A stretch of DNA of 64,000 nucleotides. Origin: Halobacteriales archaeon QS_8_69_26. Lineage in GTDB: Archaea > Halobacteriota > Halobacteria > Halobacteriales > SW-7-71-33. The number at the start of each line of letters is the position of its first letter. Position 1 is the first letter of the stretch. The stretch is from assembly GCA_003023195.1 (NCBI GenBank), contig PXRX01000027.1:34480-98479 (forward strand). Direction: 5' to 3'. A program made the translations under genes and the position numbers. The notes under the pieces are model-generated. The model did no database searches. It was not told the origin of the DNA and was given only the letters and a program-made list of their open reading frames with translations. This document shows, one piece after another, positions 1 through 64,000 of the stretch.

Positions 1-131
1 CAATCCGCTGAACTGCTGACGTTTGAAATCGGTGATAGACCACCTCATCCGCCTCTTACTCCGAAATGTATGTCAACCACCCAACGTGCAAAGCTGAGAG
101 ACTTATTACGGTACCGACCATTCCACCGGAC

Positions 132-530
132 GTGCCGACGACGAGGACTACGACGCTTCTCCTCTTGCTGGTGGCCGTCGGGATAGTAACCGGAGGCTAT
201 GCGTACACTGGCGCCCGTGAACCGACACCCCACCACAGTGTGATACTGAAAAACGAGGACGACTCCTCACACCAGGTCACCGTCGTCGTCGAGGCTTCCG
301 ACGGAACCACGGTACACGAGGAGACCCGTTCCGTCTCACCCGGCGAACGGTGGAACGTCACCACACAGACCGAACGGGGGGAGTACGCGGTCCGGGTCGT
401 GCCGGCGTCGGGGGGCGGTGCCGAGACCACGTATCGACTGCCGCTCGCCGACGGGGACCGCGAATCGTTCACGACCGTCCGTATCCGGGCAACCGGTGAC
501 GTCGACGTCCGGTCGTACTGGCAAGACTGA
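132..530 (+). CDS. Small membrane-anchored hypothetical protein
   Basis: Unrecognised protein of 132 aa. A single hydrophobic segment (TLLLLLVAVGIVTGGYAY) near the N-terminus is followed by a polar, beta-rich exported-looking domain of about 100 residues containing one repeated EET/VTV-type pattern and no cysteines. The ORF track starts at ATG 66. I prefer GTG 132 because a TATA-like CTTATTAC lies at 102-109, the usual distance upstream of a leaderless haloarchaeal start, and because it puts the membrane helix at the N-terminus. Function is unknown; a cell-surface or periplasm-facing role is inferred from topology only. Confidence 0.6.
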   Translation: MPTTRTTTLLLLLVAVGIVTGGYAYTGAREPTPHHSVILKNEDDSSHQVTVVVEASDGTTVHEETRSVSPGERWNVTTQTERGEYAVRVVPASGGGAETTYRLPLADGDRESFTTVRIRATGDVDVRSYWQD

Positions 531-558
531 CGGCCCCCGGGCGGACGCCGCTACCGAT

Positions 559-610
559 CCCTGGGACGGGATGCGGGGAGTAACCCCTGGGACGGGACGC
601 GGGGAGTAAC
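559..610. repeat. Two-copy 26-nt tandem repeat
   Basis: Two direct copies of a 26-base unit (CCCTGGGACGGGATGCGGGG AGTAAC type, one mismatch) lie between the first gene and the FUN14 gene, just upstream of the latter's promoter. One of several short intergenic tandem arrays in this window. Confidence 0.8.
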
Positions 611-663
611 GTTCCCCTACCACCTCCAAAAGAGCCTTAACGTACCGGCGGAGACGTCCGGGC

Positions 664-987
664 ATGCTAGAGATCCCGCTCCAGATTGACCCCCAGCAGC
701 TCGGGCTGGAGTTCGGTAGCGGCGCCGTCATCGGCGGGCTCATCGGGTTCACCGCCAAGAAGATCGCCAAGATCCTGGCGGTCCTGGTCGGCGCCCAGCT
801 CGCGCTGTTCAAGTTCCTGGAGGCCAAGGGGTACCTCTTCGTCCGGTGGGACAAACTCAGCGCCGGCCTGCTGTCCGCGCCCTCCGACCTCCCCGAGACC
901 GACCGGTGGATCGAACCGATCATCTCGACGCTGTCGGTCGGTGCCGGGTTCACCGGGGGATTCTACCTCGGGTTCCGGCGCGGGTAG
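664..987 (+). CDS. FUN14 family membrane protein
   Basis: 107-aa protein matching the archaeal FUN14 family. It has a Gly-rich first helix (GSGAVIGGLIGFTAKKIAKI), a second helix around residues 38-55, and a C-terminal helix ending in GGFYLGFRRG. FUN14 proteins are small integral membrane proteins; the eukaryotic homologue is a mitophagy receptor, but the archaeal role is not known. A TATA-like CCTTAA at about 635-640 precedes the ATG by the spacing expected for a leaderless transcript. It is a single-gene unit, convergent with SBDS downstream. Confidence 0.85.
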   Translation: MLEIPLQIDPQQLGLEFGSGAVIGGLIGFTAKKIAKILAVLVGAQLALFKFLEAKGYLFVRWDKLSAGLLSAPSDLPETDRWIEPIISTLSVGAGFTGGFYLGFRRG

Positions 988-1080
988 TGCGACCGCGTCC
1001 CCGTACACTCTCCGGCATCCCCGGTAACGCACGGTTACTCTGCTCGGGGGTCGGGGAACGGCGCTCTCCCCCGTCCAGTT

Positions 1081-1100
1081 TTACAGTATCGTTACTGTAA
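1081..1100. promoter_or_regulatory. 20-bp palindrome, copy 1
   Basis: TTACAGTA-TCGT-TACTGTAA, a perfect 8-bp inverted repeat with a 4-nt spacer. It sits between the 3' ends of two convergent genes, so it is not near any start codon that I can see. It belongs to a five-member set in this window (7903, 18924, 41565, 52380). Confidence 0.8.
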
Positions 1101-1215
1101 TAGCTGCTGTCGGGGCACAGTGGGACGTGTGATCCGAACGCCGGCCTGGTCGGGGCCGGCCGGAACGCGGGGCTCTCGGCCGGGCGTAACCGGGAACCGG
1201 TCCGACCGATCCGGG

Positions 1216-1941
1216 TCAGCGGGTACTGATCTCGTCCTCGTCGCTGACGATCCGGGTCTCGGCTTCGCCCTCGGTGTGTTCGTTGACCAGGTCGTAGAAG
1301 TCGTTCTGCATCCCGGCGGGGAACTGGAGCACGCCGATCCAGGAGCCGTCGGCCTGCCACTCCTCGCGCTGGAGGTCGCCGAACTGGCGGATCTGGGCCT
1401 GTGCGCTCCCGGCGAAGTCGGCGGGGACCCGGACCGCGACGGTCACCTCGTCGAAGCGGATGGGGATGACGGGCCGGAGTTTCTCCAGCGCCTCGTCGAC
1501 CTGGCTCTCGACGGGTTCCATCGGGTCGACCCGCACCCCCGCCTCCTCGAGGGCGCTCTCGATGCGCTCCGGGGGGTGCGGGGCGTCGTCCATCTGGGGG
1601 TTGACCGCGTTGCGCGCGATGTGGTTCACCAGTTGCTTTCGCTTCTGTTCCTGCATCTCGCGTCGCTGCTCGGCGGTTATCTGGATCTCACCGCGCTCGA
1701 TGACCTCCGGGATGATCTCCAGGGGATCGGTGGTCCCGAAGACCTCCTCGAGGGCGTCCTCGGGAGGCCGGTCCCCGCGGGAGGCGTCCTCGAAGACGTC
1801 CTCGGCGGCGATGACGTCCTCGATGTCCCCCTCGAACTCCCCGCGCTTTATCGACAGCGCGGCGTCGGGGTCGACGAGTACCTCGAAGCGCTCCCCGTGG
1901 GACTCCAGGCGGGCCGTCACCGCATCGTCGAGCGAAATCAT
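1216..1941 (-). CDS. Ribosome maturation protein SBDS (Sdo1)
   Basis: 241-aa archaeal SBDS protein, which in eukaryotes and archaea helps release the anti-association factor aIF6/eIF6 from the large ribosomal subunit. The N-terminal domain (roughly residues 1-90, beginning [20 protein letters not shown]) is the RNA-binding FYSH-like domain. The central three-helix domain includes [20 protein letters not shown]. The C-terminal domain is ferredoxin-like ([21 protein letters not shown]). Length is normal for the family. The promoter faces the thioesterase gene's 3' end; the short gap upstream holds an A-rich GGAATAAAAAGG stretch on the + strand that could supply its TATA box. Confidence 0.93.
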
Positions 1942-2023
1942 ACCCGGACGTTACGCCCCCGGAATAAAAAGGTGTGTCACCGACCGACGAACTCCGGGGA
2001 CGCGGCGGGCCGCCGGCAGGGGA

Positions 2024-2425
2024 TCAGTCCACGCCGCCCTCGAACTCCTCGATGGCCGTCCGCCAGTCCCCGGGGACCGGCGTGGGGTCCCCGTCCTCGA
2101 CGGTGACGAGCACCGTCTCCGCGGTCGCGGCCACTTCGCCGCCGGCCCGTATCTCGTACTCCATGCGGATGCTCGACCCGCCGACGTCGGTGACCCCGAC
2201 GGCGACGGTCACCGAGTCCTCGAAGGTGACCGACCGCCGGAAGTCGAGCGAGAGGTGTGCGAGCACGGACTCGCCGGTCGCGAGCGAGCGACCGAGCACC
2301 GCCGTGAGGTACTCCAGGCGGGCGGTCTCCAGGTAGGTCGCGTAGACGGCGTTGTTGACGTGTTCGAGCGGATCCAGGTCGCGGTACCGGACGTCGAACT
2401 CGGTGGTGAAGGCGAACTCGGTCAC
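2024..2425 (-). CDS. Acyl-CoA thioesterase (hotdog fold, YbgC/4HBT type)
   Basis: 133-aa hotdog-fold thioesterase, predicted to hydrolyse an acyl-CoA in the cytoplasm. The 4HBT signature is visible: YRDLDPLEHVNNAVYATYLE, with the Asp that acts in catalysis in this family, then ETARLEYL and RVSLDFRR-type strands. The ORF track starts far upstream at 2551. I chose GTG 2425, which encodes VTEFAFTTEFDVRYRD and matches the usual family N-terminus. It is divergent from the small hypothetical gene at 2589. Substrate cannot be deduced. Confidence 0.85.
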   Translation of the reverse strand: MTEFAFTTEFDVRYRDLDPLEHVNNAVYATYLETARLEYLTAVLGRSLATGESVLAHLSLDFRRSVTFEDSVTVAVGVTDVGGSSIRMEYEIRAGGEVAATAETVLVTVEDGDPTPVPGDWRTAIEEFEGGVD

Positions 2426-2588
2426 GGTGGCCGTCGCACCCGGCGAAGCGTGGCGCTTTCGAACCGTCTGCGGGGCGACCGTCGCGGGACCGATCCGCCG
2501 GGTGCCGGGGGACGGATCGAACGGATCCCCACGCGGATCCACCCCAAACACCTACCTGCCGGGACACGTATCCGGTGGTACGGCCCCC

Positions 2589-2960
2589 ATGCGCGCGCAC
2601 TCGCCGGACGCCGAACGCTACGCGACGACGGTCGAGGACGGCACCGTCTACGTCGGCGGCCCGGACGGCCGGGTCGAGGTCGGGGACGCCGACCGGATCG
2701 TCGACCTGGTCGGCGGTCCGGCCTGGACCATCGAGTACTCGGCGCGACAGAAGCGACGCTACCCGGACCTGGACACCGCCGACGAGGGGTTGACCGTCGA
2801 CGTCCTGGACGTGATGCTCGCGACGACCCACGACCGGGCCTTCGTCGAGACCCTCCGGGCACAGCCGACCGACCCCGCCGACGGCGCGGACGGCGTCTCA
2901 CCGCGCGTGGGCCTGTTCGTCGGCCGCCTGCTCTCGAACCTCCAGTACGGGATCGACTGA
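2589..2960 (+). CDS. Conserved-looking haloarchaeal hypothetical protein
   Basis: 123 aa, start at ATG 2589 (MRAHSPDAERYATTVEDG), well inside the longer track ORF whose upstream part overlaps the divergent thioesterase gene. No membrane segments or cysteines. It is acidic and mixed alpha/beta, with a short beta repeat (VYVGGPDGRVEVGDAD) at the start. Not recognised; likely cytoplasmic. Codon third-position GC bias supports it as coding. Confidence 0.65.
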   Translation: MRAHSPDAERYATTVEDGTVYVGGPDGRVEVGDADRIVDLVGGPAWTIEYSARQKRRYPDLDTADEGLTVDVLDVMLATTHDRAFVETLRAQPTDPADGADGVSPRVGLFVGRLLSNLQYGID

Positions 2961-3020
2961 GGGGATGGCTCGCCCGATCGCCCGGGGGCGATCCCGCCGG
3001 ACAGACCGGGCGACCGTACC

Positions 3021-4823
3021 TCAGACGAACTCGACGCCCGTTATCTCGACCCGGAGACCGCCGTGGGTCCCGTCCGCGAGTTCGACCGCCCAGTCGTGGG
3101 CGGCGGCGACCTCCTCGACGATGGACAGGCCAAAGACGGTCCCGTCGGCGGCGGTGGTGTAGCCGGCCTCGAAGACCGCCTCGCGCTCCTCCGGGGGGAT
3201 CCCGGGACCGTCGTCCTCGACGTAGAACCCCCGCTCGTCGATGGGACCGACCCGGACGTGACCGTCGGGGTCACCGTGTTCGACCGCGTTGCGGAACAGG
3301 TTCTCCAGGACCTGCTGGACGCCGCCGGGGTCGCCACGGATCGTGAACTCCCCGGTCGCGGTCATGGTGGCGTCCCCGGTCGCGACCAAGTCCCAGCACC
3401 GCTGGGCCAGGGGGACGACCGCGACCGGTTCCACCTCGGCGACCGTCCGCCCCTGGCGGGCCAGCGTGTCGTCGACGATGGCCGTCATCCGGTCGAGCGC
3501 GTCCTGGACGGTCTCCAGGTGGTCGCTGTCGCAGTCGTCCCGGGCGAGTTCCAGCCCGCCGGTCGCCACCTCTATCGGGGTGCGCAGGTCGTGGCTCACC
3601 ACGCTCGCGAACTCGTCGAGGCGCTCGTTGCGCCGCTGGAGTTCCCACTCGCGCTCCTCGCGTTCGGTGACGTCGGTGTAGATGGCGTACCCCTCCGGCG
3701 TGTCGCGGTCCGGGTCGCCGATCGCGGCGTCGAGCCGGAAGGTCCTGACATCGTCGGCGGTCTGTCGGCGGACCTCGGTGTGGATCTCTCCTTCGGTCAG
3801 GAGCCGGCGGTTGATCATCTCGGCCTCGTTTTCCTTTCCCGGGGGGACGAGGCGCTCGTCGAGCGGTTCCCCCTCGACCACGTCGGCGTCGTAGCCGAAC
3901 ACCTCCTCGAAGGCGGGGTTGACGTCGACGATGACCGGCTCCCCCTCCTCGGCGATGCCGTGGACGACCGGGTTGGGCAGGTTCTCGAACAGTGTGCGGA
4001 ACCGGTCGCGTTCGCGTTCGACCGTTCGCTCGTTCTCCCATCCGTCCGTGACGTCCCGGGCGAACCCCGCGACTCGGGCGATCTCCCCGTCCTCGTCACG
4101 GATCGGCCGGTCCTGCACCCGGACCCACCGCCCGTAGTCCTCGGCCTCGTTGACCCGGTACTCGATGTCGACGGTCTCGCCCTCCGAAACCCGGGTCATC
4201 GCCCGCTGAACCATCTCCCGGTCCTCGGGGTGGATCCCCTGCAGGAAGTCGCGTGCGTTCGCCCGGAGGTCGTCGACGGAGCGGCCCCAGATGTCCTCGT
4301 AGGTCGAGTTGACGAACAGGAGTTCCTCCCAGTCGGCCGTGAACATCCAGAGGACGTCGTCGGTCGTCTCGGTCAACTCGGTCATCCGGCGCTCGGCCGT
4401 CTCGGCGCTCCGCCTGGAGCGGTACTCCTCGACCGCGTCCTCGATACGGTTGGCCAGGACCGCATAACCGTCCGCGCCCTTCCCCTTCCGGAGGTAGTCG
4501 GTGACGCCCCGGGAAATGGCCTCGCTCGCTATCGCCTCGTTGCCCTTCCCCGTGAACAGGATGAACGGGACCTCGGGACGGTACTCGCGGACGGCCTCCA
4601 GCAGGGACAGTCCGTCCGTCCCCGGCATGTCGTAGTCGCTGACGATGCAGTCGAACTCGTCCTCCTCGACCCGGGCCAGGGCCTCGTCGGGATCGGTCTC
4701 GACGACCACCTCGAAGGCGTCTCGCTGTCCCTCCAGGACGTCGGCGGTGACCTTCGCGAACCCCGGCTGGTCGTCGACGCAGAGGATACGGATCCCATCC
4801 CCACCCGCCGCCGGGCGCTCCAT
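3021..4823 (-). CDS. Hybrid response-regulator/PAS histidine kinase
   Basis: 600-aa soluble signalling protein. An N-terminal receiver domain (residues 11-130) has the acid pair D17-D18, phospho-acceptor D63 in VSDYDMPG, and the conserved Lys in LFTGKG. Two PAS domains follow (about 150-270 and 285-395). A HisKA dimerisation domain carries H411 in VVSHDLRTP, and the HATPase domain has the N box (ENLFRNAVEHG) and G1 box (EDDGPGIPP). The G2 box reads DGTVFGLS instead of the usual GTGFGL. No membrane helix, so it senses an internal signal. The track ORF runs 978 nt too far upstream through the amidotransferase gene; ATG 4823 (MERPAAGG) is the sensible start. Partner unknown. Confidence 0.9.
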   Translation of the reverse strand: MERPAAGGDGIRILCVDDQPGFAKVTADVLEGQRDAFEVVVETDPDEALARVEEDEFDCIVSDYDMPGTDGLSLLEAVREYRPEVPFILFTGKGNEAIASEAISRGVTDYLRKGKGADGYAVLANRIEDAVEEYRSRRSAETAERRMTELTETTDDVLWMFTADWEELLFVNSTYEDIWGRSVDDLRANARDFLQGIHPEDREMVQRAMTRVSEGETVDIEYRVNEAEDYGRWVRVQDRPIRDEDGEIARVAGFARDVTDGWENERTVERERDRFRTLFENLPNPVVHGIAEEGEPVIVDVNPAFEEVFGYDADVVEGEPLDERLVPPGKENEAEMINRRLLTEGEIHTEVRRQTADDVRTFRLDAAIGDPDRDTPEGYAIYTDVTEREEREWELQRRNERLDEFASVVSHDLRTPIEVATGGLELARDDCDSDHLETVQDALDRMTAIVDDTLARQGRTVAEVEPVAVVPLAQRCWDLVATGDATMTATGEFTIRGDPGGVQQVLENLFRNAVEHGDPDGHVRVGPIDERGFYVEDDGPGIPPEEREAVFEAGYTTAADGTVFGLSIVEEVAAAHDWAVELADGTHGGLRVEITGVEFV

Positions 4824-4979
4824 GACAACCGATTGTTGGGAACCGGCGTAAGCGTTGTGGCGTCGACACCGGGGACCGCGAGGTCGCCGCAGTCGGTCGG
4901 ATCGTGCAGTACCCGGGCCGCCGGCCGGGCCCGCCAGGCGTAACGCACAAGCCGCCGGGGCCGGTACCGATGGCAAGCG

Positions 4980-5687
4980 ATGGAGAAACCACGGATCGCA
5001 CTGCTGAACGCCGCGTTCTCGAAGGCCAACACCCGGCGGAACTTCCGGCGGGAACTGGCCGCCGACCTGACCGAGTTCGACGTCACCGGGGGCCACGTCC
5101 CCGAGAGCTACGACGGGTTCGACGGCGTCGTGGTGACCGGGTCCAGGGCCTCGGTGTACTGGGACGAGCCCTGGATCGACGCCGCCCGCGTGTCCGTGCG
5201 GGACGCCGTCGACGCCGGCCTGCCGGTCCTCGGGGTCTGCTGGGGCCACCAGTTGCTGGCCGACGCCCTGGGCGGCCGGGTCGAGGACATGGGCGAGTTC
5301 GAGATCGGCTACCGGACCGTCAGGCGGACGGACGGCGACGACGCCGGCCTCTTCGACGGGATCGACCGGGAGTTCACCGCCTTCACCACCCACGGCGACG
5401 AGGTGGTCGAACTCCCGCCCGGCGCGGTCGAACTGGCCGCGAACGACTACTCGGTCCAGGCCTTCCGGACGGGCCACGCCTTCGGGGTCCAGTTCCACCC
5501 CGAGTACGACACCGAGACCGCCCGCGAGGTCACCCTGGGCAAGGAGTTCCTCGACGACGACCGGATCGAGTCCGTCCTCGACGGGATCACCGAGGAGAAC
5601 TACGAGGCGGCCTGCCGGACGAAGGCACTGTTCGACAACTTCGTCGAGTACGTCCGGGCGCACGGGCCAGAGGTCGCCGCGGACTGA
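4980..5687 (+). CDS. Type 1 glutamine amidotransferase (GMP synthase-like)
   Basis: 235 aa. Class I glutamine amidotransferase fold with the nucleophile elbow GVCWGHQLLADALGG (catalytic Cys) and the His-Glu pair in GVQFHPEYD. Such stand-alone domains transfer or release ammonia from glutamine; related proteins act in purine synthesis or gamma-glutamyl hydrolysis, and the sequence does not settle which. The longer C-terminus (about 50 residues after HPE) resembles GMP-synthase-like standalone proteins rather than GuaA itself. Start is ATG 4980 (MEKPRIALLNAAF). Divergent from the hybrid kinase. Confidence 0.88.
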   Translation: MEKPRIALLNAAFSKANTRRNFRRELAADLTEFDVTGGHVPESYDGFDGVVVTGSRASVYWDEPWIDAARVSVRDAVDAGLPVLGVCWGHQLLADALGGRVEDMGEFEIGYRTVRRTDGDDAGLFDGIDREFTAFTTHGDEVVELPPGAVELAANDYSVQAFRTGHAFGVQFHPEYDTETAREVTLGKEFLDDDRIESVLDGITEENYEAACRTKALFDNFVEYVRAHGPEVAAD

Positions 5688-5760
5688 CGGGCCGGCCGAC
5701 GGGACCGCTTGCCGGCGACCGAACGACAACGTTGAACCGAAGGGGGGCGAAGCCGCGGGC

Positions 5761-5972
5761 GTGAAGGGCGTTCGGGCGATGCCGTTCGGCATCTCGATCA
5801 TCCTCGCGAGCGGGTTCGTGCTCGTCCACGACGTGATCCGGTACGGGTACGAGACCCCCCGGGCACGGGATTCGCCTACCTGGGCCCGATAGCCGGCCGC
5901 CTCGTCGGCCTGTTCGGCCTCATCTACGGCGCCTCCGCGGGGGGTGGACCGGAGGGCGACCCCGGGGAATAG
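5761..5972 (+). pseudogene. Small membrane protein with a one-base frameshift
   Basis: From GTG 5761 (or ATG 5779) one reads a hydrophobic start, MPFGISIILASGFVLVHDVI, which runs to GYETP and then stops at 5892. Restoring one C to the six-C run after GAGA returns the frame and continues TGFAYLGPIAGRLVGLFGLI to a stop at 5970-5972. Together they would give a product of about 70 aa with two helices. Either the gene is dead or the base is missing from the assembly. The family is not recognised by name. Confidence 0.7.
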
Positions 5973-6042
5973 GCGCCGTCAGTCGCCGGTGGAAAATCCT
6001 TCGGTTCGAAACCGTTTAGGCTCCGATCGCCCACCTAGGCGT

Positions 6043-7509
6043 GTGTCCAGCCCGGACGAGAGCCGGATCGACATGACCGCCGGCGCGATCACGCCGAAGC
6101 TCTTCCACCTGGCGTGGCCGCTGGTGGTCGGGAACCTCCTCCAGACCGCCTACAACCTGGCGGACATGTTCTGGGTCGGCCGGGTGGGGCCGGACCCGGT
6201 CGCGGCGGTCTCGCTGATGTTTCCGACGGCGTGGCTGTTCGTCTCGGTCGCGATGGGCCTGACCGCGGCGTCGGTGGCGCTGGTCTCACAGCACGTCGGC
6301 GCGGGCGAGGAGCGGGCCGCCGAGAACGCCGTCGCACAGTCGGTGTTGCTGACGGTGGCGGTGGCGGTCACGCTCGCGCTCCTGGGATACACCTTCCGGT
6401 ACCCCCTCGTGGACCTGATCGGCGCCGAGGGCCGGGTGTTCGACCTCTCCATCGCCTACATCGAGGTCATCTTCGTCGCCATCCCGTTCACGTTCCTCTT
6501 CTTCGTCTTCCGGGCGGTGCTCCGGGCGGCCGGCGACACCCGGACCGCGATGTGGCTGGTCGCGGCCTCGGCGCTCGTGAACATCCTCATCGACCCGCTA
6601 TTCATCCTCGCCGAGGACCCCCTGTTCGCCTACGACGCCCTGTTCCTGGGGCTGGGGGTGCGCGGGGCCGCCCTCGCCACCCTGATATCGCGGGTGTTCG
6701 CGGCGGCCGTCGGCCTGTTCATCCTGCTCCACGGCGGGTGGGGGATCCGCCTGCGGTTCCGGGACCTCGACCCCGACCCCACCGTGTTGCGCCGCCTCGT
6801 CGACGTCGGCTACCCGGGCACCATCGACGGCCTCCTCCGGAGCCTCGCGGCGGTGGCGCTGGCGGGCCTGGTCGCCCGGTTCGGCGCGGTGGTCATCGCG
6901 GCCTACGGGATCGGACTCCGGATGATGTCGGTGTCCTGGACGGTCTCGGGCGCGGTCGGACAGGCCGCCGCGACGGGCGTCGGCCAGAACCTCGGGGCCG
7001 AGACGCCCGACCGGGCCGAGGAGGTCGCCTGGACCGCAACCGGCGGTGCGATGCTCGCGCTGTTCGCGTTCGGGGCCGTCGCCTTCGCGTTCCCCGGGAC
7101 GCTGATGCGGGTGTTCATCGCCGACGCCGCCGTCGTCGCCGAGGGCGTGCTCTTCCTGCGGATCGTCGCCTTCTCGTGGGCCTTCTTCGGCGGTCTCATG
7201 GTCCTCCAGGGGGCCTTTCGCGGCGCCGGCAACACCCGCGAGGCGATGGCCCTCTCCTTCCTCTCGCGGTGGGCCTTCCGGATCCCGGTGATGGCGGTGC
7301 TGGCGTTTCCCCTCGGGTGGGGGCCGTCGGGGCTGTGGTGGGGCTACACCGTCACCGCGGTCGCGGCCTTCTTCGTCGGGGCCGCCTGGTTCCGGCGGGG
7401 CGGCTGGAAGGAGGGCGTCGTGGACCGCGAGGGCGAACCCGGGCCCGGCCCCGCGCCCCCGGACGCGGACCCCGATGCGGGCGTCGACGACCCCTCGGTG
7501 GACGACTAG
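6043..7509 (+). CDS. MATE family multidrug/cation antiporter
   Basis: About 488 aa with 12 predicted membrane helices in two homologous bundles. The family's N-terminal pattern is clear: LFHLAWPLVVGNLLQTAYNLADMFWVGR, then VAMGLTAASVALVSQHVGAG. The second half repeats it (GLRMMSVSWTVSGAVGQAAATGVGQNLGA and LRIVAFSWAFFGGLMVLQGAFRGAGNT). MATE proteins exchange H+ or Na+ for organic cations, often drugs. GTG 6043 is preferred over the track start because a TTTAGG element lies at about -27. ATG 6073 is an alternative. The tail is rich in D/P. The 3' end overlaps the convergent lipoprotein by 4 nt. Confidence 0.9.
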   Translation: MSSPDESRIDMTAGAITPKLFHLAWPLVVGNLLQTAYNLADMFWVGRVGPDPVAAVSLMFPTAWLFVSVAMGLTAASVALVSQHVGAGEERAAENAVAQSVLLTVAVAVTLALLGYTFRYPLVDLIGAEGRVFDLSIAYIEVIFVAIPFTFLFFVFRAVLRAAGDTRTAMWLVAASALVNILIDPLFILAEDPLFAYDALFLGLGVRGAALATLISRVFAAAVGLFILLHGGWGIRLRFRDLDPDPTVLRRLVDVGYPGTIDGLLRSLAAVALAGLVARFGAVVIAAYGIGLRMMSVSWTVSGAVGQAAATGVGQNLGAETPDRAEEVAWTATGGAMLALFAFGAVAFAFPGTLMRVFIADAAVVAEGVLFLRIVAFSWAFFGGLMVLQGAFRGAGNTREAMALSFLSRWAFRIPVMAVLAFPLGWGPSGLWWGYTVTAVAAFFVGAAWFRRGGWKEGVVDREGEPGPGPAPPDADPDAGVDDPSVDD

Positions 7510-7895
7510 CGGGAGGCGCTACTCGACGCACTCGAACATGGCGACACCTCCGGACCGAAGTACTCCTCCCACCGGTCGTCGCGCCAGTGGAGCACCCCCC
7601 AGGCGGTCGGGTCGACGGTTATCGATCCGCCGCCCCCGTTGACCGGCGTGAACTCGATTCCATCCCCACCGTCGCACTCGACCGACTGGCTGGAGGGCTC
7701 CAGGTGCACGTCACTCCCGGCCTCGTGGTAGCACACCGACCCCTCGACGCCGGATCTGGCACCGCTTCCGACGGTCGGACAGGGAACGTCGTCGAACCTG
7801 GAATTACCGGAACTGGGCGTCAGCGAGGGAGTCATGCATCCGGCGAGGCCGGCGATGGCGGCACCGGAGAGCGTCAGGCAGGTTCGACGTCTCAT
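7506..7895 (-). CDS. Predicted lipoprotein
   Basis: 129 aa with a Tat-like RRRT start and a lipobox (AIAGLAGC), so it is probably exported and lipid-anchored. The mature part has four further cysteines (PCPTVG, SVCYHE, VECDGG, VSPCSS) that could form two disulphides, and a WRDDRWEEYF stretch. No family recognised. The start codon is only 7 bases from palindrome copy 2, so that element overlaps its promoter. Confidence 0.7.
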   Translation of the reverse strand: MRRRTCLTLSGAAIAGLAGCMTPSLTPSSGNSRFDDVPCPTVGSGARSGVEGSVCYHEAGSDVHLEPSSQSVECDGGDGIEFTPVNGGGGSITVDPTAWGVLHWRDDRWEEYFGPEVSPCSSASSSASR

Positions 7896-7902
7896 GCGTG
7901 CT

Positions 7903-7922
7903 TTACCGTAATTTTACTGTAA
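7903..7922. promoter_or_regulatory. 20-bp palindrome, copy 2, in lipoprotein promoter
   Basis: TTACCGTA-ATTT-TACTGTAA. It differs at one arm base from the other four copies. It occupies -8 to -27 relative to the lipoprotein start at 7895, so a protein bound here would cover the core promoter. Confidence 0.75.
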
Positions 7923-7975
7923 ACATGTACCGGGGGCGAGTTCCGCGAACGACCGTCGTCGGTGGGGCCGGCGTC

Positions 7976-8242
7976 CTACACCCCCTCGACCGTCTCCCGG
8001 TAGGCGTGGATGTGCGAGAGGGCCTCGTTGACGTTGTCGGCGACCGCCGCGCCTTCCCCGTCGGCCAGGTCGTGGAGTTTGCTCTCGTGGCGGGCCATCC
8101 GCCCGTGGTCGGGGTTCCGGTCGGCCAGGCCCTCGATCGCGTCGGCCTGTTCGTGGAGCCGTCCGACGATCCGCTCCCCGGTGGCCGCGTCGGCGGCCGC
8201 ACGGATCGACTCGGCCGCCCTGACCAGACTCTCGTGTGTCAT
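7976..8242 (-). CDS. Small conserved haloarchaeal protein
   Basis: 88 aa, start at ATG 8242 (MTHESLVRAAESIRAAADAA); the track adds an unconvincing 21-residue extension. All-helical and acidic, with the pattern RLHEQADAIEGLADRNPDHGRMARHESKLHDL. I recognise this as a small helical protein commonly seen in haloarchaeal genomes (I believe a DUF7553-type protein) with no known function. Cytoplasmic. Confidence 0.75.
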   Translation of the reverse strand: MTHESLVRAAESIRAAADAATGERIVGRLHEQADAIEGLADRNPDHGRMARHESKLHDLADGEGAAVADNVNEALSHIHAYRETVEGV

Positions 8243-8346
8243 GTGCGGGGGTACAGCACCGTGGGGCTTGTGCGTTGTGCTGTCGGGGGTCTTCGAAGGC
8301 ATCAACTTTAGGAGAGCGGTAGCAGGACTACCCGGATGACGCCCCC

Positions 8347-8580
8347 GAAAGCCCCCGCCCCGCTCCGGTCGAGGGGTTCGCTGCGCTCCTCGCTCGCTCC
8401 GCTCGCTGTGGTGCTCGTGTCACCCGTCGTCCCGGAGCGGGACGGCCCCTTTCAGTCCGCCCATACTGGGACCTCTCCCTCCCCAACCGACTGCGCTTCT
8501 CGTCCCCTCCCTACGGTCGGGGCTGCGATGCTCGCCCCTCGCACGAGGCCGCGCCTGGCGGCGCGGCCCGCGCGCCGAGT
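8347..8580. repeat. Dispersed GC-rich extragenic element, family A copy 1
   Basis: Non-coding stretch upstream of the MFS gene with the mosaic seen in three other places (24440, 40262, 48705): a CCCGCCCCG...CCTTTCAGTCC part, a CTCCCTCCCCAACCGACTGC part, and CCTACGGTCGGGGC-type mini-palindromes. The track ORF 8336-8683 across it has a repetitive low-complexity translation and is not accepted. The rest of the gap 8243-8755 shows no gene. Confidence 0.65.
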
Positions 8581-8755
8581 GGCAGATCCCGCTGAACTTG
8601 ACACTCCCTGGTGGTGCAACCCGCAGTGGATCGATCCCGGTGACGCAGCGATCGAGGGAGACCGGACCAGTCGGGGACCGTGACCGGCGGGAGCCACCGA
8701 GTCGTTGGCCGGAGCCGGTGCGCCCAAGGCGGTAGAGTGGGTACCCGCACGGCGG

Positions 8756-10000
8756 ATGGTCCCGCCCATCGACCGATTCGGCGGCTACGACCGGCCGGTC
8801 TACCTCGTGGCGGTGGCCCGGTTCGTCAACACGTTCGGCAGCGGCGTCGTCTACCCGTTCGCGACGCTGTACTTCGTCCGGGTGGTGGGGATCCCGTTCA
8901 CCCTGGTCGGGACCGGGCTGTTCGCCAACAACGTCGCCCTCGCGACGGGGACCCTGCTCGGCGGGTACCTCTCGGACCGGTACGGCCGCAAGCCGGTGAT
9001 GGTCGCGAGCATGGCCCTGTCCGCGCCCGCGCTGGCGGCCTACGCTCTCGTCTCGACTGCCGCGGGGTTCGTCGCGGTGGCGTCCGCGGCGGGGCTGGCG
9101 ATGGGGCTGTTCGCCCCCGCGGCCCAGGCGACGGTCGCCGACGCCACCGACAGCGAGGCCCGCGAGGGGGCCTACGGGCTGTTGAAGGTCGCCTCCAACG
9201 CCGGCTTCGGGTCCGGGTTCGTCGCCGGTGGCCTCCTCTACTCGGTCGCCAACGTCGCGGTCTTCGTCGTCGACGGCGCCACCTCGGCCGCCGTGGCGCT
9301 GGCGCTGCTGGTCGGCCTGCCGGCGATCCACGGCGGGCGCGAGGCCGCGACGACCGTCCGGGGCACCCTCGCCGAGTGGCGGCGGGCGGTCGCCGACCGG
9401 ACGGTGCTGGCGCTCGCGCTGTTGAACGTCGGCTTCGCCGTGATGTACGCCCAGATGCAGTCGACCGTCCCGGTGTTCGCCGAGGGACGGCTCGGCCTCA
9501 CGAGCGCCCAGCTCGGGACACTCTACGTCCTCAACCCCCTGGTGATCGTCGTCTTCCAGTTGCCGGTCGTCGCGGCGGTCCGGCGGCGCTCCTGGCGGCG
9601 CACCCGGGGGCTGGTCGTCTCGGCGGGGCTGTGGGGTGCGAGCTTCGTCGCGCTCCTGGGGGTGTTCCGCGCGCCCCGACTGCTGGGGATCGGGCTCGTG
9701 GGCGCGTTCCTCGTACTCCGCACCTTCGGCGAGGTGTTGCACTCGCCGCTGATCACTGCCCTCACCAGCGACGTCGGCACCGTCGACACCCGGGGGTCAC
9801 AGCTGTCGGTCCTGGAGGTCGCCAAGCGCCTGGGCTTCGGTATCGGACCGGTGATCGGCGGCGCCTTCTTCGACCTGGGCGAGGTCGGCCTGCTCTGGGC
9901 GGTGTTGCTGGTCGGCTGTCTCGTCCTCGGGGCGGGCCTCCTGGCACTCGAACGGTCGATCCCCGCCGGGATCAACGGGCGACCGGCGGCCGCGGACTGA
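8756..10000 (+). CDS. MFS transporter
   Basis: 414-aa major facilitator with 12 predicted helices. The loop 2-3 signature GGYLSDRYGRKPVMV is clear, and a degraded copy lies between helices 8 and 9 (VRRRSWRRTRGLV). It resembles drug/sugar-efflux-type MFS proteins; the substrate is unknown. ATG 8756 (MVPPIDRFGGYDRPVYLV) is chosen over the track's 8705 because the extra 17 residues come from the GC-rich repeat-flanking DNA. Alone on its strand. Confidence 0.88.
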   Translation: MVPPIDRFGGYDRPVYLVAVARFVNTFGSGVVYPFATLYFVRVVGIPFTLVGTGLFANNVALATGTLLGGYLSDRYGRKPVMVASMALSAPALAAYALVSTAAGFVAVASAAGLAMGLFAPAAQATVADATDSEAREGAYGLLKVASNAGFGSGFVAGGLLYSVANVAVFVVDGATSAAVALALLVGLPAIHGGREAATTVRGTLAEWRRAVADRTVLALALLNVGFAVMYAQMQSTVPVFAEGRLGLTSAQLGTLYVLNPLVIVVFQLPVVAAVRRRSWRRTRGLVVSAGLWGASFVALLGVFRAPRLLGIGLVGAFLVLRTFGEVLHSPLITALTSDVGTVDTRGSQLSVLEVAKRLGFGIGPVIGGAFFDLGEVGLLWAVLLVGCLVLGAGLLALERSIPAGINGRPAAAD

Positions 10001-10066
10001 CCGCTGGCTCCGGGCGGCGACCCGCGAGCAACCGCGGATCGACCGGGCGGTCGGCGTCGAACCGGG

Positions 10067-10150
10067 CGCTACGAGAACGGCGTCCTCGAGGTCGGTTTCC
10101 CCGTGGAGACCGCCGTCACGCGCGGCACCTCCATCGACATCGAGGGCTGA
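10067..10150 (+). pseudogene. C-terminal remnant of an Hsp20 chaperone gene
   Basis: In-frame reading gives RYENGVLEVGFPVETAV followed by SIDIEG and a stop. This is the end of the alpha-crystallin domain (the ASYENGVLEVRLP beta strand) of a haloarchaeal small heat-shock protein. No start codon or upstream alpha-crystallin strands remain; the upstream 60 nt run straight into the MFS 3' end. The rest of 10151-10311 shows no gene. Confidence 0.6.
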
Positions 10151-10311
10151 TCCACCGTCATGGCCACTGATCGTCGCTGCCACCGATTCCCCGCCCTGTC
10201 CCCGCGTTTCCGTGCGGGGCGTCTCCGACGCCCCATCCCGTACCATCCGTCCGCTCCCGGGCGTGTCAACCCGGGAGCGCCGTTCGAATGCCTGCCCCAT
10301 CCGCCGCCCGG

Positions 10312-11334
10312 TCAGGTCCCTGGTATCACGTTCGTGACGCTGATCGTCTCGAGCACCATCCAGGCGACGAAGAGGACGTAGACCACCAGTAAGGTGTAGG
10401 ACTCGAGGAGCGAGAGCTTCAGGCCCGTCCGGAGGAACGCGAAGACGACGATAGTCGCCAGGGTCAGAAAGCCCATCAGCGGGACGGCCACCTGGAAGTT
10501 GACGGCGGCGGTGCCGGCGATGAGGACACCCGCGGGGATCGCGACCAGCAGGTCGAAGGTGTTGCTCCCGAGGACGTTGGCGATGGAGGCGACCCCCCGC
10601 TCGTCCTGTGCGGCCCGGAGGCTGACGATGGCGTCGGGCAGCGAGGTGCCGGCGGCCACGATGGTCACCCCCCACAGGAACGACGAGGTGCCGAAGAGGT
10701 CCCGGAAGCCGAGCGCCGCGTCGACGAGGCCCTCGACGGCGATGGCGATGACCACCAGGCTCACGAGGAGCAGGCCCCACTGCTTGCCCGGGGAGACGTC
10801 GGGCGGTTCCGCCTCGGCCTCGTGGTCGGCGACGTCCGCGTACTGGATGAAGACGTACACCCCGTAGAGCAACACCGGCACGGCCGCGAGCGGCCGGGTG
10901 ACGTTGCCCCGTAGCGCATCGCCGTCGGTCGGGTTGTAGATCACCGCCATCGCGAAGACGATGATCAGCGCCGAGACGGCGACCATGTAGAACTGGGCCT
11001 CCTTGTAGACGATGTCGCGGTTGGACTCTATCTCGTCGCCCACGATCCCCGACAGCGCCGGGATCACCAGCAGGTTGAAGATGGCCGACCCGACGATGGC
11101 ACCCACCCCGAGGTCGAACTCGCCGTGGAGCAGGGTGGCGACCACGGTGGTCGACAGTTCCGGGAACGACGACCCCAGGGCGGCGATGAGCGCCCCCTGG
11201 ACCACCAGCGGCAGGCCGTAGTACGACGCCAGTTTGTCGCTGGTCTTCTCGAGCGTCTCGCCTCCCCACCAGATGAACGCCGTCGATACGAGCGCCAGCC
11301 CCGACAGTTCCGCCACGTGCAGTGCGCTCACCAT
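10312..11334 (-). CDS. Sodium/calcium exchanger (CaCA family)
   Basis: 340 aa with about ten membrane helices and the two alpha repeats of the CaCA family: ALGSSFPELSTTVVA with GAIVGSAIFNLLVIPALSG in the first half, and GTSLPDAIVSLRAA with IANVLGSNTFDLLVAIPAG in the second. The Glu and Asp in these repeats coordinate Ca2+/Na+ in characterised exchangers. ATG 11334 (MVSALHVAELSGL) fits the family; the track start at 11571 is in the intergenic region. A TATA-like GCTTAATTCCC in the + sequence at about 11360 lies at the right distance. Confidence 0.92.
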   Translation of the reverse strand: MVSALHVAELSGLALVSTAFIWWGGETLEKTSDKLASYYGLPLVVQGALIAALGSSFPELSTTVVATLLHGEFDLGVGAIVGSAIFNLLVIPALSGIVGDEIESNRDIVYKEAQFYMVAVSALIIVFAMAVIYNPTDGDALRGNVTRPLAAVPVLLYGVYVFIQYADVADHEAEAEPPDVSPGKQWGLLLVSLVVIAIAVEGLVDAALGFRDLFGTSSFLWGVTIVAAGTSLPDAIVSLRAAQDERGVASIANVLGSNTFDLLVAIPAGVLIAGTAAVNFQVAVPLMGFLTLATIVVFAFLRTGLKLSLLESYTLLVVYVLFVAWMVLETISVTNVIPGT

Positions 11335-11712
11335 CGGCGAAGCCTTCGGAGGGGGATCGCTTAATTCCCGTGGTAATGGTGTTGAAATCCCGTCACTACG
11401 GGGGCGAGGGAGTGGGAGTCGCCAGGGGGATCCGCCGTTACCGGGGGTCGATACCCCGGGGGCCCGCACCGACCGCGGCCGATCCCCCGGTTCGACGATC
11501 CGGCCGGACAGGGAGTGCCGACTCTTCGGCCGCCCCGCAGACCGGTGCCGTCCCCAGTTCGGCGTCCACATCCGTTCGATCGGTTACTTTCACTTTCACT
11601 ACGGTTGGCTCAGGTATAACTGGGCCGGGGCCGTTGCACCTCGTGCGGGAACCGCCAAGCGGACGGACGTCACACGCCCGGTTCCCTCACCTCTCCCCAC
11701 TTCACACCACCC
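11335..11712. other. Intergenic region with divergent promoters
   Basis: About 380 nt with no gene that I can support. It must hold the exchanger promoter on the left and the zinc-ribbon promoter on the right. A short direct repeat (ACTTTCACTTTCACTACGG) and a TATA-like GGTATAAC lie around 11584-11620. Confidence 0.5.
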
Positions 11713-11862
11713 ATGGCCACCAGTAGATCCCCGATCGGACGCTGTCCCTCCTGCCAGTCGGACATTCCCTCCCACCGCGTCCTGATCGAGTACGAACGCA
11801 CGGACGGACCGGCGGCCTACGCGGAGTGTCCGGACTGCCGGGACGTCGTTCGCCCCGAGTGA
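11713..11862 (+). CDS. Small CxxC zinc-ribbon protein (49 aa)
   Basis: Too short for the ORF track. ATG 11713 opens a 49-aa frame with two knuckles, CPSCQSD and CPDCRDV, separated by an HRVLIEYERTDGPAAYAE strand region, the layout of a one-zinc ribbon. Proteins of this size and pattern are very common in haloarchaea, with mostly unknown functions; some affect biofilm or swarming. The gene stands alone between the exchanger and the M24 peptidase. Confidence 0.8.
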   Translation: MATSRSPIGRCPSCQSDIPSHRVLIEYERTDGPAAYAECPDCRDVVRPE

Positions 11863-12038
11863 GCGGCCGGTTCCGCCACGCCGCCCCGCCAGGTCCGCCA
11901 CGACCCCGACACCCCTGATCCCCCTGAGCGCCGGATCCGGCCGGGTGCCGGACCCCCCGGCGTCGACCTCCCGATCGCCGGACCCACCCGGTCGCCGGAC
12001 TCACCGGGACGCACGACCCGTCCGGCCACCGGACCGCA

Positions 12039-13268
12039 TTACGCCGACAGCGTCCAGATCTCTTCCTGTGGATCGCTGAGGTAGCGGGCGCCCTCGTCCC
12101 CGACCAGGACCATCTCCTCCCCGCCGACGTAGCCGTAGTCGGTCTCCACCCCGAGTTCGAGGGTGTAGACCTCGCCGGCCCGCACCTCCCGCCGCGGGGC
12201 GTCGCCGTAGCGGTCCCACTCCGGGCCGAGGAGCGTCGCGCCGTCGTGGGCCTCCCGGCCGACCTGGTGGCCCAGCGCGTGGGGGTACTCCTCGCGTCCC
12301 CGGTCGGTGATCGCGGTCCGTGCGGCGTCGTCGACCTCGTGGCCCACCGCGCCCGGTTCGAGGACCTCGAACCCGGCCCGGATGGCCGCCCGGACGTCCT
12401 CGAACGCCGCGCGGAGGTCCTTCGGCGGGGCCTCGCCGTCCCGGGGCCGGTAGTAGACCCGCTGGATGTCGGCGGCGTAGCCGCGGACCGTCACCCCGAA
12501 GTCGACGTGGAGCAACTCGCCCGGCCGGACGGTCCGGTCGCCGGGCTTGGTGTGCCCGACCTCGGCGTCGCCGCCGGCGTGGACCGCCGGGCAGTACGCA
12601 CGGCTCCAGGAGGGGTCGAACCCGGCGTCGTCCATCCGGGCGTGGAGGTGCGACGAGACGTCGCGCTCGGTCCAGTCCGGGCGGTAGGCCTCGCGCACGC
12701 CCCGGAGGTACTCCTCGGTGGTCTCGACCGCCGCGGCGATCCGTGCCAGTTCGGCCTCGGACTTGCGGCCCCGGACCTCGGCGACCAGGTCGCCGCCGCC
12801 GACGAGGGCGTCGGCGTAGGGCGTGTCGGCCAGGGTCTCCCGGAGGCGCAGGTACAGGCCGTGCGAGAGACCGTCGGCCATCGGGTCGTCCTCGTCGTAG
12901 TTCAGGGCGATCCGGTCGGGGTCGGTTTCCTCCAGAAGTTCGAGGAGGGGCGGCCTGATGGACTCGTCGTAGGGGACCACCTCGTGGACCCCGAGTTCCC
13001 GGGCGTTGGGGGCGTCGTGGCGCCCGAGGACGACCGCCGACCGCCCCTCCCGGGTGACCAGCACCGCCGTCGGCCAGACCACGTCGAAGTCCAGCAACAG
13101 CGGCAGGGACGGGTCGGGCGTGGCGGCCGTCTCCCGGCAGTAGGTCAGCCAGCAGTCGATGTCCAGGCGCGCGAGGGCATCGGCGGCCTGGTCGACCTTC
13201 TGGGCGATGAGCGTCGCCTCGTCGGCGTCGGCCCCTGCGTCGGGGATGTCAGGGTCGGCGTCGGCCAC
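12039..13268 (-). CDS. M24 family metallopeptidase (Xaa-Pro dipeptidase-like)
   Basis: 409 aa. The N-terminal creatinase-type domain (1-170) is followed by a pita-bread M24 catalytic domain. Metal ligands visible: HVDFGVTVRGYAADIQR (two Asp), HALGHQVG (His), TLELGVETD (Glu), and the last Glu in GGEEMVLV. Predicted to hydrolyse dipeptides or N-terminal residues before proline with two divalent metals, in the cytoplasm. No signal peptide. The N-terminus is Asp-rich, as usual for haloarchaea. Confidence 0.88.
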   Translation of the reverse strand: MADADPDIPDAGADADEATLIAQKVDQAADALARLDIDCWLTYCRETAATPDPSLPLLLDFDVVWPTAVLVTREGRSAVVLGRHDAPNARELGVHEVVPYDESIRPPLLELLEETDPDRIALNYDEDDPMADGLSHGLYLRLRETLADTPYADALVGGGDLVAEVRGRKSEAELARIAAAVETTEEYLRGVREAYRPDWTERDVSSHLHARMDDAGFDPSWSRAYCPAVHAGGDAEVGHTKPGDRTVRPGELLHVDFGVTVRGYAADIQRVYYRPRDGEAPPKDLRAAFEDVRAAIRAGFEVLEPGAVGHEVDDAARTAITDRGREEYPHALGHQVGREAHDGATLLGPEWDRYGDAPRREVRAGEVYTLELGVETDYGYVGGEEMVLVGDEGARYLSDPQEEIWTLSA

Positions 13269-13325
13269 TGTGGATCACGGGGTCCGATTTGGACGGAACC
13301 GAGAAGAGCGTTGGGCCCGGGGAAC

Positions 13326-13433
13326 TCATCCCGACAGCCGTTCCCGGAGGTACTCGCTGGCAACGACTTGGCCACCGATTCCCCCGAAGAGCTCGGGGTC
13401 AAGTGGTTCGAGACGCCGCAGGCGTCTCGTCAT
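13326..13433 (-). CDS. Possible 35-aa ORF or gene-tail remnant
   Basis: ATG 13433 opens a 35-codon frame (ending LDPELFGGIGG then QVVASEYLRERLSG). The amphipathic end looks like real protein, but the start lies inside a run of mini-hairpins, so it may be the tail of a lost gene. Function unknown. Confidence 0.25.
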   Translation of the reverse strand: MTRRLRRLEPLDPELFGGIGGQVVASEYLRERLSG

Positions 13434-13520
13434 CTGCTCACGGCCGTAGGCCGTTCGCATGGTCCGAGGGACTACGTCCCTCGCTTATCACGGAAATCTT
13501 CGATTTCCGGACGACCCAAA
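13412..13520. repeat. Stack of four mini-hairpins
   Basis: Four short inverted repeats follow each other: GAGACGCCgcaGGCGTCTC, CGGCCgtaGGCCG, GAGGGACtacGTCCCTC and GGAAATCttcGATTTCC. Loops are 3 nt. No gene crosses the stretch. Similar strings flank insertion elements and dispersed repeats in haloarchaea. Confidence 0.75.
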
Positions 13521-13588
13521 TTCGACCAGAATCGGCTCCCGGTCCCCGCTCGGGCGCGACGCTCCGGAACGCGCGAGCGCCAGTTGGT

Positions 13589-14524
13589 CTAGGCGGCCCG
13601 CGGATAGGGGAGTTCGACCTCCGGGAGCAATGGGGACGGCCCGGGTTCCGGGGACGGCAGCGTCAGCACGACGGCGGTGCCGTCCTCGCGGTCCTCGATC
13701 CGCAGGTCGCCACCGGACCGTTCTATCGCCGCCCGGGTGATCCACAGGCCCAGTCCCGTCGAGTGGACCAGCGCCGTTTCGGTGTCGGCCTCCAGCACCT
13801 CCCGTTCGACCTCGGGGACCCCCGGACCGTCGTCGACCACCGCGACGGTCACCGTACCGGGACCGGTCTCCTCCAGGTCGACCCGGACCTCGGGCGCGGC
13901 GCCGTCGTTGTGTTTGATCCCGTTCTCCAGGGGGTTACGGACCGCCTCGTCCAGCCACGGGTGGGCGCGCACCCGGAGCATCTCGGGGAGGTTCACCTCG
14001 ACGGTCGCCTCCGGGTACTCGGCCGCCAGTTGCCGGGCGCAGTCCCGGGCGACCGACGCCAGGTCCATCACCTCCGGGTCGGCGGCCTCGGAGTCGGTGA
14101 GCACCGCCAGGGCCCGCGCCTGCTGGCTCGTCTCGATCAGGTCGTCGACCCCGTCGATTATCTTCCCCGCGAAGGCCTCGCGGCGGCCGTCCTCGACGCC
14201 GTCGGCCAGGAGTTCGGCGTACCCGCGCACGACGTTGACGGTGTTGCGCACGTCGTGGCGGAGCACCCTGTGGAGCACGTCGGCCCGACGGTTTGCGCGG
14301 TCGCGTTCCGCGCGGGCCTCGGCCAGCCCCCGCCGGTTGGCCCGGACGACCAGGAATATCGCGCCGGTCGAGACGACCACGAACGCGGCGTCGGTGACGG
14401 CCCCTGCCGGGGTCGCCCCGGGGGCCAGTGCCGCGACGAGCGGATCCGAGAGGACGACCCAGGCGAGACCGACGACCGCGTACGCCACCGCGACCCGCGC
14501 GGCCGTGAGCCGGCGCACTACCAT
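13589..14524 (-). CDS. Membrane-anchored sensor histidine kinase
   Basis: 311 aa. Two membrane helices (residues ~10-30 and 42-62) form an anchor with almost no outside loop. A short coiled linker (AEARAERDRANRRADVLHRV) leads to the phospho-His in LRHDVRNTVNVVRGY. The HATPase domain carries NGIKHN (N box), DDGPG and STGLGLWI. There is no PAS or other sensor domain, so the membrane part itself or the linker must sense. A TATA box lies at 14549-14559. No response regulator is adjacent. Confidence 0.88.
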   Translation of the reverse strand: MVVRRLTAARVAVAYAVVGLAWVVLSDPLVAALAPGATPAGAVTDAAFVVVSTGAIFLVVRANRRGLAEARAERDRANRRADVLHRVLRHDVRNTVNVVRGYAELLADGVEDGRREAFAGKIIDGVDDLIETSQQARALAVLTDSEAADPEVMDLASVARDCARQLAAEYPEATVEVNLPEMLRVRAHPWLDEAVRNPLENGIKHNDGAAPEVRVDLEETGPGTVTVAVVDDGPGVPEVEREVLEADTETALVHSTGLGLWITRAAIERSGGDLRIEDREDGTAVVLTLPSPEPGPSPLLPEVELPYPRAA

Positions 14525-14548
14525 GCGACGGATCGGTACGGGATCATT

Positions 14549-14559
14549 CTATTTAAATA
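14549..14559 (-). promoter_or_regulatory. TATA box of the membrane kinase
   Basis: On the minus strand TATTTAAATAG lies 25-35 bases upstream of the kinase start at 14524, consistent with a leaderless promoter. The core is itself palindromic. Confidence 0.6.
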
Positions 14560-14660
14560 CTTCTACCAGAATCCGGCATTGAAAACAATGTCTTGATGAA
14601 TACCCGAGCCGCGAGTCCAACCCGTTCGGCTTTTGAGGGTCGATCCGTTAGGACTGGTAG

Positions 14661-15656
14661 ATGATCTCCGAGGGCTGCGAACAGTGCGCCAAGGGCGGCA
14701 AGATGGTCATGTTCGTCTACGGCTACTGTGACCAGCGGGACTGCTTCTACTGCCCCCTCGGGGAGAACCGGAAGAACGTCACCGACGTCTACGCCAACGA
14801 GCGCCTGGTCGAGTCCGACGGGGACGTCATCGAGGAGGCCAGGCGCATGGACGCCCTGGGCACCTCCATCACCGGCGGGGAGCCCCAGGAGGCGCTCGAC
14901 CGGACCTGTCACTACCTCTCCCTGCTGAAGGAGGAGTTCGGCGAGGACCACCACACCCACCTCTACACCGGGATCACCGGCGGGCGCGAGAACATGCGCC
15001 GGCTCTCGGAGGCGGGACTGGACGAGATCCGGTTTCACCCGCCGTTCGAGCAGTGGGGCGAGTTGCACGGCACCGAGTGGGAGGACGTCCTCTACGTCGC
15101 CCGGGAGGAGGGGTTGACGCCCGCCTTCGAGATCCCCGGGATCCGCCCGGAGGAGGAGTTCCTGGAGTTCCTGGACGAGGGGGCGGCCGACTTCTGCAAC
15201 ATCAACGAGTTCGAGATGAGCCAGGGGAACTTCCGGCGGATGCAGGAGCAGGGGTACGAACTCAAGGAGGGCCACATGAGCGCCGTCGACGGCTCCCGGG
15301 AGTCGATCCTGGAGGTCATGGGCGACCACCCGAAGGTCTACTTCTGTACCTCGGTGTTCAAGGACGCCGCCCAGCACCGCCGACGCCTCAAGCGGATGGC
15401 CCGCAACGTCCGCCGCCCCTTCGACGACATCACGGACGACGGCACGCTGGTCTACGGGAAGACCTGGGCCGAGCCCGGCCGGTTAGAGGAACTGGGCGTC
15501 CCCGAGGAGTTCTACACCGTCAAGTCCGACCACGTGGAGGTGGCCTGGTGGCTCCTGGAGGAGATGATCGAGGAGGGCGACCTCTCCGAGGGGGAGATCG
15601 TCGAGCAGTACCCGACCGTGAACGGGACCGTGGTCGAACGGACGCCGCTGGCCTGA
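14661..15656 (+). CDS. Radical SAM protein (COG2108-like)
   Basis: 331 aa. A cysteine cluster YGYCDQRDCFYCP (C-x4-C-x2-C) near residue 25 replaces the textbook CxxxCxxC. A further CEQC precedes it. The downstream TGGEPQ motif is the SAM-binding GGE of radical SAM enzymes, followed by TIM-barrel-like strands (HLYTGITGG, FEIPGIRPEE, FCNINEFEMS). It resembles archaeal proteins annotated as related to pyruvate-formate-lyase activases; the reaction is unknown. The gene follows a short promoter region shared divergently with the kinase. Confidence 0.85.
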   Translation: MISEGCEQCAKGGKMVMFVYGYCDQRDCFYCPLGENRKNVTDVYANERLVESDGDVIEEARRMDALGTSITGGEPQEALDRTCHYLSLLKEEFGEDHHTHLYTGITGGRENMRRLSEAGLDEIRFHPPFEQWGELHGTEWEDVLYVAREEGLTPAFEIPGIRPEEEFLEFLDEGAADFCNINEFEMSQGNFRRMQEQGYELKEGHMSAVDGSRESILEVMGDHPKVYFCTSVFKDAAQHRRRLKRMARNVRRPFDDITDDGTLVYGKTWAEPGRLEELGVPEEFYTVKSDHVEVAWWLLEEMIEEGDLSEGEIVEQYPTVNGTVVERTPLA

Positions 15657-15779
15657 CCGGGGCGAACCCCACACCCTCCCGGAGGGTCGATCCCCGAACC
15701 GTCCCCCTGCCGGTCCCCCGGACCGCCCCGTCAACCCTCCCCAAAAACGCTTAAACGGCCCGATTCCGTACGCCGGGGC

Positions 15780-16328
15780 ATGAAGCACGTGAAGATTCCG
15801 CAGGACCGCGTCGGCGTTCTCATCGGCGAGGGCGGCGCGACGATGCGCGAGATCGAGGACCGCGCCGACGTGCGACTGGACATCGACTCCCAGAACGGGT
15901 CGGTCGAGATCGAACAGAACGGGGACCCGGTGGTGGCGCTGAAGGCACCGGAGATCGTCCGGGCGATCGGCCGCGGGTTCAGCCCCGAGGAGGCCTTCCG
16001 CCTGCTCGACGACGAGATGATGATGCTGGACCTGATCGACATCAGCGAGGCCAGCCGGAACGACGCCGACCTGCGGCGCAAGAAGGGACGCCTCATCGGC
16101 GAGGACGGCCGGACGCGGGAACTCATGGAGGAACTGACGGGCGCGACCGTCGTCATCTACGGGTCGACGCTGGGGGCCATCGGCACCCCCCAGCAGGTGA
16201 AGGTGGTCCGGGAAGCCGCCGAGATGATCCTCGACGGCGCTCCCCACGGGTCGGCCTACTCCTTCCTCGAACGCAAGCACAACGAACTCAAACACGAGGG
16301 GATGGAGTACCACCGCTTCTCCGGGTGA
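15780..16328 (+). CDS. KH-domain RNA-binding protein (Dim2/Pno1-like)
   Basis: 182 aa with two type I KH domains. The first has VGVLIGEGGATMREIE near residue 11; the second has KGRLIGEDGRTRELMEE near residue 100. This is the archaeal homologue of Dim2/Krr1-type proteins, which bind the 3' end of small-subunit rRNA and help assemble the 30S subunit. A TATA-like CGCTTAAACGG sits about 27 nt upstream of ATG 15780. Normal length. Confidence 0.92.
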   Translation: MKHVKIPQDRVGVLIGEGGATMREIEDRADVRLDIDSQNGSVEIEQNGDPVVALKAPEIVRAIGRGFSPEEAFRLLDDEMMMLDLIDISEASRNDADLRRKKGRLIGEDGRTRELMEELTGATVVIYGSTLGAIGTPQQVKVVREAAEMILDGAPHGSAYSFLERKHNELKHEGMEYHRFSG

Positions 16329-16480
16329 CCGGAGCCGTCGATCTCCACCTCGCGTTACCGGACTCCGGGGCCGAGAACGAGGCGGAGTACCGGTCCTGCC
16401 GCCGATGTGTCACCGAACTCCCTGGGCCGACGCTCGGCGGTAGCGCCGCCCCGACCCCCGACTCCCGGCGGATCTTCTGA
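16325..16480 (+). CDS. Possible 51-aa ORF overlapping the KH gene stop
   Basis: GTG 16325 overlaps the TGA of the KH gene and opens a 51-codon frame with one CRRC pair and no second pair. It could be translated by coupling, but the low-complexity C-terminal half (GGSAAPTPDSRR) makes it doubtful. The rest of the 16329-16614 gap shows nothing else. Confidence 0.2.
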   Translation: MTGAVDLHLALPDSGAENEAEYRSCRRCVTELPGPTLGGSAAPTPDSRRIF

Positions 16481-16614
16481 CACCCGGACCCCGACCCGGA
16501 TCCGACCGCCGCTGGTAGGGGAACGTGGCGGTTACAGTGTGGCAACTGTGCGGGTCGGACCACATCGGCGGCTACCGCACCGTTCGGGCCCGCCGGCGAC
16601 CGGGTCTCGACGGG

Positions 16615-16764
16615 TCAGAGGTAGTCGCTGCCGTACGATAGCGTCATCTCCTGGGCCTCGTAGATGTTGATCAGTTCGTTGACGACCTGGTCGTAGGACT
16701 CGTCCTCGATTCTGAGTTCGTCGAGGCGTTCGATGGTCTCCTCGTCGAGTTCGACCGTCGGCAT
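16615..16764 (-). CDS. Small antitoxin-like helical protein (49 aa)
   Basis: Start at ATG 16764 (MPTVELDEETIERLDELRIE), 49 aa; the longer track ORF runs into upstream non-coding DNA. The pattern of one N-terminal beta strand followed by helices (TIERLDELRIEDESYDQVVNELINIYEAQE) is that of ribbon-helix-helix antitoxin-type or DUF7557-like haloarchaeal small proteins. No toxin gene is adjacent, so it is either an orphan antitoxin or a DNA-binding regulator. Confidence 0.7.
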   Translation of the reverse strand: MPTVELDEETIERLDELRIEDESYDQVVNELINIYEAQEMTLSYGSDYL

Positions 16765-17004
16765 CGTACGGTGGTACTCGCCGCGCCGAGTTAAGCGCCC
16801 CGGGATCGCCCCCATACGATCCCGGCCTGGACATCCAGACCCGGGTGTCGAGCCGCCGGGGCGGGATCCACAGGAAATGTATAAATGCTTTGGCCCTTCA
16901 ATTCTCGCAACTGGTGTTAGAAACAAACATAGCAAGAGGACGTCGGGGTGAACTCGTCGCAAAAATCGGATTAAGGGTCGTTAAGCCGGACTTAGGATCG
17001 GCCG

Positions 17005-17012
17005 TTTATATG
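17005..17012 (+). promoter_or_regulatory. TATA box of the surface protein gene
   Basis: GTTTATAT in an AT-richer stretch (16870-17010) about 30 bases upstream of ATG 17041. A second TATA-like GTATAAATG lies near 16878. Confidence 0.6.
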
Positions 17013-17040
17013 CCCTGTAGCGACGTGGAGATGGGTACGC

Positions 17041-18771
17041 ATGGAACGCAAGCGTGAGAAGACGGTCGCGGTCGTCGGCGCGGTCCTGATGATCCTGTCG
17101 GTCATGACCCCGGTGGCGGTCGCAGCCGACGGGGACCTCGACGTCGAGGTCACCCAGGACGACGACTTCGACGTCACGGTGACGGTCACGGACAACGACT
17201 CGACCGTCGCCGGTGCGAACGTGACGGTCGAGGCGAACGGGAACTACTCCGGCGAGGGTAACTACACGACCGACGAGAACGGCACGGTCGCGTTGCCCGC
17301 ACCCGAGGACGAGGTGAAGGTAACGGTCACCGCCACCGACGACAACCGGACGGCCACCGAGGACGTCGAACTGAAGGTCGACGACGAGGACGTGGTCGTC
17401 GAGGCGAACCAGACCGACGACTACACCACGACGGTGACGGTCACCGAGAACGGCTCGGCGGCCGCGGGCGCGAACGTCACGGTCGAGACGGTCAAGCCCG
17501 ACGGGAGCTACGGCGGTACCGGCGACTACGTGGCCGACGGCAACGGTACGGTCACGCTCCCGGTCCCCGAGGAGGACGTGAAGATCCGCGTCCGGGCGAG
17601 CTACAACGACTCGAAGAACGCGACGGTGCTGGACGTCGAGGCACCGGTCGGCCTCGAGGTCACGGTCGTCCAGGACGTGACCTACAACGCGACGGTGACG
17701 GTCACCGACAACGAGTCGGCCGCCGCCGGGGCGTCGGTCTCGGTCAACGCGACCGACGGGAACTACACCGGCGAGGGCGACTACACGACCGACGAGAACG
17801 GCACGGTCGGACTGCCCGCACCGTCCGAGGACGTCTCGGTCACGGTGACCGCGGAGTTCGAGAACGACACCGCGAGCACCTCGACCACCCTCCTGGGCCC
17901 CGAGGAGGAAGAGGAAGACGATAACGACAGCAACGACTCCGCCGAGAACTTCGGCCAGGAGCTTTCGGCGTTCATCCACAGCCTCGACGACACCGACGGA
18001 CCCCGTGGCCTGGTGATCGCCGAGTTCGTCCACGCGAACAACCCCGGCAACGCGCCGGACCACGCCGGCCCGCCGGCGGACCACCCGCTCCGGGACGGCG
18101 GTGACCTCGAGATCTCCGTCAGCGAGTCCGACGGCAACGCGACGGTGACGGTCACCGACAACGGCTCGGCGGCCGCGAACGCCACCGTCGAGGTCGAGGC
18201 CTTCGGCGGCATGGGCTTCGACGGCGAGGGCACCTACACCACCGGCGACAACGGCACGGTCACCTTCGCCCTGCCGGAGAAGCCGACGATGGTGACGGTC
18301 ACCGCCGAGGCCGGCAACGACTCGGCCAGCGACCGGATCCGGCTCTCGGGCACCGAGGTCGGCCCGCCGGAGGACGCGGGTCCCTCCGACAACGAGACCG
18401 AGACCGACAAGGGCCCGCCGGACCACGCCGGCCCGCCCAGTGACGACGGCGACGCCGAGGACGACGGGGACGACGAGGACCAGGGCCCGCCGGACGACGC
18501 CGGCCCGCCCAGTGACGACGAGGAGAGCGACGAGGACGACAAGGGCCAGGGTCCGCCGGACCACGCCGGCCCGCCCAGTGACGACGAGGAGGATGACGAC
18601 GAGGACGAGGAAGACGAGGAGGACGAGAAGGACGACAACCCCGGTAACGGCAACGGCAACAACGGCGGCAACGGTAACGGTAACGGCGGCAACGGCGGCG
18701 GCAACGGTAACGGCAACGGCAACGGCGGCAACGGTAACGGCGGCAACGGCAACGGCGGCGGCCCGCCCTAA
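17041..18771 (+). CDS. Large repetitive secreted/surface protein with Ig-like repeats
   Basis: 576 aa. A Sec signal peptide (AVVGAVLMILSVMTPVAVAA) is followed by four Ig/CARDB-like beta repeats of about 75 residues, each with VTVTVTDN...AAGANVTVE...YTTDENGTV...LPAP...VTVTA. Between repeats 3 and 4 lies a segment with NNPGNAPDHAGPPADH. The C-terminal third is an acidic array of GPPDHAGPPSDD-type repeats, a D/E run, and a GN-rich tail ending GGGPP. N-glycosylation sequons are numerous. There is no C-terminal membrane anchor or archaeosortase signal. Adhesin, S-layer-associated or matrix protein is inferred, not shown. Confidence 0.8.
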   Translation: MERKREKTVAVVGAVLMILSVMTPVAVAADGDLDVEVTQDDDFDVTVTVTDNDSTVAGANVTVEANGNYSGEGNYTTDENGTVALPAPEDEVKVTVTATDDNRTATEDVELKVDDEDVVVEANQTDDYTTTVTVTENGSAAAGANVTVETVKPDGSYGGTGDYVADGNGTVTLPVPEEDVKIRVRASYNDSKNATVLDVEAPVGLEVTVVQDVTYNATVTVTDNESAAAGASVSVNATDGNYTGEGDYTTDENGTVGLPAPSEDVSVTVTAEFENDTASTSTTLLGPEEEEEDDNDSNDSAENFGQELSAFIHSLDDTDGPRGLVIAEFVHANNPGNAPDHAGPPADHPLRDGGDLEISVSESDGNATVTVTDNGSAAANATVEVEAFGGMGFDGEGTYTTGDNGTVTFALPEKPTMVTVTAEAGNDSASDRIRLSGTEVGPPEDAGPSDNETETDKGPPDHAGPPSDDGDAEDDGDDEDQGPPDDAGPPSDDEESDEDDKGQGPPDHAGPPSDDEEDDDEDEEDEEDEKDDNPGNGNGNNGGNGNGNGGNGGGNGNGNGNGGNGNGGNGNGGGPP

Positions 18772-18923
18772 CGGTTCGCCCTAACCGCCCACCCTTTCCC
18801 CGCTTCTTCGACGGATAGCGTCGCGTGAGCGGGTCGCCGCCCGACGAGAGGGCCCGATCGAAGGGGGTTTCCGGCGATCCGTACCGTTCGACCGCAAAGT
18901 AAATCCGGATCCCCGGGATCGTG

Positions 18924-18943
18924 TTACAGTAAAGTTACTGTAA
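18924..18943. promoter_or_regulatory. 20-bp palindrome, copy 3
   Basis: TTACAGTA-AAGT-TACTGTAA, between the surface protein and ahcY, 139 nt upstream of the ahcY start. The rest of the 18772-19081 gap holds only the ahcY promoter (GGTAGGGTTTTTGG near 19045). Confidence 0.75.
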
Positions 18944-19081
18944 ACCCACGCGATCCGTCAGATCCCGTCCCCCCACTCCGGCATCCAGTCACGTCCCTTC
19001 CCATCCCGGGCCCGGATGCCGGGACGGGTCCGGAGTACCCCTTTCGGTAGGGTTTTTGGGCCGCCGACCCTCCGGTCGGCC

Positions 19082-20365
19082 ATGAGTACCCGGCCGACGA
19101 TCACGGAGCAGGTACCGGACCCCGAGACGGCCCGCGAGGAGGGCGCCCGGAAGATAGCGTGGGCCCGCCAGCACATGCCGATCCTCGCGGCCCTGCGCGA
19201 GGAGTTCGAGGCCGAGCAACCGCTGGCGGGCGAACGGGTCGGGATGGCGATGCACGTCGAGGCGAAGACCGCGGCCCTGGTCGAGACCCTGGCCGCGGCG
19301 GGCGCGGAGGTGGCGATCACCGGCTGTAACCCCCTCTCGACCCACGACGACGTCTCGGCGGCCCTGGACGCCCACGACCGGATCACCAGTTACGCCGAGC
19401 GAGAGGTCGACGAGGACGAGTACTACGCCGCCATCCAGGCGGTCATCGACCACGAACCGACCGTCACGGTCGACGACGGGATGGACCTCGTGGCGGCGAT
19501 CCACGAGGACTACCCGGAACTGATCGACTCCGTCGTCGGCGGGTGCGAGGAGACCACCACGGGCGTCCACCGCCTGCGGGCGATGGACGCCGACGGCGCC
19601 CTGCGCTACCCGGTGTTCGCGGTCAACGACACCCCGATGAAGCGCCTGTTCGACAACGTCCACGGCACCGGCGAGTCCTCGCTGGCGAACGTCGCGATGA
19701 CGACGAATCTCTCCTTTGCGGGAAAGAACGTCGTCGTCGCGGGCTACGGCTACTGCGGGAAGGGCGTCGCCAAGAAGGCCGCCGGCCAGAACGCCACCGT
19801 CGTCGTCACCGAGGTGAACTCCCGCCGGGCACTGGAAGCCCACATGGAGGGGTACGACGTGATGCCGATGGCCGAGGCCGCCGAGGTCGGCGACGTGTTT
19901 ATTACGACGACCGGCAACCGGGACGTGATCACCGCCGATCACTTCCCGAAGATGCAGGACGGCGTCGTCCTCGCCAACGCCGGCCACTTCGACATCGAGA
20001 TAGACCTGGACGCCCTCGACGACCTGGCGGTCGACCGGTACGAGGCCCGCGAGGGCGTCGAGGCCTACGAACTGGCGGACGGTACCCGGATCAACGTGCT
20101 GGCGGAGGGCCGACTGGTCAACCTCGCGAGTCCGATCGCCCTGGGCCACCCCGTCGAGGTGATGGACCAGTCCTTCGGCGTGCAGGCGGTCTGCGTTCGG
20201 GAACTCGCCGAGAACGGCGACGCCTACGACGCCGGCGTCCACGAGGTGCCGGACGAACTCGACCGCCTGGTCGCCGAGACCAAACTGGACGCCGAGGGGA
20301 TCGAAATCGACGAACTGACCGCCGAACAGCGCGAGTACATGGACTCCTGGGAACACGGGACCTGA
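19082..20365 (+). CDS. ahcY: Adenosylhomocysteinase
   Basis: 427 aa. Cleaves S-adenosylhomocysteine to adenosine and homocysteine, renewing the methylation cycle. Visible signatures: AMHVEAKTAALVETLAAAGAEV and ITGCNPLSTHDDV in the substrate domain, FAVNDTPMKRLFDNVHGTGES with the catalytic Lys/Asp region, and the NAD-binding loop VVVAGYGYCGKGVAKKAAG. C-terminal LASPIALGHPVEVMDQSF is also typical. The C-terminal KYYR-type tail of bacterial enzymes is absent, as is normal in archaea. ATG 19082 (MSTRPTITEQVPD) is chosen; the track start is upstream of the promoter. Confidence 0.95.
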   Translation: MSTRPTITEQVPDPETAREEGARKIAWARQHMPILAALREEFEAEQPLAGERVGMAMHVEAKTAALVETLAAAGAEVAITGCNPLSTHDDVSAALDAHDRITSYAEREVDEDEYYAAIQAVIDHEPTVTVDDGMDLVAAIHEDYPELIDSVVGGCEETTTGVHRLRAMDADGALRYPVFAVNDTPMKRLFDNVHGTGESSLANVAMTTNLSFAGKNVVVAGYGYCGKGVAKKAAGQNATVVVTEVNSRRALEAHMEGYDVMPMAEAAEVGDVFITTTGNRDVITADHFPKMQDGVVLANAGHFDIEIDLDALDDLAVDRYEAREGVEAYELADGTRINVLAEGRLVNLASPIALGHPVEVMDQSFGVQAVCVRELAENGDAYDAGVHEVPDELDRLVAETKLDAEGIEIDELTAEQREYMDSWEHGT

Positions 20366-20431
20366 AGGACGCCCGGGAACGCGGGACCTGAACCGGCCGC
20401 TTGCGGCGGATCGGGACCGAACGTCGGTAAC

Positions 20432-20540
20432 GGATCGGACCGAACGTCGGGTTCTCGCCACGCCCTCCCCAGCCGACTCCCTCCCTCGTTTTACTCGGTC
20501 GGTCGTCCCTCGCGCGTTCCTCGCGCGCCACGGGGAAGTT
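20432..20540. repeat. Dispersed extragenic element, family B copy 1
   Basis: Contains GACCGAACGTCGG, CTCCCCAGCCGACTCCCTCC and GGTCGGTCGTCCCTCGCGCG, then TTCCTCGCGCGCC. The same blocks in the same order recur at 25482, and inverted at 40082. It lies between convergent ahcY and kinase genes. Confidence 0.8.
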
Positions 20541-20623
20541 CACCCGGCGTATCGACCGTTTCCCCCCACCGGATCGACCGCTCTCGCCCGGCGGATCGGT
20601 AGCGTCGGCCCGCCCCTGGCCGG

Positions 20624-23119
20624 TCACCCCTCCTCGTCGGCGGCTTCGAGGAGCGGGTCCGGGAGGGTTCCCCCGCGCTCGGGGGCACCGGCCCGTCGCA
20701 GGCGGAGGGTGACGACGCTCCCGCGGGGGTCGTTGTCCTCGATCCGTACCCGGCCGTCGAACACCTGGACGATCCACCGGGTGACCCACAGGCCGAGGCC
20801 GCTCCCGTGGGTTAGCTGGTCGGTCGGGGCCTCGCCGAGGACGACGGCGCGTTCCTCCTCGGGGATCCCCGGCCCGTCGTCCTCGACGACGACGTCGACC
20901 CACCCCTCGGTGTCGGCCTCCCGTACCCGGACGGTCACCCCGGGAGCGGTACGGTCGTTGTGGACCACGGCGTTCTCGACGACGTGTTCGAGTGCGTGGC
21001 GCAGGGCCGGTCCCGCGTCGAGGGTCGCGTCGGTCGTCAGGTCGGTCGCGACGTCGACCCCGTGGCGGTATCCCACCTCCTCGACGACCCCCTCGACGAG
21101 GGTTTCGGCGTCGAGGGTCGCCGTCCCGTCCCGTCGCTCCTCGACGACGTCCTGGAGGGTCCGGAGGGTGTCGCCGAGGTCCGCCAGCCACTCGCCGGCG
21201 TCGTGGATGTGGGCGCAGTACTCCCGCAACTCGTCGTCCTCGACCTCGCTGCCGACGACGTCGGCGAACCCGACGATGGCGTTGACGTTCGTCCGGAGGT
21301 TGTGCCGCAGGGCGCGGTTCATCACCGACAGCACCTCCTGGCGGCGCCTGCGGTCCGAGACGTCCCGGAACACCCCGGCGGTGCCGCTGAACCCCTCTTC
21401 GTGGGGCAACAGCGCGACCCGGTCCTCGATGGGGATCCGGCGTCCGTCCCTCGTTTCTCCGGCCACGTCGACCGTCGCGCGGTCCCGGTCGTCGGCCTCC
21501 CGGAGGTCGGCGGCCGCCTCCTGGACCCGTTCGACGTCGCCGTCGGCGACGAAGTCAGAGAGGTGCAGGTCGCCGGCGTCGACGGCCTCGCGGTCGTACC
21601 CCGTCACCGACTCGAAGGCCTGGTTGACGAACGTGAGCCGTCCCGCCTCGTCGGTGGCGTAGACGGGGTCGCCCACCGTCTCGACGATTATCTTGTAGCG
21701 TTCGAGGTCGCGTTCGTACTCCTTGCGGTCGGTCACGTCGTGGAGGACCGCCACGGTCCCCGAGAACCCCGGGCCGTCACGGAGCGTGACGTTGAGGGTA
21801 CAGACCCGCTCGACGCCCCGTCGTGGGGTGAGTTCGAACTCGAACGACCCCAGTTCCGTCCGGGTGTCCGGGGCCGTCAGGAGGTCGACGAGTTCGTCGT
21901 ACGTCTCGGGGACCCCGGCCGGAACCACGCCGTCCTCGGCGAAGTCGTCGAGGGTCAGTCCGGTGACGTCGGCCTGGTTCCGGCCGAGCATCGCCGCCGC
22001 CCGGTGGTTGGCCTTCTCGATGGCCCCGTCTGCGTCGAACACCAGTACCCCGTCGGGCACCGTCTCGACGACGGTCTCGTACTGCTCCAGTTCCGCCTCG
22101 CGGGCCTTCCGCTCGGAGATGTCCCGCAGGACCCCCGCCGACCCCCCGAAGTCCTCGTCGCCGTCGGGGAGGATAGCCACGTGGTTCTCGACGGGTATCC
22201 GACGTCCGTCCCTGGTGACGATGACCGTCTCGTGGGTCTCGCGAGTGCGGTCGCTCTCCAGCAGTTCCTCGAGCAGCGCGGACACCTCCTCGGCCTCCGC
22301 CTCGGGGACGATGAGCGACCCCGAGCGACCGAGCAACTCCCCGGGGTCGTACCCGGTCATCTCCCCCAGTGCCTCGTTGGCGAACGTAAACCGCCCGTCG
22401 CCGTCCACGGCGTACATCGGGTCGCCGCTGGCCTCGACGACCCGCTCGTAGCGTTCGAGTTCGGCGCGGCGCCGGGCGCGGTCGGTAACGTCCCGGAGGG
22501 TCACGACCCACCCGTCCTGGAGGGGGGCGTAGCGCGCCGCACAGCGCCGCTCTTCCGCGCCCGACAGCGAGACCTCCGCCCTGATCGCTCCGCCGTCCGG
22601 CGTCGGGTCGCCGGACCCGTTCCGGTCGCGGTCCTGGATCCGGGGTCCCTCGCCGGACGACGGGTCGCCGGCGACGGTCCGGTCGTCATCCTCCTCGGAC
22701 GTCGGGTCCGCCTCGGCAGTCGTCCCGTCGCCGTGGGACGGGTCGGCACCCGCGATCCCCCCGGCGTCGGCCAGGGGTGCCGCCAGCCCCGGCAGGGCGT
22801 CGGCGACGGGCCGACCCTCCAGCGCGGACGCCGACCGGCCGAGCAACCGCTCGGCGGCGGGGTTGACCCGGTCGATCCGACCCCCGTCGGTGAGCACCAC
22901 CGCCGCCTCGTCCATGTGCTCGACGACGTCCCCGCGGCGGGCGTCGGCGGACCGGTCACCAGCCAGGAGGTCGGCCAGGCGCGACCGGAGGGCGGGGACC
23001 ACGGACCCGAGGCCGCCGAACGCCAGCGCTCCAGCCGGGAGGAGGACGACCAGAACCCCCCCGAGCGCCGCCGGATCGACAGCGGTGGTACCCCCCACGA
23101 GCACGGCCTGCGCCGTCAT
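20624..23119 (-). CDS. Multi-PAS sensor histidine kinase
   Basis: 831 aa. Two short hydrophobic stretches at the N-terminus (AALGGVLVVLLPAGALAFGG) give a likely membrane anchor. Four PAS-type domains follow: the first (about 70-215) is interrupted by a D/G/S-rich insert of some 60 residues, and the other three (about 225-345, 345-465, 470-590) are regular. Then come the H box ALRHNLRTNVNAIVGF, the N box ENAVVHND, EDDGPGIPEEE and GSGLGLWVT. I chose ATG 23119 because a GGGGGGAG purine run precedes it; ATG 23137 is possible. No partner regulator is adjacent. Confidence 0.85.
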   Translation of the reverse strand: MTAQAVLVGGTTAVDPAALGGVLVVLLPAGALAFGGLGSVVPALRSRLADLLAGDRSADARRGDVVEHMDEAAVVLTDGGRIDRVNPAAERLLGRSASALEGRPVADALPGLAAPLADAGGIAGADPSHGDGTTAEADPTSEEDDDRTVAGDPSSGEGPRIQDRDRNGSGDPTPDGGAIRAEVSLSGAEERRCAARYAPLQDGWVVTLRDVTDRARRRAELERYERVVEASGDPMYAVDGDGRFTFANEALGEMTGYDPGELLGRSGSLIVPEAEAEEVSALLEELLESDRTRETHETVIVTRDGRRIPVENHVAILPDGDEDFGGSAGVLRDISERKAREAELEQYETVVETVPDGVLVFDADGAIEKANHRAAAMLGRNQADVTGLTLDDFAEDGVVPAGVPETYDELVDLLTAPDTRTELGSFEFELTPRRGVERVCTLNVTLRDGPGFSGTVAVLHDVTDRKEYERDLERYKIIVETVGDPVYATDEAGRLTFVNQAFESVTGYDREAVDAGDLHLSDFVADGDVERVQEAAADLREADDRDRATVDVAGETRDGRRIPIEDRVALLPHEEGFSGTAGVFRDVSDRRRRQEVLSVMNRALRHNLRTNVNAIVGFADVVGSEVEDDELREYCAHIHDAGEWLADLGDTLRTLQDVVEERRDGTATLDAETLVEGVVEEVGYRHGVDVATDLTTDATLDAGPALRHALEHVVENAVVHNDRTAPGVTVRVREADTEGWVDVVVEDDGPGIPEEERAVVLGEAPTDQLTHGSGLGLWVTRWIVQVFDGRVRIEDNDPRGSVVTLRLRRAGAPERGGTLPDPLLEAADEEG

Positions 23120-23318
23120 CACTCCCCCCTCGACCACACGGTGCCGGGCGTCGGCCGACCGCCGTCACGCCCGGTAGTTGTCATCGGCATCGACAGTAGA
23201 TACCCTGCGACGGAGACAATAAAAAAGTGTTCGCCGATCCGGATATTTGGCCGGCGATCCCCGCCGTCCGTCCCGCTCCGCCCGGAGTTCGTCACCCCGC
23301 GTCCGACCGCGAGCCTCG

Positions 23319-24317
23319 CTACGCCCGGAGTTCGGCCAGTTTCTCGCGGCCGGGCGCGACCAGTTCGTCGACGTACGCGGCGAGGGCGTTCTTGGCGTCC
23401 TGGGGGTGCAACTCGCCGCCGTCGAGAGCGTCGGCGAGTTCGTCGTAGCTCCCGTAGGTGACGTTCCCGCCGTACTCCTCGGGGCGCTCGACGGTGACCG
23501 ACTCGAACCGCGGGAACACGTGGTACTGGAACAGCTGGAGGACCGGGTTGTGGCGCTCGTTGCCCTCTCCATCGGGGCCGGGGTCGCGGGTCGGCGGGCA
23601 GTACATCCCCCCGACCTTCTCTTCTATCTCCTCGGTCGAGTCCTCCATCGAGAGGAGGATCCGGCTCCCGGTGTTCGACACCTTGCCGACGCCGGTCGCG
23701 AGGTCTGCGACGATGGGCGTGTGCAGGCAGGGCCGGGCCTCGTAGCCGATCCCGGGCAGTTCCTCCCGGTGGAGCATGTGGACCTTCCGCTGGTCCATGC
23801 CCCCGACGGCCAGGTCCAGGTCGAGGTACTCGATGTCCAGGGCCTGCATCAGGGGGTACAGGACGTGGCTGACCTTCGCGGTCTGGCCGCTCTGGAGTTC
23901 CGCAATCGCCCGCTGGGCGCGGTTGAGCGACGTCTCCAGCGCCAGTGCCTGCAGGTCCAGCACGTAGTCCTCGTCTAGCTGGAACTCGGAGCCGAGCACG
24001 AACTCCGTCCGCTCCTCGTCGAGGCCGTAGGCGAGGAACTGGGCCTGCATGCGCTCTGCGGTCTCGCGTATCTCCTCGAAGGTCCCCTTGTCGTTGAGGT
24101 AGGCGTGGACATCCGCCAGCAACACGACCACCTCGAAGCCCGCCTCCTGGAGGTCGATGAGTTTGTTCGCCGTCAGCAGGTGTCCCAGGTGCAACACCCC
24201 CGACGGCTCGTAGCCGACGTAGACCCGCCGCCCCTCCGGATCCTCGGCGAGGGCCTCGACCTCCACCTCGGTGACCACCTCCTCGACGTTGCGCGTGATC
24301 AGATCGTGGGCGTCCAT
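23319..24317 (-). CDS. tyrS: Tyrosyl-tRNA synthetase
   Basis: 332 aa class I aminoacyl-tRNA synthetase of the archaeal/eukaryotic TyrRS type. The HIGH-like signature is VLHLGHLLTANKL, and the tyrosine pocket includes YVGYEPSG. The LSMEDS stretch occupies the KMSKS position but lacks its lysines. DLDLAVGGMDQRKVHML is the typical tyrosine/ATP region. It charges tRNA-Tyr. ATG 24317 (MDAHDLITRNVEEVV) is the natural start; the track ORF adds about 400 spurious codons. A TATA-like CCCTTTCTATCC precedes it on the minus strand. Confidence 0.93.
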   Translation of the reverse strand: MDAHDLITRNVEEVVTEVEVEALAEDPEGRRVYVGYEPSGVLHLGHLLTANKLIDLQEAGFEVVVLLADVHAYLNDKGTFEEIRETAERMQAQFLAYGLDEERTEFVLGSEFQLDEDYVLDLQALALETSLNRAQRAIAELQSGQTAKVSHVLYPLMQALDIEYLDLDLAVGGMDQRKVHMLHREELPGIGYEARPCLHTPIVADLATGVGKVSNTGSRILLSMEDSTEEIEEKVGGMYCPPTRDPGPDGEGNERHNPVLQLFQYHVFPRFESVTVERPEEYGGNVTYGSYDELADALDGGELHPQDAKNALAAYVDELVAPGREKLAELRA

Positions 24318-24439
24318 ACCGGGAGGCCGGTCCCGGGGATAGAAAGGGCTTCGGAAGGTGTGCGAACCGTTCCGGGCGCCCGGTCCGGTATTCCACGCCC
24401 CGGCCGCGATCAACCCGGCGAAGGTGCCAATTTTAGCGG

Positions 24440-24640
24440 GGCTAGCCGAACGGCGCGTGCGGTACGAGCGACGACCAGAGGGAGTCGCGAGTCGCGCGCG
24501 AGGGACGAGTATCGCAGCCAGGCGAGCGACCGCAGGGAGCGAGCCTGGCGAGAAACGCAGGAGGCTGGGGAGGTTCGAGGCTGCCGGGTGGGTGGGGCTG
24601 AAAGGGGCGGGGGCTTTCCGTGGCCCGATCCGACACGGCC
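24440..24640. repeat. Dispersed GC-rich extragenic element, family A copy 2
   Basis: Mosaic of GAGCGACCGCAGGGAGCGAG, GAAACGCAGGAGGCTGGGGAGG and GGGGCTGAAAGGGGCGGGGGCTTTC. It corresponds to copy 1 in opposite orientation. It lies in the 429-nt gap between tyrS and the MgtE-like gene, which has no gene of its own. Confidence 0.65.
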
Positions 24641-24746
24641 GCTCGCCGACCGGAGTACCGGCGGTTTTTTCACCGTCTCGAACCAGGATCCGGTAACCCG
24701 ACCGTTCACCGATCCGGGGCGGTACAGTCCCGACCGGATCCCGACC

Positions 24747-25316
24747 ATGTCCGTCACGTCCGTCGCCACGACCGTCTACCGGAGCGCGCTCCCGACTGTG
24801 CTCGTGAGCGCGGCCGGCGGCCTGGTCGCGGGGTCGATCCTCGGCGGGATGGACGCCGAGTTGCGGTCGGTCCAGGGGTTGCTGGTCGTGGTCCCCGCCT
24901 TCCTCGCCATCCGGGGCAGCGTCTACGGGTCGCTGGGCGCGCGCCTGTCCAGTGGCGTCCACCAGGGGGTCATCGACCCCGTCTTCGAACCCGACGAGCG
25001 GATCACCGGTGCCGTGGCCGCCGCGCTGTTCAACGGGCTGACCGCCAGCGTATTCGCGGCGGTGCTGGCATTTGCCGTCCTCTCTGGGCTCGGACGACCC
25101 GTTGCACCGCTGTGGGCGCTCGTTCTGATCGCACTGGTCGGCGGCGTCCTCGCGGGGGGAGCCCTGAGCACGACCATCCTCGTCGTGGTGTTCCTGGGCT
25201 ACCGCCGCGGGATGAACCCCGACGACCTGGTCGGCCCGGCGATGACCACCGCCGGCGACGTCTTCGGGATGATGTCGCTGTTCCTCGCCGCCCGCCTGGC
25301 CATCGCGCTGACCTGA
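24747..25316 (+). CDS. MgtE/SLC41-type divalent cation channel domain
   Basis: 189 aa, five predicted helices, consisting only of the integral membrane domain of MgtE. Motifs: VSAAGGLVAGSILGGM, VPAFLAIRGSVYGSLGARLSSGVHQG, and the C-terminal NPDDLVGPAMTTAGDVFGMMSLF, whose Asp residues line the Mg2+ pore in MgtE. The cytoplasmic N and CBS domains are absent. Haloarchaea often carry two such half-proteins side by side; only one is here, so it may act as a homodimer. Predicted Mg2+ or Co2+ transport. Confidence 0.85.
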   Translation: MSVTSVATTVYRSALPTVLVSAAGGLVAGSILGGMDAELRSVQGLLVVVPAFLAIRGSVYGSLGARLSSGVHQGVIDPVFEPDERITGAVAAALFNGLTASVFAAVLAFAVLSGLGRPVAPLWALVLIALVGGVLAGGALSTTILVVVFLGYRRGMNPDDLVGPAMTTAGDVFGMMSLFLAARLAIALT

Positions 25317-25339
25317 CCCGGACGGTCGCTCCGGCCCCT

Positions 25340-25424
25340 CGGTGACGGTCGATCCTGCTTCCCGGTGACGGTCGATCCTGTTTCCCGGTGACGGTCGATC
25401 CTGTTTCCCGGTGACGGTCGATCC
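25340..25424. repeat. 23-nt tandem repeat, four copies
   Basis: CGGTGACGGTCGATCCTG-TTTCC occurs three times in full with one base change and a partial fourth time, directly after the MgtE-like gene. No coding frame is supported through it. Confidence 0.9.
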
Positions 25425-25481
25425 GGCGTTCGTCCGTGATCGGTATCCGGCCGTCCGGTGTGAGGTCACCCCGTCCAGATC

Positions 25482-25605
25482 CCGCACCGAACGTCGGCCC
25501 TTCGTCCACACCCCTCCCCAGCCGACTCCCTCCCGTCGCTCCCGGGGGGTCGCTCGGTCGGTCGTCCCTCGCGCGTTCCTCGCGCGCCCCGGGGACGTTC
25601 TGTCG
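25482..25605. repeat. Dispersed extragenic element, family B copy 2
   Basis: Same block order as copy 1 at 20432: CCGAACGTCGG, CTCCCCAGCCGACTCCCTCC, GGTCGGTCGTCCCTCGCGCG. It has a longer middle. It lies upstream of the acyl-CoA dehydrogenase gene. Confidence 0.8.
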
Positions 25606-25726
25606 GGCGGATCCCGCCGTCGGGATTCCGTCGGCCGGATCCCGCGGTCGCACCGTCCCGCGATCCCGGCCCGCCCGGGTTGCTCCGGTGCAAAGGGTCA
25701 ATAGCACGGTGGCACAAGGCGTGCCC

Positions 25727-26935
25727 ATGAGTGGCACGGAAACCGAGGAACAGCGAATGATCCGCCAGGCCGTCCGGGACATCGCGTCGGACTACGACTG
25801 GGACTACTGGAAGTCCCACATCGAGAACAAGGAGTTCCCGGAGGAGTACTGGTCGGCGCTGGCCGAGGACGGGTGGCTGGGGGTCACCATCCCCGAGGAG
25901 TACGGCGGCGCGGGGATGGGGATGCTGGAGATGTCGATCATCATCGAGGAACTCTCCCGGTCGGGGGGACAGGGCGGGATCATCTTCGTGCTGACGCCGG
26001 TGTTCGGCGGCATCAGCATCGAACGGCACGGCACGGAGGAACAGAAGGAGGAGTACCTGCCGGCCATCGCGAGCGGCGACCTGCGCTTTTGCATGGGCCT
26101 GACCGAGGCCGGGGCGGGGATCAACACCCTCAACATCGACACCCACGCGGAGCGCGTTTCCGGTCCCGGCGGGGACTCGGAACGTGCCGGCGGGCACGAG
26201 GGCGACGAGTTCGTCATTGACGGCCAGAAGACGTGGATCTCCGGGGTCGAGAACGCCGACGAGATGCTGCTCGTGGCCCGCACGTCGGAGTTCGACCGCT
26301 CGAACCCGACTCACGGCGTCTCGCTGTTCCTCGTGCCCGAACCGGCGGAGCAGGACGCCATCACGCTCACCCCCCTCGACGTCGAGTTGCCGTGGTTCGA
26401 GACCCAGTACCAGGTCGACATCGACGGCCTCCGGGTCCACGAGGACCGCATCCTGGGAACGGAGGACGGCGGCCTCTACCTGCTGTGGGACACGCTGAAC
26501 ACCGAGCGCATCGCCGGCGCGGCCTCCGCCGTCGGCGGCGGCCTCCGCGCCATCGACCTGGCCGTCGAGTACGCCGGCGACCGCGAGGTGTTCGGCCAGC
26601 CGATCGGTGCCCACCAGGCGATCCAGCACCCCCTGGCCGACGCCTACGCCCGGTTGATGTGCGCCCGGGAGATGACCTACACCGCCTCGCGGAAGTGGGA
26701 CGAGGGCGAGGACGCCGGCATGGAGTCCAACGTCGCCAAACTGGTCTCCAGCGAGGCCGCCACCCGTGCCGCCGATAGAGCGATCCAGACCCACGGCGGC
26801 AACGGCTTCACCAGCGACTACGAGGTCTTCGACATTTGGCAGAACATGCGCCTGACCCAGACCGCGCCGGTCCCCAACGAGATGGTCCGCAACTACATCG
26901 CCGAGCACACCCTCGGCCTCCCGCGGTCGTACTGA
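25727..26935 (+). CDS. Acyl-CoA dehydrogenase family protein
   Basis: 402 aa flavoprotein of the acyl-CoA dehydrogenase fold: N-terminal helical domain (EEQRMIRQAVRDIASDYDW), central beta domain (MGLTEAGAGINTLNIDTHA, GQKTWISGVENAD), C-terminal helical domain (EYAGDREVFGQPIGAHQAIQHPLAD and THGGNGFTSDYEVFDIW). The usual catalytic Glu in the YEGT motif is not found: the site reads MRLTQTAPVPNEMV. This places it in a divergent branch whose base may lie elsewhere. It would oxidise an acyl-CoA and pass electrons to an ETF. Start ATG 25727. No beta-oxidation partners adjacent. Confidence 0.88.
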   Translation: MSGTETEEQRMIRQAVRDIASDYDWDYWKSHIENKEFPEEYWSALAEDGWLGVTIPEEYGGAGMGMLEMSIIIEELSRSGGQGGIIFVLTPVFGGISIERHGTEEQKEEYLPAIASGDLRFCMGLTEAGAGINTLNIDTHAERVSGPGGDSERAGGHEGDEFVIDGQKTWISGVENADEMLLVARTSEFDRSNPTHGVSLFLVPEPAEQDAITLTPLDVELPWFETQYQVDIDGLRVHEDRILGTEDGGLYLLWDTLNTERIAGAASAVGGGLRAIDLAVEYAGDREVFGQPIGAHQAIQHPLADAYARLMCAREMTYTASRKWDEGEDAGMESNVAKLVSSEAATRAADRAIQTHGGNGFTSDYEVFDIWQNMRLTQTAPVPNEMVRNYIAEHTLGLPRSY

Positions 26936-26957
26936 GCGGGCGATCGGGGTTTCCCGT

Positions 26958-28151
26958 TCACCAGACCGCCTCCCGTCGGTCCATCCAGGTCACCACGGCG
27001 AGGTGGGGGAGCGTGAGGACGGCGATCATGACCAGGTACAGCGCCACGACTTCCGGGAGTCCGCCCGGGGAGTCCGGAACCAGGAGGTACAGGCCGGCAC
27101 ACGTCGCCAGCGAGACGGCCGTCAGGGGCGCGGCGTCCGTCGAGAACTTCGCGAGCGCCCGGCCGGTCCGCCCGTCGCGGAGTGCCGTCGCGGCCCGGTC
27201 GTCCCCGGCCACCAGTCGGACCACGTGGCGCCAGGCGTGCCACAGCGGGAAGTACAGCCCCACCGCGAGCACCGGTGGCACCGTCAGGAAGTACGCCCAC
27301 AGTAGCCCGGTGTCCACGAGGTCCAGCGTCAGCCCCCGGTCGAGGGCGAGGGTGATCCATCCCGGAGTCGCGGCGTCGGCTGTCGCGTCCGCGTCGCCCC
27401 CACCGTCCGAGCGCCCGATCCGGACGGCTCCGCGGAGCAACTGGACGGCGGTCAGGCCGACGAGCGCGGCCGCCAGTACCCGCCGGGTCCCGGGGGCGAA
27501 CGCGGCCGCGAGGGGGTCGGCCGACGCGCCGAACAGGCCGACGAGGTCCGCGACGACCCGCCGGTACTCGCCGGGGAAGGCCACCAGGGGCACCGCCATC
27601 GGCATCGCGCCGCGCACGACGAGGGTGGTCGTCCGGTGGGGGATCGACCGGGGGTAGGTCCCGCCGGTGGCCGCCGAGAGCAGGTAGACGTCGCCCTGGC
27701 CCCAGTGGATCCAGGTGATAGCGACGAACGCCGCGGCGGCCGTGACGGGCGCGACGAACCACCACGCCAGGTAGGCCCCGCCGAGGACCGCGTAGACGGC
27801 CACCACGGCCCCGACCGACCGGCGCAGGGCCACGTCCGAGAGGCGGGCGGGGACGAGGTGGTCGACCGCCCCGTGGGGCATCCCGAACAGGACGGCGCTG
27901 ACGACCAGCGGGACGTACTGGACCCGCCGGGGCACCGACCCCACCAGACCGAGCGCGAACGGGAGGGCCACGACGGCGAGGACCGCCCAGGTCGGGCGGG
28001 TGCCGACCCGCGCTATCGCCCGCCGGAGGACGGGGTCGCTGCCGGCAGTACGGTTCGTCTGGCGGGGGGATCCGGTCGCCGACTCCGGGGCGTCCCCGGT
28101 TGCCGACCCCGGGGTACTCCGGGCCGCCGCCCCAGTGCCGTCCCCGGTCAT
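26958..28151 (-). CDS. brp: Brp/Blh beta-carotene 15,15'-dioxygenase
   Basis: 397-aa membrane protein that cleaves beta-carotene into two retinals. The family's iron-site His motif GMPHGAVDHLVPARLSD is clear, as are TWIHWGQGDVYLL, LWHAWRHVVRLV and LTLPHLAVVTWMD, each carrying further conserved His. About nine helices are predicted. A low-complexity A/G/S/T N-terminus of 45 residues and a D-rich loop (RSDGGGDADATAD) are haloarchaeal elaborations. Its ATG overlaps the lycopene cyclase stop by 4 nt (ATGA), so the two are translationally coupled. It supplies the retinal for the adjacent rhodopsin. Confidence 0.93.
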   Translation of the reverse strand: MTGDGTGAAARSTPGSATGDAPESATGSPRQTNRTAGSDPVLRRAIARVGTRPTWAVLAVVALPFALGLVGSVPRRVQYVPLVVSAVLFGMPHGAVDHLVPARLSDVALRRSVGAVVAVYAVLGGAYLAWWFVAPVTAAAAFVAITWIHWGQGDVYLLSAATGGTYPRSIPHRTTTLVVRGAMPMAVPLVAFPGEYRRVVADLVGLFGASADPLAAAFAPGTRRVLAAALVGLTAVQLLRGAVRIGRSDGGGDADATADAATPGWITLALDRGLTLDLVDTGLLWAYFLTVPPVLAVGLYFPLWHAWRHVVRLVAGDDRAATALRDGRTGRALAKFSTDAAPLTAVSLATCAGLYLLVPDSPGGLPEVVALYLVMIAVLTLPHLAVVTWMDRREAVW

Positions 28152-29086
28152 CGTTCCGAGCGGTACGGACGCGTCTCGAACACCCAGTGGAACAGTACAA
28201 GCCCCTGGACCACCATCAGCGTCGTCACCAGGAAGAACGTCGCCTCCTCCACCGGGAGCCCGGCGACCGTCAGGCCCGTGGACCGGACCGGTTCGATGGT
28301 CCAGAGCCCCCACCCGATCGCCAGGCGGTCTATCGCACAGAGGTAGACCACCGGCGGGCCGACCGCCCACAGGACGTGCCGGCGGACCGACAGGAGGTAG
28401 GTGCCGCCGACGGCCCACTGGAGGCCCAGGACGGGGCCGCCCCAGGCGAGGATCGCACCCAGGTAGTACGTCGGCCCCGACAGGGCGAGGGCGCCGGCGA
28501 CGGTGACGGCCAGGCCCGCCCCACCCCCCAGGAGGACGCCGCGGATCCCTTGCCCTCCGGTCGCCGGATCCGCGTCGGTCCTGGCGTCATCGACACCTGG
28601 TGCGATCCCGGTCGCGTCCGTCCCGGAGTGGTCGAGTCCGCCGTCCGCACGGGCACCGTCCGGACCGGGGTGGGCGGGGTCGCCACCGCCCGGCGCCGCG
28701 TCCGTTCCGGTACCGGCCCTCCGGGCCCCGACCCCGTCGGCGTCCCCTTCCGACGCGGCGCCAGGGAGGGCGGGAAGCGGGAGCGGCCGCCGGTAGAGCC
28801 ATAGCGACGCCAGCAGGGTCTGGAGGGCGACGAACGCGTACTCCTCTATCGGCGCGTTCCACACCCTGAACAGGACCGTCCCCTCCCCGTAGGTCCAGGT
28901 ACCCACCGCGATCAGGTAGTTGTCCCAGGGGGTCGTGTACGACAGCGCCAGGAACAGCATGACCGCGACGCCGGCGACGGCGGTCCGGCGGCGGCCCCGG
29001 TCGATCCCCGGTCCGACCGCGAGGAGGACCGCGACGGGGCCGGCGACGAACGCCGCGAGGAACTCCAGGTACGTCAGCGGGGGCAT
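28148..29086 (-). CDS. crtY: Lycopene beta-cyclase (fused CarR-type heterodimer)
   Basis: 312 aa. Two lycopene-cyclase domains are fused head to tail: the first has WNAPIEEYAFVALQTLLAS, the second AGLPVEEATFFLVTTLMV, both with the PxEE active-site motif. Between them is a linker of about 70 residues very rich in G, A, D and T, which probably extends into the cytoplasm. About seven helices. It cyclises lycopene to beta-carotene, the substrate for Brp downstream. It follows bop by 88 nt on the same strand, and is likely cotranscribed with it. Confidence 0.92.
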   Translation of the reverse strand: MPPLTYLEFLAAFVAGPVAVLLAVGPGIDRGRRRTAVAGVAVMLFLALSYTTPWDNYLIAVGTWTYGEGTVLFRVWNAPIEEYAFVALQTLLASLWLYRRPLPLPALPGAASEGDADGVGARRAGTGTDAAPGGGDPAHPGPDGARADGGLDHSGTDATGIAPGVDDARTDADPATGGQGIRGVLLGGGAGLAVTVAGALALSGPTYYLGAILAWGGPVLGLQWAVGGTYLLSVRRHVLWAVGPPVVYLCAIDRLAIGWGLWTIEPVRSTGLTVAGLPVEEATFFLVTTLMVVQGLVLFHWVFETRPYRSER

Positions 29087-29174
29087 CGTTCGTGTCAGGT
29101 CCTCCGTCGGGGTGGTCGCTCCGCCGGTCGGTCCCGGGGTCGTGCCGGCCGCCGTGGGATCCGTCTGTCGGGGA

Positions 29175-29933
29175 TCATGCGGTGTCGGTGGCGGCGGTGA
29201 CGTCGCGTCGCCGGTCGACAGTAGTCCCGGAGCGCAGCACGACGACGCCGAACCCGACCTTCGCGGTCAGGTCCAGGACGGTCAACAGCGCGGTGCCGGC
29301 GACGACCCCGAGGGGGCCGGCCGTCCCCAGGGTGGCGCCGGTCCCGAGGACCCACGCGACGGGGGAGACGACCCACAGGCCGACGACCAGGTTCCGGACG
29401 GTGGTGAACGACCCCTCCGCCGGCCCGGACCGGTGGGCCTGGCGCGTCAGGTCGCCGAGTATCAGCCACAACAGGGCCGCCAGCGAGCACCCCGCGACCC
29501 CGAACAGGAGGACCCGCCAGACCCCGGGACCGATCCCGAGGAGCGGGCCGGCGGTACCGGCCGCCGCACCCCCGACGCCGGCGAGGACCGTCAGGACGTC
29601 GAGGCCAACCAGCGTCGCGACGGTCCGCCGGTCCGCGCCGGCCAGCAGTGCGAGGTCGAACAGCACCAGGGGCGTCGTGAACAGCCAGTCGGCGTACCGC
29701 GCCCAGTAGACCGCTGTCCCGCCGTCCGCGGGCACAGCGGCGAGTCCGGTCCCGAGCGCCATCGAGACGTACGAGGCGACTCCCACGGCGGGAAGGGCGA
29801 CGGTCACCGCCCGGATCCGTCGCTCGCGCGGGGTGGTCGCGTCCCGGCCGAGCCAGCCGACCGCGACGGTCCCCGCCAGCATCCCGACGGCACCGAGTAC
29901 GAGCCACGGCAGTTCGCCCCCGGGCTGACCCAT
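29175..29933 (-). CDS. bop: Bacteriorhodopsin-type light-driven proton pump
   Basis: 252 aa, seven helices. Helix C reads RYADWLFTTPLVLFDLALL: Asp82 and Asp93 occupy the positions of the proton acceptor D85 and donor D96 of Halobacterium bacteriorhodopsin, so it should pump protons rather than chloride or act as a sensor. Helix G has VLDLTAKVGFGVVVL with the retinal-binding Lys225. The start ATG 29933 (MGQPGGELPWLVLG) leaves a very short N-terminal tail. A Bat-type UAS lies 37-52 nt upstream. The genes for its chromophore (crtY, brp) and regulator (bat) adjoin it on the same strand. Confidence 0.95.
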   Translation of the reverse strand: MGQPGGELPWLVLGAVGMLAGTVAVGWLGRDATTPRERRIRAVTVALPAVGVASYVSMALGTGLAAVPADGGTAVYWARYADWLFTTPLVLFDLALLAGADRRTVATLVGLDVLTVLAGVGGAAAGTAGPLLGIGPGVWRVLLFGVAGCSLAALLWLILGDLTRQAHRSGPAEGSFTTVRNLVVGLWVVSPVAWVLGTGATLGTAGPLGVVAGTALLTVLDLTAKVGFGVVVLRSGTTVDRRRDVTAATDTA

Positions 29934-29969
29934 ACTACCGGCTTCGAGACGTAGTACGAAAAGCGGACC

Positions 29970-29985
29970 ACCCAACTGGTTGGGG
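29970..29985 (-). promoter_or_regulatory. bop upstream activator sequence (UAS)
   Basis: ACCCAACTGGTTGGGG contains perfect 6-bp inverted arms CCCAAC/GTTGGG. It agrees with the Halobacterium bop UAS consensus as I remember it (A-C-C-n-n-ACTAG-TT-n-G-G) except for one central base. It lies 37-52 nt before the bop start, close to the classical position. A TATA-like CTTTTCGTA follows, at about -22 to -30. Confidence 0.75.
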
Positions 29986-30064
29986 ACTCGGTGGCGATCG
30001 TTGCCGTTCGAGCGTCCAGAGGGCGATCCCCGGCCCTCGATCCCTCCGGGTCGCCGGGCCCGCA

Positions 30065-32203
30065 CTACGGCCGCGACTCCGAGAGGCCGTCCAGCACCGC
30101 ACCGACGAGTTTGCGCTCGGCCGCCCGGAGGTGCTGGTGGAACGTCGACCGGGAGACGCCCATCGACTCGGCGAGTTCGTCGCCGCTGGTGGTGCGCGGC
30201 CAGTCGTAGTAGCCGCTGACGTAGGCCTTCTGGAGCGCCGTCAACTGTCGCTCGGTGAGCCGGTCCCGGAGTTCGGTGATGAACTCGCCCTTCGTGGCCG
30301 GCGGGCGTTCGCGCTCGCGGTAGGTGACGAGTTCGGCGTCGTAGCGGTCGGTCACCAGGTCGACCACCGACCGGGCGACCGACTCGTGGGGCGCCTCGAC
30401 GCCGAGGCGACCGACCCCGTCCTGGGCCGACATCTCGCGGGTCTCGGCGCCGTAGTCGGCCAGTTCGGCAAGGATCGACCGCGCCGTGGTGGCGAACTCG
30501 AACAGCGTCTCGTCGTCGGACTCGCTGATGAGCGTGGCCCGCTCGATGTCGTCGTGGCTCTCGGCGGCCGCCAGGACCGCCTCCGGGTCGGCCCCCTCGA
30601 CGGCGAAGAACACGAGCAGTTCCTCGTCCGGGCGGGAGACGGAGCCGACGTGCTCGAACCGGGCGCCCACGTCGTCGGAGAGGCCGACGAAGAACAGGTC
30701 GGGGTCGCGGGTCTCGAACTCGACGGAGACGACGTTCTCGGCGGTGATGATGGCCTTGGTTTCGGTGGCGTTGATGGCGGTGGCGATCATCCGCCCGAGC
30801 GCCGCCAGCACCGCCCGTTCGCGCTCGTCCACCGCCTCGGCCTCCTCGGCGTAGACGACCAGCACCCCGTAGGAGGTGTCGCGGTAGACTAGGGGGACGA
30901 CCGCCGCCGGTTCGGGATCGCCACCGACGTCCCCCCACTCGATGTCGCCGTCGACCGGCTGGAGTTCGCCGGTCGCGACCGCCCTGGCGATCGGTCCGTC
31001 GCCGTCGACCCGGATCGTCGGCTCGTCCCCGGGCAGGTCCAGTCCGGCGTCGGTGACCGGCGTGACCGCGTCGCCGGCCAGGTCGAGTTCCCCGACCCAC
31101 GCGCCGACGAAGGGCGGGGTCCGGGCTATCTGGTCGCAGATCCGCTGGTCTATCTCCCGACGGGTGGTGGCCCCGACCAGCGTCTCGGTGACGTCCCGGA
31201 CCAGGCCGTTGACCCGGTCCAGGATCCGCTCCAGGGCGGCCCGCTCCTCGTCGAGTTGGGCCGCGTAGCGCTCGACCGCGAACTCGGCGCGCTTCCGGGC
31301 GGTGACGTCGGTCTGGAAGCCCACGTAGTGGGTCACCTCCCCCGCCTCGTTGCGCAACGGGGCGATGTCCACCTTGTTCCAGAACTTCTCGCCGTCCTTG
31401 CGGTAGTTGACCAGTTCCACCGAGACCGGTTCCTCGGCGTCGATGGCCTCGGCCATCTCGCGGATCGGTCCACGGGCGGTCTCCTCGCCCTGGAGGAACC
31501 GGCAGTTCGTGCCGAGCACCTCCTCGCGGGAGTAGCCGGTCGTCCGCTCGAAGGCGTCGTTGACGTAGATGAGCGGGTTGTCCGGCAGGGACGGGTCGGA
31601 GATGGTGATGCCGACGGGCGCCTCGTCCATCGCCCGCTCCTTCAACTCGAACTGTACCTCGTCGGGAACGTGCACGCCGGCGGGGACCTCCCCGCCGCGC
31701 TCGGAGGTCTCGACGCCGCCGACCCCGGAGTCGTCGCCGGACTGCTCCGTCCCCTCGGCCGGACCGCCGGAGTCACCGCCCGTTCCGGCGGCCTCCCTCG
31801 TCCCGCCGGACTTCGCCAGCGTCGCGACCGACCCCACCCGGGCGGCCCGTTCGACTCGCCGGACGAGTTCGCGGATCCCGTCCCCGTCGCGGGGGACGTA
31901 CTCGGTGACCCCGGCCGCCACCGCCTCGCCGGCCAGTACCTCGCTCCCATCCTCCGGGTAGAGTACGACCGGGAGGTCGGGCCGGCGCTCGCGGACCCGT
32001 TCGAGGAACTCGATGCCGTCCAGCCCGGGTGGCCGGTGCCCGCTCACCGCACAGTCCACCCCGTCGATGCGCTCCAGCGCCTCCTGTGGGTCGGTCACGG
32101 TCGTGACCCGGATGGGAACGGGTCCCCCCTCCGACTCGAGGGCGGCGGCGGTCGCCTCCAGTAGCCCCTCGTCCGGGTCCACGAGGAGCACACGGTTCGC
32201 CAT
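30065..32203 (-). CDS. bat: Bat: bacterio-opsin activator with LOV domain
   Basis: 712 aa. Order: receiver-like domain (1-120), D/G-rich linker (130-180), LOV-type PAS domain (about 185-305), GAF domain (about 330-470), bacterioopsin-activator domain, and HTH_10 DNA-binding domain at the C-terminus (TERQLTALQKAYVSGYYDWP). The LOV signature is complete: GTNCRFLQGEE with photoactive Cys234, NYRKDGEKFWN, and GFQTDVT. The receiver lacks its phospho-acceptor: the site reads AVSGHRPPG with Gly55. Start ATG 32203. Bat activates bop in Halobacterium in response to low oxygen and light; here it lies 131 nt upstream of bop on the same strand. Confidence 0.93.
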   Translation of the reverse strand: MANRVLLVDPDEGLLEATAAALESEGGPVPIRVTTVTDPQEALERIDGVDCAVSGHRPPGLDGIEFLERVRERRPDLPVVLYPEDGSEVLAGEAVAAGVTEYVPRDGDGIRELVRRVERAARVGSVATLAKSGGTREAAGTGGDSGGPAEGTEQSGDDSGVGGVETSERGGEVPAGVHVPDEVQFELKERAMDEAPVGITISDPSLPDNPLIYVNDAFERTTGYSREEVLGTNCRFLQGEETARGPIREMAEAIDAEEPVSVELVNYRKDGEKFWNKVDIAPLRNEAGEVTHYVGFQTDVTARKRAEFAVERYAAQLDEERAALERILDRVNGLVRDVTETLVGATTRREIDQRICDQIARTPPFVGAWVGELDLAGDAVTPVTDAGLDLPGDEPTIRVDGDGPIARAVATGELQPVDGDIEWGDVGGDPEPAAVVPLVYRDTSYGVLVVYAEEAEAVDERERAVLAALGRMIATAINATETKAIITAENVVSVEFETRDPDLFFVGLSDDVGARFEHVGSVSRPDEELLVFFAVEGADPEAVLAAAESHDDIERATLISESDDETLFEFATTARSILAELADYGAETREMSAQDGVGRLGVEAPHESVARSVVDLVTDRYDAELVTYRERERPPATKGEFITELRDRLTERQLTALQKAYVSGYYDWPRTTSGDELAESMGVSRSTFHQHLRAAERKLVGAVLDGLSESRP

Positions 32204-32355
32204 ACCGCGTTCTCTCGGGTTCCACCCCGTTAATCCTATCGCCGGTCCGTGGCGCTGCCGGAGGTCGATTCCGGGTGCAGGCGGCGGCGTCCCGCGATAC
32301 GACCGGCCCGACCCGACAGCCGAAAACCGTCCCGGGTATCGCCGTCGTGACTCTC

Positions 32356-32601
32356 TCAGGGGATCAACTGCTCGCCGTCGTCGTCGTAGAGGGTGATCGC
32401 GTCCACGGGACAGGTGCGGGCCGCGAACTTCGCGTCGAGTTCGGCGTCCTCGGGCACCTCGCGGACGAACAGGTCCTCCGCCGTCTCCTCGCCGTCGACC
32501 AGCACCGCCTTCCCCGCGTCCTCGTCCCGTTCGAACCCGTCCCACTCCGCGACGCACTGGAACATCCCGATGCACGTGTCCCGGTCGAACTCGATTCGCA
32601 T
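32356..32601 (-). CDS. Small [3Fe-4S]-type ferredoxin
   Basis: 81 aa, start ATG 32601 (MRIEFDRDTCIGMFQC). Single-cluster ferredoxin with C-x5-C (CIGMFQC) and a distal CP (ARTCPVDAITLYD). Only three cysteines fit the cluster pattern, which suggests [3Fe-4S]. Acidic, cytoplasmic electron carrier; partner unknown. The track's longer ORF would add 86 residues encoded by the 24-nt tandem repeat upstream, which I do not accept. Confidence 0.85.
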   Translation of the reverse strand: MRIEFDRDTCIGMFQCVAEWDGFERDEDAGKAVLVDGEETAEDLFVREVPEDAELDAKFAARTCPVDAITLYDDDGEQLIP

Positions 32602-32719
32602 GGTTCGGGCTTCGGGGATGGGCCGTATAGCGTTGACGACCGGGGTCGTGGAGGCGTGTGCCATCGACGACGAAGCGTGAAGGTGTGGCATCGACGACGG
32701 GCCGTAGGGAGAACCGCCC

Positions 32720-32848
32720 GACGGATCCCGGGCGGAGTCGGCCGACGGATCCTGGGCGGAGTCGGCCGACGGATCCCGGGAGGAGTCGACCGACGGATCC
32801 CGGGAGGAGTCGACCGACGGATCCCGGGAGGAGTCGACCGACGGATCG
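32720..32848. repeat. 24-nt tandem repeat, five copies plus a part
   Basis: GACGGATCCCGGGAGGAGTC-GACC repeated head to tail; the first two copies have diverged. The unit is a multiple of three, so a frame stays open through it, but it starts upstream of the ferredoxin's natural N-terminus. Confidence 0.95.
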
Positions 32849-32991
32849 CCGCTACCCACGGTCGACCGTCACAACAATTAGTCCCGGACCGATCCCTCCC
32901 GGCGCCCCCTGTCACTGTTTGCCACAACGCTTAATCCATCGACTCCCCCTCCCTGGTACGTGAGCGGTCCGACTCTCGGAGGGGGATCGTA

Positions 32992-34437
32992 GTGTTCGAG
33001 GGCGTCGGCGACGGCCGGGCGCTCGCGGAAGCGATCCCGGACGGCGTGGCGGTCCACCGGGACGGGGCGTTCGTCTACGTCAACGACGCCGCCGTCGAGG
33101 TGCTCGGCGCGCGGTCCCGCGAGGACCTGGTCGGCCGGCCGGTCGCCTCGGTCGTCGACGTCCCCGGGGACGACTGCGTCGAAGAATCCTTCGCCGAGGT
33201 CCGGAGCGGCGAACGCTCGATCCAGCGGATCGAGTACAGCTTCGAACCGTCCGACGGCGAGGTCCGCCACGTCGAGTGGCGGATCACGACGACCGACTGG
33301 CAGGGCGAACGGTCGCTCCTCTCGGTCATCAGGGACGTCACCGACCACCGCCGTGCCGAGCGGGACCTCCGCGAAACCACCCAGACCCTGGAAGCGCTAG
33401 TCGAGGCCTCGCCCGCAGCGATCATCGCCATCGACGTCGACGGCCGGGTCGAACTCTGGAACCCGGCCGCCGAATCGATCTTCGGCTGGTCCGCCGAGGA
33501 GGTGATCGGCGAGCCGAACCCGATCGTCCCCGAGGACCGGACGCGGGAGTACGACGACCACCTCGAACGGGTCGTGGAGGGCGAACGGGTCACGGGCGTG
33601 GAAACCCGTCGACGGACCAAGAGCGGCGAGGACGTCGACGTCAGCCTCTCGACGGCGGCGATGGAGGACGGCGACGGCGAGCTAGTCGGCCTCATGGCCG
33701 TCGTCAAGGACATCAGCGAGCGCCGCGAGCGCAAGCGACAGCTCCGCCGCCAGAACGAGCGCCTCGAACAGTTCGCCAGCATCGTCAGTCACGACCTCAG
33801 GAACCCGATAGAGGCCGCGACCGGCCACCTGGAACTGCTGTGTGCCAAGCACGACCTGGACGGCGACGACGACGTGGAGGGACTGGCGACCATGCTCGAA
33901 CGGATGGACGACATCGTCGACGACGTCCTGGCGCTGGCACGGCTCGGCGAGTCCACCGTCGAGACGGAGCCCGTCTCCCTGAACGACGTCGCACTCGACG
34001 CCTGGAGCGCGGTCGGACCGGACGCCGACGCCCAGTTGACCGTCGAGGGCGACGCGGTCGTCGAGGCCGACCGGAGCCGACTGCAGCAGTTGCTGGAGAA
34101 CCTCCTCCGTAACTCGCTCGAACACGCCGGTCCGGACGTCTCGGTCCGGATCGGGCTCGTGCCGGCTGGATCGGAGGGGAACGACGACGGGGCGACCGGC
34201 TTCTTCGTCGCCGACGACGGTCCCGGTATCGACCCGGAGGACCGCGACGCGGTCCGCGAACGGGGCTACTCGACGACCGAGACGGGGGCCGGGTTCGGAC
34301 TGGCCATCGTCGAGGAGATCGCTCGCGCGCACGGCTGGTCCGTCGGGGTCACCGACGCGACCGACGGGGGCGCTCGCTTCGAGTTCCGTCCCGAGGACGC
34401 CCCGAGGTCGCACTCCGGGACCGACCCGACACACTGA
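32992..34437 (+). CDS. Soluble PAS-PAS histidine kinase
   Basis: 481 aa, GTG start preceded by a good ribosome-binding sequence (GGAGGGGG). Two PAS domains (about 10-120 and 130-248) end in the usual VIRDVTDHRRAE and VVKDISERRERK linkers. Phospho-His267 lies in SIVSHDLRNPIEAATGH. HATPase boxes: ENLLRNSLEH, DDGPGIDPED, TGAGFGLAIVEEI. No membrane helix, no receiver. The same architecture as the kinase at 3021 but without the receiver. A TATA-like GCTTAATCC near 32930 suggests a leadered transcript of about 30 nt. Confidence 0.9.
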   Translation: MFEGVGDGRALAEAIPDGVAVHRDGAFVYVNDAAVEVLGARSREDLVGRPVASVVDVPGDDCVEESFAEVRSGERSIQRIEYSFEPSDGEVRHVEWRITTTDWQGERSLLSVIRDVTDHRRAERDLRETTQTLEALVEASPAAIIAIDVDGRVELWNPAAESIFGWSAEEVIGEPNPIVPEDRTREYDDHLERVVEGERVTGVETRRRTKSGEDVDVSLSTAAMEDGDGELVGLMAVVKDISERRERKRQLRRQNERLEQFASIVSHDLRNPIEAATGHLELLCAKHDLDGDDDVEGLATMLERMDDIVDDVLALARLGESTVETEPVSLNDVALDAWSAVGPDADAQLTVEGDAVVEADRSRLQQLLENLLRNSLEHAGPDVSVRIGLVPAGSEGNDDGATGFFVADDGPGIDPEDRDAVRERGYSTTETGAGFGLAIVEEIARAHGWSVGVTDATDGGARFEFRPEDAPRSHSGTDPTH

Positions 34438-34516
34438 CAACGGGGTCGACGCGCCTCCCGGCACCCACGGGGGCGACCCGACACACTAAACCGGATCACG
34501 CGCCAACCCCGTTCCG

Positions 34517-36850
34517 ATGGAACCGGTCGACGTTCCGGGGCTCCCGCCGGACCTGGTCGATCACCTCGACTCCCAGGGGATCGCGGAACTGTACCCGCCC
34601 CAGGTCGAGGCCGTCGAGGCCGGCGTCACCGAGGGCGAGAGCCTGGTGGCGGCGGTCCCGACCGCCAGCGGCAAGACCCTGGTCGCGACGATGGCGATGC
34701 TCTCGGCGATCGACCGGGGCGGCACGGCGCTGTACATCGTCCCCCTGCGGGCGCTCGCCAGCGAGAAGTACGAGGAGTTCGCCGCCTTCGAGGAGTTCGA
34801 CGACCCGGGGGTGTCGGCCGCGGTCACGACCGGCAACTACGAGAGCACCGAGGGGTGGCTGGCCGACCGGGACCTCATCGTCGCCACCAGCGAGAAGGTG
34901 GACTCGATGGTCCGCAACGGGGCCGAGTGGATCGACGACCTGACCTGCGTCGTCGCCGACGAGGTCCACCTCATCGACGACGGCGAACGCGGCCCGACCC
35001 TGGAGGTGACGCTGGCGAAGCTCCGCCAGCGGGTCCCCGACCTCCAGACCGTGGCGCTGTCGGCGACGGTCGACAACGCCGACGAGATCGCACGGTGGCT
35101 CGACGCCGAACTCGTGGACTCGACCTGGCGGCCGATCGAGTTGCGCAAGGGCGTCCACTACGGGTCGGCGCTGCACTTCGGGGACGACTCCACCCGGGAA
35201 CTCGGCGTCGAACCGGGCGAGAGCCAGGAGGCCGCCGTCGTCCGCGATACGCTGGGGGAGGACGGGTCGACACTGGTGTTCGTCAACTCCCGCCGGAACG
35301 CCGAGGCCGCCGCCCGGCGGCTCTCCGGCGTCGCGGAACCACACCTCACGGGCCAGGAGCGGGCCGACCTGCGCGAACTGGCCGAGGCGATCCGCGGGGT
35401 GTCGGACACCGAGACCAGCGAGGACCTGGCCTCGGCCGTGGAGTCCGGCGGTGCGTTCCACCACGCCGGCCTCGCCCGCGAGCACCGCTCCCTCGTCGAG
35501 GACGCCTTCCGGGACCGGTTGATCAAGGTGGTCGCCGCCACCCCGACGCTGGCGGCGGGCGTGAACACCCCGAGCCGCCGGGTGGTGGTGCGGGACTGGC
35601 GGCGCTACGACGGCACCGCCGGGGGGATGGTGCCCCTGGACGTCCTGGAGGTCCACCAGATGATGGGCCGGGCCGGCCGCCCCGGGCGGGACCCCTACGG
35701 CGAGGCCGTCCTCCTGGCGTCGAACCACGACGAACTCGACGAACTGTTCGAGCGGTACGTCCACGCCGACCCGGAGCCGGTGCGGTCGAAGCTCGCGGCC
35801 GAACCCGCCCTGCGGACCCACGTGCTGGCGACGGTCGCGACCGGGTTCGCCGGGTCCCGGGAGGAGTTGCTGGCGTTCCTCGGCGAAACCCTCTACGCCC
35901 AGCAGGCCGCCGAGCCCGGCCGCCTGGAGCGCGTCACCGACGACGTGGTCGAGTACCTCGCGGCCAACGACTTCCTCGAACGCGACGGCGACCGCCTCTC
36001 GGCGACCCCCATCGGCCACACCGTCTCCCGGCTCTACCTGGACCCGATGAGCGCGGCGACGGTCATCGACGGCCTCCGGGCGGTCGAGGACGACGGCGGG
36101 GAACTCACACCCCTGGGACTGTACCACCTCGTCTCGCGTACCCCCAACATGTACGAACTCTACCTCCGGTCGGGCGACCGCAAGACCTACACCGAGATAT
36201 GCTACGAGCGCGAGGAGGAGATACCGGGATCGACCCCCAGCGAGTTCGAGGAGGGTCGGTTCGAGGACTGGCTGTCGGCGTTGAAGACCGCCAAACTCCT
36301 GGAGGACTGGGCCGGGGAACTCGACGAGGACCGCATCACGGAGCGCTACTCGGTCGGGCCGGGCGACATCCGGGGGAAGGTCGAGACCGCCGAGTGGTTG
36401 CTCGGGGCCGCCGAGTCGCTGGCGACCGAACTCGACGTGGAGGGCGTGCCGGCGATCCGCGCCGCCCGGAAGCGGGTCGAACACGGCGTCCGGGAGGACC
36501 TGCTGGAACTGGTCGGCGTCCGCGAGGTGGGCCGCAAGCGCGCCCGCCGGCTCTTCCGGGCCGGCATCGAGACCCGCGCGGACCTCCGGGAGGCCGACAA
36601 GGCGGTCGTGCTGGGCGCCCTGGACGGGCGTCGGAAGACCGCCGAGACGGTCCTGGAGAACGCCGGCCGCCAGGACCCATCGATGGACGGGATCCGGCCG
36701 GACCGGTCGCCCTCGGCCGGCGGCGGTGGGTCGGCGGACTCCGACGGTCCCACCGGAGAGTCCGACGACGCCCGGACGGAGGGATCCGACGACCGCCAGG
36801 GCCGAGAGGAGGACGAGGCGAGCGACCAGACCAGCCTGGGTGACTTCTGA
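34517..36850 (+). CDS. hel308: ATP-dependent DNA helicase Hel308
   Basis: 777 aa superfamily 2 helicase that unwinds DNA 3' to 5' at stalled forks. Motifs: Q motif ([10 protein letters not shown]), Walker A PTASGKT, Walker B DEVH, motif III SATV, motif [14 protein letters not shown]. The winged-helix and ratchet domains follow, and a helix-hairpin-helix domain ([19 protein letters not shown]). The last residues, after an acidic linker, are QTSLGDF, fitting a PCNA-interacting PIP box. Its TGA overlaps the ATG of cgi121 (TGATG), a conserved pairing in haloarchaea. Confidence 0.95.
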
Positions 36851-37446
36851 TGACAGGTGAACAGTCCCCGGTCGACCTCGAACCGGCCGTCGACGTGCGG
36901 GTGGTGACCGGCACGGCACGCGTCGGGGTCCTCGACGCCTTCCTCGCGGACCTGTCCGCCGTCGGCACCGACCACGGCTGTACCGTCCAGGCGTTCGACG
37001 CCCGCCTGGTCGCCGGTCCGGTCCACCTCCGGCGGGCGGTGGCGCTGGCCGACCGCGCGTTCGCCCGCGGCGAGAACGTCGCCCGCGAGCGGGCGGTCGG
37101 GTTCTTGCTCTACGCCGCCGGGCGCCGACAGATCGACGACGCCCTGGCAATGGGCGTCGACGAGGGCGAGACGCCCGTGGCGGTCCTCGTCGCGGCCGAT
37201 CCCGACGGGAGCGACCCGGACGGCGACGACCCCGACACCGGCCCCGACTGCGGGGACCCGGACCCCGAGGCGGCCGCCAGTGCGGTCGCCGCCCTCCCCG
37301 CCGTCGACGAGGGGCCGGTCGAGTTCGGGGACCCGGACCGGATCCGCTCGTTCTTCGACATTGAGGGCCGCGAACTGGCGGCCACCGACGCGACCCTCGA
37401 CGAGGTGGTGCTCGAACGGGTGGCCCTGCTCGACGTGGAGAAGTGA
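36850..37446 (+). CDS. cgi121: KEOPS complex subunit Cgi121
   Basis: 198 aa. Cgi121 binds tRNA 3' ends for the KEOPS complex that makes t6A37. Family features: AFDARLVAGPVHLRRAVALADRAF and RERAVGFLLYAAGRRQIDDALAMGV, then VAVLVAA. A D/P/G-rich insert (residues ~118-140) separates the last two structural elements; it is unusually long. The C-terminus is family-typical (LDEVVLERVALLDVEK). Coupled to hel308 by overlapping stop and start. Confidence 0.85.
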   Translation: MTGEQSPVDLEPAVDVRVVTGTARVGVLDAFLADLSAVGTDHGCTVQAFDARLVAGPVHLRRAVALADRAFARGENVARERAVGFLLYAAGRRQIDDALAMGVDEGETPVAVLVAADPDGSDPDGDDPDTGPDCGDPDPEAAASAVAALPAVDEGPVEFGDPDRIRSFFDIEGRELAATDATLDEVVLERVALLDVEK

Positions 37447-37489
37447 GGGCGAGGATCCGACAAGTCCGGATCCGTGGAGCCTGGCGACC

Positions 37490-38593
37490 TCACCGCAGGA
37501 GGTGGACGTGCCGGACCAGCGACCGGTGGATCCGGCGGCCGTGGGTGGCCTCGACGGTCCAGTCGGCGTCGCGGGCGGCGTCGCTCCAGGGGCGGTCGCC
37601 GACGAGGACGGCCCGGCCCCCCTCGCCGGTCGCCCGCCGGGACTCCCGGAGCGCCCCCTCGACCAGCGAGGCGACGTCGCGGCTCTCGATCTTCGACTGG
37701 CGGCCGTAGGGGGCGTCGAAGACGACGCAGTCTGCGGCCCCGTCGGGGACCGGCAGGCGCGTGGCGTCGGCCCGGGCGGTGCCGTGGCGGACGCCCCGGT
37801 CGCCGAGGTAGTGGGCCAGGTTCCGGCCGGCCCCGCGGGCCATCTTGGCCTGCGCGTCGGTCCCGAGGAGGTCCGCGCCGACCAGGCCCGCCTCGACGAG
37901 GAGGCCGCCGGTGCCACACATCGGGTCGAGGACCAGGCGGCCGGGGGCCGCGCCCGCGAGGTTCACCAGCGCCCGGGCCAGCGGCGGGTCCATGCTCCCG
38001 GGCTGGAAGAACGGCCGATCGGTCGGCCGGGGCGCGAAGTCCCGGCGGGCCTCGACGGCCAGCCACCCCAGCGCACAGACCCCGTCGGTCCGATCGGGGA
38101 ATGTGTCGTCGTCGCTCCCGAACGTCGAACTCCCGAAGGCGGCGTCCCCGCCGAGGGGGCCGGCGGGATCGCTCCCGCCTCCCGAAATCCCGTCCCCGTC
38201 GGAGTCGGGGTCGTCGGCGAACACTGCGCGGAGTTCGTGGTCGGGGGCCTCCAGGTCGACGGCGAACCCCCGGTCCACGAGAACCCGGCCCAGCGCTCGC
38301 TCGACCGCCCGGGTGTCGACGCCGGCCGTCCCGCGCACGTCGCGGGCCCGCACGGCGACCGTTCCGGAGCGATCGACCGCCGCGGCCGAGAGCAGGGCGC
38401 GGGCGCTCGACACGGAAGCGTCGGTCCGGCCCACCAGTTCGGCGGCCCGGCGGGTGAACGCGAGACGCGCCACCCCGTCGATCCCTCGCGCGGTGGCGAG
38501 GCCGGGACCGATCCGGGTGACGTCGGTGGCGACCCGGCGGGCTTCCAGGGCGGCGAACCGGTCGTCCTCGCCGGCGAACTCCAGGAGGTACAC
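37490..38593 (-). CDS. tRNA (guanine10-N2)-methyltransferase (Trm-G10/TRM11-like)
   Basis: 367 aa. N-terminal THUMP domain (about 50-180) with a haloarchaeal D/G/S insert (FADDPDSDGDGISGGGSDPAG), and a Rossmann methyltransferase domain. SAM motif: LVLDPMCGTGGLLVEAGLVG. The catalytic motif reads DAPYGRQS in place of the usual DPPYG; one change that keeps the aromatic residue. Methylates G10 of tRNA. Convergent with cgi121; its promoter faces tbp. Confidence 0.88.
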   Translation of the reverse strand: MYLLEFAGEDDRFAALEARRVATDVTRIGPGLATARGIDGVARLAFTRRAAELVGRTDASVSSARALLSAAAVDRSGTVAVRARDVRGTAGVDTRAVERALGRVLVDRGFAVDLEAPDHELRAVFADDPDSDGDGISGGGSDPAGPLGGDAAFGSSTFGSDDDTFPDRTDGVCALGWLAVEARRDFAPRPTDRPFFQPGSMDPPLARALVNLAGAAPGRLVLDPMCGTGGLLVEAGLVGADLLGTDAQAKMARGAGRNLAHYLGDRGVRHGTARADATRLPVPDGAADCVVFDAPYGRQSKIESRDVASLVEGALRESRRATGEGGRAVLVGDRPWSDAARDADWTVEATHGRRIHRSLVRHVHLLR

Positions 38594-38801
38594 GCCCCCG
38601 GGTCGGCGCGGACGACCCTTCAGGGCGTCGGTCGGTGGCGCGTGCGCCGACCGGTTCGGGACGTTCGTGCGGTTCGCCGGCTCGAAAGAGGGGTTCGGGG
38701 ACCCTCCCGGGGATTTCGACCGGTTTCGGGCCGTGGACTGCCAGGGATCGGGCGGGATCGGACGGGTTCGAACGGTGACCTGTCATACCGTGTCGGCAAC
38801 C

Positions 38802-38831
38802 TTTATAAACCTTAAATACGACTTTTAAGTC
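38802..38831 (+). promoter_or_regulatory. tbp promoter with a palindrome over the start site
   Basis: TATA box TTTATAAA at 38802-38809, 28-35 nt before the tbp start. Immediately downstream GACTTTTAAGTC (38820-38831), with perfect 5-bp arms, covers the expected transcription start, a good place for a repressor, possibly autoregulation by TBP itself since the core is TATA-like. Confidence 0.65.
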
Positions 38832-38836
38832 GAGTC

Positions 38837-39400
38837 ATGACGGATCCGAAGGAAACGATCAACATCGAGAACGTAGTCGCTTCTACGGGGATCGGGCAAG
38901 AGCTCGACCTGAAGAGCGTCGCGATGGACCTGGAGGGTGCGGACTACGACCCCGAGCAGTTCCCGGGGCTGGTCTACCGCACGCAGGACCCGAAGTCGGC
39001 GGCCCTGATCTTCCGGTCGGGCAAGATAGTCTGCACGGGCGCGAAGTCGACCGACGACGTCCACGAGAGTCTGCGCATCGTCTTCGACAAGCTCCGCGAA
39101 CTGAACATCGACGTCAACGAGAACCCCGAAATCGTCGTCCAGAACATCGTCACGAGCGCGGACCTCGGGCGCAACCTCAACCTCAACGCTATCGCGATCG
39201 GTCTCGGCTTGGAGAACATCGAGTACGAACCCGAGCAGTTCCCGGGCCTGGTGTACCGGCTCGACGACCCCGAGGTCGTCGCGCTGCTGTTCGGCTCCGG
39301 GAAGCTCGTCATCACCGGGGGCAAACAGCCCGAGGACGCCGAGCAGGCGGTCGACAAGATCGTCAGCCGGCTGAACGAACTCGGCCTGCTGGAGGGGTAG
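38837..39400 (+). CDS. tbp: TATA-box binding protein
   Basis: 187 aa saddle-shaped general transcription factor made of two repeats of about 90 residues. Both carry the repeat motif: EQFPGLVYRTQDPKSAALIF with GKIVCTGAKS in the first, and EQFPGLVYRLDDPEVVALLF with GKLVITGGKQ in the second. DNA-contacting Phe residues are conserved. The acidic end (NELGLLEG) is typical of haloarchaeal TBPs. Haloarchaea often have several tbp genes; from this window alone I cannot tell whether this is the main one. Confidence 0.97.
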   Translation: MTDPKETINIENVVASTGIGQELDLKSVAMDLEGADYDPEQFPGLVYRTQDPKSAALIFRSGKIVCTGAKSTDDVHESLRIVFDKLRELNIDVNENPEIVVQNIVTSADLGRNLNLNAIAIGLGLENIEYEPEQFPGLVYRLDDPEVVALLFGSGKLVITGGKQPEDAEQAVDKIVSRLNELGLLEG

Positions 39401-39644
39401 GTGCCACCACGCGGGGGTACCGGTCGACCCCGGGGGTGACCACCGACCCGCGACCGCTTCGACGCCCGCACCGCCAGCGCCCGGTGTCGCGTCCGGGGTC
39501 GGTCCGGGTCCCACCGACGACGGTCCCGGATCCCACTGCATTCGGCGTCCTCGACCCGCGCCCGGCCCGGGTCCGTCGGCGTCGCGCCCCGGAACGGGGA
39601 CGGCGGATCGACGCGCACAAGGCCGGCGTCCGCCAAGCGCGGGC

Positions 39645-40001
39645 ATGGTCGACCCGGTGGACGCCGCCGCGTTCCTCGGCACCTTCCTCGTCCTGGCGGG
39701 CTACCTCGCCGTGACCGCCCACGTCGCCGCGCGCAACGTCCTCGGGGACGTCCGGGCCGACCGCGCGCTCCTCGTGGGGCCCGTCCCGGCCGCCGTCTCG
39801 ATGGTCGGCCAGGGCCTGGAGGTGTTCCCCCTGGTCGTACTCGCCGCCGCCGTCATCGCGGACCTCGGGGCGATCCGCCGGTCCTACGACGAGGACTGGC
39901 GGCTCTCGGCCTACGTCACCTTCATCCACGTCGTGTTCACGACCATCCTCTCGACGGTCATCGGGGGGCTGCTGATCCTCGCCTCGGGCGCCCCCGGGTG
40001 A
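39645..40001 (+). CDS. Haloarchaeal four-helix membrane protein
   Basis: 118 aa, about four hydrophobic segments (FLGTFLVLAGYLAVTAHVA, GPVPAAVSMVGQGLEVFPLV, LAAAVIADLGAI, YVTFIHVVFTTILSTVIGGLL). I recognise the pattern as a conserved haloarchaeal membrane family of unknown function (I believe DUF7473). Single-gene unit downstream of tbp. The 240-nt gap before it shows no gene. Confidence 0.7.
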   Translation: MVDPVDAAAFLGTFLVLAGYLAVTAHVAARNVLGDVRADRALLVGPVPAAVSMVGQGLEVFPLVVLAAAVIADLGAIRRSYDEDWRLSAYVTFIHVVFTTILSTVIGGLLILASGAPG

Positions 40002-40081
40002 CCGCACCGTCCGTCTCGCGGTTCGCCCACGCCAGCCAGCCGGACCGGGATCCGCCCCATCGACGCCGGATCCGGGTCCCC

Positions 40082-40228
40082 CTGCCGAACGTCCCCACGG
40101 CGCGCGAGGAACGCGCGAGGGACGACCGACCGAGTGTCCCGGGACCGCAGGGACCGGGACCCGAGGGAGGGAGTCGGCTGGGGAGGGACGTGGCCGACGA
40201 CCCGACGTTCGGTGCGGATCCGACGGCC
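40082..40228. repeat. Dispersed extragenic element, family B copy 3 (inverted)
   Basis: Inverted version of copies 1 and 2: GGCGCGCGAGGAACGCGCGA, GGGACGACCGACCGAG, GGAGGGAGTCGGCTGGGGAG and CCGACGTTCGGTGCGG. Directly followed by a family A copy and a 72-nt tandem repeat. Confidence 0.8.
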
Positions 40229-40261
40229 GGGGTCGGGTGCGCGGTGGCCGGATCACCGGCC

Positions 40262-40366
40262 GGCACCGGGCGGGAATGGAAGGGGCCGGACCGCTCGCGC
40301 CATCGGGGAGTCGCCGAGCGGGCCACTATCTCGACCGCAGGGAGAGATATCCCGCTCGGCGGCCGC
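40262..40366. repeat. Dispersed element family A copy 3 with long hairpin
   Basis: Contains a hairpin at 40313-40360: GCCGAGCGGG...TATCTC / GAGATA...CCCGCTCGGC, 10 + 6 paired bases. Nearly the same hairpin is at 48876-48923. No coding frame is supported. Confidence 0.8.
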
Positions 40367-40530
40367 GAGCGGTCCGGGGGCTTCCCGGTGGTCCCGATGG
40401 GGGAGCAGTCCAATGACTTCCCGCCAGTTTCGTCGGGCGAGCGGTCCGGGGGCTTCCCGGTGGTCCCGATGGGGGAGCAGCTCAATGACTTCCCGCCAGT
40501 TTCGTCGGGCGAGCGGTCCGGGGGCTTCCG
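40367..40530. repeat. 72-nt tandem repeat, two copies plus a part
   Basis: Unit begins GAGCGGTCCGGGGGCTTCCC and contains CCCGATGGGGGAGCAG and AATGACTTCCCGCCAG; copies at 40367-40438 and 40439-40510 differ by only two bases, then a partial copy. The length is a multiple of three, so frames 39998-40831 and 40134-40826 stay open, but neither has protein-like composition. It lies between the membrane gene and the 3' end of hisG. Confidence 0.95.
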
Positions 40531-40614
40531 GGCGATCTCGGCGGACGAAACACCCGAAACCGACCCGGGATCGACGGTGGAGAACCGATCCCCGCTCCCT
40601 CCCCGATCCGGGTA

Positions 40615-41463
40615 TTATTCGACGAGCCGTTCGATCTCGGTCACCAGAACGTCGCTCGCGCCCTCGGCCTTCAGGTCGGAGATGGTCTCGAAGATCCGGT
40701 CCTCGTCGACGACGGCGTGGACGGCGACGGCGTCCCGGCCGGCGATGTCCATCACGGTCGGGCCGCCCATGCCGGGGATCACGTCCTCGACTTCCTCCAG
40801 GCGGTCCTCGGGGACGTTCATCATGATGTAGCGCCTGCCCTCGGCGTCGAGCACCGACCGCAGGGCGGTGGTCACCTGCCGGACCTTCGAGTCTTCGAGG
40901 ACGTCCTCGCGGACGAACAGGCGGGCCGAGGAGGCGAGTACCTCCTCGACGATCTCCAGGCGGTTGACCGCCAGGGTGGTGCCCGTGGAGGTGATGTCGA
41001 CGATGGCGTCGGCCATCCCGACGTGCGGGGTGAGTTCGGTCGCGCCCGACACCTCGACGATCTCCGGGGTGACTGCCCGCTCGTCGAAGAAGCCCCGGGT
41101 AATGTGGGGGAACTCCGTGGCGACGGTCCGGCCCTCGAGGTCCGGGACCGCCCGGATGTCGCCGTCCTCGGGGGCCGCCAGCACCAGGCGACACCGGCCG
41201 TACTCCAGGTCCAGCAGCTCCTCGACGTTGCCGGGGGCGGCCTCGGCGACCTGGTCGAGGCCCGTGATCCCGGCGTCGGCGGCGCCGTCGGAGACGTACT
41301 CCGGGATGTCCGACGCCCGCGCGAACAGCAACGTCACGTCGGGGTCGACGGTGTCGGCGTAGAGCTTTCGGTCGGCACCGTCGACCACGTGCAACCCCGC
41401 GCGTTCGAGCAGATCCATCGCGGGGTCGTGCAACCGGCCCTTGTTGGGAACCGCGATTCGCAT
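40615..41463 (-). CDS. hisG: ATP phosphoribosyltransferase (long form)
   Basis: 282 aa, first enzyme of histidine synthesis, condensing ATP and PRPP. Start ATG 41463 ([20 protein letters not shown]). Family motifs: [27 protein letters not shown], and the PRPP loop [15 protein letters not shown]. The C-terminal about 75 residues form the ACT-like regulatory domain that binds histidine for feedback inhibition, so this is the long form. hisB and hisA follow upstream on the same strand, but the zinc-ribbon gene on the other strand separates them. Confidence 0.95.
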
Positions 41464-41564
41464 ACACACCCGTGGGGGACCGGCGGGCAACTGTCTTTCC
41501 TTTCGGGAAGGGCTCACCGCGGCGAGCGGTCGGTCCGTCCGGGGCGCTGTTCCGGGAATCGCTG

Positions 41565-41584
41565 TTACAGTAATTTTACTGTAA
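41565..41584. promoter_or_regulatory. 20-bp palindrome, copy 4
   Basis: TTACAGTA-ATTT-TACTGTAA in the divergent region between hisG (start 41463) and the zinc-ribbon gene (start 41694), about 100 nt from each. Confidence 0.75.
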
Positions 41585-41693
41585 GCTTCCCGTCCGGCGG
41601 AACCGGTACGGATCCCCGCCAGCTATGATTCGGATCGCTGGTCCCCGGTAACAAACGGCAATATTTGTTGAGGTCGGGCGCGTACCTCCGATC

Positions 41694-41861
41694 ATGGCGC
41701 TCATCGAGAAACTCAAGTCCATGGTCGGCGGCGAGGAGGAGGAGCAGACCTACAGTTACACGTGCTCGGACTGCGGGACAGGGTTCGAGTCCACGGCGGT
41801 CAACCCGAACGACGCCGAGTGTCCCGAGTGCGGGAGCAGGCGGGTCCACTCGGTGACCTGA
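41694..41861 (+). CDS. Small zinc-ribbon protein (55 aa)
   Basis: Below the length cut-off of the ORF track. ATG 41694 (MALIEKLKSMVGGEEEEQTY) opens a 55-aa frame with CSDCGTGFES and CPECGSRRVH, a classic two-knuckle zinc ribbon. An amphipathic N-terminal helix precedes the ribbon. A TATA-like AATATTTG at 41660-41667 is about 30 nt upstream. Common haloarchaeal type (rubrerythrin-like or FmdB-like ribbon); role unknown. It sits between hisG and hisB in the opposite direction. Confidence 0.85.
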   Translation: MALIEKLKSMVGGEEEEQTYSYTCSDCGTGFESTAVNPNDAECPECGSRRVHSVT

Positions 41862-41909
41862 TCCGGACGGGATCGACCGCACGGGGCCGGACCGGATCCG
41901 GCGGGGTGC

Positions 41910-42500
41910 TCAGAGCTCCCCCTTCGTGCTCGGGGTCCCGGACCGGCGGTCGTCGACCCGCGTGGCGTCGTCCAGCGCCCGGGCGGCGCACTTGAACAGC
42001 GCCTCCACCTCGTGGTGGGCGTTGGTCCCCTCCACGCCCGCGTGGACGGTCAGCCCCGCGTTCAGCGCCAGCGACTCGAAGAAGTGCCGGGCCACGTCGC
42101 TGGTGAACTCGCCCACGGTGGGCTGGGAAAACTCCCCGTCGAAGTAGAAGCGGGGCCGCCCCGAGACGTCCACCACCACCGAGGCCACCGCCTCGTCAAG
42201 CGGCACCCGGCGGTCGGCGTAGCGAACGATCCGCGCCCGGTCGCCCAGCGCCTCGTCCAGCGCCTCGCCCAGGGCGATCCCCACGTCCTCGACGGTGTGG
42301 TGGTCGTCGACCTCCAGGTCGCCGTCACAGCGCACGGTGAGGTCGAACAGGCCGTGCTTGGCGAACGACCGGAGCATGTGGTCGAAGAAGCCCACGCCCG
42401 TCTCGACGGTCGCCTCGCCCTCGCCGTCCACCTCGACCGTGACCTCCACGTCCGTCTCGGCCGTCTCGCGGGTCACCGCCGCCGCTCGTTGCTCGCTCAT
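41910..42500 (-). CDS. hisB: Imidazoleglycerol-phosphate dehydratase
   Basis: 196 aa, sixth step of histidine synthesis. The Mn-binding motifs are present: [54 protein letters not shown] and [17 protein letters not shown]. It is the stand-alone dehydratase without the phosphatase domain found in enterobacteria. The extended C-terminus ([13 protein letters not shown]) matches haloarchaeal forms. Confidence 0.96.
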
Positions 42501-42587
42501 CCTTCTGATCGGGTGAGGATTCGACGGGGATCCTCAAGTCGGTTCCGCCGCTAGATGGAGTTCTCGGTTCGGTCTCGCGCGACGGGA

Positions 42588-42662
42588 CGATCCTGGGGTC
42601 GCCCGTCCGGACCGATCGTGGGGTCGCCCGTCCGGACCGATCCTGGGGTCGCCCGTCCGGGC
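42588..42662. repeat. 25-nt tandem repeat, three copies
   Basis: CGATCCTGGGGTCGCCCGTC-CGGAC repeated three times head to tail with one-base changes, followed by the start of a fourth (CGATCC). It separates hisB from hisA. Confidence 0.95.
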
Positions 42663-42681
42663 CGATCCCGACGCTATTTCC

Positions 42682-43416
42682 TCAGTCGCCGTCGACGGCG
42701 TCCATCGCCTCCTGGAGCGTGAACGCGCCCTCGTAGAGCGCGGTGCCGACGACGACGGCGGCCGCCCCCGCGTCGACCATGGCCCGGACGTCCTCGATGG
42801 AGGAGACGCCGCCGCTAGCGATCACCGGCAGGTCGGTGGCGTCGACGACCCGCCGGACGGCGTCGGCCCGCACCCCTTCCATCCGGCCCTCGACGTCGAC
42901 GTCGGTGAACAGGACGGCGGCCGCGCCGAGGTCGTCGTACCGCCGGGCGGCGTCCGCGGGGTCGATCCCCGTCCCCTCGGTCCAGCCCTCGACGACCACC
43001 TCGCCGCCGCTCGCGTCGAGGCTCACGACGACGGTACCGGACCGCCGGTCGTCGATCCGGCGGACGATTTCGGGGTCCTCGACCGCCGCGGTCCCGAGGA
43101 TCACCCGGTCGACCCCCCGGTCGAGCAGGGAGACGGCGTCCTCGACGGTGCGGATCCCCCCGCCGACCTGGACGTCCACCGACTCGGGGACGGCCTCGAC
43201 CACCGCGGCGATGGCGTCGGCGTTCGCCCGGCGGCCCTCGAAGGCCCCGTCGAGGTCGACGAGGTGGAGGGTGCGCGCGCCGGCCTCGACCCACCGCTCG
43301 GCGGCCGCGACCGGGTCGCCGTAGCGCCGGCCGGTGTCGCGCTCCCCCCCGACCAGCTGGACCACCTCGCCGCCCTCCACGTCGACCGCAGGGATCACCT
43401 CGAAGGACCCGAACAT
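42682..43416 (-). CDS. hisA: ProFAR isomerase (HisA)
   Basis: 244 aa TIM barrel, fourth step of histidine synthesis. Start ATG 43416 (MFGSFEVIPAVDVEGGEVVQ), the first Asp of IPAVD being the catalytic base. The second catalytic Asp is in VLFTDVDVEGRMEG, and the phosphate-binding loops are VQVGGGIRTVED and VIASGGVSSIEDV. The track ORF extends 47 codons upstream without reason. Likely transcribed towards hisB across the 25-nt repeat array. Confidence 0.95.
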   Translation of the reverse strand: MFGSFEVIPAVDVEGGEVVQLVGGERDTGRRYGDPVAAAERWVEAGARTLHLVDLDGAFEGRRANADAIAAVVEAVPESVDVQVGGGIRTVEDAVSLLDRGVDRVILGTAAVEDPEIVRRIDDRRSGTVVVSLDASGGEVVVEGWTEGTGIDPADAARRYDDLGAAAVLFTDVDVEGRMEGVRADAVRRVVDATDLPVIASGGVSSIEDVRAMVDAGAAAVVVGTALYEGAFTLQEAMDAVDGD

Positions 43417-43639
43417 GGGCACTCCTGGGGCGGCGGCGGGCCTAAAGCCGTCGTTCGGGGAAGGGGCTACGCGCCGGACGTCGGCGACGGGCCAGGCGCC
43501 GGACGTCGGCGACCCCCGACCGGGGCAGTCACCCGGCCGGCGATCCCGGCGGACCAATGGATGCCAATAGATACCAACGTGTGCCCCCAGATCACACTCT
43601 CTCCCAAGACTTATCGCGGTGCTGGCCCTACCGTCTCAC

Positions 43640-43843
43640 ATGAACCCGCCCCAGGCGGATCCGGGTCCGGCGTCGAAGTCGCGCCTGTTCTGCCCGGACT
43701 GCGGTCGCGAGGGCTCGTTCCCCGAGGAGTGGGTCGTCCGGACCGACGGCGACCGGGCCAGGACCGAGTGCCCGGCCTGTGGCGCCGTCGTCGACGACCG
43801 GCCGCGGGACCGGTCCGCGGTCGAACCCGGGAACGGGGAGTAG
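43640..43843 (+). CDS. Zinc-ribbon protein (67 aa)
   Basis: 67 aa, start ATG 43640. Two knuckles, CPDCGREGSF and CPACGAVVDD, around RTDGDRARTE. A TATA-like ACTTATCG lies at about -33. The N-terminus is P-rich. Fourth kind of tiny zinc-ribbon protein in the window; presumably nucleic-acid or protein binding. Confidence 0.75.
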   Translation: MNPPQADPGPASKSRLFCPDCGREGSFPEEWVVRTDGDRARTECPACGAVVDDRPRDRSAVEPGNGE

Positions 43844-43894
43844 GGCGGACTCGCAGTTCCGGGCGGTCCCCGGGAGGGCCACCGGACCCGGCGC

Positions 43895-46800
43895 TCAGGC
43901 CCGGTCGCTCCCGACGGGGCCGGCGTCGAACACCACCGACATGAGTTCCTTCTGTGACTTCCGGAGGTGGTTGTGCAGCGTCGCGGAGGTGATCCCCATC
44001 GAGTCCGCGACCTCCTCGGCGGTCGCCTCGCGGGGCCACTCGAAGTACCCCGAGAGGTAGGCCGTCCGGAGCGCCATCAGCCGTCGCTCGGTGAGCCGTT
44101 CCTCCAGGCTCTCGCGCAGGTCCGCCGCCGTGCGGACGGGACGGTCCAGGTCCCGCGTGGCGACCAGTTCGGCCCGGTCGAGCAGCGACGCGATGCGGTC
44201 GACGACCCCGCGGGCGTCGACCGACTGGGGAACCTCGACGGTGAGGTGGGTCGTACCGTTGGTGGCGACCGCCTCGGTCACCGCCGCCCCGGCGTCCAGG
44301 GCGGTCCGGATGGAGGACCTGCCGGTCGAGTCCAGCTCGACGCGACCCCCGTTCTCCGTCTCGCTGAGCACCCGGGCGTCCGCGAGGCCCTCGAACCTGT
44401 CGATCATCCCGGCCAGCGCGGCCGGCGAGGCACCCTCGACCGAGACGTACAGCAGGGAGTTCTCGTCCTCGTGGACGGTGTAGCCGTCCAGGGCCACCGT
44501 ACAGTCGAGTTCGGCGGAGGCCTTCGCGAGGAAGGCGTCGTGGCTCTCGACGGTGAACTCCAGTTCGGTGACGGTGTCCGCGACCAGCAACTTGCGGTTC
44601 CCGATGGCGTTGAGGACGAACCCCACCGTCTCGCCGAGGGTGCGGAACCCGTCCTGTTCGCGCTCGCTGAACGCCGCCGGGCTGTCGGCGTAGACGACGA
44701 GGAGGCCGTAGACGGCGTCGCCGTGGACCAGCGGAACCGCGGCCGCCGAGCGGAAGCCCCGTTCCTCTGCGGCCGACCGCCACGGCTCGAACTCCGGCAC
44801 CTCGGCGACGTCCTCGACGACCTGCACCTCGCCGCTCCGGAGGGCCCGCCCGCCGGGGCCCTTCCCGGGCACGACGCCGTCGTCGGCCAGGTCGTCGAGG
44901 AACCCCTCGCCCTCACCCGCCGACGCCCGGGGAACGACCCGTTCCCCGTCGACGTCCCGCTCTCCGATCCACGCGAACCGGTAGAAGTCCGAGTCCGCCA
45001 GCCGTTCACAGACGGTCTCCTCGACGTCCGACCGTGAGGGGGCGTCGGACAGCACCCGGGTGGTGTTCAACAGGAGCTCGTTGATCCGGTTCAGCGTCGC
45101 CAGTTCGTCGCGCTGGCGCTGGCGTTCCCGCTCGCGCTCCTTGCGCTCGGTGATGTCGACGTAGATGCCGATGGACTCGACGGGCTCGGCCTCGTCGTCG
45201 AACGGGAGGCTCCGGAACAGGAAGTCCCGCTCCCCGTCGGCCGCCAGCCGCCTGACCTCGCGGTCGATCTCCGACAGGTTCCGGCCCAGGCGGTTGATCT
45301 CCCTGGCCCCCTCCTGCGCCTCCGTGTCCTCGGGGACCACGTACTCGTCGATGTCCTCGCCGACGACCTCCTCGGCGTCGTGGCCGAAGGTCCGCTCGAA
45401 CGCCGAGTTGACGTTGCGCACGATGGGGTCGTCGCCGTCGAACTCGGCGTGGACGACCGGCTCGGGGATCGACTCGAACAGCGTCGTGAACCGGTCGCGT
45501 TCCCGGCGGACCTCCCGCTCGCGTTCGATCCGGTCCAGGGCCGTCTCCACGTGGGCCGCCAGGATCGCCAGGGTGTCGAAGTCCTCGTCGGCGTACTCGT
45601 CGGCCCCCGGGTCCGCGGCACCGATCACGCCGTGGTCGCCAAGCGGGAACATCATCGCCCGGCCGATGTCGCTCTCGGTGTCGGGGTGGGCCTCGTTGAC
45701 GTCGATGGTGTCGGGTTCGCCCGCCCGGAATATCTCCCACTCGGGGTCGCCCTCGGCGAACTCGAGGTCCCCGGCATTGTGCCCCGTCGCCGGGACCAGT
45801 GCCCCCCGTTCCGGGTCGTGCAGCCAGCAGGCGGTGTGGTCCCAGCCGAGGATCTCGTGGGCCGCCTCGACCCCTCGCCGGCAGGCCTCCTGGGGCGTCC
45901 TGGCCCGCTGGATGACGTCGGTCGTCTCGTGGAGCGCCGCCAGGAGGTGTTCGCGCTCCTTGCGGTCGGTCACGTCGTTGACCACCACCTGGGCCGCCGG
46001 TTCGCCCTCGAAGACGACCGGCGCGACAGCCGCGACCGCAACCCGGTCGCCCTCGTCGCCGAACCGGAGTTCCGCGGGCGGGGCCACCTTGTCCTGTTCG
46101 ACCGTCCGCCGCACCGTCTCGACGGCCGGGCCGCGGTCCTCCGGGTGGACGAACGACCCGCCGTCCTCGCCGATGAGTTCCCCTGGACTGTCGGCGTCGA
46201 GGTAGTCCGCCGTGGCGGCGTTGCAGTAGCGGATCGTCGCGTCCCCGTCGAGGATCACGATCGGAACCGGGGCGTTCTCGACCAGGGTCCGGTACCGCTC
46301 CTTGCTGCGCCTGAACTCGCGTTCGCGCTCGATGCGGGCCAGGGCCGTCTCCACGTGGGCCGCCAGGATCGCCAGGGTGTCGAACGCCTCGTCGGCGTAC
46401 TCCTCCGCCTCCGGCGCCGCCGCACCGAGGGCGCCGTGATCGCCCAGGGGGAACAGCACGCCCACCGTCCCCTCGTCGATGTCCGGGCGGTCGCCGAGTT
46501 CGAGGACCCCGGGGTCGCCCTCCCGGAAGATTTCCCACTCCTCGTCGCCCTCGCCGAACCGCCGCCGGGTGGCCTCGTGGCCCGCGACCGGGACGAGTTC
46601 CGCCGCCGCCCGGTCGTGGCGCCAGCAGCCCACGACCGGCCAGTCGAGTATCTCGGTAGCCGCCTCGACCGCCCACCGGTACACCTCCTGGTCCGTCGTC
46701 GCCCGCTGGATGGCGTCGGTCGCCTCGTGGAGCGACGCCAGGAGGCGCTCGCGTTCCTCTCGCTCGGCCATCTGTCGGCCGACGCCCACGCGGTATCGGT

Positions 46801-47479
46801 CGCCGTTCTCGTCGGTGACCGTCCAGCCACGGTACTCGTAGGGAACCCGGTTGCCGTCGACGTCCAGCAGGTCGACCACCACCGGTTCGTCGTCGGCCAG
46901 GTCCTCCCAGCAGTCGGGATCGCGGTTGCCCGCGATGAACGACGACGGGTCCCGCCCGTCGACCTCGCGGTCGGTCCAGCCCAGGCTCCGCTCGATGGCG
47001 TCGTTGTACCGGACGTAGTCGCCGTCCTCGTCGACGACGAAGAACACGTCGTCGATGCCGTCGATGGCGGCCTCCACGACGGCGTGGTCGCTCCGACCTA
47101 CCTCCCGGACCGTCACGACGACCCGGTCCCCCGCCGGCGCGGCCGACAGCGTGACCTCGACCCGTTCGCCCCCGGCAGTCCGGAGCGACACCGCCCACTC
47201 CCAGGCGTCATCGGCCGCCCCGGGGTCGGGACGGCTCGCCTCCGCGACCCCCTGCAACGCCGCGCGTACCCGGTCGCGGTCGGCCTCGTCGACGTGGTTT
47301 CGCAACGGAACCCCCGAGAGCGTCGCCGGGTCGTCGGCCCCGACCAGGTCCGCGTAGGGGCCGTTGACCCGGTCGTGGACCCACCGGTCGCCGCCCGCCT
47401 CGCGGACCAGCACCGCCGCACCCTCCGTCGACGCCGCGAGGAATCCCTCCGCGATCGTCCCCGGTGCGTGTTCCGCCAT
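43895..47479 (-). CDS. Giant Bat-like regulator with PAS/GAF array and HTH_10
   Basis: 1194 aa. Order: poorly defined PAS-like start (1-130), PAS (135-250), GAF (255-395), PAS (400-515), GAF (520-655), PAS (660-780), GAF (800-955), bacterioopsin-activator domain, then HTH_10 at the end (TERRLMALRTAYLSGYFEWP). The two central PAS-GAF modules are internal duplicates: GAF 1 and 2 share AYD-type strings such as FDTLAILAAHVETAL. No LOV cysteine motif and no receiver, so its signal differs from that of Bat at 30065. ATG 47479 (MAEHAPGTIAEGF) is chosen over track start 47530. Cytoplasmic transcription regulator; target unknown. Confidence 0.9.
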   Translation of the reverse strand: MAEHAPGTIAEGFLAASTEGAAVLVREAGGDRWVHDRVNGPYADLVGADDPATLSGVPLRNHVDEADRDRVRAALQGVAEASRPDPGAADDAWEWAVSLRTAGGERVEVTLSAAPAGDRVVVTVREVGRSDHAVVEAAIDGIDDVFFVVDEDGDYVRYNDAIERSLGWTDREVDGRDPSSFIAGNRDPDCWEDLADDEPVVVDLLDVDGNRVPYEYRGWTVTDENGDRYRVGVGRQMAEREERERLLASLHEATDAIQRATTDQEVYRWAVEAATEILDWPVVGCWRHDRAAAELVPVAGHEATRRRFGEGDEEWEIFREGDPGVLELGDRPDIDEGTVGVLFPLGDHGALGAAAPEAEEYADEAFDTLAILAAHVETALARIEREREFRRSKERYRTLVENAPVPIVILDGDATIRYCNAATADYLDADSPGELIGEDGGSFVHPEDRGPAVETVRRTVEQDKVAPPAELRFGDEGDRVAVAAVAPVVFEGEPAAQVVVNDVTDRKEREHLLAALHETTDVIQRARTPQEACRRGVEAAHEILGWDHTACWLHDPERGALVPATGHNAGDLEFAEGDPEWEIFRAGEPDTIDVNEAHPDTESDIGRAMMFPLGDHGVIGAADPGADEYADEDFDTLAILAAHVETALDRIEREREVRRERDRFTTLFESIPEPVVHAEFDGDDPIVRNVNSAFERTFGHDAEEVVGEDIDEYVVPEDTEAQEGAREINRLGRNLSEIDREVRRLAADGERDFLFRSLPFDDEAEPVESIGIYVDITERKERERERQRQRDELATLNRINELLLNTTRVLSDAPSRSDVEETVCERLADSDFYRFAWIGERDVDGERVVPRASAGEGEGFLDDLADDGVVPGKGPGGRALRSGEVQVVEDVAEVPEFEPWRSAAEERGFRSAAAVPLVHGDAVYGLLVVYADSPAAFSEREQDGFRTLGETVGFVLNAIGNRKLLVADTVTELEFTVESHDAFLAKASAELDCTVALDGYTVHEDENSLLYVSVEGASPAALAGMIDRFEGLADARVLSETENGGRVELDSTGRSSIRTALDAGAAVTEAVATNGTTHLTVEVPQSVDARGVVDRIASLLDRAELVATRDLDRPVRTAADLRESLEERLTERRLMALRTAYLSGYFEWPREATAEEVADSMGITSATLHNHLRKSQKELMSVVFDAGPVGSDRA

Positions 47480-47615
47480 TGCCCCTACTCCGTCGGTTCG
47501 GAGCCTTAACACTTTGGTGGGCGGTAGCACTGGGCGGACGGCGCCCCCGGTCCGGCGGGATCCGATCCCGGACGGAGGGACGGTCCCCGTCGCTCACCGA
47601 CGACGGCAGAAGCGG

Positions 47616-48590
47616 TCAGGGGGCGAGGGCCTCCAGCGTGCGGTCGAGGACGGCGTCGTCGGCACCGACCGGGGGCACGAGAACCGCCTCGTCCACCGGA
47701 TTGGTGTCCAGCAGGTCCGCCAGCTGGTCGCGGGCCTTCGCCGGCGTCCCGGCGACCGACAGCCCCTCGACCATCGCGTCGGTGACCGCCGCCCGGGCGG
47801 CCTCGCGGTCCCCCGACCGCCAGTGCTCGGCCACCTCGGCCGCGGCCCCGGGGAACCGCCGGGCCGCCGCCCGCTCGTAGGCCTCGGCGCTCCCGACGTA
47901 GTACGCGAGGTGGCCGCGGACCGCCGCCCGCGCACTCTCGGCGTCGTCGGCGACCGCCGCCGGGGCGTACGGCGCCACCCGGATCTCCTCCGGATCGCGC
48001 CCGGCCTCGCGGGCCGCGTCGGCCACCGTCTCGAAGGCCTCGCCCAGGTCCGCGAACGGGACGTTGTGCGGGAGCCAGCCGTCCGCCACCCGCCCGGTCG
48101 CCCGGCGGTTGGCCGGGCCGAGGGCGGCGTTGTACACCGGCACGTCCGCGTCGAGCGCCGGGAAGTCCGCCACGTCGAACACCTCGCCCTCGTACTCGAC
48201 CCGGCCCTCGCCGGCGGTGTACGCCTCGACCAGTTCGATCGCCTCGTGTGTCCGCCGGACCGGCGACTCGAAGCCCATCCCGTGGAGGTCCTCGACGGCC
48301 TTCGGGGTGCTCGTCCCCACCCCGAGGCGGACCCGGTCGCCGGCGACGCGGGACAGCGAGGCGACGGCCATCGCCAGCACCGCCGGCGTCCGCGAGTAGA
48401 CGTTGACGATGGCCGTGCCAAGGTCCACCTCGTCGGTCCCGTGGGCCAGTTCGGTCAACTGGACGAACGAGTGCTCGCCCCACAGTTCGCTGACCCACAC
48501 CGAGTCGTAGCCGAGATCCTCCGCCCTGGTCGCCAGTTCGACCGCCCGCTCCGGCCCGTCCTCCGGGAGCAGAAACCCCGTCTCGCTCAT
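47616..48590 (-). CDS. F420-dependent LLM-class oxidoreductase
   Basis: 324 aa luciferase-like TIM barrel, start ATG 48590 (MSETGFLLPEDGPERAVELA). Features of the F420 branch: LGYDSVWVSELWGEHSF, GTAIVNVYSRTPAVLAMAVAS, RLGVGTSTPKAVEDLHGM and AALGPANRRATGRVADGW. Related to methylene-tetrahydromethanopterin reductase, a cofactor role that haloarchaea do not need in methanogenic form, so the substrate is unknown. Cytoplasmic; no clear operon. Confidence 0.88.
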   Translation of the reverse strand: MSETGFLLPEDGPERAVELATRAEDLGYDSVWVSELWGEHSFVQLTELAHGTDEVDLGTAIVNVYSRTPAVLAMAVASLSRVAGDRVRLGVGTSTPKAVEDLHGMGFESPVRRTHEAIELVEAYTAGEGRVEYEGEVFDVADFPALDADVPVYNAALGPANRRATGRVADGWLPHNVPFADLGEAFETVADAAREAGRDPEEIRVAPYAPAAVADDAESARAAVRGHLAYYVGSAEAYERAAARRFPGAAAEVAEHWRSGDREAARAAVTDAMVEGLSVAGTPAKARDQLADLLDTNPVDEAVLVPPVGADDAVLDRTLEALAP

Positions 48591-48704
48591 ACCCCCACAC
48601 CGCACCCGGCGGCCTTAACCCTGGGGTGGATCGCGGCCTCTCGATGAGGGGGAACCCGGCTCAGTGACGGCCGTGACGGGGAACCCGACCCCCTACCGAC
48701 GGTG

Positions 48705-48990
48705 GTCGTCCCCACGGCGCGCGGGACGCGCCGCCAGGCGCGTCCTCGCGCGAGGAGGGGCGAGCATCGAACCCCGACCGCAGGGAGGGGTGAGACGCGC
48801 AGACGGTTGGGGAGGATCGAGGTCCCCGCTGGGCGGGACTGGAAGGGGCCGCCCCGTTCGCGCCGCAGGGGAGTCGCCGAGCGGGCAAGTATCTCGACCG
48901 CAGGGAGAGATATCCCGCTCGGCGGCCGCGAACGGGGCGGGGGCTTCCGGGGCGGCCGCGAACGGGGCGGGGGCTTCCGGGGCGGCCGGT
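48705..48990. repeat. Dispersed element family A copy 4 with long hairpin
   Basis: Mosaic including CGACCGCAGGGAGGGGTGAG, GGTTGGGGAGGATCGAGGTC and GGCGGGACTGGAAGGGGCC, then the hairpin at 48876-48923 (GCCGAGCGGG...TATCTC/GAGATA...CCCGCTCGGC). It ends in two direct copies of GCGAACGGGGCGGGGGCTTC (48926-48985). The gap 48591-49097 has no other gene. Confidence 0.8.
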
Positions 48991-49097
48991 CGCGGTCGTC
49001 GGCACCGGTTGCGATCGACGTGGTGTCGACCGGCGAGAGCGAGGAGCGTCTTCACGCTGCCGCACGAAAACGAGGTCGGCCGGGAGGGCCGGGCGAC

Positions 49098-49310
49098 CTA
49101 CGTGGCCTCCGCCGAGACCTCCGCACCGTCGATGGCGTCGTCGAGTCCGTCCCGGGCGACCTCCGAACCCGTCTCCTCGATCGATGCCTCCGAGTCGCCG
49201 ACGGGGTCGTGTGACGGCGTCTCGACCTGCCGGGACTCCGTCACCGTCCCCTCGTCGGCGACGTCGAGAACGATGTCCCCGAGGTCGTCGGTCGTCGTGG
49301 CCTCGGACAT
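49098..49310 (-). CDS. Small acidic haloarchaeal protein
   Basis: 70 aa, very acidic, start MSEATTTDDLGDIVLDVADE. No cysteines or membrane segments. It looks like one of the conserved short acidic haloarchaeal proteins, but I cannot name a family. The ordered N-terminal half (DLGDIVLDVADEGTVTESRQ) and loose C-terminal half suggest a small DNA- or protein-binding partner. Divergent from the lipoprotein at 49470. Confidence 0.55.
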   Translation of the reverse strand: MSEATTTDDLGDIVLDVADEGTVTESRQVETPSHDPVGDSEASIEETGSEVARDGLDDAIDGAEVSAEAT

Positions 49311-49469
49311 GGCCGGCAGTTGGTAGCCCGTCGATCCCAGTTATGCGTTTCTCCGTCCGCGACGGCCTCCCTGGGGGTTCCGGGCCGATCCGGTCCGGGA
49401 GCGGCCGGGTCCCTCGCTCCCACCGCCCGCTCCACAAAACACTTGTCAGCGTGTGCGAATCCGCGGAGT

Positions 49470-50285
49470 ATGCGCCGCGGGATCGTCCTCGCGCTCGCGG
49501 TCTCGCTGGCGGTCACCGGGTGCGCCGGATCGCCGACTGCCTCGCCCTCCGAACCCCAGGCGGAGCCGGGGCCGACGACCGCCCCGGGCACCGCGACCGA
49601 CCCGGCGGCGGATCCCGGCGACCCGTCAGGGACGACGGCCACCTCGACAGATCCGGGGACGCCGACCCCGACCGACACTGGGACGCCGACCTCGACCGGG
49701 TCCGTCGAGTACGTCGTCGCCGCCGGCGAGATCCCCGAGGAGATCGGATCCCTGGAGGTCACGCTCAAGGCCGTCTTCGTCAACAACGCGACCGACTTCC
49801 GGCGGCACCGCTGCTGGGACGACACCTACCGCGGCCCCTACAAGCCGACCATCACGCCGATCCAGCCGCCGGTCCGCGGCTGTTACAATGCTGGATCTGT
49901 CACGGTCGACCTGACCGAACTCGACGGACCGGAGCCGCTCGGGCCGTTCGACGCACCCGCGACGTTCTCCGCGGGACACGGCTTCGTCGTCACCGAGGCG
50001 TCCGCCGAGTACCGTAACGGGTCGCGGGTGGGGTCGATCAAGGGAGCCGGCGGCATCCGCGTCAACGTCGTGGAGGGCCCCCAGGACGGCCGGTACCACG
50101 TCGAGTTCGCGGTCGAGACCTACCGGGACCGCCCGTACCGGTACTGGCTGATCCCGGACGTGTCCCACGTACAGGACCGGAACGCGACCGACGAGGGGTC
50201 GGACCGGAGCGCCCCGGAACCGGCGGTCGGACGGAATCCCGAGGATCGTCCGTGGACGGGATCCTTAACCTCCCGGAGTTCCTAG
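49470..50285 (+). CDS. Predicted lipoprotein with Thr/Pro-rich linker
   Basis: 271 aa. Signal peptide with lipobox (LALAVSLAVTGC), then a 55-residue T/P/D linker (DPGTPTPTDTGTPTSTG) of the kind that is O-glycosylated and spans the S-layer. The globular domain (about 80-240) has VEYVVAAGEIPEEIGSLEVTL, two Cys (RHRCWDD, VRGCYNA) that could pair, and a beta-rich end. Not recognised. The last about 10 codons overlap the promoter of msrA, which starts 9 nt after the stop. Confidence 0.7.
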   Translation: MRRGIVLALAVSLAVTGCAGSPTASPSEPQAEPGPTTAPGTATDPAADPGDPSGTTATSTDPGTPTPTDTGTPTSTGSVEYVVAAGEIPEEIGSLEVTLKAVFVNNATDFRRHRCWDDTYRGPYKPTITPIQPPVRGCYNAGSVTVDLTELDGPEPLGPFDAPATFSAGHGFVVTEASAEYRNGSRVGSIKGAGGIRVNVVEGPQDGRYHVEFAVETYRDRPYRYWLIPDVSHVQDRNATDEGSDRSAPEPAVGRNPEDRPWTGSLTSRSS

Positions 50286-50293
50286 AACGGTCC

Positions 50294-50839
50294 ATGACAG
50301 ACGAGACGCGAGCGGCCACCCTCGCGGGGGGCTGTTTCTGGTGCATCGAGGCCGCGTTCGAGGAACTGACCGGCGTCCGGGACACCACCTCCGGCTACAC
50401 CGGCGGCAACGTCGAGGACCCCACCTACCGGGAAGTCTGCTCCGGGTCGACCGGCCACGCCGAGGCCGTCCTCGTCGAGTACGACCCCGACGAACTGGCC
50501 TACGAGGACCTGCTGCAAGTCTTCTTCACGATCCACGACCCCACGCAACTGAACCGCCAGGGACCCGACGTCGGCACCCAGTACCGCTCGGCGATCTTCT
50601 CCCACGACGAGGAACAGCACCGGACCGCCGAGCGGTTCGTCGGGGAACTCGAAGCCGAGGGGGCCTACGACGACGGGATCGTCACCGAGATAGCGCCCCT
50701 GGAGGAGTTCTACGAGGCCGAGGAGAAACACCAGAACTACTACGACAAGAATCCCGACGACCGCTACTGCCAGTTCCACGCCGAACCGAAGGTGAAGAAG
50801 GTCCGCGAGAAGTTCGAGAGCGAGACGCGGACCGCCTAG
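50294..50839 (+). CDS. msrA: Peptide methionine-S-sulfoxide reductase MsrA
   Basis: 181 aa. Repairs methionine-S-sulfoxide in proteins using the catalytic Cys of GGCFWCIEAAFEEL; the second Cys of GGCFWC plus EVCSGSTGHAEAV are also conserved. DVGTQYRSAIF and EKHQNYYDKNP are typical, and no MsrB domain is attached. A late Cys (DRYCQFH) may resolve the disulphide. ATG 50294 is preferred; the track start lies inside the lipoprotein frame. A TATA-like CCTTAACC precedes it. Confidence 0.95.
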   Translation: MTDETRAATLAGGCFWCIEAAFEELTGVRDTTSGYTGGNVEDPTYREVCSGSTGHAEAVLVEYDPDELAYEDLLQVFFTIHDPTQLNRQGPDVGTQYRSAIFSHDEEQHRTAERFVGELEAEGAYDDGIVTEIAPLEEFYEAEEKHQNYYDKNPDDRYCQFHAEPKVKKVREKFESETRTA

Positions 50840-50881
50840 AGAGCGGGATTTTGAAGGGTCCGACGCCCGATCCCCGCATCA

Positions 50882-51592
50882 ATGGGTCGGGTCGAGGACC
50901 TGGACCGGTTGTACGCGCTGCTGGACCGTCTCGAAGAGCGGGTCGGCGGGAAGCGGAGGCTCGGGGACTGTACCGGACACATGGACTGGCCGGAGCGGGG
51001 CGTGTACTTCTTCTTCGCCCCCGACGAGCGACGGGAAGACGGTGACAACCTCCGACTGACCCGTGTCGGCACCCACGCCGTCTCGGCGGGGAGCAGCACG
51101 TCGATGTGGAACCGCCTGCGCGCCCACCGCGGGAACAACAGGGGAACCTTCGAGGGAGCGGGCAACCACCGCGGGTCGGTGTTCCGAAAGCGCGTCGGGG
51201 AGGCGATCATCGCCCGCGACGGACTCCAGGACGTCTACCCCCAGTGGGGCGAGGGGAGCAGCGCGGACCGCGAGGTCCGCCTGAAGGAGGTGGGACTCGA
51301 ACGCCGGGTGAGCGACTACATCGGGGACCTCCCCTTCATCTGGGTCCGGGTGGACGACCCCCCGGGACCCGACAGTGACCGCGCGTACCTCGAACGCAAC
51401 GCGATCGCCCTCGCGAGCAACTACTGGCGGGACCCGGTCGACCCGCGAACCGGCCACTGGCTCGGGAACCACAGCGGCGTGGCCACGATCCGCCGGTCGG
51501 GACTGTGGAACAGCGACCACGTCGACGAGGAGTACGACCCCGCGTTTCTCGACCGCCTGGCGGAGAAGGTCCCGGAGACGACGCCGCCCTGA
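50882..51592 (+). CDS. GIY-YIG-related protein of unknown function
   Basis: 236 aa, not in a named family I know. The core RGVYFFFAPDE ... RLTRVGTHAV ... MWNRLRAHRGN follows the GIY-YIG pattern (GVY for GIY, RVGTH for YIG, then the conserved Arg), so a divergent nuclease domain of about 100 residues at the N-terminus is inferred. A conserved-looking end (RNAIALASNYW, GHWLGNHSGVATIRRSGLWN) contains His and Asn that could complete an active site. It lies 42 nt after msrA on the same strand. Could be a DNA-repair or defence nuclease. Confidence 0.6.
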   Translation: MGRVEDLDRLYALLDRLEERVGGKRRLGDCTGHMDWPERGVYFFFAPDERREDGDNLRLTRVGTHAVSAGSSTSMWNRLRAHRGNNRGTFEGAGNHRGSVFRKRVGEAIIARDGLQDVYPQWGEGSSADREVRLKEVGLERRVSDYIGDLPFIWVRVDDPPGPDSDRAYLERNAIALASNYWRDPVDPRTGHWLGNHSGVATIRRSGLWNSDHVDEEYDPAFLDRLAEKVPETTPP

Positions 51593-51612
51593 CGGTCGGT
51601 GACCGGGGCGGC

Positions 51613-52332
51613 TCAGAGGAACTCGATGTTCCGGGTCCCGTTGGTCACGTGGACCTCGTGGGTCATCGTGTCCGTTCCGGACTGGTCGACCAGGCCCCAG
51701 TAGGTGCCGGCGATCTCGTCGGGGTCGAGGTAGTCGTCCTCGTCGGCGTCGGCCGGGATCCCCTCCGGTGGCCGGATCCCGCCGTCGATCACGACGTGGG
51801 CGACGTGGACGCCCTCGGGGCCGAGTTCGCTCGCCATCGACTGAGCCATTCCGCGGGCGGCGAACTTGGCGGCCGAGAAGCCGACGGCACCGCCACGGCC
51901 ACGGACCGCGGAGGTGGCGCCGGTGAACAGTATGGTTCCGCCGCCGTTCTCGACCATGTCGCCGGCGGCCTCCTGCGAGCAGACGAACGCGCCCCGCCCG
52001 TTGACGGCCCAGGCGCGCTCGAACTCCCCGAGGCTGCTCTCCAGCAGGCCGCTCCAGGCGCCCGCGGAGGCGTGGTTGACGAGGACGTCGACCGGTCCGA
52101 AGGCCTTCCGGACCCGGGCGAACCCGTCGTGGATCGCGGCCGGGTCGGCGAGGTCGGTCCGGACCGCGACGGCGTCGGCGCCGCGGATCCCCTGGAGGTC
52201 GTCGGCCAGGTCCTCGATGTAGTCCCCGCTCCGGGCGAACAGGCCGACCTGGCAGCCCTCGCGGGCGAACTTGCGTGCGATCGACTCCCCGAGGCCGGGG
52301 CCGACCCCGGCGACGACGGCGGTTCGGGACAT
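51613..52332 (-). CDS. Short-chain dehydrogenase/reductase lacking the catalytic Tyr
   Basis: 239 aa Rossmann protein, start ATG 52332 (MSRTAVVAGVGPGLGESIAR), with the cofactor loop GVGPGLGES and NHASAG. In the active-site segment GGAVGFSAAKFAARGM the YxxxK tyrosine is Phe. The same substitution occurs, as I recall, in a bacterial SDR subfamily, so it is probably inherited rather than a defect. The HVVIDGGIRPPEG C-terminus is also of that subfamily. Function unknown. Divergent from rpiA across palindrome copy 5. Confidence 0.85.
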   Translation of the reverse strand: MSRTAVVAGVGPGLGESIARKFAREGCQVGLFARSGDYIEDLADDLQGIRGADAVAVRTDLADPAAIHDGFARVRKAFGPVDVLVNHASAGAWSGLLESSLGEFERAWAVNGRGAFVCSQEAAGDMVENGGGTILFTGATSAVRGRGGAVGFSAAKFAARGMAQSMASELGPEGVHVAHVVIDGGIRPPEGIPADADEDDYLDPDEIAGTYWGLVDQSGTDTMTHEVHVTNGTRNIEFL

Positions 52333-52379
52333 ACCCCGACGGACGTGGGGAGCGGACAAGCCCTTTTGGGAACGGTTCG

Positions 52380-52399
52380 TTACAGTAACGATACTGTAA
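52380..52399. promoter_or_regulatory. 20-bp palindrome, copy 5
   Basis: TTACAGTA-ACGA-TACTGTAA in the divergent region between the SDR (start 52332, 47 nt away) and rpiA (start 52460, 60 nt away). Confidence 0.75.
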
Positions 52400-52459
52400 T
52401 TGATCGGGTCGATCCGCCCCCGGTGGAAGACTTTTCCCCCGCCGGCGAGAGCGACCGGC

Positions 52460-53143
52460 ATGGACGAGGACGAGCGCGAGCGGGCAAAACGCCACGCCGG
52501 CGAGCGGGCGGCCGGGGCGGTCGAGGACGGACAGGTGGTCGGCCTCGGGACGGGGTCGACGGCCGCTCACGCGATCCGGGCGATCGGCCGCCGGGTCGAG
52601 GACGGGCTGTCGGTCAGGGGGGTCCCGACCTCCTTCCAGTCCCGGCAACTCGCGGTCGAGTCGGGAATCGAGCTGGTCGGCCTGGACGAGGCCGAGGGCG
52701 TCGACCTGGCCATCGACGGCGCGGACCAGGCGGCCGGCGCGGACCTCGTGAAAGGGGGCGGCGCGGCCCACGCCCGCGAGAAGGCGGTCGACGCCGCCGC
52801 CGACCGTCTGCTCGTGGTCGTCGACCCGACGAAGGTGGTCGACGTCCTCTCGGAACCGGTCCCGGTCGAGGTACTCCCCGACGCCCGGGTCCCCGTCGCC
52901 CGGGCAGTCCGCGAGCGCGGGGGCGAGCCGACCCTGCGGTCGGCCGCGGGCAAGGACGGCCCCGTCGTCACCGACAACGGCAACCTCGTGCTCGACTGCG
53001 ACTTCGGACGGATCGACGACCCCGCCGACCTCGCTGCGTGGTGTTCGGCCCTGCCCGGGGTCCTCGAACACGGGCTGTTCGTCGACATGGCCGACGAACT
53101 CCACCTGGGACAGCCCGACGGCGTCGAGGTGCGGGAACTCTGA
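52460..53143 (+). CDS. rpiA: Ribose-5-phosphate isomerase A
   Basis: 227 aa. Interconverts ribose-5-phosphate and ribulose-5-phosphate. Motifs: [39 protein letters not shown] with the catalytic Asp and Lys, and [18 protein letters not shown]. The start ATG 52460 fits; the track start is in the palindrome region. Typical length. Confidence 0.95.
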
Positions 53144-53234
53144 TCCGGCGAACGGGTCCGGACAGCAGGGAGGACCCGCGACGCGATACGGCGCCGCCGC
53201 TACCGGGCGGCGACGAGAGGAGAAGGGCCCCGTC

Positions 53235-53402
53235 TTACAGGTCGCGGGGCTGGACGGTCTTGCGGTCGTTCTGCTCGGCACGACGCGCGGCGTCCTCGAG
53301 CAGCTCGGCGACTTCCTCGTCGAGTGCGCCGTAGAAGTCCGACGCGACGTTCTTGTCGTCCAGCGCTTCCTTCACTGCGGCTTTGACGATGAGGTCTGCC
53401 AT
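53235..53402 (-). CDS. Small histone-fold-like protein (55 aa, DUF1931 type)
   Basis: Too short for the track. ATG 53402 opens [20 protein letters not shown] and ends VQPRDL with a TAA stop. The sequence matches the short haloarchaeal histone-like family (I believe DUF1931): helix, long middle helix ([20 protein letters not shown]) and final RKTVQPRDL, which resembles the end of a histone fold. Possibly DNA-binding, but the acidic charge argues against simple nucleosome formation. Its promoter is strong (see 53429). Confidence 0.85.
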
Positions 53403-53428
53403 TGCGAGCGAAGGTGCGGTGTCCCGGG

Positions 53429-53440
53429 TTATAATTTTTC
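53429..53440 (-). promoter_or_regulatory. Promoter of the histone-like gene
   Basis: On the minus strand GAAAAATTATAA (53440-53429) lies 27-38 nt before the start codon, the best TATA element in this part of the window and consistent with high expression. Confidence 0.7.
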
Positions 53441-53761
53441 CTGTCTCGACCCGGAACAGCCCCTGTATCCGGTGTTGAGCGGCCGTTCCGATCGATCGAA
53501 AGTGTCACTCGGTACCGTGAACCCCGCGCCCAGGATCGCCGGATGGAAGCGGGATCTCCGGGACAGTCGTCGGGGAACCGTCCGGTCCACGGCCCCGTCG
53601 CCTGAACGGATCGGACAGAAGAGTTCGCTCACTGGCACCAGAGTTTACGTTTCCCCCAACTGGGATTCTAGAATAGCGAATTTGGGTAGGATTTTGGAAA
53701 GAGTATATGGTCGTTGCCCTCCCGGATCCAGGTGGCGGCAGCGTGGCTGCCGCGATGTGGA
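53441..53761. other. Intergenic region, no gene seen
   Basis: About 320 nt. AT-rich near 53660-53715 (TTGGGTAGGATTTTGG, GAGTATATGG), which probably is the promoter of the zinc ribbon at 53762. A hairpin GGCAGCgtgGCTGCC at about 53735-53750 lies just before that gene's start. Confidence 0.5.
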
Positions 53762-53911
53762 ATGCCAGAGTGTGACCACTGCGGTGCGCACGTCTCGGAG
53801 GGGTTCGCCCGGGTGTTCGCCGACGAGTTCGGCCGGGTGGAAGCGTGCCCGAACTGCTCGGCGAACGCGGGCATCGCGGAAGTGGCCCGAGAGCGCAACC
53901 GCACGACCTGA
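53762..53911 (+). CDS. Small zinc-ribbon protein (DUF7563-like, 49 aa)
   Basis: 49 aa from ATG 53762 ([20 protein letters not shown]); the track's version starts 16 codons upstream inside a hairpin. Two knuckles, CDHCGAHVS and [10 protein letters not shown] recognise the pattern as a common haloarchaeal single-ribbon family. The hairpin in the 5' leader, unusual for haloarchaea with leaderless mRNAs, could govern translation. Confidence 0.75.
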
Positions 53912-53975
53912 CGGTCCCCGCGAACAGTCCGACAACCCCGCCGCTTTAAGTGGCGCTCGATCCACGGCCCTCCAC

Positions 53976-54221
53976 GTGGGCCACTACGTCTACGTCATCG
54001 AGTGTGGCGACGGCAGCCTCTACACCGGCTACACGACCGACGTGGACCGCCGACTCGCGGAACACCGCGCCGGCGACGGCGCCAAGTACACCCGCGGCCG
54101 GGGACCCCTCGAACTCGTTCACGTCGAGTCGTTCGACTCGAAGTCCGCCGCGATGGCCCGCGAACACGAGATCAAGTCCCTGAGCCGCGCCGAGAAGGAA
54201 CGACTGGTCTTCGGCGAGTGA
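53976..54221 (+). CDS. GIY-YIG nuclease domain protein (UPF0213/YhbQ type)
   Basis: 81 aa, GTG start. The whole protein is a GIY-YIG domain: [20 protein letters not shown] (VYV...YTG), the Arg in [20 protein letters not shown], and the metal-binding Glu in [19 protein letters not shown]. Members of this family are small, possibly structure-specific nucleases; YhbQ-type proteins have weak or unknown activity. The longer track ORF has no support upstream. A TATA-like CTTTAAGTGG lies about 30 nt upstream of the GTG. Confidence 0.85.
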
Positions 54222-54545
54222 CGGTCAGACGGCGTGCGGGTGGTGACCGGCGTCTCGGCGACGGTCGGGGAGTGTTACCGGTGTCTCGACGGCGGACGGT
54301 GGCCTCCCGGCGAGCGATCGATGGCGAAACCGTCTTGTGTCCGGGGACGCCTACCGTCGATCGATGAAACCCGCTCCCGCGTGGCGCTGGCAGCCCCCGT
54401 CGGGAGCGGACAGTGTCGGGTCCGCGGTCGTCGCGGCCTAACCGCGCGGCGGCGGGCCGACGCTCCCTTCGCTTTCTCCGGCAGGCACCGCCCGCCAGCC
54501 ACGCCCGTCGCCGGGCTCTGACCCGGCACCGACACCGACACGACG
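54222..54545. other. Intergenic region, no gene seen
   Basis: 324 nt of high-GC sequence between the GIY-YIG gene and trpS. I looked for a tRNA or small RNA and found no convincing cloverleaf or knuckle motif. Confidence 0.4.
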
Positions 54546-55868
54546 ATGACGGACACCACCGACGACGCACTGGAATCGAGCGATCCGAACGACCACCCGA
54601 CCGATCCGGACGAACACAGCGACAGTGATTACGACGACGGGACGACCGATCCCGGCGACACCCGCGAAACGACCGATCCCGGCGACACCCGCGAAACGAC
54701 CGATCCCGGGGACACCGGAGAGGCGATGGTCACGCCCTACGCCGTCGAGGGGGAGGTCGACTACGACCGACTCCTGGCGGAGTTCGGCGCGGATCCGCTG
54801 ACCGACGACCAGGCCGACCGCTTCCCAGACACGCCCCTGGTCCGCCGGCGGATATTCTACGCCGGGCGGGACGTGGACCGCTACCTCGACGCCGCCGCGG
54901 CCGGTCGGCCCCACTCGATCGTCACGGGTCGGGGTCCGTCCGGGCCGATGCACCTCGGGCACGTCCTGCCGTTCTACTTCGCGAAGCGCCTCCAGGACGC
55001 GACGGGGGCGACCGTCTACGTCCCCCTCTCGGACGACGAGAAGTACTTCGCGAAGGACCTCTCGTTCGAGGCCGTCGGGGCGGCCGCACGGGAGAACCTC
55101 CGGGACCTCCTGGCAGTGGGGTTCGACCCCGAACGAACGCGGTTCGTCGTCGACACCGCCGACGCCGACGTCGTCTACCCCGTCGCCGCCCGGGTTGCGA
55201 AGTACCTCACCCCGGCGACCGTCGAAGCCACCTACGGCGACCCGCCCAACGTCGGTCTGGGCTTCTACCCGGCGGTGCAGGCGACCCACCTCCTGCTCCC
55301 GCAACTCGTTGACGGCGAGCACCCGACGCTCGTTCCGACCGCCGTCGACCAGGACCCCCACGTCCGGGTCTGCCGGGACGTCGCCGGCACCGAACACCTC
55401 CCGGTCTCCAAACCCGGCGCCTTGCTCGGGAAGTTCTTCCCCGGCCCGTCCGGCCCCGGGAAGATGTCGACCAGCGACGACGCCCCGTCGATCCTGCTGA
55501 CCGACGACCCCGAAACGGTCGAGCGGAAGGTCCGAACGCACGCCTACTCCGGCGGCCGGACCGACCTGGCGGCCCACCGCGAACACGGCGGGGACCCGAC
55601 GGTCGACGTGGCCTTCCAGTTCCTCCGCTTTTTCTTCGAACCCGACGACGACGAACTCGACCGGATCGCCCGCGAGTACCGCGACGGGTCGCTGCTCTCG
55701 GGCGAGATGAAGGGCCTGGCGATAGACCGGATCACCGAGTTCCTGGCCGACCACCAGCGGCGACGGGCGGCGCTGGGTGACCTCGAGGAGGAACTCGACC
55801 CCTTCCGCCTGACCGACGGGGAGCGATCCCGGGCGCTCCGGCGGTCCGGGGTGCCGTCGATCCCCTGA
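54546..55868 (+). CDS. trpS: Tryptophanyl-tRNA synthetase
   Basis: Up to 440 aa class I synthetase charging tRNA-Trp. HIGH variant GRGPSGPMHLGHVLPFYFAK, tryptophan pocket around DQDPHVRVCRD, and the KMSKS loop GKMSTSDDAPSI. The first 60 residues are an acidic extension with a three-fold GDTRETTDP tandem repeat, coded by 27-nt DNA repeats; ATG 54726 (MVTPYAVEGEVDYDRLL) is an alternative start that gives a normal archaeal N-terminus. The extension may be disordered haloadaptive sequence or non-coding. Haloarchaea usually have two trpS genes. Confidence 0.92.
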   Translation: MTDTTDDALESSDPNDHPTDPDEHSDSDYDDGTTDPGDTRETTDPGDTRETTDPGDTGEAMVTPYAVEGEVDYDRLLAEFGADPLTDDQADRFPDTPLVRRRIFYAGRDVDRYLDAAAAGRPHSIVTGRGPSGPMHLGHVLPFYFAKRLQDATGATVYVPLSDDEKYFAKDLSFEAVGAAARENLRDLLAVGFDPERTRFVVDTADADVVYPVAARVAKYLTPATVEATYGDPPNVGLGFYPAVQATHLLLPQLVDGEHPTLVPTAVDQDPHVRVCRDVAGTEHLPVSKPGALLGKFFPGPSGPGKMSTSDDAPSILLTDDPETVERKVRTHAYSGGRTDLAAHREHGGDPTVDVAFQFLRFFFEPDDDELDRIAREYRDGSLLSGEMKGLAIDRITEFLADHQRRRAALGDLEEELDPFRLTDGERSRALRRSGVPSIP

Positions 55869-55925
55869 CCGGGGGATAGCGGGGGTCGGGTTGCCCGTCC
55901 GGTGCGGTCGAACCGCCCACCTCGG

Positions 55926-56729
55926 TCACCCGCCCGAACCGCTCCCCCGGATCAGCCGTTCGGCCCGGTCGCGGTCCTCGGGGTAGTCGACGGCCACCCG
56001 CCACCCCTCGAAGCGGACGGCCTGGACCCGGTGGCCGGTCCGGAGCAGCCACGTTATCGCGTCCGGGAGTTCGTACTCGCCACGGTCGGAGGGGTCGATG
56101 GCCCGGCAGGCGTCGAAGACCGACGGCGAGAAGCCGTGGAGGCCGGTGATGGCCAGCGTCGACGGCGGGTCGTCGGGCTTCTCGACGATGCGGTCGATCC
56201 GGTCGCCGTCGAGGCGGTCGATCCGGTCGGCGTCGAGGCGGTCGATCCGGTCGCCGTCTGTGTCGGCGACGACGTTACCGTCACCGGCGGGGACGACGAC
56301 CCCCGTCTCCCGGGCCCGCTCGCGGGACACCCCCTCGACGGTGAGGACGGCGTCGGCGCCGTCACGGAGCAGGCGGGGAACCGCCGAGAGGTCCGCCGCC
56401 GGGTCGAACACGTTGTCGCCGTGGAGGTAGGGGAAGGGGCCGTCGACGTACTCCTCGGCGCACGCCAGCGCGTGGGCCACCCCCAGGCGCTCGTCCTGGG
56501 TGGCGTAGCGCACCGGGACCCCGCGGTAGGCGTCGCCGTAGCGCTCCCGTATCCGGTCGCCCAGGTAGCCGACCACGACGACGAGTTCGTCGACGCCCGC
56601 GTCGAGGAGCCGGTCGAAACACCACGAGCAGATCGGTCGGCCGTCGACCGTGACCAGCGCCTTCGGGCGGTCGGCGGTCAGGGGACGGAGCCGGGTTCCC
56701 TCGCCGGCCGCGAGTACGACGCCCTGCAC
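55926..56729 (-). CDS. Sugar-1-phosphate nucleotidyltransferase (AglF/RmlA-like)
   Basis: 267 aa. Activates a sugar phosphate with UTP or dTTP. N-terminal loop VVLAAGEGTRLRPLTADRPKA with the conserved Lys; metal Asp in LHGDNVFDP; substrate region TGLHGFSPSVFDACRAI. A tandem insert of DRIDRLDA/DRIDRLDG/DRIDRI (residues about 155-175), coded by 27-nt DNA repeats, sits between the sugar-binding strands and is not in normal family members. AglF in Haloferax works with UDP-glucose dehydrogenase (AglM) in N-glycosylation; a dehydrogenase is at 59847, but they are not contiguous. Confidence 0.85.
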   Translation of the reverse strand: MQGVVLAAGEGTRLRPLTADRPKALVTVDGRPICSWCFDRLLDAGVDELVVVVGYLGDRIRERYGDAYRGVPVRYATQDERLGVAHALACAEEYVDGPFPYLHGDNVFDPAADLSAVPRLLRDGADAVLTVEGVSRERARETGVVVPAGDGNVVADTDGDRIDRLDADRIDRLDGDRIDRIVEKPDDPPSTLAITGLHGFSPSVFDACRAIDPSDRGEYELPDAITWLLRTGHRVQAVRFEGWRVAVDYPEDRDRAERLIRGSGSGG

Positions 56730-56802
56730 GGGCCGACCCTGGTCGCCCGGCGGTCAAAGCGCTTGCGTCGCTGATCGGAATCGACCGACTGGACCCGGCA
56801 GG

Positions 56803-58164
56803 TCACCGGATCCCGGGACCCCGGAGTGCCGGGCGGATCCGCCGGTCCTCTATGGTCTCGACGTAGTGCTCGTACTGCAGGACCGTCATCGTCTCCCCCT
56901 GGAGGCGTTCGAGGCGGCCGGGGTCGGTGATGGTCACGACGACGGTGCCGTTCTCGGGGTGGACCGTGCTGTCGAGCGGGTTCAGGAGCGGCCGGTCCCG
57001 GTCGTCCCAGACGACCGTCAGCGCCGACTCGTTGCCCCCGGGGACCTCGTCCTCGCTGTAGTGGAACACGACCCGGACCCGCTGGACGTCCTCGGCGGCG
57101 AGCCAGTAGACCCTGACCAGACCGCCCACCCGCGACTGGTTGAGGAAGTCGTTGCGGTAGACCGGGTTCTCGTTGATCTGTGGGCCGAGTGCCCGGCTCT
57201 CGTCCAGGCTGTGTCGCCGCGCGGTGACGTACTGGTCGACCCGGCCGTCGGGTGCCTCGACGGTGAACCGCTCGGTGGCCAGGTCGTTCGGGTCCGGCCG
57301 GGCGGCCTTCTGCCGGGCCTGGGCGACCCACTCCGGTTCCTCGACCGACGTCTCGCCGGCCGCCTCGTACCGGACCCGCTGGTCGACGGCGACGGTCTGC
57401 CCGTCCGTGGTGAAGTTGACCGACAGTTCGCCGTACTTCACCCGACCCTCCGCGGAGAGGACGACGACCAGGCGGTAGGCGTGGAGGTTCTCGCGGGTGG
57501 TGTTGAGCGCCTCGACCAGCCCCGGACGCGCCGTCTCGACCCCCTCGGCCTCGTAGACGTACCCCTCGACGCCCCCGCGGGTCGCCCGCCCTTCGTAGGT
57601 GAGGTCGGTCAGGTTCGCGAACTCGACCACCGACGGCCGGACGAGGTCCGTGACGTTCGGGGCCGGTGCCCGATCCCCGGCCAGGTACGTGGTCTTCCCG
57701 GTCGAGAGGACCTGTCGCGCGTAGGCGGTCCCGTTGGGCGCGAGGTACGTCGTCGCCGACCCCCCGACCGTCCCGTTGCGACGCACCAGCGCCGCGCCCG
57801 AGTCCAGGTCTATCTGGGCGACCCGGCTGGACTCGATCGTATCGACGGCACTGTCGGACTCGATCGTCCGTTCGGTTCGGACCGTGACGCTCCCGGCGTT
57901 CCGGACGGCCGCCAGGTGCGCGTCACGGACCGCGTCGGCGTCGAACGGCGGCGCGACGGCGTCGGAGGGCTCGCCGTCGGAAGTGGTTCCCGGTTCCGCC
58001 GTTCCCTCGTCGCTCGTCGTCGTCTCTCCACCCTCCGCCGTCGTTCCCGGTCCGTCGGCCGTCGTCCCGGGATCGGTCGTCCCGTCCGTCGGGTCGTCCT
58101 CCAGACCGCCGAGACACCCGGGGGTGGCGTGTTGGAAACCGGGTTCCAGCAAGTCTGAGGCCAT
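56803..58164 (-). pseudogene. Lipoprotein gene (DUF7537-like) that lost its signal peptide
   Basis: 453-codon frame. The mature part is that of a large haloarchaeal lipoprotein: GCLGGLEDD (the end of a lipobox), a T/D/G linker, then a 350-residue beta-rich domain (VRDAHLAAVRNAGSVTVRTE, YVYEAEGVETARPGLVEAL). The 16 codons before the Cys read MASDLLEPGFQHATP, which is not a signal peptide and derives from DNA shared with the opposite-strand antitoxin remnant. The lipobox Cys is at 58114-58116; the breakpoint lies just upstream. Exported form is therefore lost unless another start exists. Confidence 0.75.
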
Positions 58165-58312
58165 CCGCGACGCGCTGCGCGACTGGGTGAACCCACCGGT
58201 GACGCTTTCCGAGGAGACCCTCGCCGACCTCGAAGAGAGCCGGAAGCAGATCGAGCGGGGCGAGACGATACCGTTGGAAGAGGCCTGTGAACGACTGGGA
58301 ATCGAGGATTAA
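58142..58312 (+). pseudogene. Headless ribbon-helix-helix antitoxin remnant
   Basis: In frame from about 58142: SSKSEAIRDALRDWVNPPVT, then ESRKQIERGETIPLEEACER and a TAA stop at 58310. This is the second half of a VapB/RHH-type antitoxin; the N-terminal beta strand and start codon are gone, replaced by the lipoprotein's fusion point. No ATG or GTG precedes it in a sensible position. Confidence 0.7.
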
Positions 58313-58374
58313 CCGCCCCTTTCACCGCCACATGCGGCGCAACATGTATCACGTGCGAGCCTGTACCGTCGAGT

Positions 58375-58644
58375 ATGGCAACCGAAGAAGCTCCCGAGGA
58401 AACGAAGGTCAGCGACCGGGGAATGGTCACGATCCCGGCGTCGCTCCGCCGACGTCTCGACATCGAGGCCGGCGACAAACTCCGCTGGGACACAGACGAA
58501 GAGGGGAACCTCTCTGTGGAGGTCGTCAAGCAGCGCTACGGCGCTTTCGACGACTTCGAGCCAGTCCCGATGGGTGGCGGCGGGTCTGAAAACCACGACC
58601 TCGCAGGTCACGAGGAAGACCCTGTCTTCTCGGAGAACAACTGA
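58375..58644 (+). CDS. vapB: AbrB-family antitoxin (VapB-like)
   Basis: 89 aa. The N-terminal SpoVT/AbrB swapped-hairpin DNA-binding domain is clear: KVSDRGMVTIPASLRRRLDI then AGDKLRWDTDEEGNLSVEVV. The C-terminal tail (FEPVPMGGGGSENHDLAGHEED) is expected to wrap the toxin. Its TGA overlaps the toxin ATG (TGATG). Paralogous to the protein at 59075. A possible TATA (ATGTATCACG) lies at about -28. Confidence 0.9.
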   Translation: MATEEAPEETKVSDRGMVTIPASLRRRLDIEAGDKLRWDTDEEGNLSVEVVKQRYGAFDDFEPVPMGGGGSENHDLAGHEEDPVFSENN

Positions 58645-59072
58645 TGGCGGTCGCAGTGGTCGATACAGGCGTTCTAGTCGGGATGGCCGATGCTGACGAC
58701 GAACACCACGATGTCGCTATGGAGATCGTCCGAGGGATGGACCACGGTGATCTTCCGACAGCCCGGGTGACGAACTACATCGCCCTCGAAGCCCTCAACT
58801 GGATACACAACCGGAAGCGCCACGAGAAGGCCGTAGAGACGTACGAGCGGCTGAATCAGTCTGCTGGTTTTGAGGTACTCCACGCGGCCCAGAAGGACTT
58901 CACCAACGCCGTGAAGCTCTTCCGAACTTACGAGGGGCTGTCCTTCGGTGACGCGACCATTGCTGCATACATGGAGCGGGAAGGGATCGAATACCTCTAT
59001 TCGTTTGATGATGACTTCGACGCGATCAAGGGCATCACCCGGCTGGAGACGCCGGACAATCCCTTTAGCTGA
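58644..59072 (+). CDS. vapC: PIN-domain toxin (VapC-like RNase)
   Basis: 142 aa. PIN-domain nuclease with the four acidic residues: VVDTGVLVGMADADD (first Asp), EALNWIHNRKRHEKA (Glu), GLSFGDATIAAYMEREG (Asp) and LYSFDDDFDAIKGI (last Asp). VapC toxins cleave initiator tRNA, rRNA or mRNA. GC content drops visibly here compared with neighbours. The third gene starts 2 nt after its stop, so all three are one operon. Confidence 0.92.
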   Translation: MAVAVVDTGVLVGMADADDEHHDVAMEIVRGMDHGDLPTARVTNYIALEALNWIHNRKRHEKAVETYERLNQSAGFEVLHAAQKDFTNAVKLFRTYEGLSFGDATIAAYMEREGIEYLYSFDDDFDAIKGITRLETPDNPFS

Positions 59073-59074
59073 CC

Positions 59075-59527
59075 ATGGCGGAACCCGACGACACTGAGAA
59101 CGGCCCGGAGAGCCGAGAACCGTTACATACTGGTACTATCGAGGAGGGCTACGTATACGTTCCGCGCCAGATCATCAAGGAACTCGACCTCGAAGACGAC
59201 GGTCTCGTCCGGTGGTACCTCACAGACGACGGAGAGGTGAGCATCGAGTTCGACCACCAGCCCTCTGGCGTCTTCGACGGTGACGAGATGACGGCACCGA
59301 TGGGTAATGACGGTCAGGAAGCCCACGACCTCGCCGGTGCAGAGCGCTCAGAAGACATCGAAGAGCGGGACTTCTCCGCGGGCTTCGGTCGCTGGAAGGA
59401 CAAAGACACCGACCACCTGTATAGGGAGTGCCCCATCTGCGGGAGTGAGGTCTACCGCGGGAAGGTGGGCGGCCACCTCGACAAGCACTGGGACGAGATC
59501 GTGGAACTCGTGCAGAAGTCGGAATAG
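59075..59527 (+). CDS. AbrB-like protein fused to a C2H2-type zinc finger
   Basis: 150 aa. The first 85 residues align to the upstream antitoxin throughout: GYVYVPRQIIKELDLEDD against GMVTIPASLRRRLDIEAG, VRWYLTDDGEVSIEF against LRWDTDEEGNLSVEV, and APMGNDGQEAHDLAG against VPMGGGGSENHDLAG. The C-terminus adds CPICGSEVYRGKVGGHLDKH, a C-x2-C-x11-H-x3-H zinc finger. It may be a second antitoxin, a repressor, or a modulator of the PIN toxin. I know no described system with this third gene. Confidence 0.75.
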   Translation: MAEPDDTENGPESREPLHTGTIEEGYVYVPRQIIKELDLEDDGLVRWYLTDDGEVSIEFDHQPSGVFDGDEMTAPMGNDGQEAHDLAGAERSEDIEERDFSAGFGRWKDKDTDHLYRECPICGSEVYRGKVGGHLDKHWDEIVELVQKSE

Positions 59528-59682
59528 GCCGATTCGCCCGATATCGCTAGTCTGGAAGGGCGTTCTCCGGGGTTCAACCCCAGCGGTCACGACCAGCACG
59601 ACCAGTACGGCGACCGCGATCGAACCCGTCGGCGTTCGCCACGACATCGATCCCACCGACGCGGGAGCGGGACAGATACTCC

Positions 59683-59806
59683 GGTGATCGTCACCGGAAG
59701 ATGCGAAACGGGTTCCCCGGTGATCGCCACCGGAACGGAGTGAAGCTGTCCCCAGGTGATCGCCACCGGAACGGGGTGAAACGCGTTCCCCGGCGATCGA
59801 CCGGGG
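59683..59806. repeat. 36-nt tandem repeat, three copies plus a part
   Basis: Units starting GGTGATCGCCACCGGAACGG and ending in TTCCCC-type sequence, each with the palindrome CCGGTGATCGCCACCGG at its left edge (copy 1 has GTC for GCC). They fill most of the 319-nt gap before the UDP-glucose dehydrogenase gene. The remainder (59528-59682) holds a GGGGTTCAACCCC stem-loop but no gene. Confidence 0.9.
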
Positions 59807-59846
59807 ACCCGAAGCCTGAAGCGACCCGGCCACCACGTCGACACCG

Positions 59847-61133
59847 ATGAACGTCACCGTCGTCGGGAGCGGCTACGTCGGGACGACTGTCGCGGCCTGT
59901 CTCGCCGACGCGGGCCACGCCGTGACCGCGGTCGACGTCGACGAGGAGATCGTCGCGGCCCTCGAAGCGGGAGAGACGCCGGTCGCCGAACCCGGGCTTG
60001 CCGGCCCGGTCGCCGACCACGCCGGCGACCGACTCCGGGCCGCGACCGACTACGGGTCGGTCGCCGAGGCCGACGTGGTACTGCTGGCGCTCCCGACCCC
60101 CTCCGAGGCGGACGGGAGCATCGACACCGAGTACGTCGAGAGCGGGGCGGAGTCCGTCGGCGAGGCGATGGCGGGGTCGGCCGACGGGCAGGTAATCGCG
60201 GTCAAGTCCACCGTGGTCCCCGGCACCACCGACGAGACGGTCGCGCCGCTGATAGCGCAGGCCGCCGACGCCGAGGTCGGCGAGGACTTCCACGTCGCGG
60301 CCAACCCCGAGTTCCTCCGGATGGGCACCGCCGTCTCTGACTTCCGGGACCCACAGAAGGTGGTGATCGGCACCGACTCGCCGGTCGCCCGCGGGCGACT
60401 CCGGGAACTGTACGGCTCGGTCGCCCCCGAGGCGCCGGTCGTCGAGACGGGGACCCGCGAAGCGGAAACCATCAAGTACGCCAACAACGCCTTCCTCGCG
60501 GCGAAGGTCAGCCTGATCAACGACATCGGCAACGTCTGCAAGGAGTACGGCGTCGACGCCTACGAGGTGGCCGACGCCCTGGCGCTGGACGACCGCATTT
60601 CGGGGAAGTTCCTCCGCTCTGGGGTCGGCTGGGGGGGAAGTTGCTTCCCGAAGGACCTGGACGCCCTCCGGGCGGCCGCCCGCGAGGCCGGCTACGACCC
60701 GCCGATGCTCGACGCCGCCGTCGAGGTCAACGACCGCCAGCCCGGGCGGTTGCTCTCGCTGCTCGACCGGCACGTCGACGTCACCGGCGAACGGGTCGCC
60801 GTCCTCGGCCTGGCGTTCAAGCCCGGCACCGACGACGTCCGGGGATCCCGGGCCGTCCCCGTCATCGAGGGACTCCGGTCCCGCGGGGCCGAGGTGGTCG
60901 CCTACGACCCCGTAGCGGGTGCCGACATGCGCGAGATCCTCCCGGACCTGGAGTACGCCGACTCGGCGGCGGCCGCCCTGGAGGGCGCGGTCGGTGCGGT
61001 CGTCGTCACCGACTGGGACGAGTTCGCCGCCCTCGACGCCGAGTTCGAGGCCATGGCCGACCCCGTCGTCGTCGACGGCCGCCACGTGGTCGAACGCCGC
61101 GAGGGGATCACCTACGAGGGACTGACCTGGTAG
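59847..61133 (+). CDS. UDP-glucose 6-dehydrogenase (AglM-like)
   Basis: 428 aa. Makes UDP-glucuronic acid with two NAD+ reductions, a building block for N-glycans and surface polysaccharides. NAD loop [19 protein letters not shown]; catalytic Cys in [29 protein letters not shown] and [20 protein letters not shown] are family signatures. A third domain closes the protein ([18 protein letters not shown]). Normal length. Confidence 0.95.
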
Positions 61134-61273
61134 GCGCCGGGATCGCCCGGTAATTCGGCCAGCGGTCCGCCCCTCGCGGAACCGGTAGGTCCGGAGGGCG
61201 ACCCACCGCCGGGATCCCAGCGAACCCCTCGCCCGGGACGAACGTTCAAGTCCGTCCCGCCCGTCGTCCCCGT

Positions 61274-61750
61274 ATGGACGACGCGGCCGACTCCGGACCG
61301 GACGAGGCGGGCATCTACGCCCTCGACTCCGAGTACCTCGAGTGCGCGGTACAGGTCGGGATGGCCTCCGGGAAGGTGATCCGCGTCACCGTCCCGTCGG
61401 AGCCGGACCCGGAGGCCGCGACCGAGAACTCCCTCCTCGACCGGATCGATGGGTACCTCTCGGGGCTGGAGGAGGAGGACTTCTCGGACGTCGAGGTCGG
61501 CCTGACGGTCCCGACGGACCACCGGGCGGTCCTGGAGGCGGTCCGGACGGTTCCGTACGGCACGGAGGTCCCGGTCGAGAAACTCGCCAGGATGGCCGCC
61601 GGCGTCGACCCCGACGACGAGGAGACGGTCCGGACCGCCCTCGACGGCAATCCCGTTCCGCTGATCGTCCCGGACCACAGGGTGCGGAACGGACCGAGCG
61701 GTGCACCCCCGCGGGTCGAACAGCGGTTGCGGTCCCTGGAGGGGCTCTGA
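61274..61750 (+). CDS. Alkyltransferase-like protein, active-site Cys missing
   Basis: 158 aa. The C-terminal half has the MGMT fold: VRTVPYGTEVPVEKLARMAA and LDGNPVPLIVPDHRVRNGPSGAPPRVEQRL. In MGMT the PCHRV motif holds the acceptor Cys; here it is PDHRV, so it cannot transfer an alkyl group to itself. In this it resembles ATL proteins, which bind O6-alkylguanine and recruit nucleotide-excision repair. The N-terminal half (YALDSEYLECAVQVGMA) replaces the usual ribonuclease-like domain. Function inferred. Confidence 0.85.
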   Translation: MDDAADSGPDEAGIYALDSEYLECAVQVGMASGKVIRVTVPSEPDPEAATENSLLDRIDGYLSGLEEEDFSDVEVGLTVPTDHRAVLEAVRTVPYGTEVPVEKLARMAAGVDPDDEETVRTALDGNPVPLIVPDHRVRNGPSGAPPRVEQRLRSLEGL

Positions 61751-61849
61751 CCGGACCTCCGGGTCCGCCGATCACCGGATCCCGACCGGATCCCAGCGGG
61801 AGGATTCCGGTGCCGAAAACCACTTGAATCCCGAATACTTGGAACGGCC

Positions 61850-62617
61850 ATGGCCTTCTCGGACTTCGTCACGAACCTGGAGACCGAGAGGCGCAAGCTG
61901 ACGGTCCTCAACCGGACCAAGCCCGACCTGGTCTACGAGATGCTCGCCGACGGTTTCGCCGACCGGCAGGACAACGTCTCCATCTGGGAGGTCGAGACCG
62001 ACTGCGGCAAGCCCGAGGACGCGGTGTTGCTGGAGGACGAGACGGGGGTCATCGGGGTCTCCACCCTGGGGGAGATAGAGGACGCGCTGTTGCTGGTCAA
62101 CTCGGACATCTACGTCACCGGGACCCGGTCGCTCCCCCAGGTCGACACCCCGGAAGTGGTCACCAAGATGGACAACACGCGCTTGCTCGCCGAGGGGTAC
62201 CCCGACCCGCGCAAGCAGAAGCTCCTGCTGATAGAGATCGCGCGGTACATCGAGGCCCGGGCCTGGCGGGCCGGCGACGGGGAACTCTACTCGGGGTTCC
62301 AGGCTCTCTCGCGGATCGACGACGAGAGCGGTACCCGCGAGGCCTACGAGCGACTCGGCGCGACCGACGCCGAGGTCCACGTCTTCGGCGCCCCCGACTG
62401 GGAACCGCCCGAGGACATGGGCGTGATCCCCCACAGCCACGACGTCCCCGACCTCCGGGAGTCCTGGTTCGTGGTCTACGCTCCACCCCGCGACCCGGAG
62501 CGGAAGGTGGCCCTGGTCGCCGTCGAGGAGGGCGACGACCGGTGGACGGCCTTCTGGACCCACTCGGAGGACCGGGTCGACCGGATCCGCGACTACGTCG
62601 TCGACCGGTACGTCTGA
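61850..62617 (+). CDS. DICT sensory domain protein
   Basis: 255 aa. A DICT domain of about 170 residues, which in haloarchaea often stands alone: LVYEMLADGFADRQDNVSIW, EDETGVIGVSTLGEIEDALL, LIEIARYIEARAWRAGDGEL, QALSRIDDESGTREAYERL. The domain is thought to sense light-related or redox signals, but no ligand is established. No output domain is attached. A likely TATA (CTTGAATCC) lies about 25 nt upstream. Confidence 0.85.
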   Translation: MAFSDFVTNLETERRKLTVLNRTKPDLVYEMLADGFADRQDNVSIWEVETDCGKPEDAVLLEDETGVIGVSTLGEIEDALLLVNSDIYVTGTRSLPQVDTPEVVTKMDNTRLLAEGYPDPRKQKLLLIEIARYIEARAWRAGDGELYSGFQALSRIDDESGTREAYERLGATDAEVHVFGAPDWEPPEDMGVIPHSHDVPDLRESWFVVYAPPRDPERKVALVAVEEGDDRWTAFWTHSEDRVDRIRDYVVDRYV

Positions 62618-62659
62618 CCCGACCCTCGCGTTGGATCCTGGAGTGGCGGCGGATGGCAG

Positions 62660-62944
62660 TCAGACCGTGAACAGCTCCCCCCCGTCGGGCACGTCGAACA
62701 GGCCGATCCGCGCTCCCGCGTCGAGCCACGCGTGGCCGTAGGAGAAGGCCGCCAGGGCGTTCACGGGGTCGTCGTTCTCCCGGAAGTGACGGCCGTCGTC
62801 GAGGTAGGCGGCGGCCATCTCGCGGTACTCGGCGGCGGCCTCTCCGAGTGGCGTGTCCGGCGGTGGGACCGGCTCCGCCTCGTCCAGCGCCTCCGAGAGC
62901 AGGCGCTCGTAGCGGTCGGTCTTCTCCTGGAGGTCCGCGGGCAT
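62660..62944 (-). CDS. DUF357 domain protein
   Basis: 94 aa, all-helical, a small archaeal family: LQEKTDRYERLLSEALDEAE, EYREMAAAYLDDGRHFREND and AFSYGHAWLDAGARIGLFDV. The fold resembles a four-helix bundle; role unknown. Conserved in nearly all archaea. Its downstream end is 42 nt from the DICT gene's stop, convergent. Confidence 0.9.
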   Translation of the reverse strand: MPADLQEKTDRYERLLSEALDEAEPVPPPDTPLGEAAAEYREMAAAYLDDGRHFRENDDPVNALAAFSYGHAWLDAGARIGLFDVPDGGELFTV

Positions 62945-63062
62945 GGGTCGAGTTCGGGGACGCCCGCCTAAACCGTTGGGCCGGTCCCGTCGAAACGCTC
63001 GATCGGTGATGGGTTTCGGGCGTCGTGCGAAATACAGGGCGCGTTTGGTTCAAATCACTTGA

Positions 63063-63311
63063 CTAGCGCGAGTGATCGGGGCGATCGGCCGCTTCGAGGC
63101 CGATCTCCCCGAGTATTTGTGGCATCTCGCTCAGCAGATCTAACGCTTCTCGGTAGGATTTTCCCAGGTACACACGCAGACAGTGCAGCGACACCACCGC
63201 ATACTCGGCGAAGCCGCCACCCCCTTCGGGGACGGCGACTTCGCCTCGCTCACCAACAGCATTTTTACCTAACTGAACGACTTTGCTCGTGAAGCGGGAA
63301 ATTTTCGACAT
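63063..63311 (-). pseudogene. Truncated IS5-family transposase (N-terminal part)
   Basis: 82 codons from ATG 63311: MSKISRFTSKVVQLGKNAVG, GGFAEYAVVSLHCLRVYLGK and SYREALDLLSEMPQILGEIG, the N-terminus of a haloarchaeal IS5-group DDE transposase normally about 280 aa long. The frame stops at PDHSR* where intact copies read PDHST and continue. Remains of the continuation are visible in shifted frame (GCTAGTCAAGTG) for about 20 nt. No catalytic DDE residues remain. Confidence 0.85.
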
Positions 63312-63520
63312 GGATCATCGGCGATTTCCCGCGTCAACTCTCTAGTTCTGACGGTCGAAGCCGACGCTATCCAGCGGTTTACCGGAGCCCTTCCTGTACT
63401 GGGAACTGGACGACAGCTATACACTTCGTGAATCGATCACGACGAGTTCACTCAGATAATCAAAAAAATTGTTGCTGAAAATGTGCGGGGTACAAAGGTT
63501 GCGGTGCCGTAGCATACCAC
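63312..63520. other. AT-richer gap with IS-end-like sequence
   Basis: Lower GC than most of the window. TTCCCGCGTCAACTCTCTAG near 63325 could be part of the IS5 element's left flank. The promoter of the next gene is near 63460-63490 (AATCAAAAAAATTGTT). Confidence 0.4.
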
Positions 63521-63844
63521 ATGAGCACGGAAGCTGTGACCTCGTTCGATACGCACCTCGATGCGTTAGGGCACGTTGACCGACGACGGCTGCTCCTGGC
63601 ACTCCTGAACGTGGAGGAGGCTGCCCTCCCGATCGAACTCGACCAGCTAGAGTACGAGGCCGCCGAGAGCGACGTACTGCTCTCGTTCCATCACAGTCAC
63701 CTCCCGAAACTCGAAGACCTGGGATTTGTCGACGCGGATCCGGACGGGCACTCCGTCACGAGGGGCCCGCGTTTCGAGGAGATAGAGCCCCTCCTCGAAC
63801 ACCTCGATACACATCGAGACCGGCTTCCCCCTGACTGGGTGTAG
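63521..63844 (+). CDS. DUF7344-type winged-helix protein
   Basis: 107 aa. A winged-helix domain of the kind common in haloarchaeal regulators: HLDALGHVDRRRLLLALLNV (first helices), YEAAESDVLLSFHHSHLPKL and EDLGFVDADPDGHSVTRGP (recognition helix and wing). I believe it belongs to DUF7344. It stands between two mobile-element remnants and may have been carried by one. Target unknown. Confidence 0.75.
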   Translation: MSTEAVTSFDTHLDALGHVDRRRLLLALLNVEEAALPIELDQLEYEAAESDVLLSFHHSHLPKLEDLGFVDADPDGHSVTRGPRFEEIEPLLEHLDTHRDRLPPDWV

Positions 63845-63896
63845 ACGAGCGGAACGGCCGAAGCGACAGCTCGTCCGGATATCCCTCGCAAGTAAA

Positions 63897-64000
63897 CTAC
63901 CCCGCCCTACTCCCTCGCGGCAAAGCCGCTCGGTCCGTGAGGGCGGGGCTTTCTCCCGCGATGGCGTCGCGGGTTGCCGTCCCGCCCCCGTGCTTGGGCG
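63897..64000 (-). mobile_element. End of a TnpB (IS1341/IS200-type) element, partial
   Basis: On the minus strand a frame enters from the window edge as GGGTATRDAIAGESPALTDR and continues to a TAG at 63897-63899. This resembles the C-terminal tail of haloarchaeal TnpB proteins (AGESPALTDR). The DNA holds long inverted arms CCCGCCCT/AGGGCGGG around a GGCAAAGCC core, the usual right-end stem-loop, which in TnpB systems forms the omega-RNA scaffold. The element continues beyond the window. Confidence 0.45.

Follow-up and report, generated by a model that had tools for sequence, protein, structure and literature searches.

The window analysed here, a stretch of 64,000 nucleotides from a salt-loving archaeon of the Halobacteriales, encodes a Bat transcription activator of 712 amino acids (bat, 30065-32203 on the minus strand, with its ATG at 32203) next to bop, the gene of a light-driven proton pump, and we read this protein, with somewhat more confidence than doubt, as a one-component activator responding to blue light and redox state and carrying a structural pseudo-receiver. 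The domain order is REC, LOV, GAF, BAT and HTH_10 (Pfam Response_reg, PAS, GAF_2, BAT and HTH_10), with all domains on the minus strand: the receiver domain at residues 4-114 (31862-32194; Response_reg at residues 5-107, 37.3 bits against a cutoff of 30.2), the LOV domain at 188-303 (31295-31642), a long helix at 301-344 (31172-31303) that is a candidate signalling coiled coil to GAF, the GAF domain at 346-477 (30773-31168), the BAT domain at 490-641 (30281-30736) and HTH_10, the DNA-binding domain, at 649-700 (30104-30259). BAT (PF15915) and HTH_10 (PF04967) scored 142.7 and 83.4 bits against curated cut-offs of 25.8 and 23.1, which places the protein in the Bat family. The architecture is ordinary and, with its LOV cysteine, the protein belongs to a class already described: Mandalari et al. 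(2014; PMC4844311) report 167 archaeal LOV proteins, many of them RR/GAF/PAS-LOV-HTH and none studied, and the window Bat fits their RR/GAF/PAS-LOV-GAF-HTH proteins with a canonical LOV Cys. On the other side of bat, a PAS-PAS-histidine kinase (32992-34437, plus strand), divergent from the ferredoxin-bat side, is a possible neighbouring signalling gene.

The LOV domain carries the motifs GTNCRFLQ ... NYRKDGEKFWN ... GFQTD, with Cys234 (codon TGC, 31502-31504, minus strand) as the candidate flavin-adduct cysteine. Its best matches were the LOV domains of YtvA and the phototropins (3e-33, phmmer), it aligned without gaps to the oat phototropin LOV2 over 103 residues, and Foldseek identified a LOV fold with TM scores to the target of 0.93-0.96 and an rmsd of 0.6-0.8 Å to 3t50, 6ph2 and 9vf7; this closeness to the known photoreceptors YtvA, phototropin and Brucella LOV-HK favours the blue-light reading. 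The YtvA and phototropin LOV domains share with the window protein the fold and the GxNCRFLQ photoactive site, at 41-46% identity over the matched structures, but unlike the window Bat they act on STAS or kinase effectors and not as transcription activators. The flavin-pocket contacts are N233, C234, R235, L237, Q238, N266, N276, G295 and Q297, so that the adduct Cys is accompanied by the Asn/Asn/Gln set expected of a LOV photoreceptor (N233, N266, N276, Q297). The signature had originally been predicted to be full, and while the motif is real this wording was slightly too strong: of the two phosphate-contacting arginines of AsLOV2 (R451 and R467), R235 is present and A251 takes the place of R467, which we take to be one of the two phosphate-binding Arg of oat LOV2. 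Both arginines are common in LOV photoreceptors and are not known to be strictly required, and Ala occupies the A251 position in 19 other Cys-bearing Bat entries; this replacement nevertheless weakens the blue-light reading, since the flavin affinity may be low. Residue 218, which is Phe in the window Bat, is Trp in 8 of 8 Pro-type Bats and in none of the 121 Cys-type entries, and this Trp matches, by residue offset, the flavin-quenching Trp of the Halorubrum Bat (PMC4682037). Judged by C234, N233, R235, Q238, N266, N276, Q297 and F218, the pocket is photochemically plausible, and the presence of the pocket residues together with the lack of Trp at 218 argues for a response to blue light. The same reading is favoured by the fact that no LOV domain other than that of Bat was found at E ≤ 1e-6 in the same genome (87% complete). 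A second Bat-like paralogue lies in the window (43922-45433, minus strand; 35% identity over query residues 208-706), and its PAS domain was missed by the genome LOV search. Viral contigs gave LOV-domain matches only, at 34-46% identity, none of them shown to be Bat.

Across 394 Halobacteriales genomes the LOV Cys was present in 121 of 142 Bat-like entries, and it is therefore the majority state of Bats; among the 41 bop-linked Bats, defined by an adjoining gene with more than 100 bits to the window opsin, the position was Cys in 34, His in 5 and Pro in 2. In 16 close pairs the median dN/dS was 0.12 for LOV, 0.14 for BAT-HTH, 0.23 for GAF and 0.26 for REC, and both the retention of Cys and the low value of LOV favour the blue-light reading. 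In a tree built from the LOV-to-HTH region and rooted only at its midpoint, three changes suffice to explain the presence or absence of Cys, and both the His clade and the Pro clade have sisters that bear Cys, so that the loss of Cys is probably derived; the Cys state is probably ancestral, mainly because YtvA and the phototropins agree with it. Tree tests linking Cys, REC and bop linkage rested on 3-10 independent pairs and were underpowered. The H. salinarum (His) and Halorubrum (Pro) Bats fall in two Cys-less clades that are probably derived. One surveyed genome has a bop product identical to H. salinarum BR (100% over 260 residues), and its Bat (L172) has NHRF in LOV and, where the receiver Asp would stand, Val, in agreement with the Cys-less H. 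salinarum Bat described by Mandalari et al. (2014; PMC4844311). Two genomes have two bop-linked Bats each (L132/L142 and L162/L167), one Cys-bearing and without receiver, the other with NHRF, a degenerate receiver and an adjoining H. salinarum-type opsin. In the closest relative, L054 (7441-9936 and 9940-10911), crtY and brp come immediately after bat and a bop gene is missing from between them. The Bat of L054 has retained the receiver-site Asp but carries Arg at the position of Gln297, and this Arg weakens the blue-light reading.

The H. salinarum Bat (VNG1464G) shares with the window protein the domain order, a divergent N-terminal REC, a UAS-type promoter and retinal genes nearby, but it has His (NHRF) and Val where the window Bat has Cys234 and Gly55; it regulates bop, as the window Bat probably does too. 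Bat-LOV* of Halorubrum hochstenium (PMC4682037) likewise has a REC-LOV-GAF-HTH order and the conserved flavin-pocket Asn/Gln, with Pro and the quenching Trp in place of Cys234 and Phe218. Yee et al. (2015; PMC4682037) found that this Pro-type LOV binds flavin, with modest loading, and changes its conformation on reduction, and a Cys introduced into it formed no 390-nm adduct, which weakens the blue-light reading; a direct light response of Bat had been suggested earlier and is discussed in the same paper. Low-oxygen induction in H. salinarum is mediated by Bat (PMC2253796), and the pocket Asn/Gln are kept in the Cys-less clades too, making Cys-free flavin sensing plausible in the family. Together with the conformational shift on flavin reduction, these observations speak for the window Bat being mainly a flavin redox or oxygen sensor, as proposed for Cys-less Bats, with light a minor or accidental input despite Cys234. 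We consider this a serious rival reading but rather doubtful, as a pure redox sensor needs no Cys and the residue is found in most Bats across the order, in a domain under strong constraint.

The degenerate state of the receiver emerged when Bat was aligned to canonical receivers encoded by its own genome, an alignment in which VDDD ... VVSDY ... F/YTGKGSE ... YLxK corresponds in Bat to VDPDE ... AVSGH ... YPEDGSE ... YVPR. Four of the five catalytic residues are gone, their positions being taken by P10 (loss of the second pocket acid), G55, P83 and R105, and D9 alone remains. The original prediction of Gly55 in place of the phospho-acceptor Asp is borne out (codon GGG, 32039-32041, minus strand); the conserved Lys that it reported as missing in LYPEDGSE is also lost, but at R105, while LYPEDGSE marks the loss of Thr/Ser (P83). 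LYPEDGSE was rejected as the catalytic Lys site, as the K of TGKGSE elsewhere is not catalytic and the true Lys aligns with R105, and a sequencing error was rejected as the source of Gly55, because two bases would have to change to turn an Asp codon (GAC or GAT) into GGG. The fold is kept, the isolated domain being modelled at pLDDT 93 with a TM of about 0.8 to receivers and a Foldseek probability of 1.0, and the DD pair, Asp, Thr/Ser and Lys set of a phosphorylatable receiver is lacking; from its sequence, the view that this domain would be unable to use the normal Asp phosphorylation chemistry is supported.

The receiver site was also compared across other Bats, a check proposed at the outset: none of 68 Halobacteriales Bat receivers (the window Bat counted in and a canonical non-LOV, Bat-like control, L186, left out) keeps all five catalytic residues, Asp being found in 14 and Lys in 12, and all five are present in the control. 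The pairing of a dead receiver with a LOV photosensor, which had seemed a notable combination, is thus a family-wide trait, given these counts and the Cys in most bop-linked Bats, and was rejected as anything special; because the receiver loss is family-wide, it is no clue special to the window Bat. Galperin et al. (2018; PMC5847659) recognised the N-terminal REC of the BAT family as divergent, as it is here, and termed its role obscure; the counts given above extend this to a residue-level loss across the family. According to the dN/dS values, the dead receiver is maintained under selection, yet REC is the least constrained domain and LOV the most. The receiver site of two very close Bat relatives, L068 and L069, is Asp in one and Glu in the other, an indication that this site drifts. 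The kept fold and the purifying selection would also suit a receiver whose contact with a partner or kinase gates Bat independently of phosphorylation, as the main input, with LOV only tuning; Glu, the most frequent residue in place of Asp (29 of 69 entries), could be a fixed 'on' mimic. This is unlikely in our judgement, since REC is absent from many Bat homologues, several bop-linked ones included, it is the least constrained domain, and the residue at the Asp site varies widely (E, D, A, T, V, G, S, I, R).

The genes bat-bop-crtY-brp run in a single direction on the minus strand, with bat directly upstream of bop. The bop gene (29175-29933) encodes a deltarhodopsin/BR-II-like opsin, in which RYADWLFTTPLVLFDL and DLTAKVGFG hold proton-pump residues of the BR type; its nearest solved structures are deltarhodopsin and BR-II, and the pump motifs RYADWLFTTP...D and the retinal Lys are kept. 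It is followed by crtY, for lycopene cyclase (28148-29086), and brp/blh, for beta-carotene 15,15'-dioxygenase (26958-28418); the true start of the latter probably lies well inside this frame, and homology spans about the last 315 residues. The predicted bop UAS proved real: a matrix scan placed the near-palindrome CCAACCAGTTGGGTG at 29969-29983 (minus strand), -50 to -36 from the bop ATG, and none of 2000 shuffles scored as well. The matrix, with the consensus CCAACTAGTTGGGTA, was built from the bop upstream regions of other loci, and sites, starting mostly 51-56 nt before the ATG, were found in 35 of 42 such regions, while shuffled sequences gave a mean of 1.5. The bop UAS consensus of H. salinarum has the form ACCcnactagTTnG, which fits the sites found here. 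The window locus therefore combines bop, retinal genes and a UAS, the linkage expected of the Bat family. A second, unlinked bop, whose product shares about 67-70% identity with H. salinarum BR, lies on contig C8 of the same genome (L203, 9339-10136, minus strand), preceded by a UAS of the same type, CAAACTAGTTGGGCA (10174-10188, minus strand, ending 37 nt before the ATG); no LOV-type Bat was found near it. Beside it, a divergent gene (10458-10796, plus strand) encodes a small CPxC zinc-type protein. The conservation of the UAS and its presence at the second bop favour reading Bat as an activator.

Whereas in H. salinarum brp-bat is divergent from bop and brz and brb are present, no match to Brz was found in the genome of the window Bat, a weak negative. 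In H. salinarum, Bat, Brz and Brb are all required for bop to be induced by light (Tarasov et al., 2011; PMC3184054). This takes place despite a Cys-less Bat, so that light induction there needs no Cys (PMC3184054, PMC4844311), which weakens the blue-light reading of the window Bat. The requirement for Brz and Brb, the A251 replacement and the precedent of modest flavin loading in Halorubrum (PMC4682037) would agree with a window LOV that is flavin-poor or uncoupled, bop being set by the level of Bat or by other factors, e.g., Brz-like zinc proteins; the otherwise canonical pocket and the unmatched Brz make this quite improbable.

The type of LOV was compared with the type of opsin. Sixteen loci with a LOV-type Bat in the stretch examined encode an opsin with 57% or more identity to H. 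salinarum BR, and in every one of them the Bat lacks the Cys (7 have His and 9 Pro), while the opsins adjoining Cys-bearing bop-linked Bats are 44-55% identical to it, and the window opsin 37%. This 16/16 pairing amounts to about two events in two clades and is not a set of independent cases. In a fragment, L198, an NHRF Bat stands beside a 38% opsin, so a Cys-less Bat can also adjoin a distant opsin. The window genome is a mixture: its Cys-bearing Bat adjoins an opsin of its own type, and the unlinked H. salinarum-type bop has no adjacent Bat. The accessible text of Mandalari et al. (2014; PMC4844311) does not tie LOV type to opsin type, and no published link was found in the literature covered, which omits most subscription journals; what the present comparison newly adds is the conserved UAS before bop, the second bop with the same UAS and the Cys-less/opsin pairing. 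Tentatively, and with more doubt than belief, haloarchaeal Bats might be divided into a light type (Cys, with deltarhodopsin/BR-II-like bop-crtY-brp) and a redox type (His or Pro, with H. salinarum-type bacteriorhodopsin), in which case what is known from Halobacterium and Halorubrum would describe two derived Cys-less exceptions and the light-type Bat of the window would drive both opsins through the same UAS.

In the mechanism that we propose, the flavin bound by LOV would absorb blue light and Cys234 would form the C4a adduct; the change would travel by way of the Q297 region and the helix at 301-344 to reach GAF, BAT and HTH_10. On binding the UAS, HTH_10 would activate bop together with crtY and brp, and probably also the second bop, which is unlinked. 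The same flavin would probably be modulated by oxygen or redox state. The phospho-dead pseudo-receiver, a reading favoured by the kept fold and the loss of its catalytic residues, may be retained for folding or for dimer or partner contacts.

How bacteriorhodopsin is switched by light and oxygen has been an open question for decades, and the input of Bat has been studied in proteins without the LOV cysteine. A Cys-bearing LOV beside bop, the majority state and unlike the studied Halobacterium and Halorubrum Bats, allows a clean test. If the Cys-bearing majority of Bats are blue-light switches, the question could be tested by a single point mutation in such a protein, which would also provide an archaeal light-gated activator whose UAS is short and defined.
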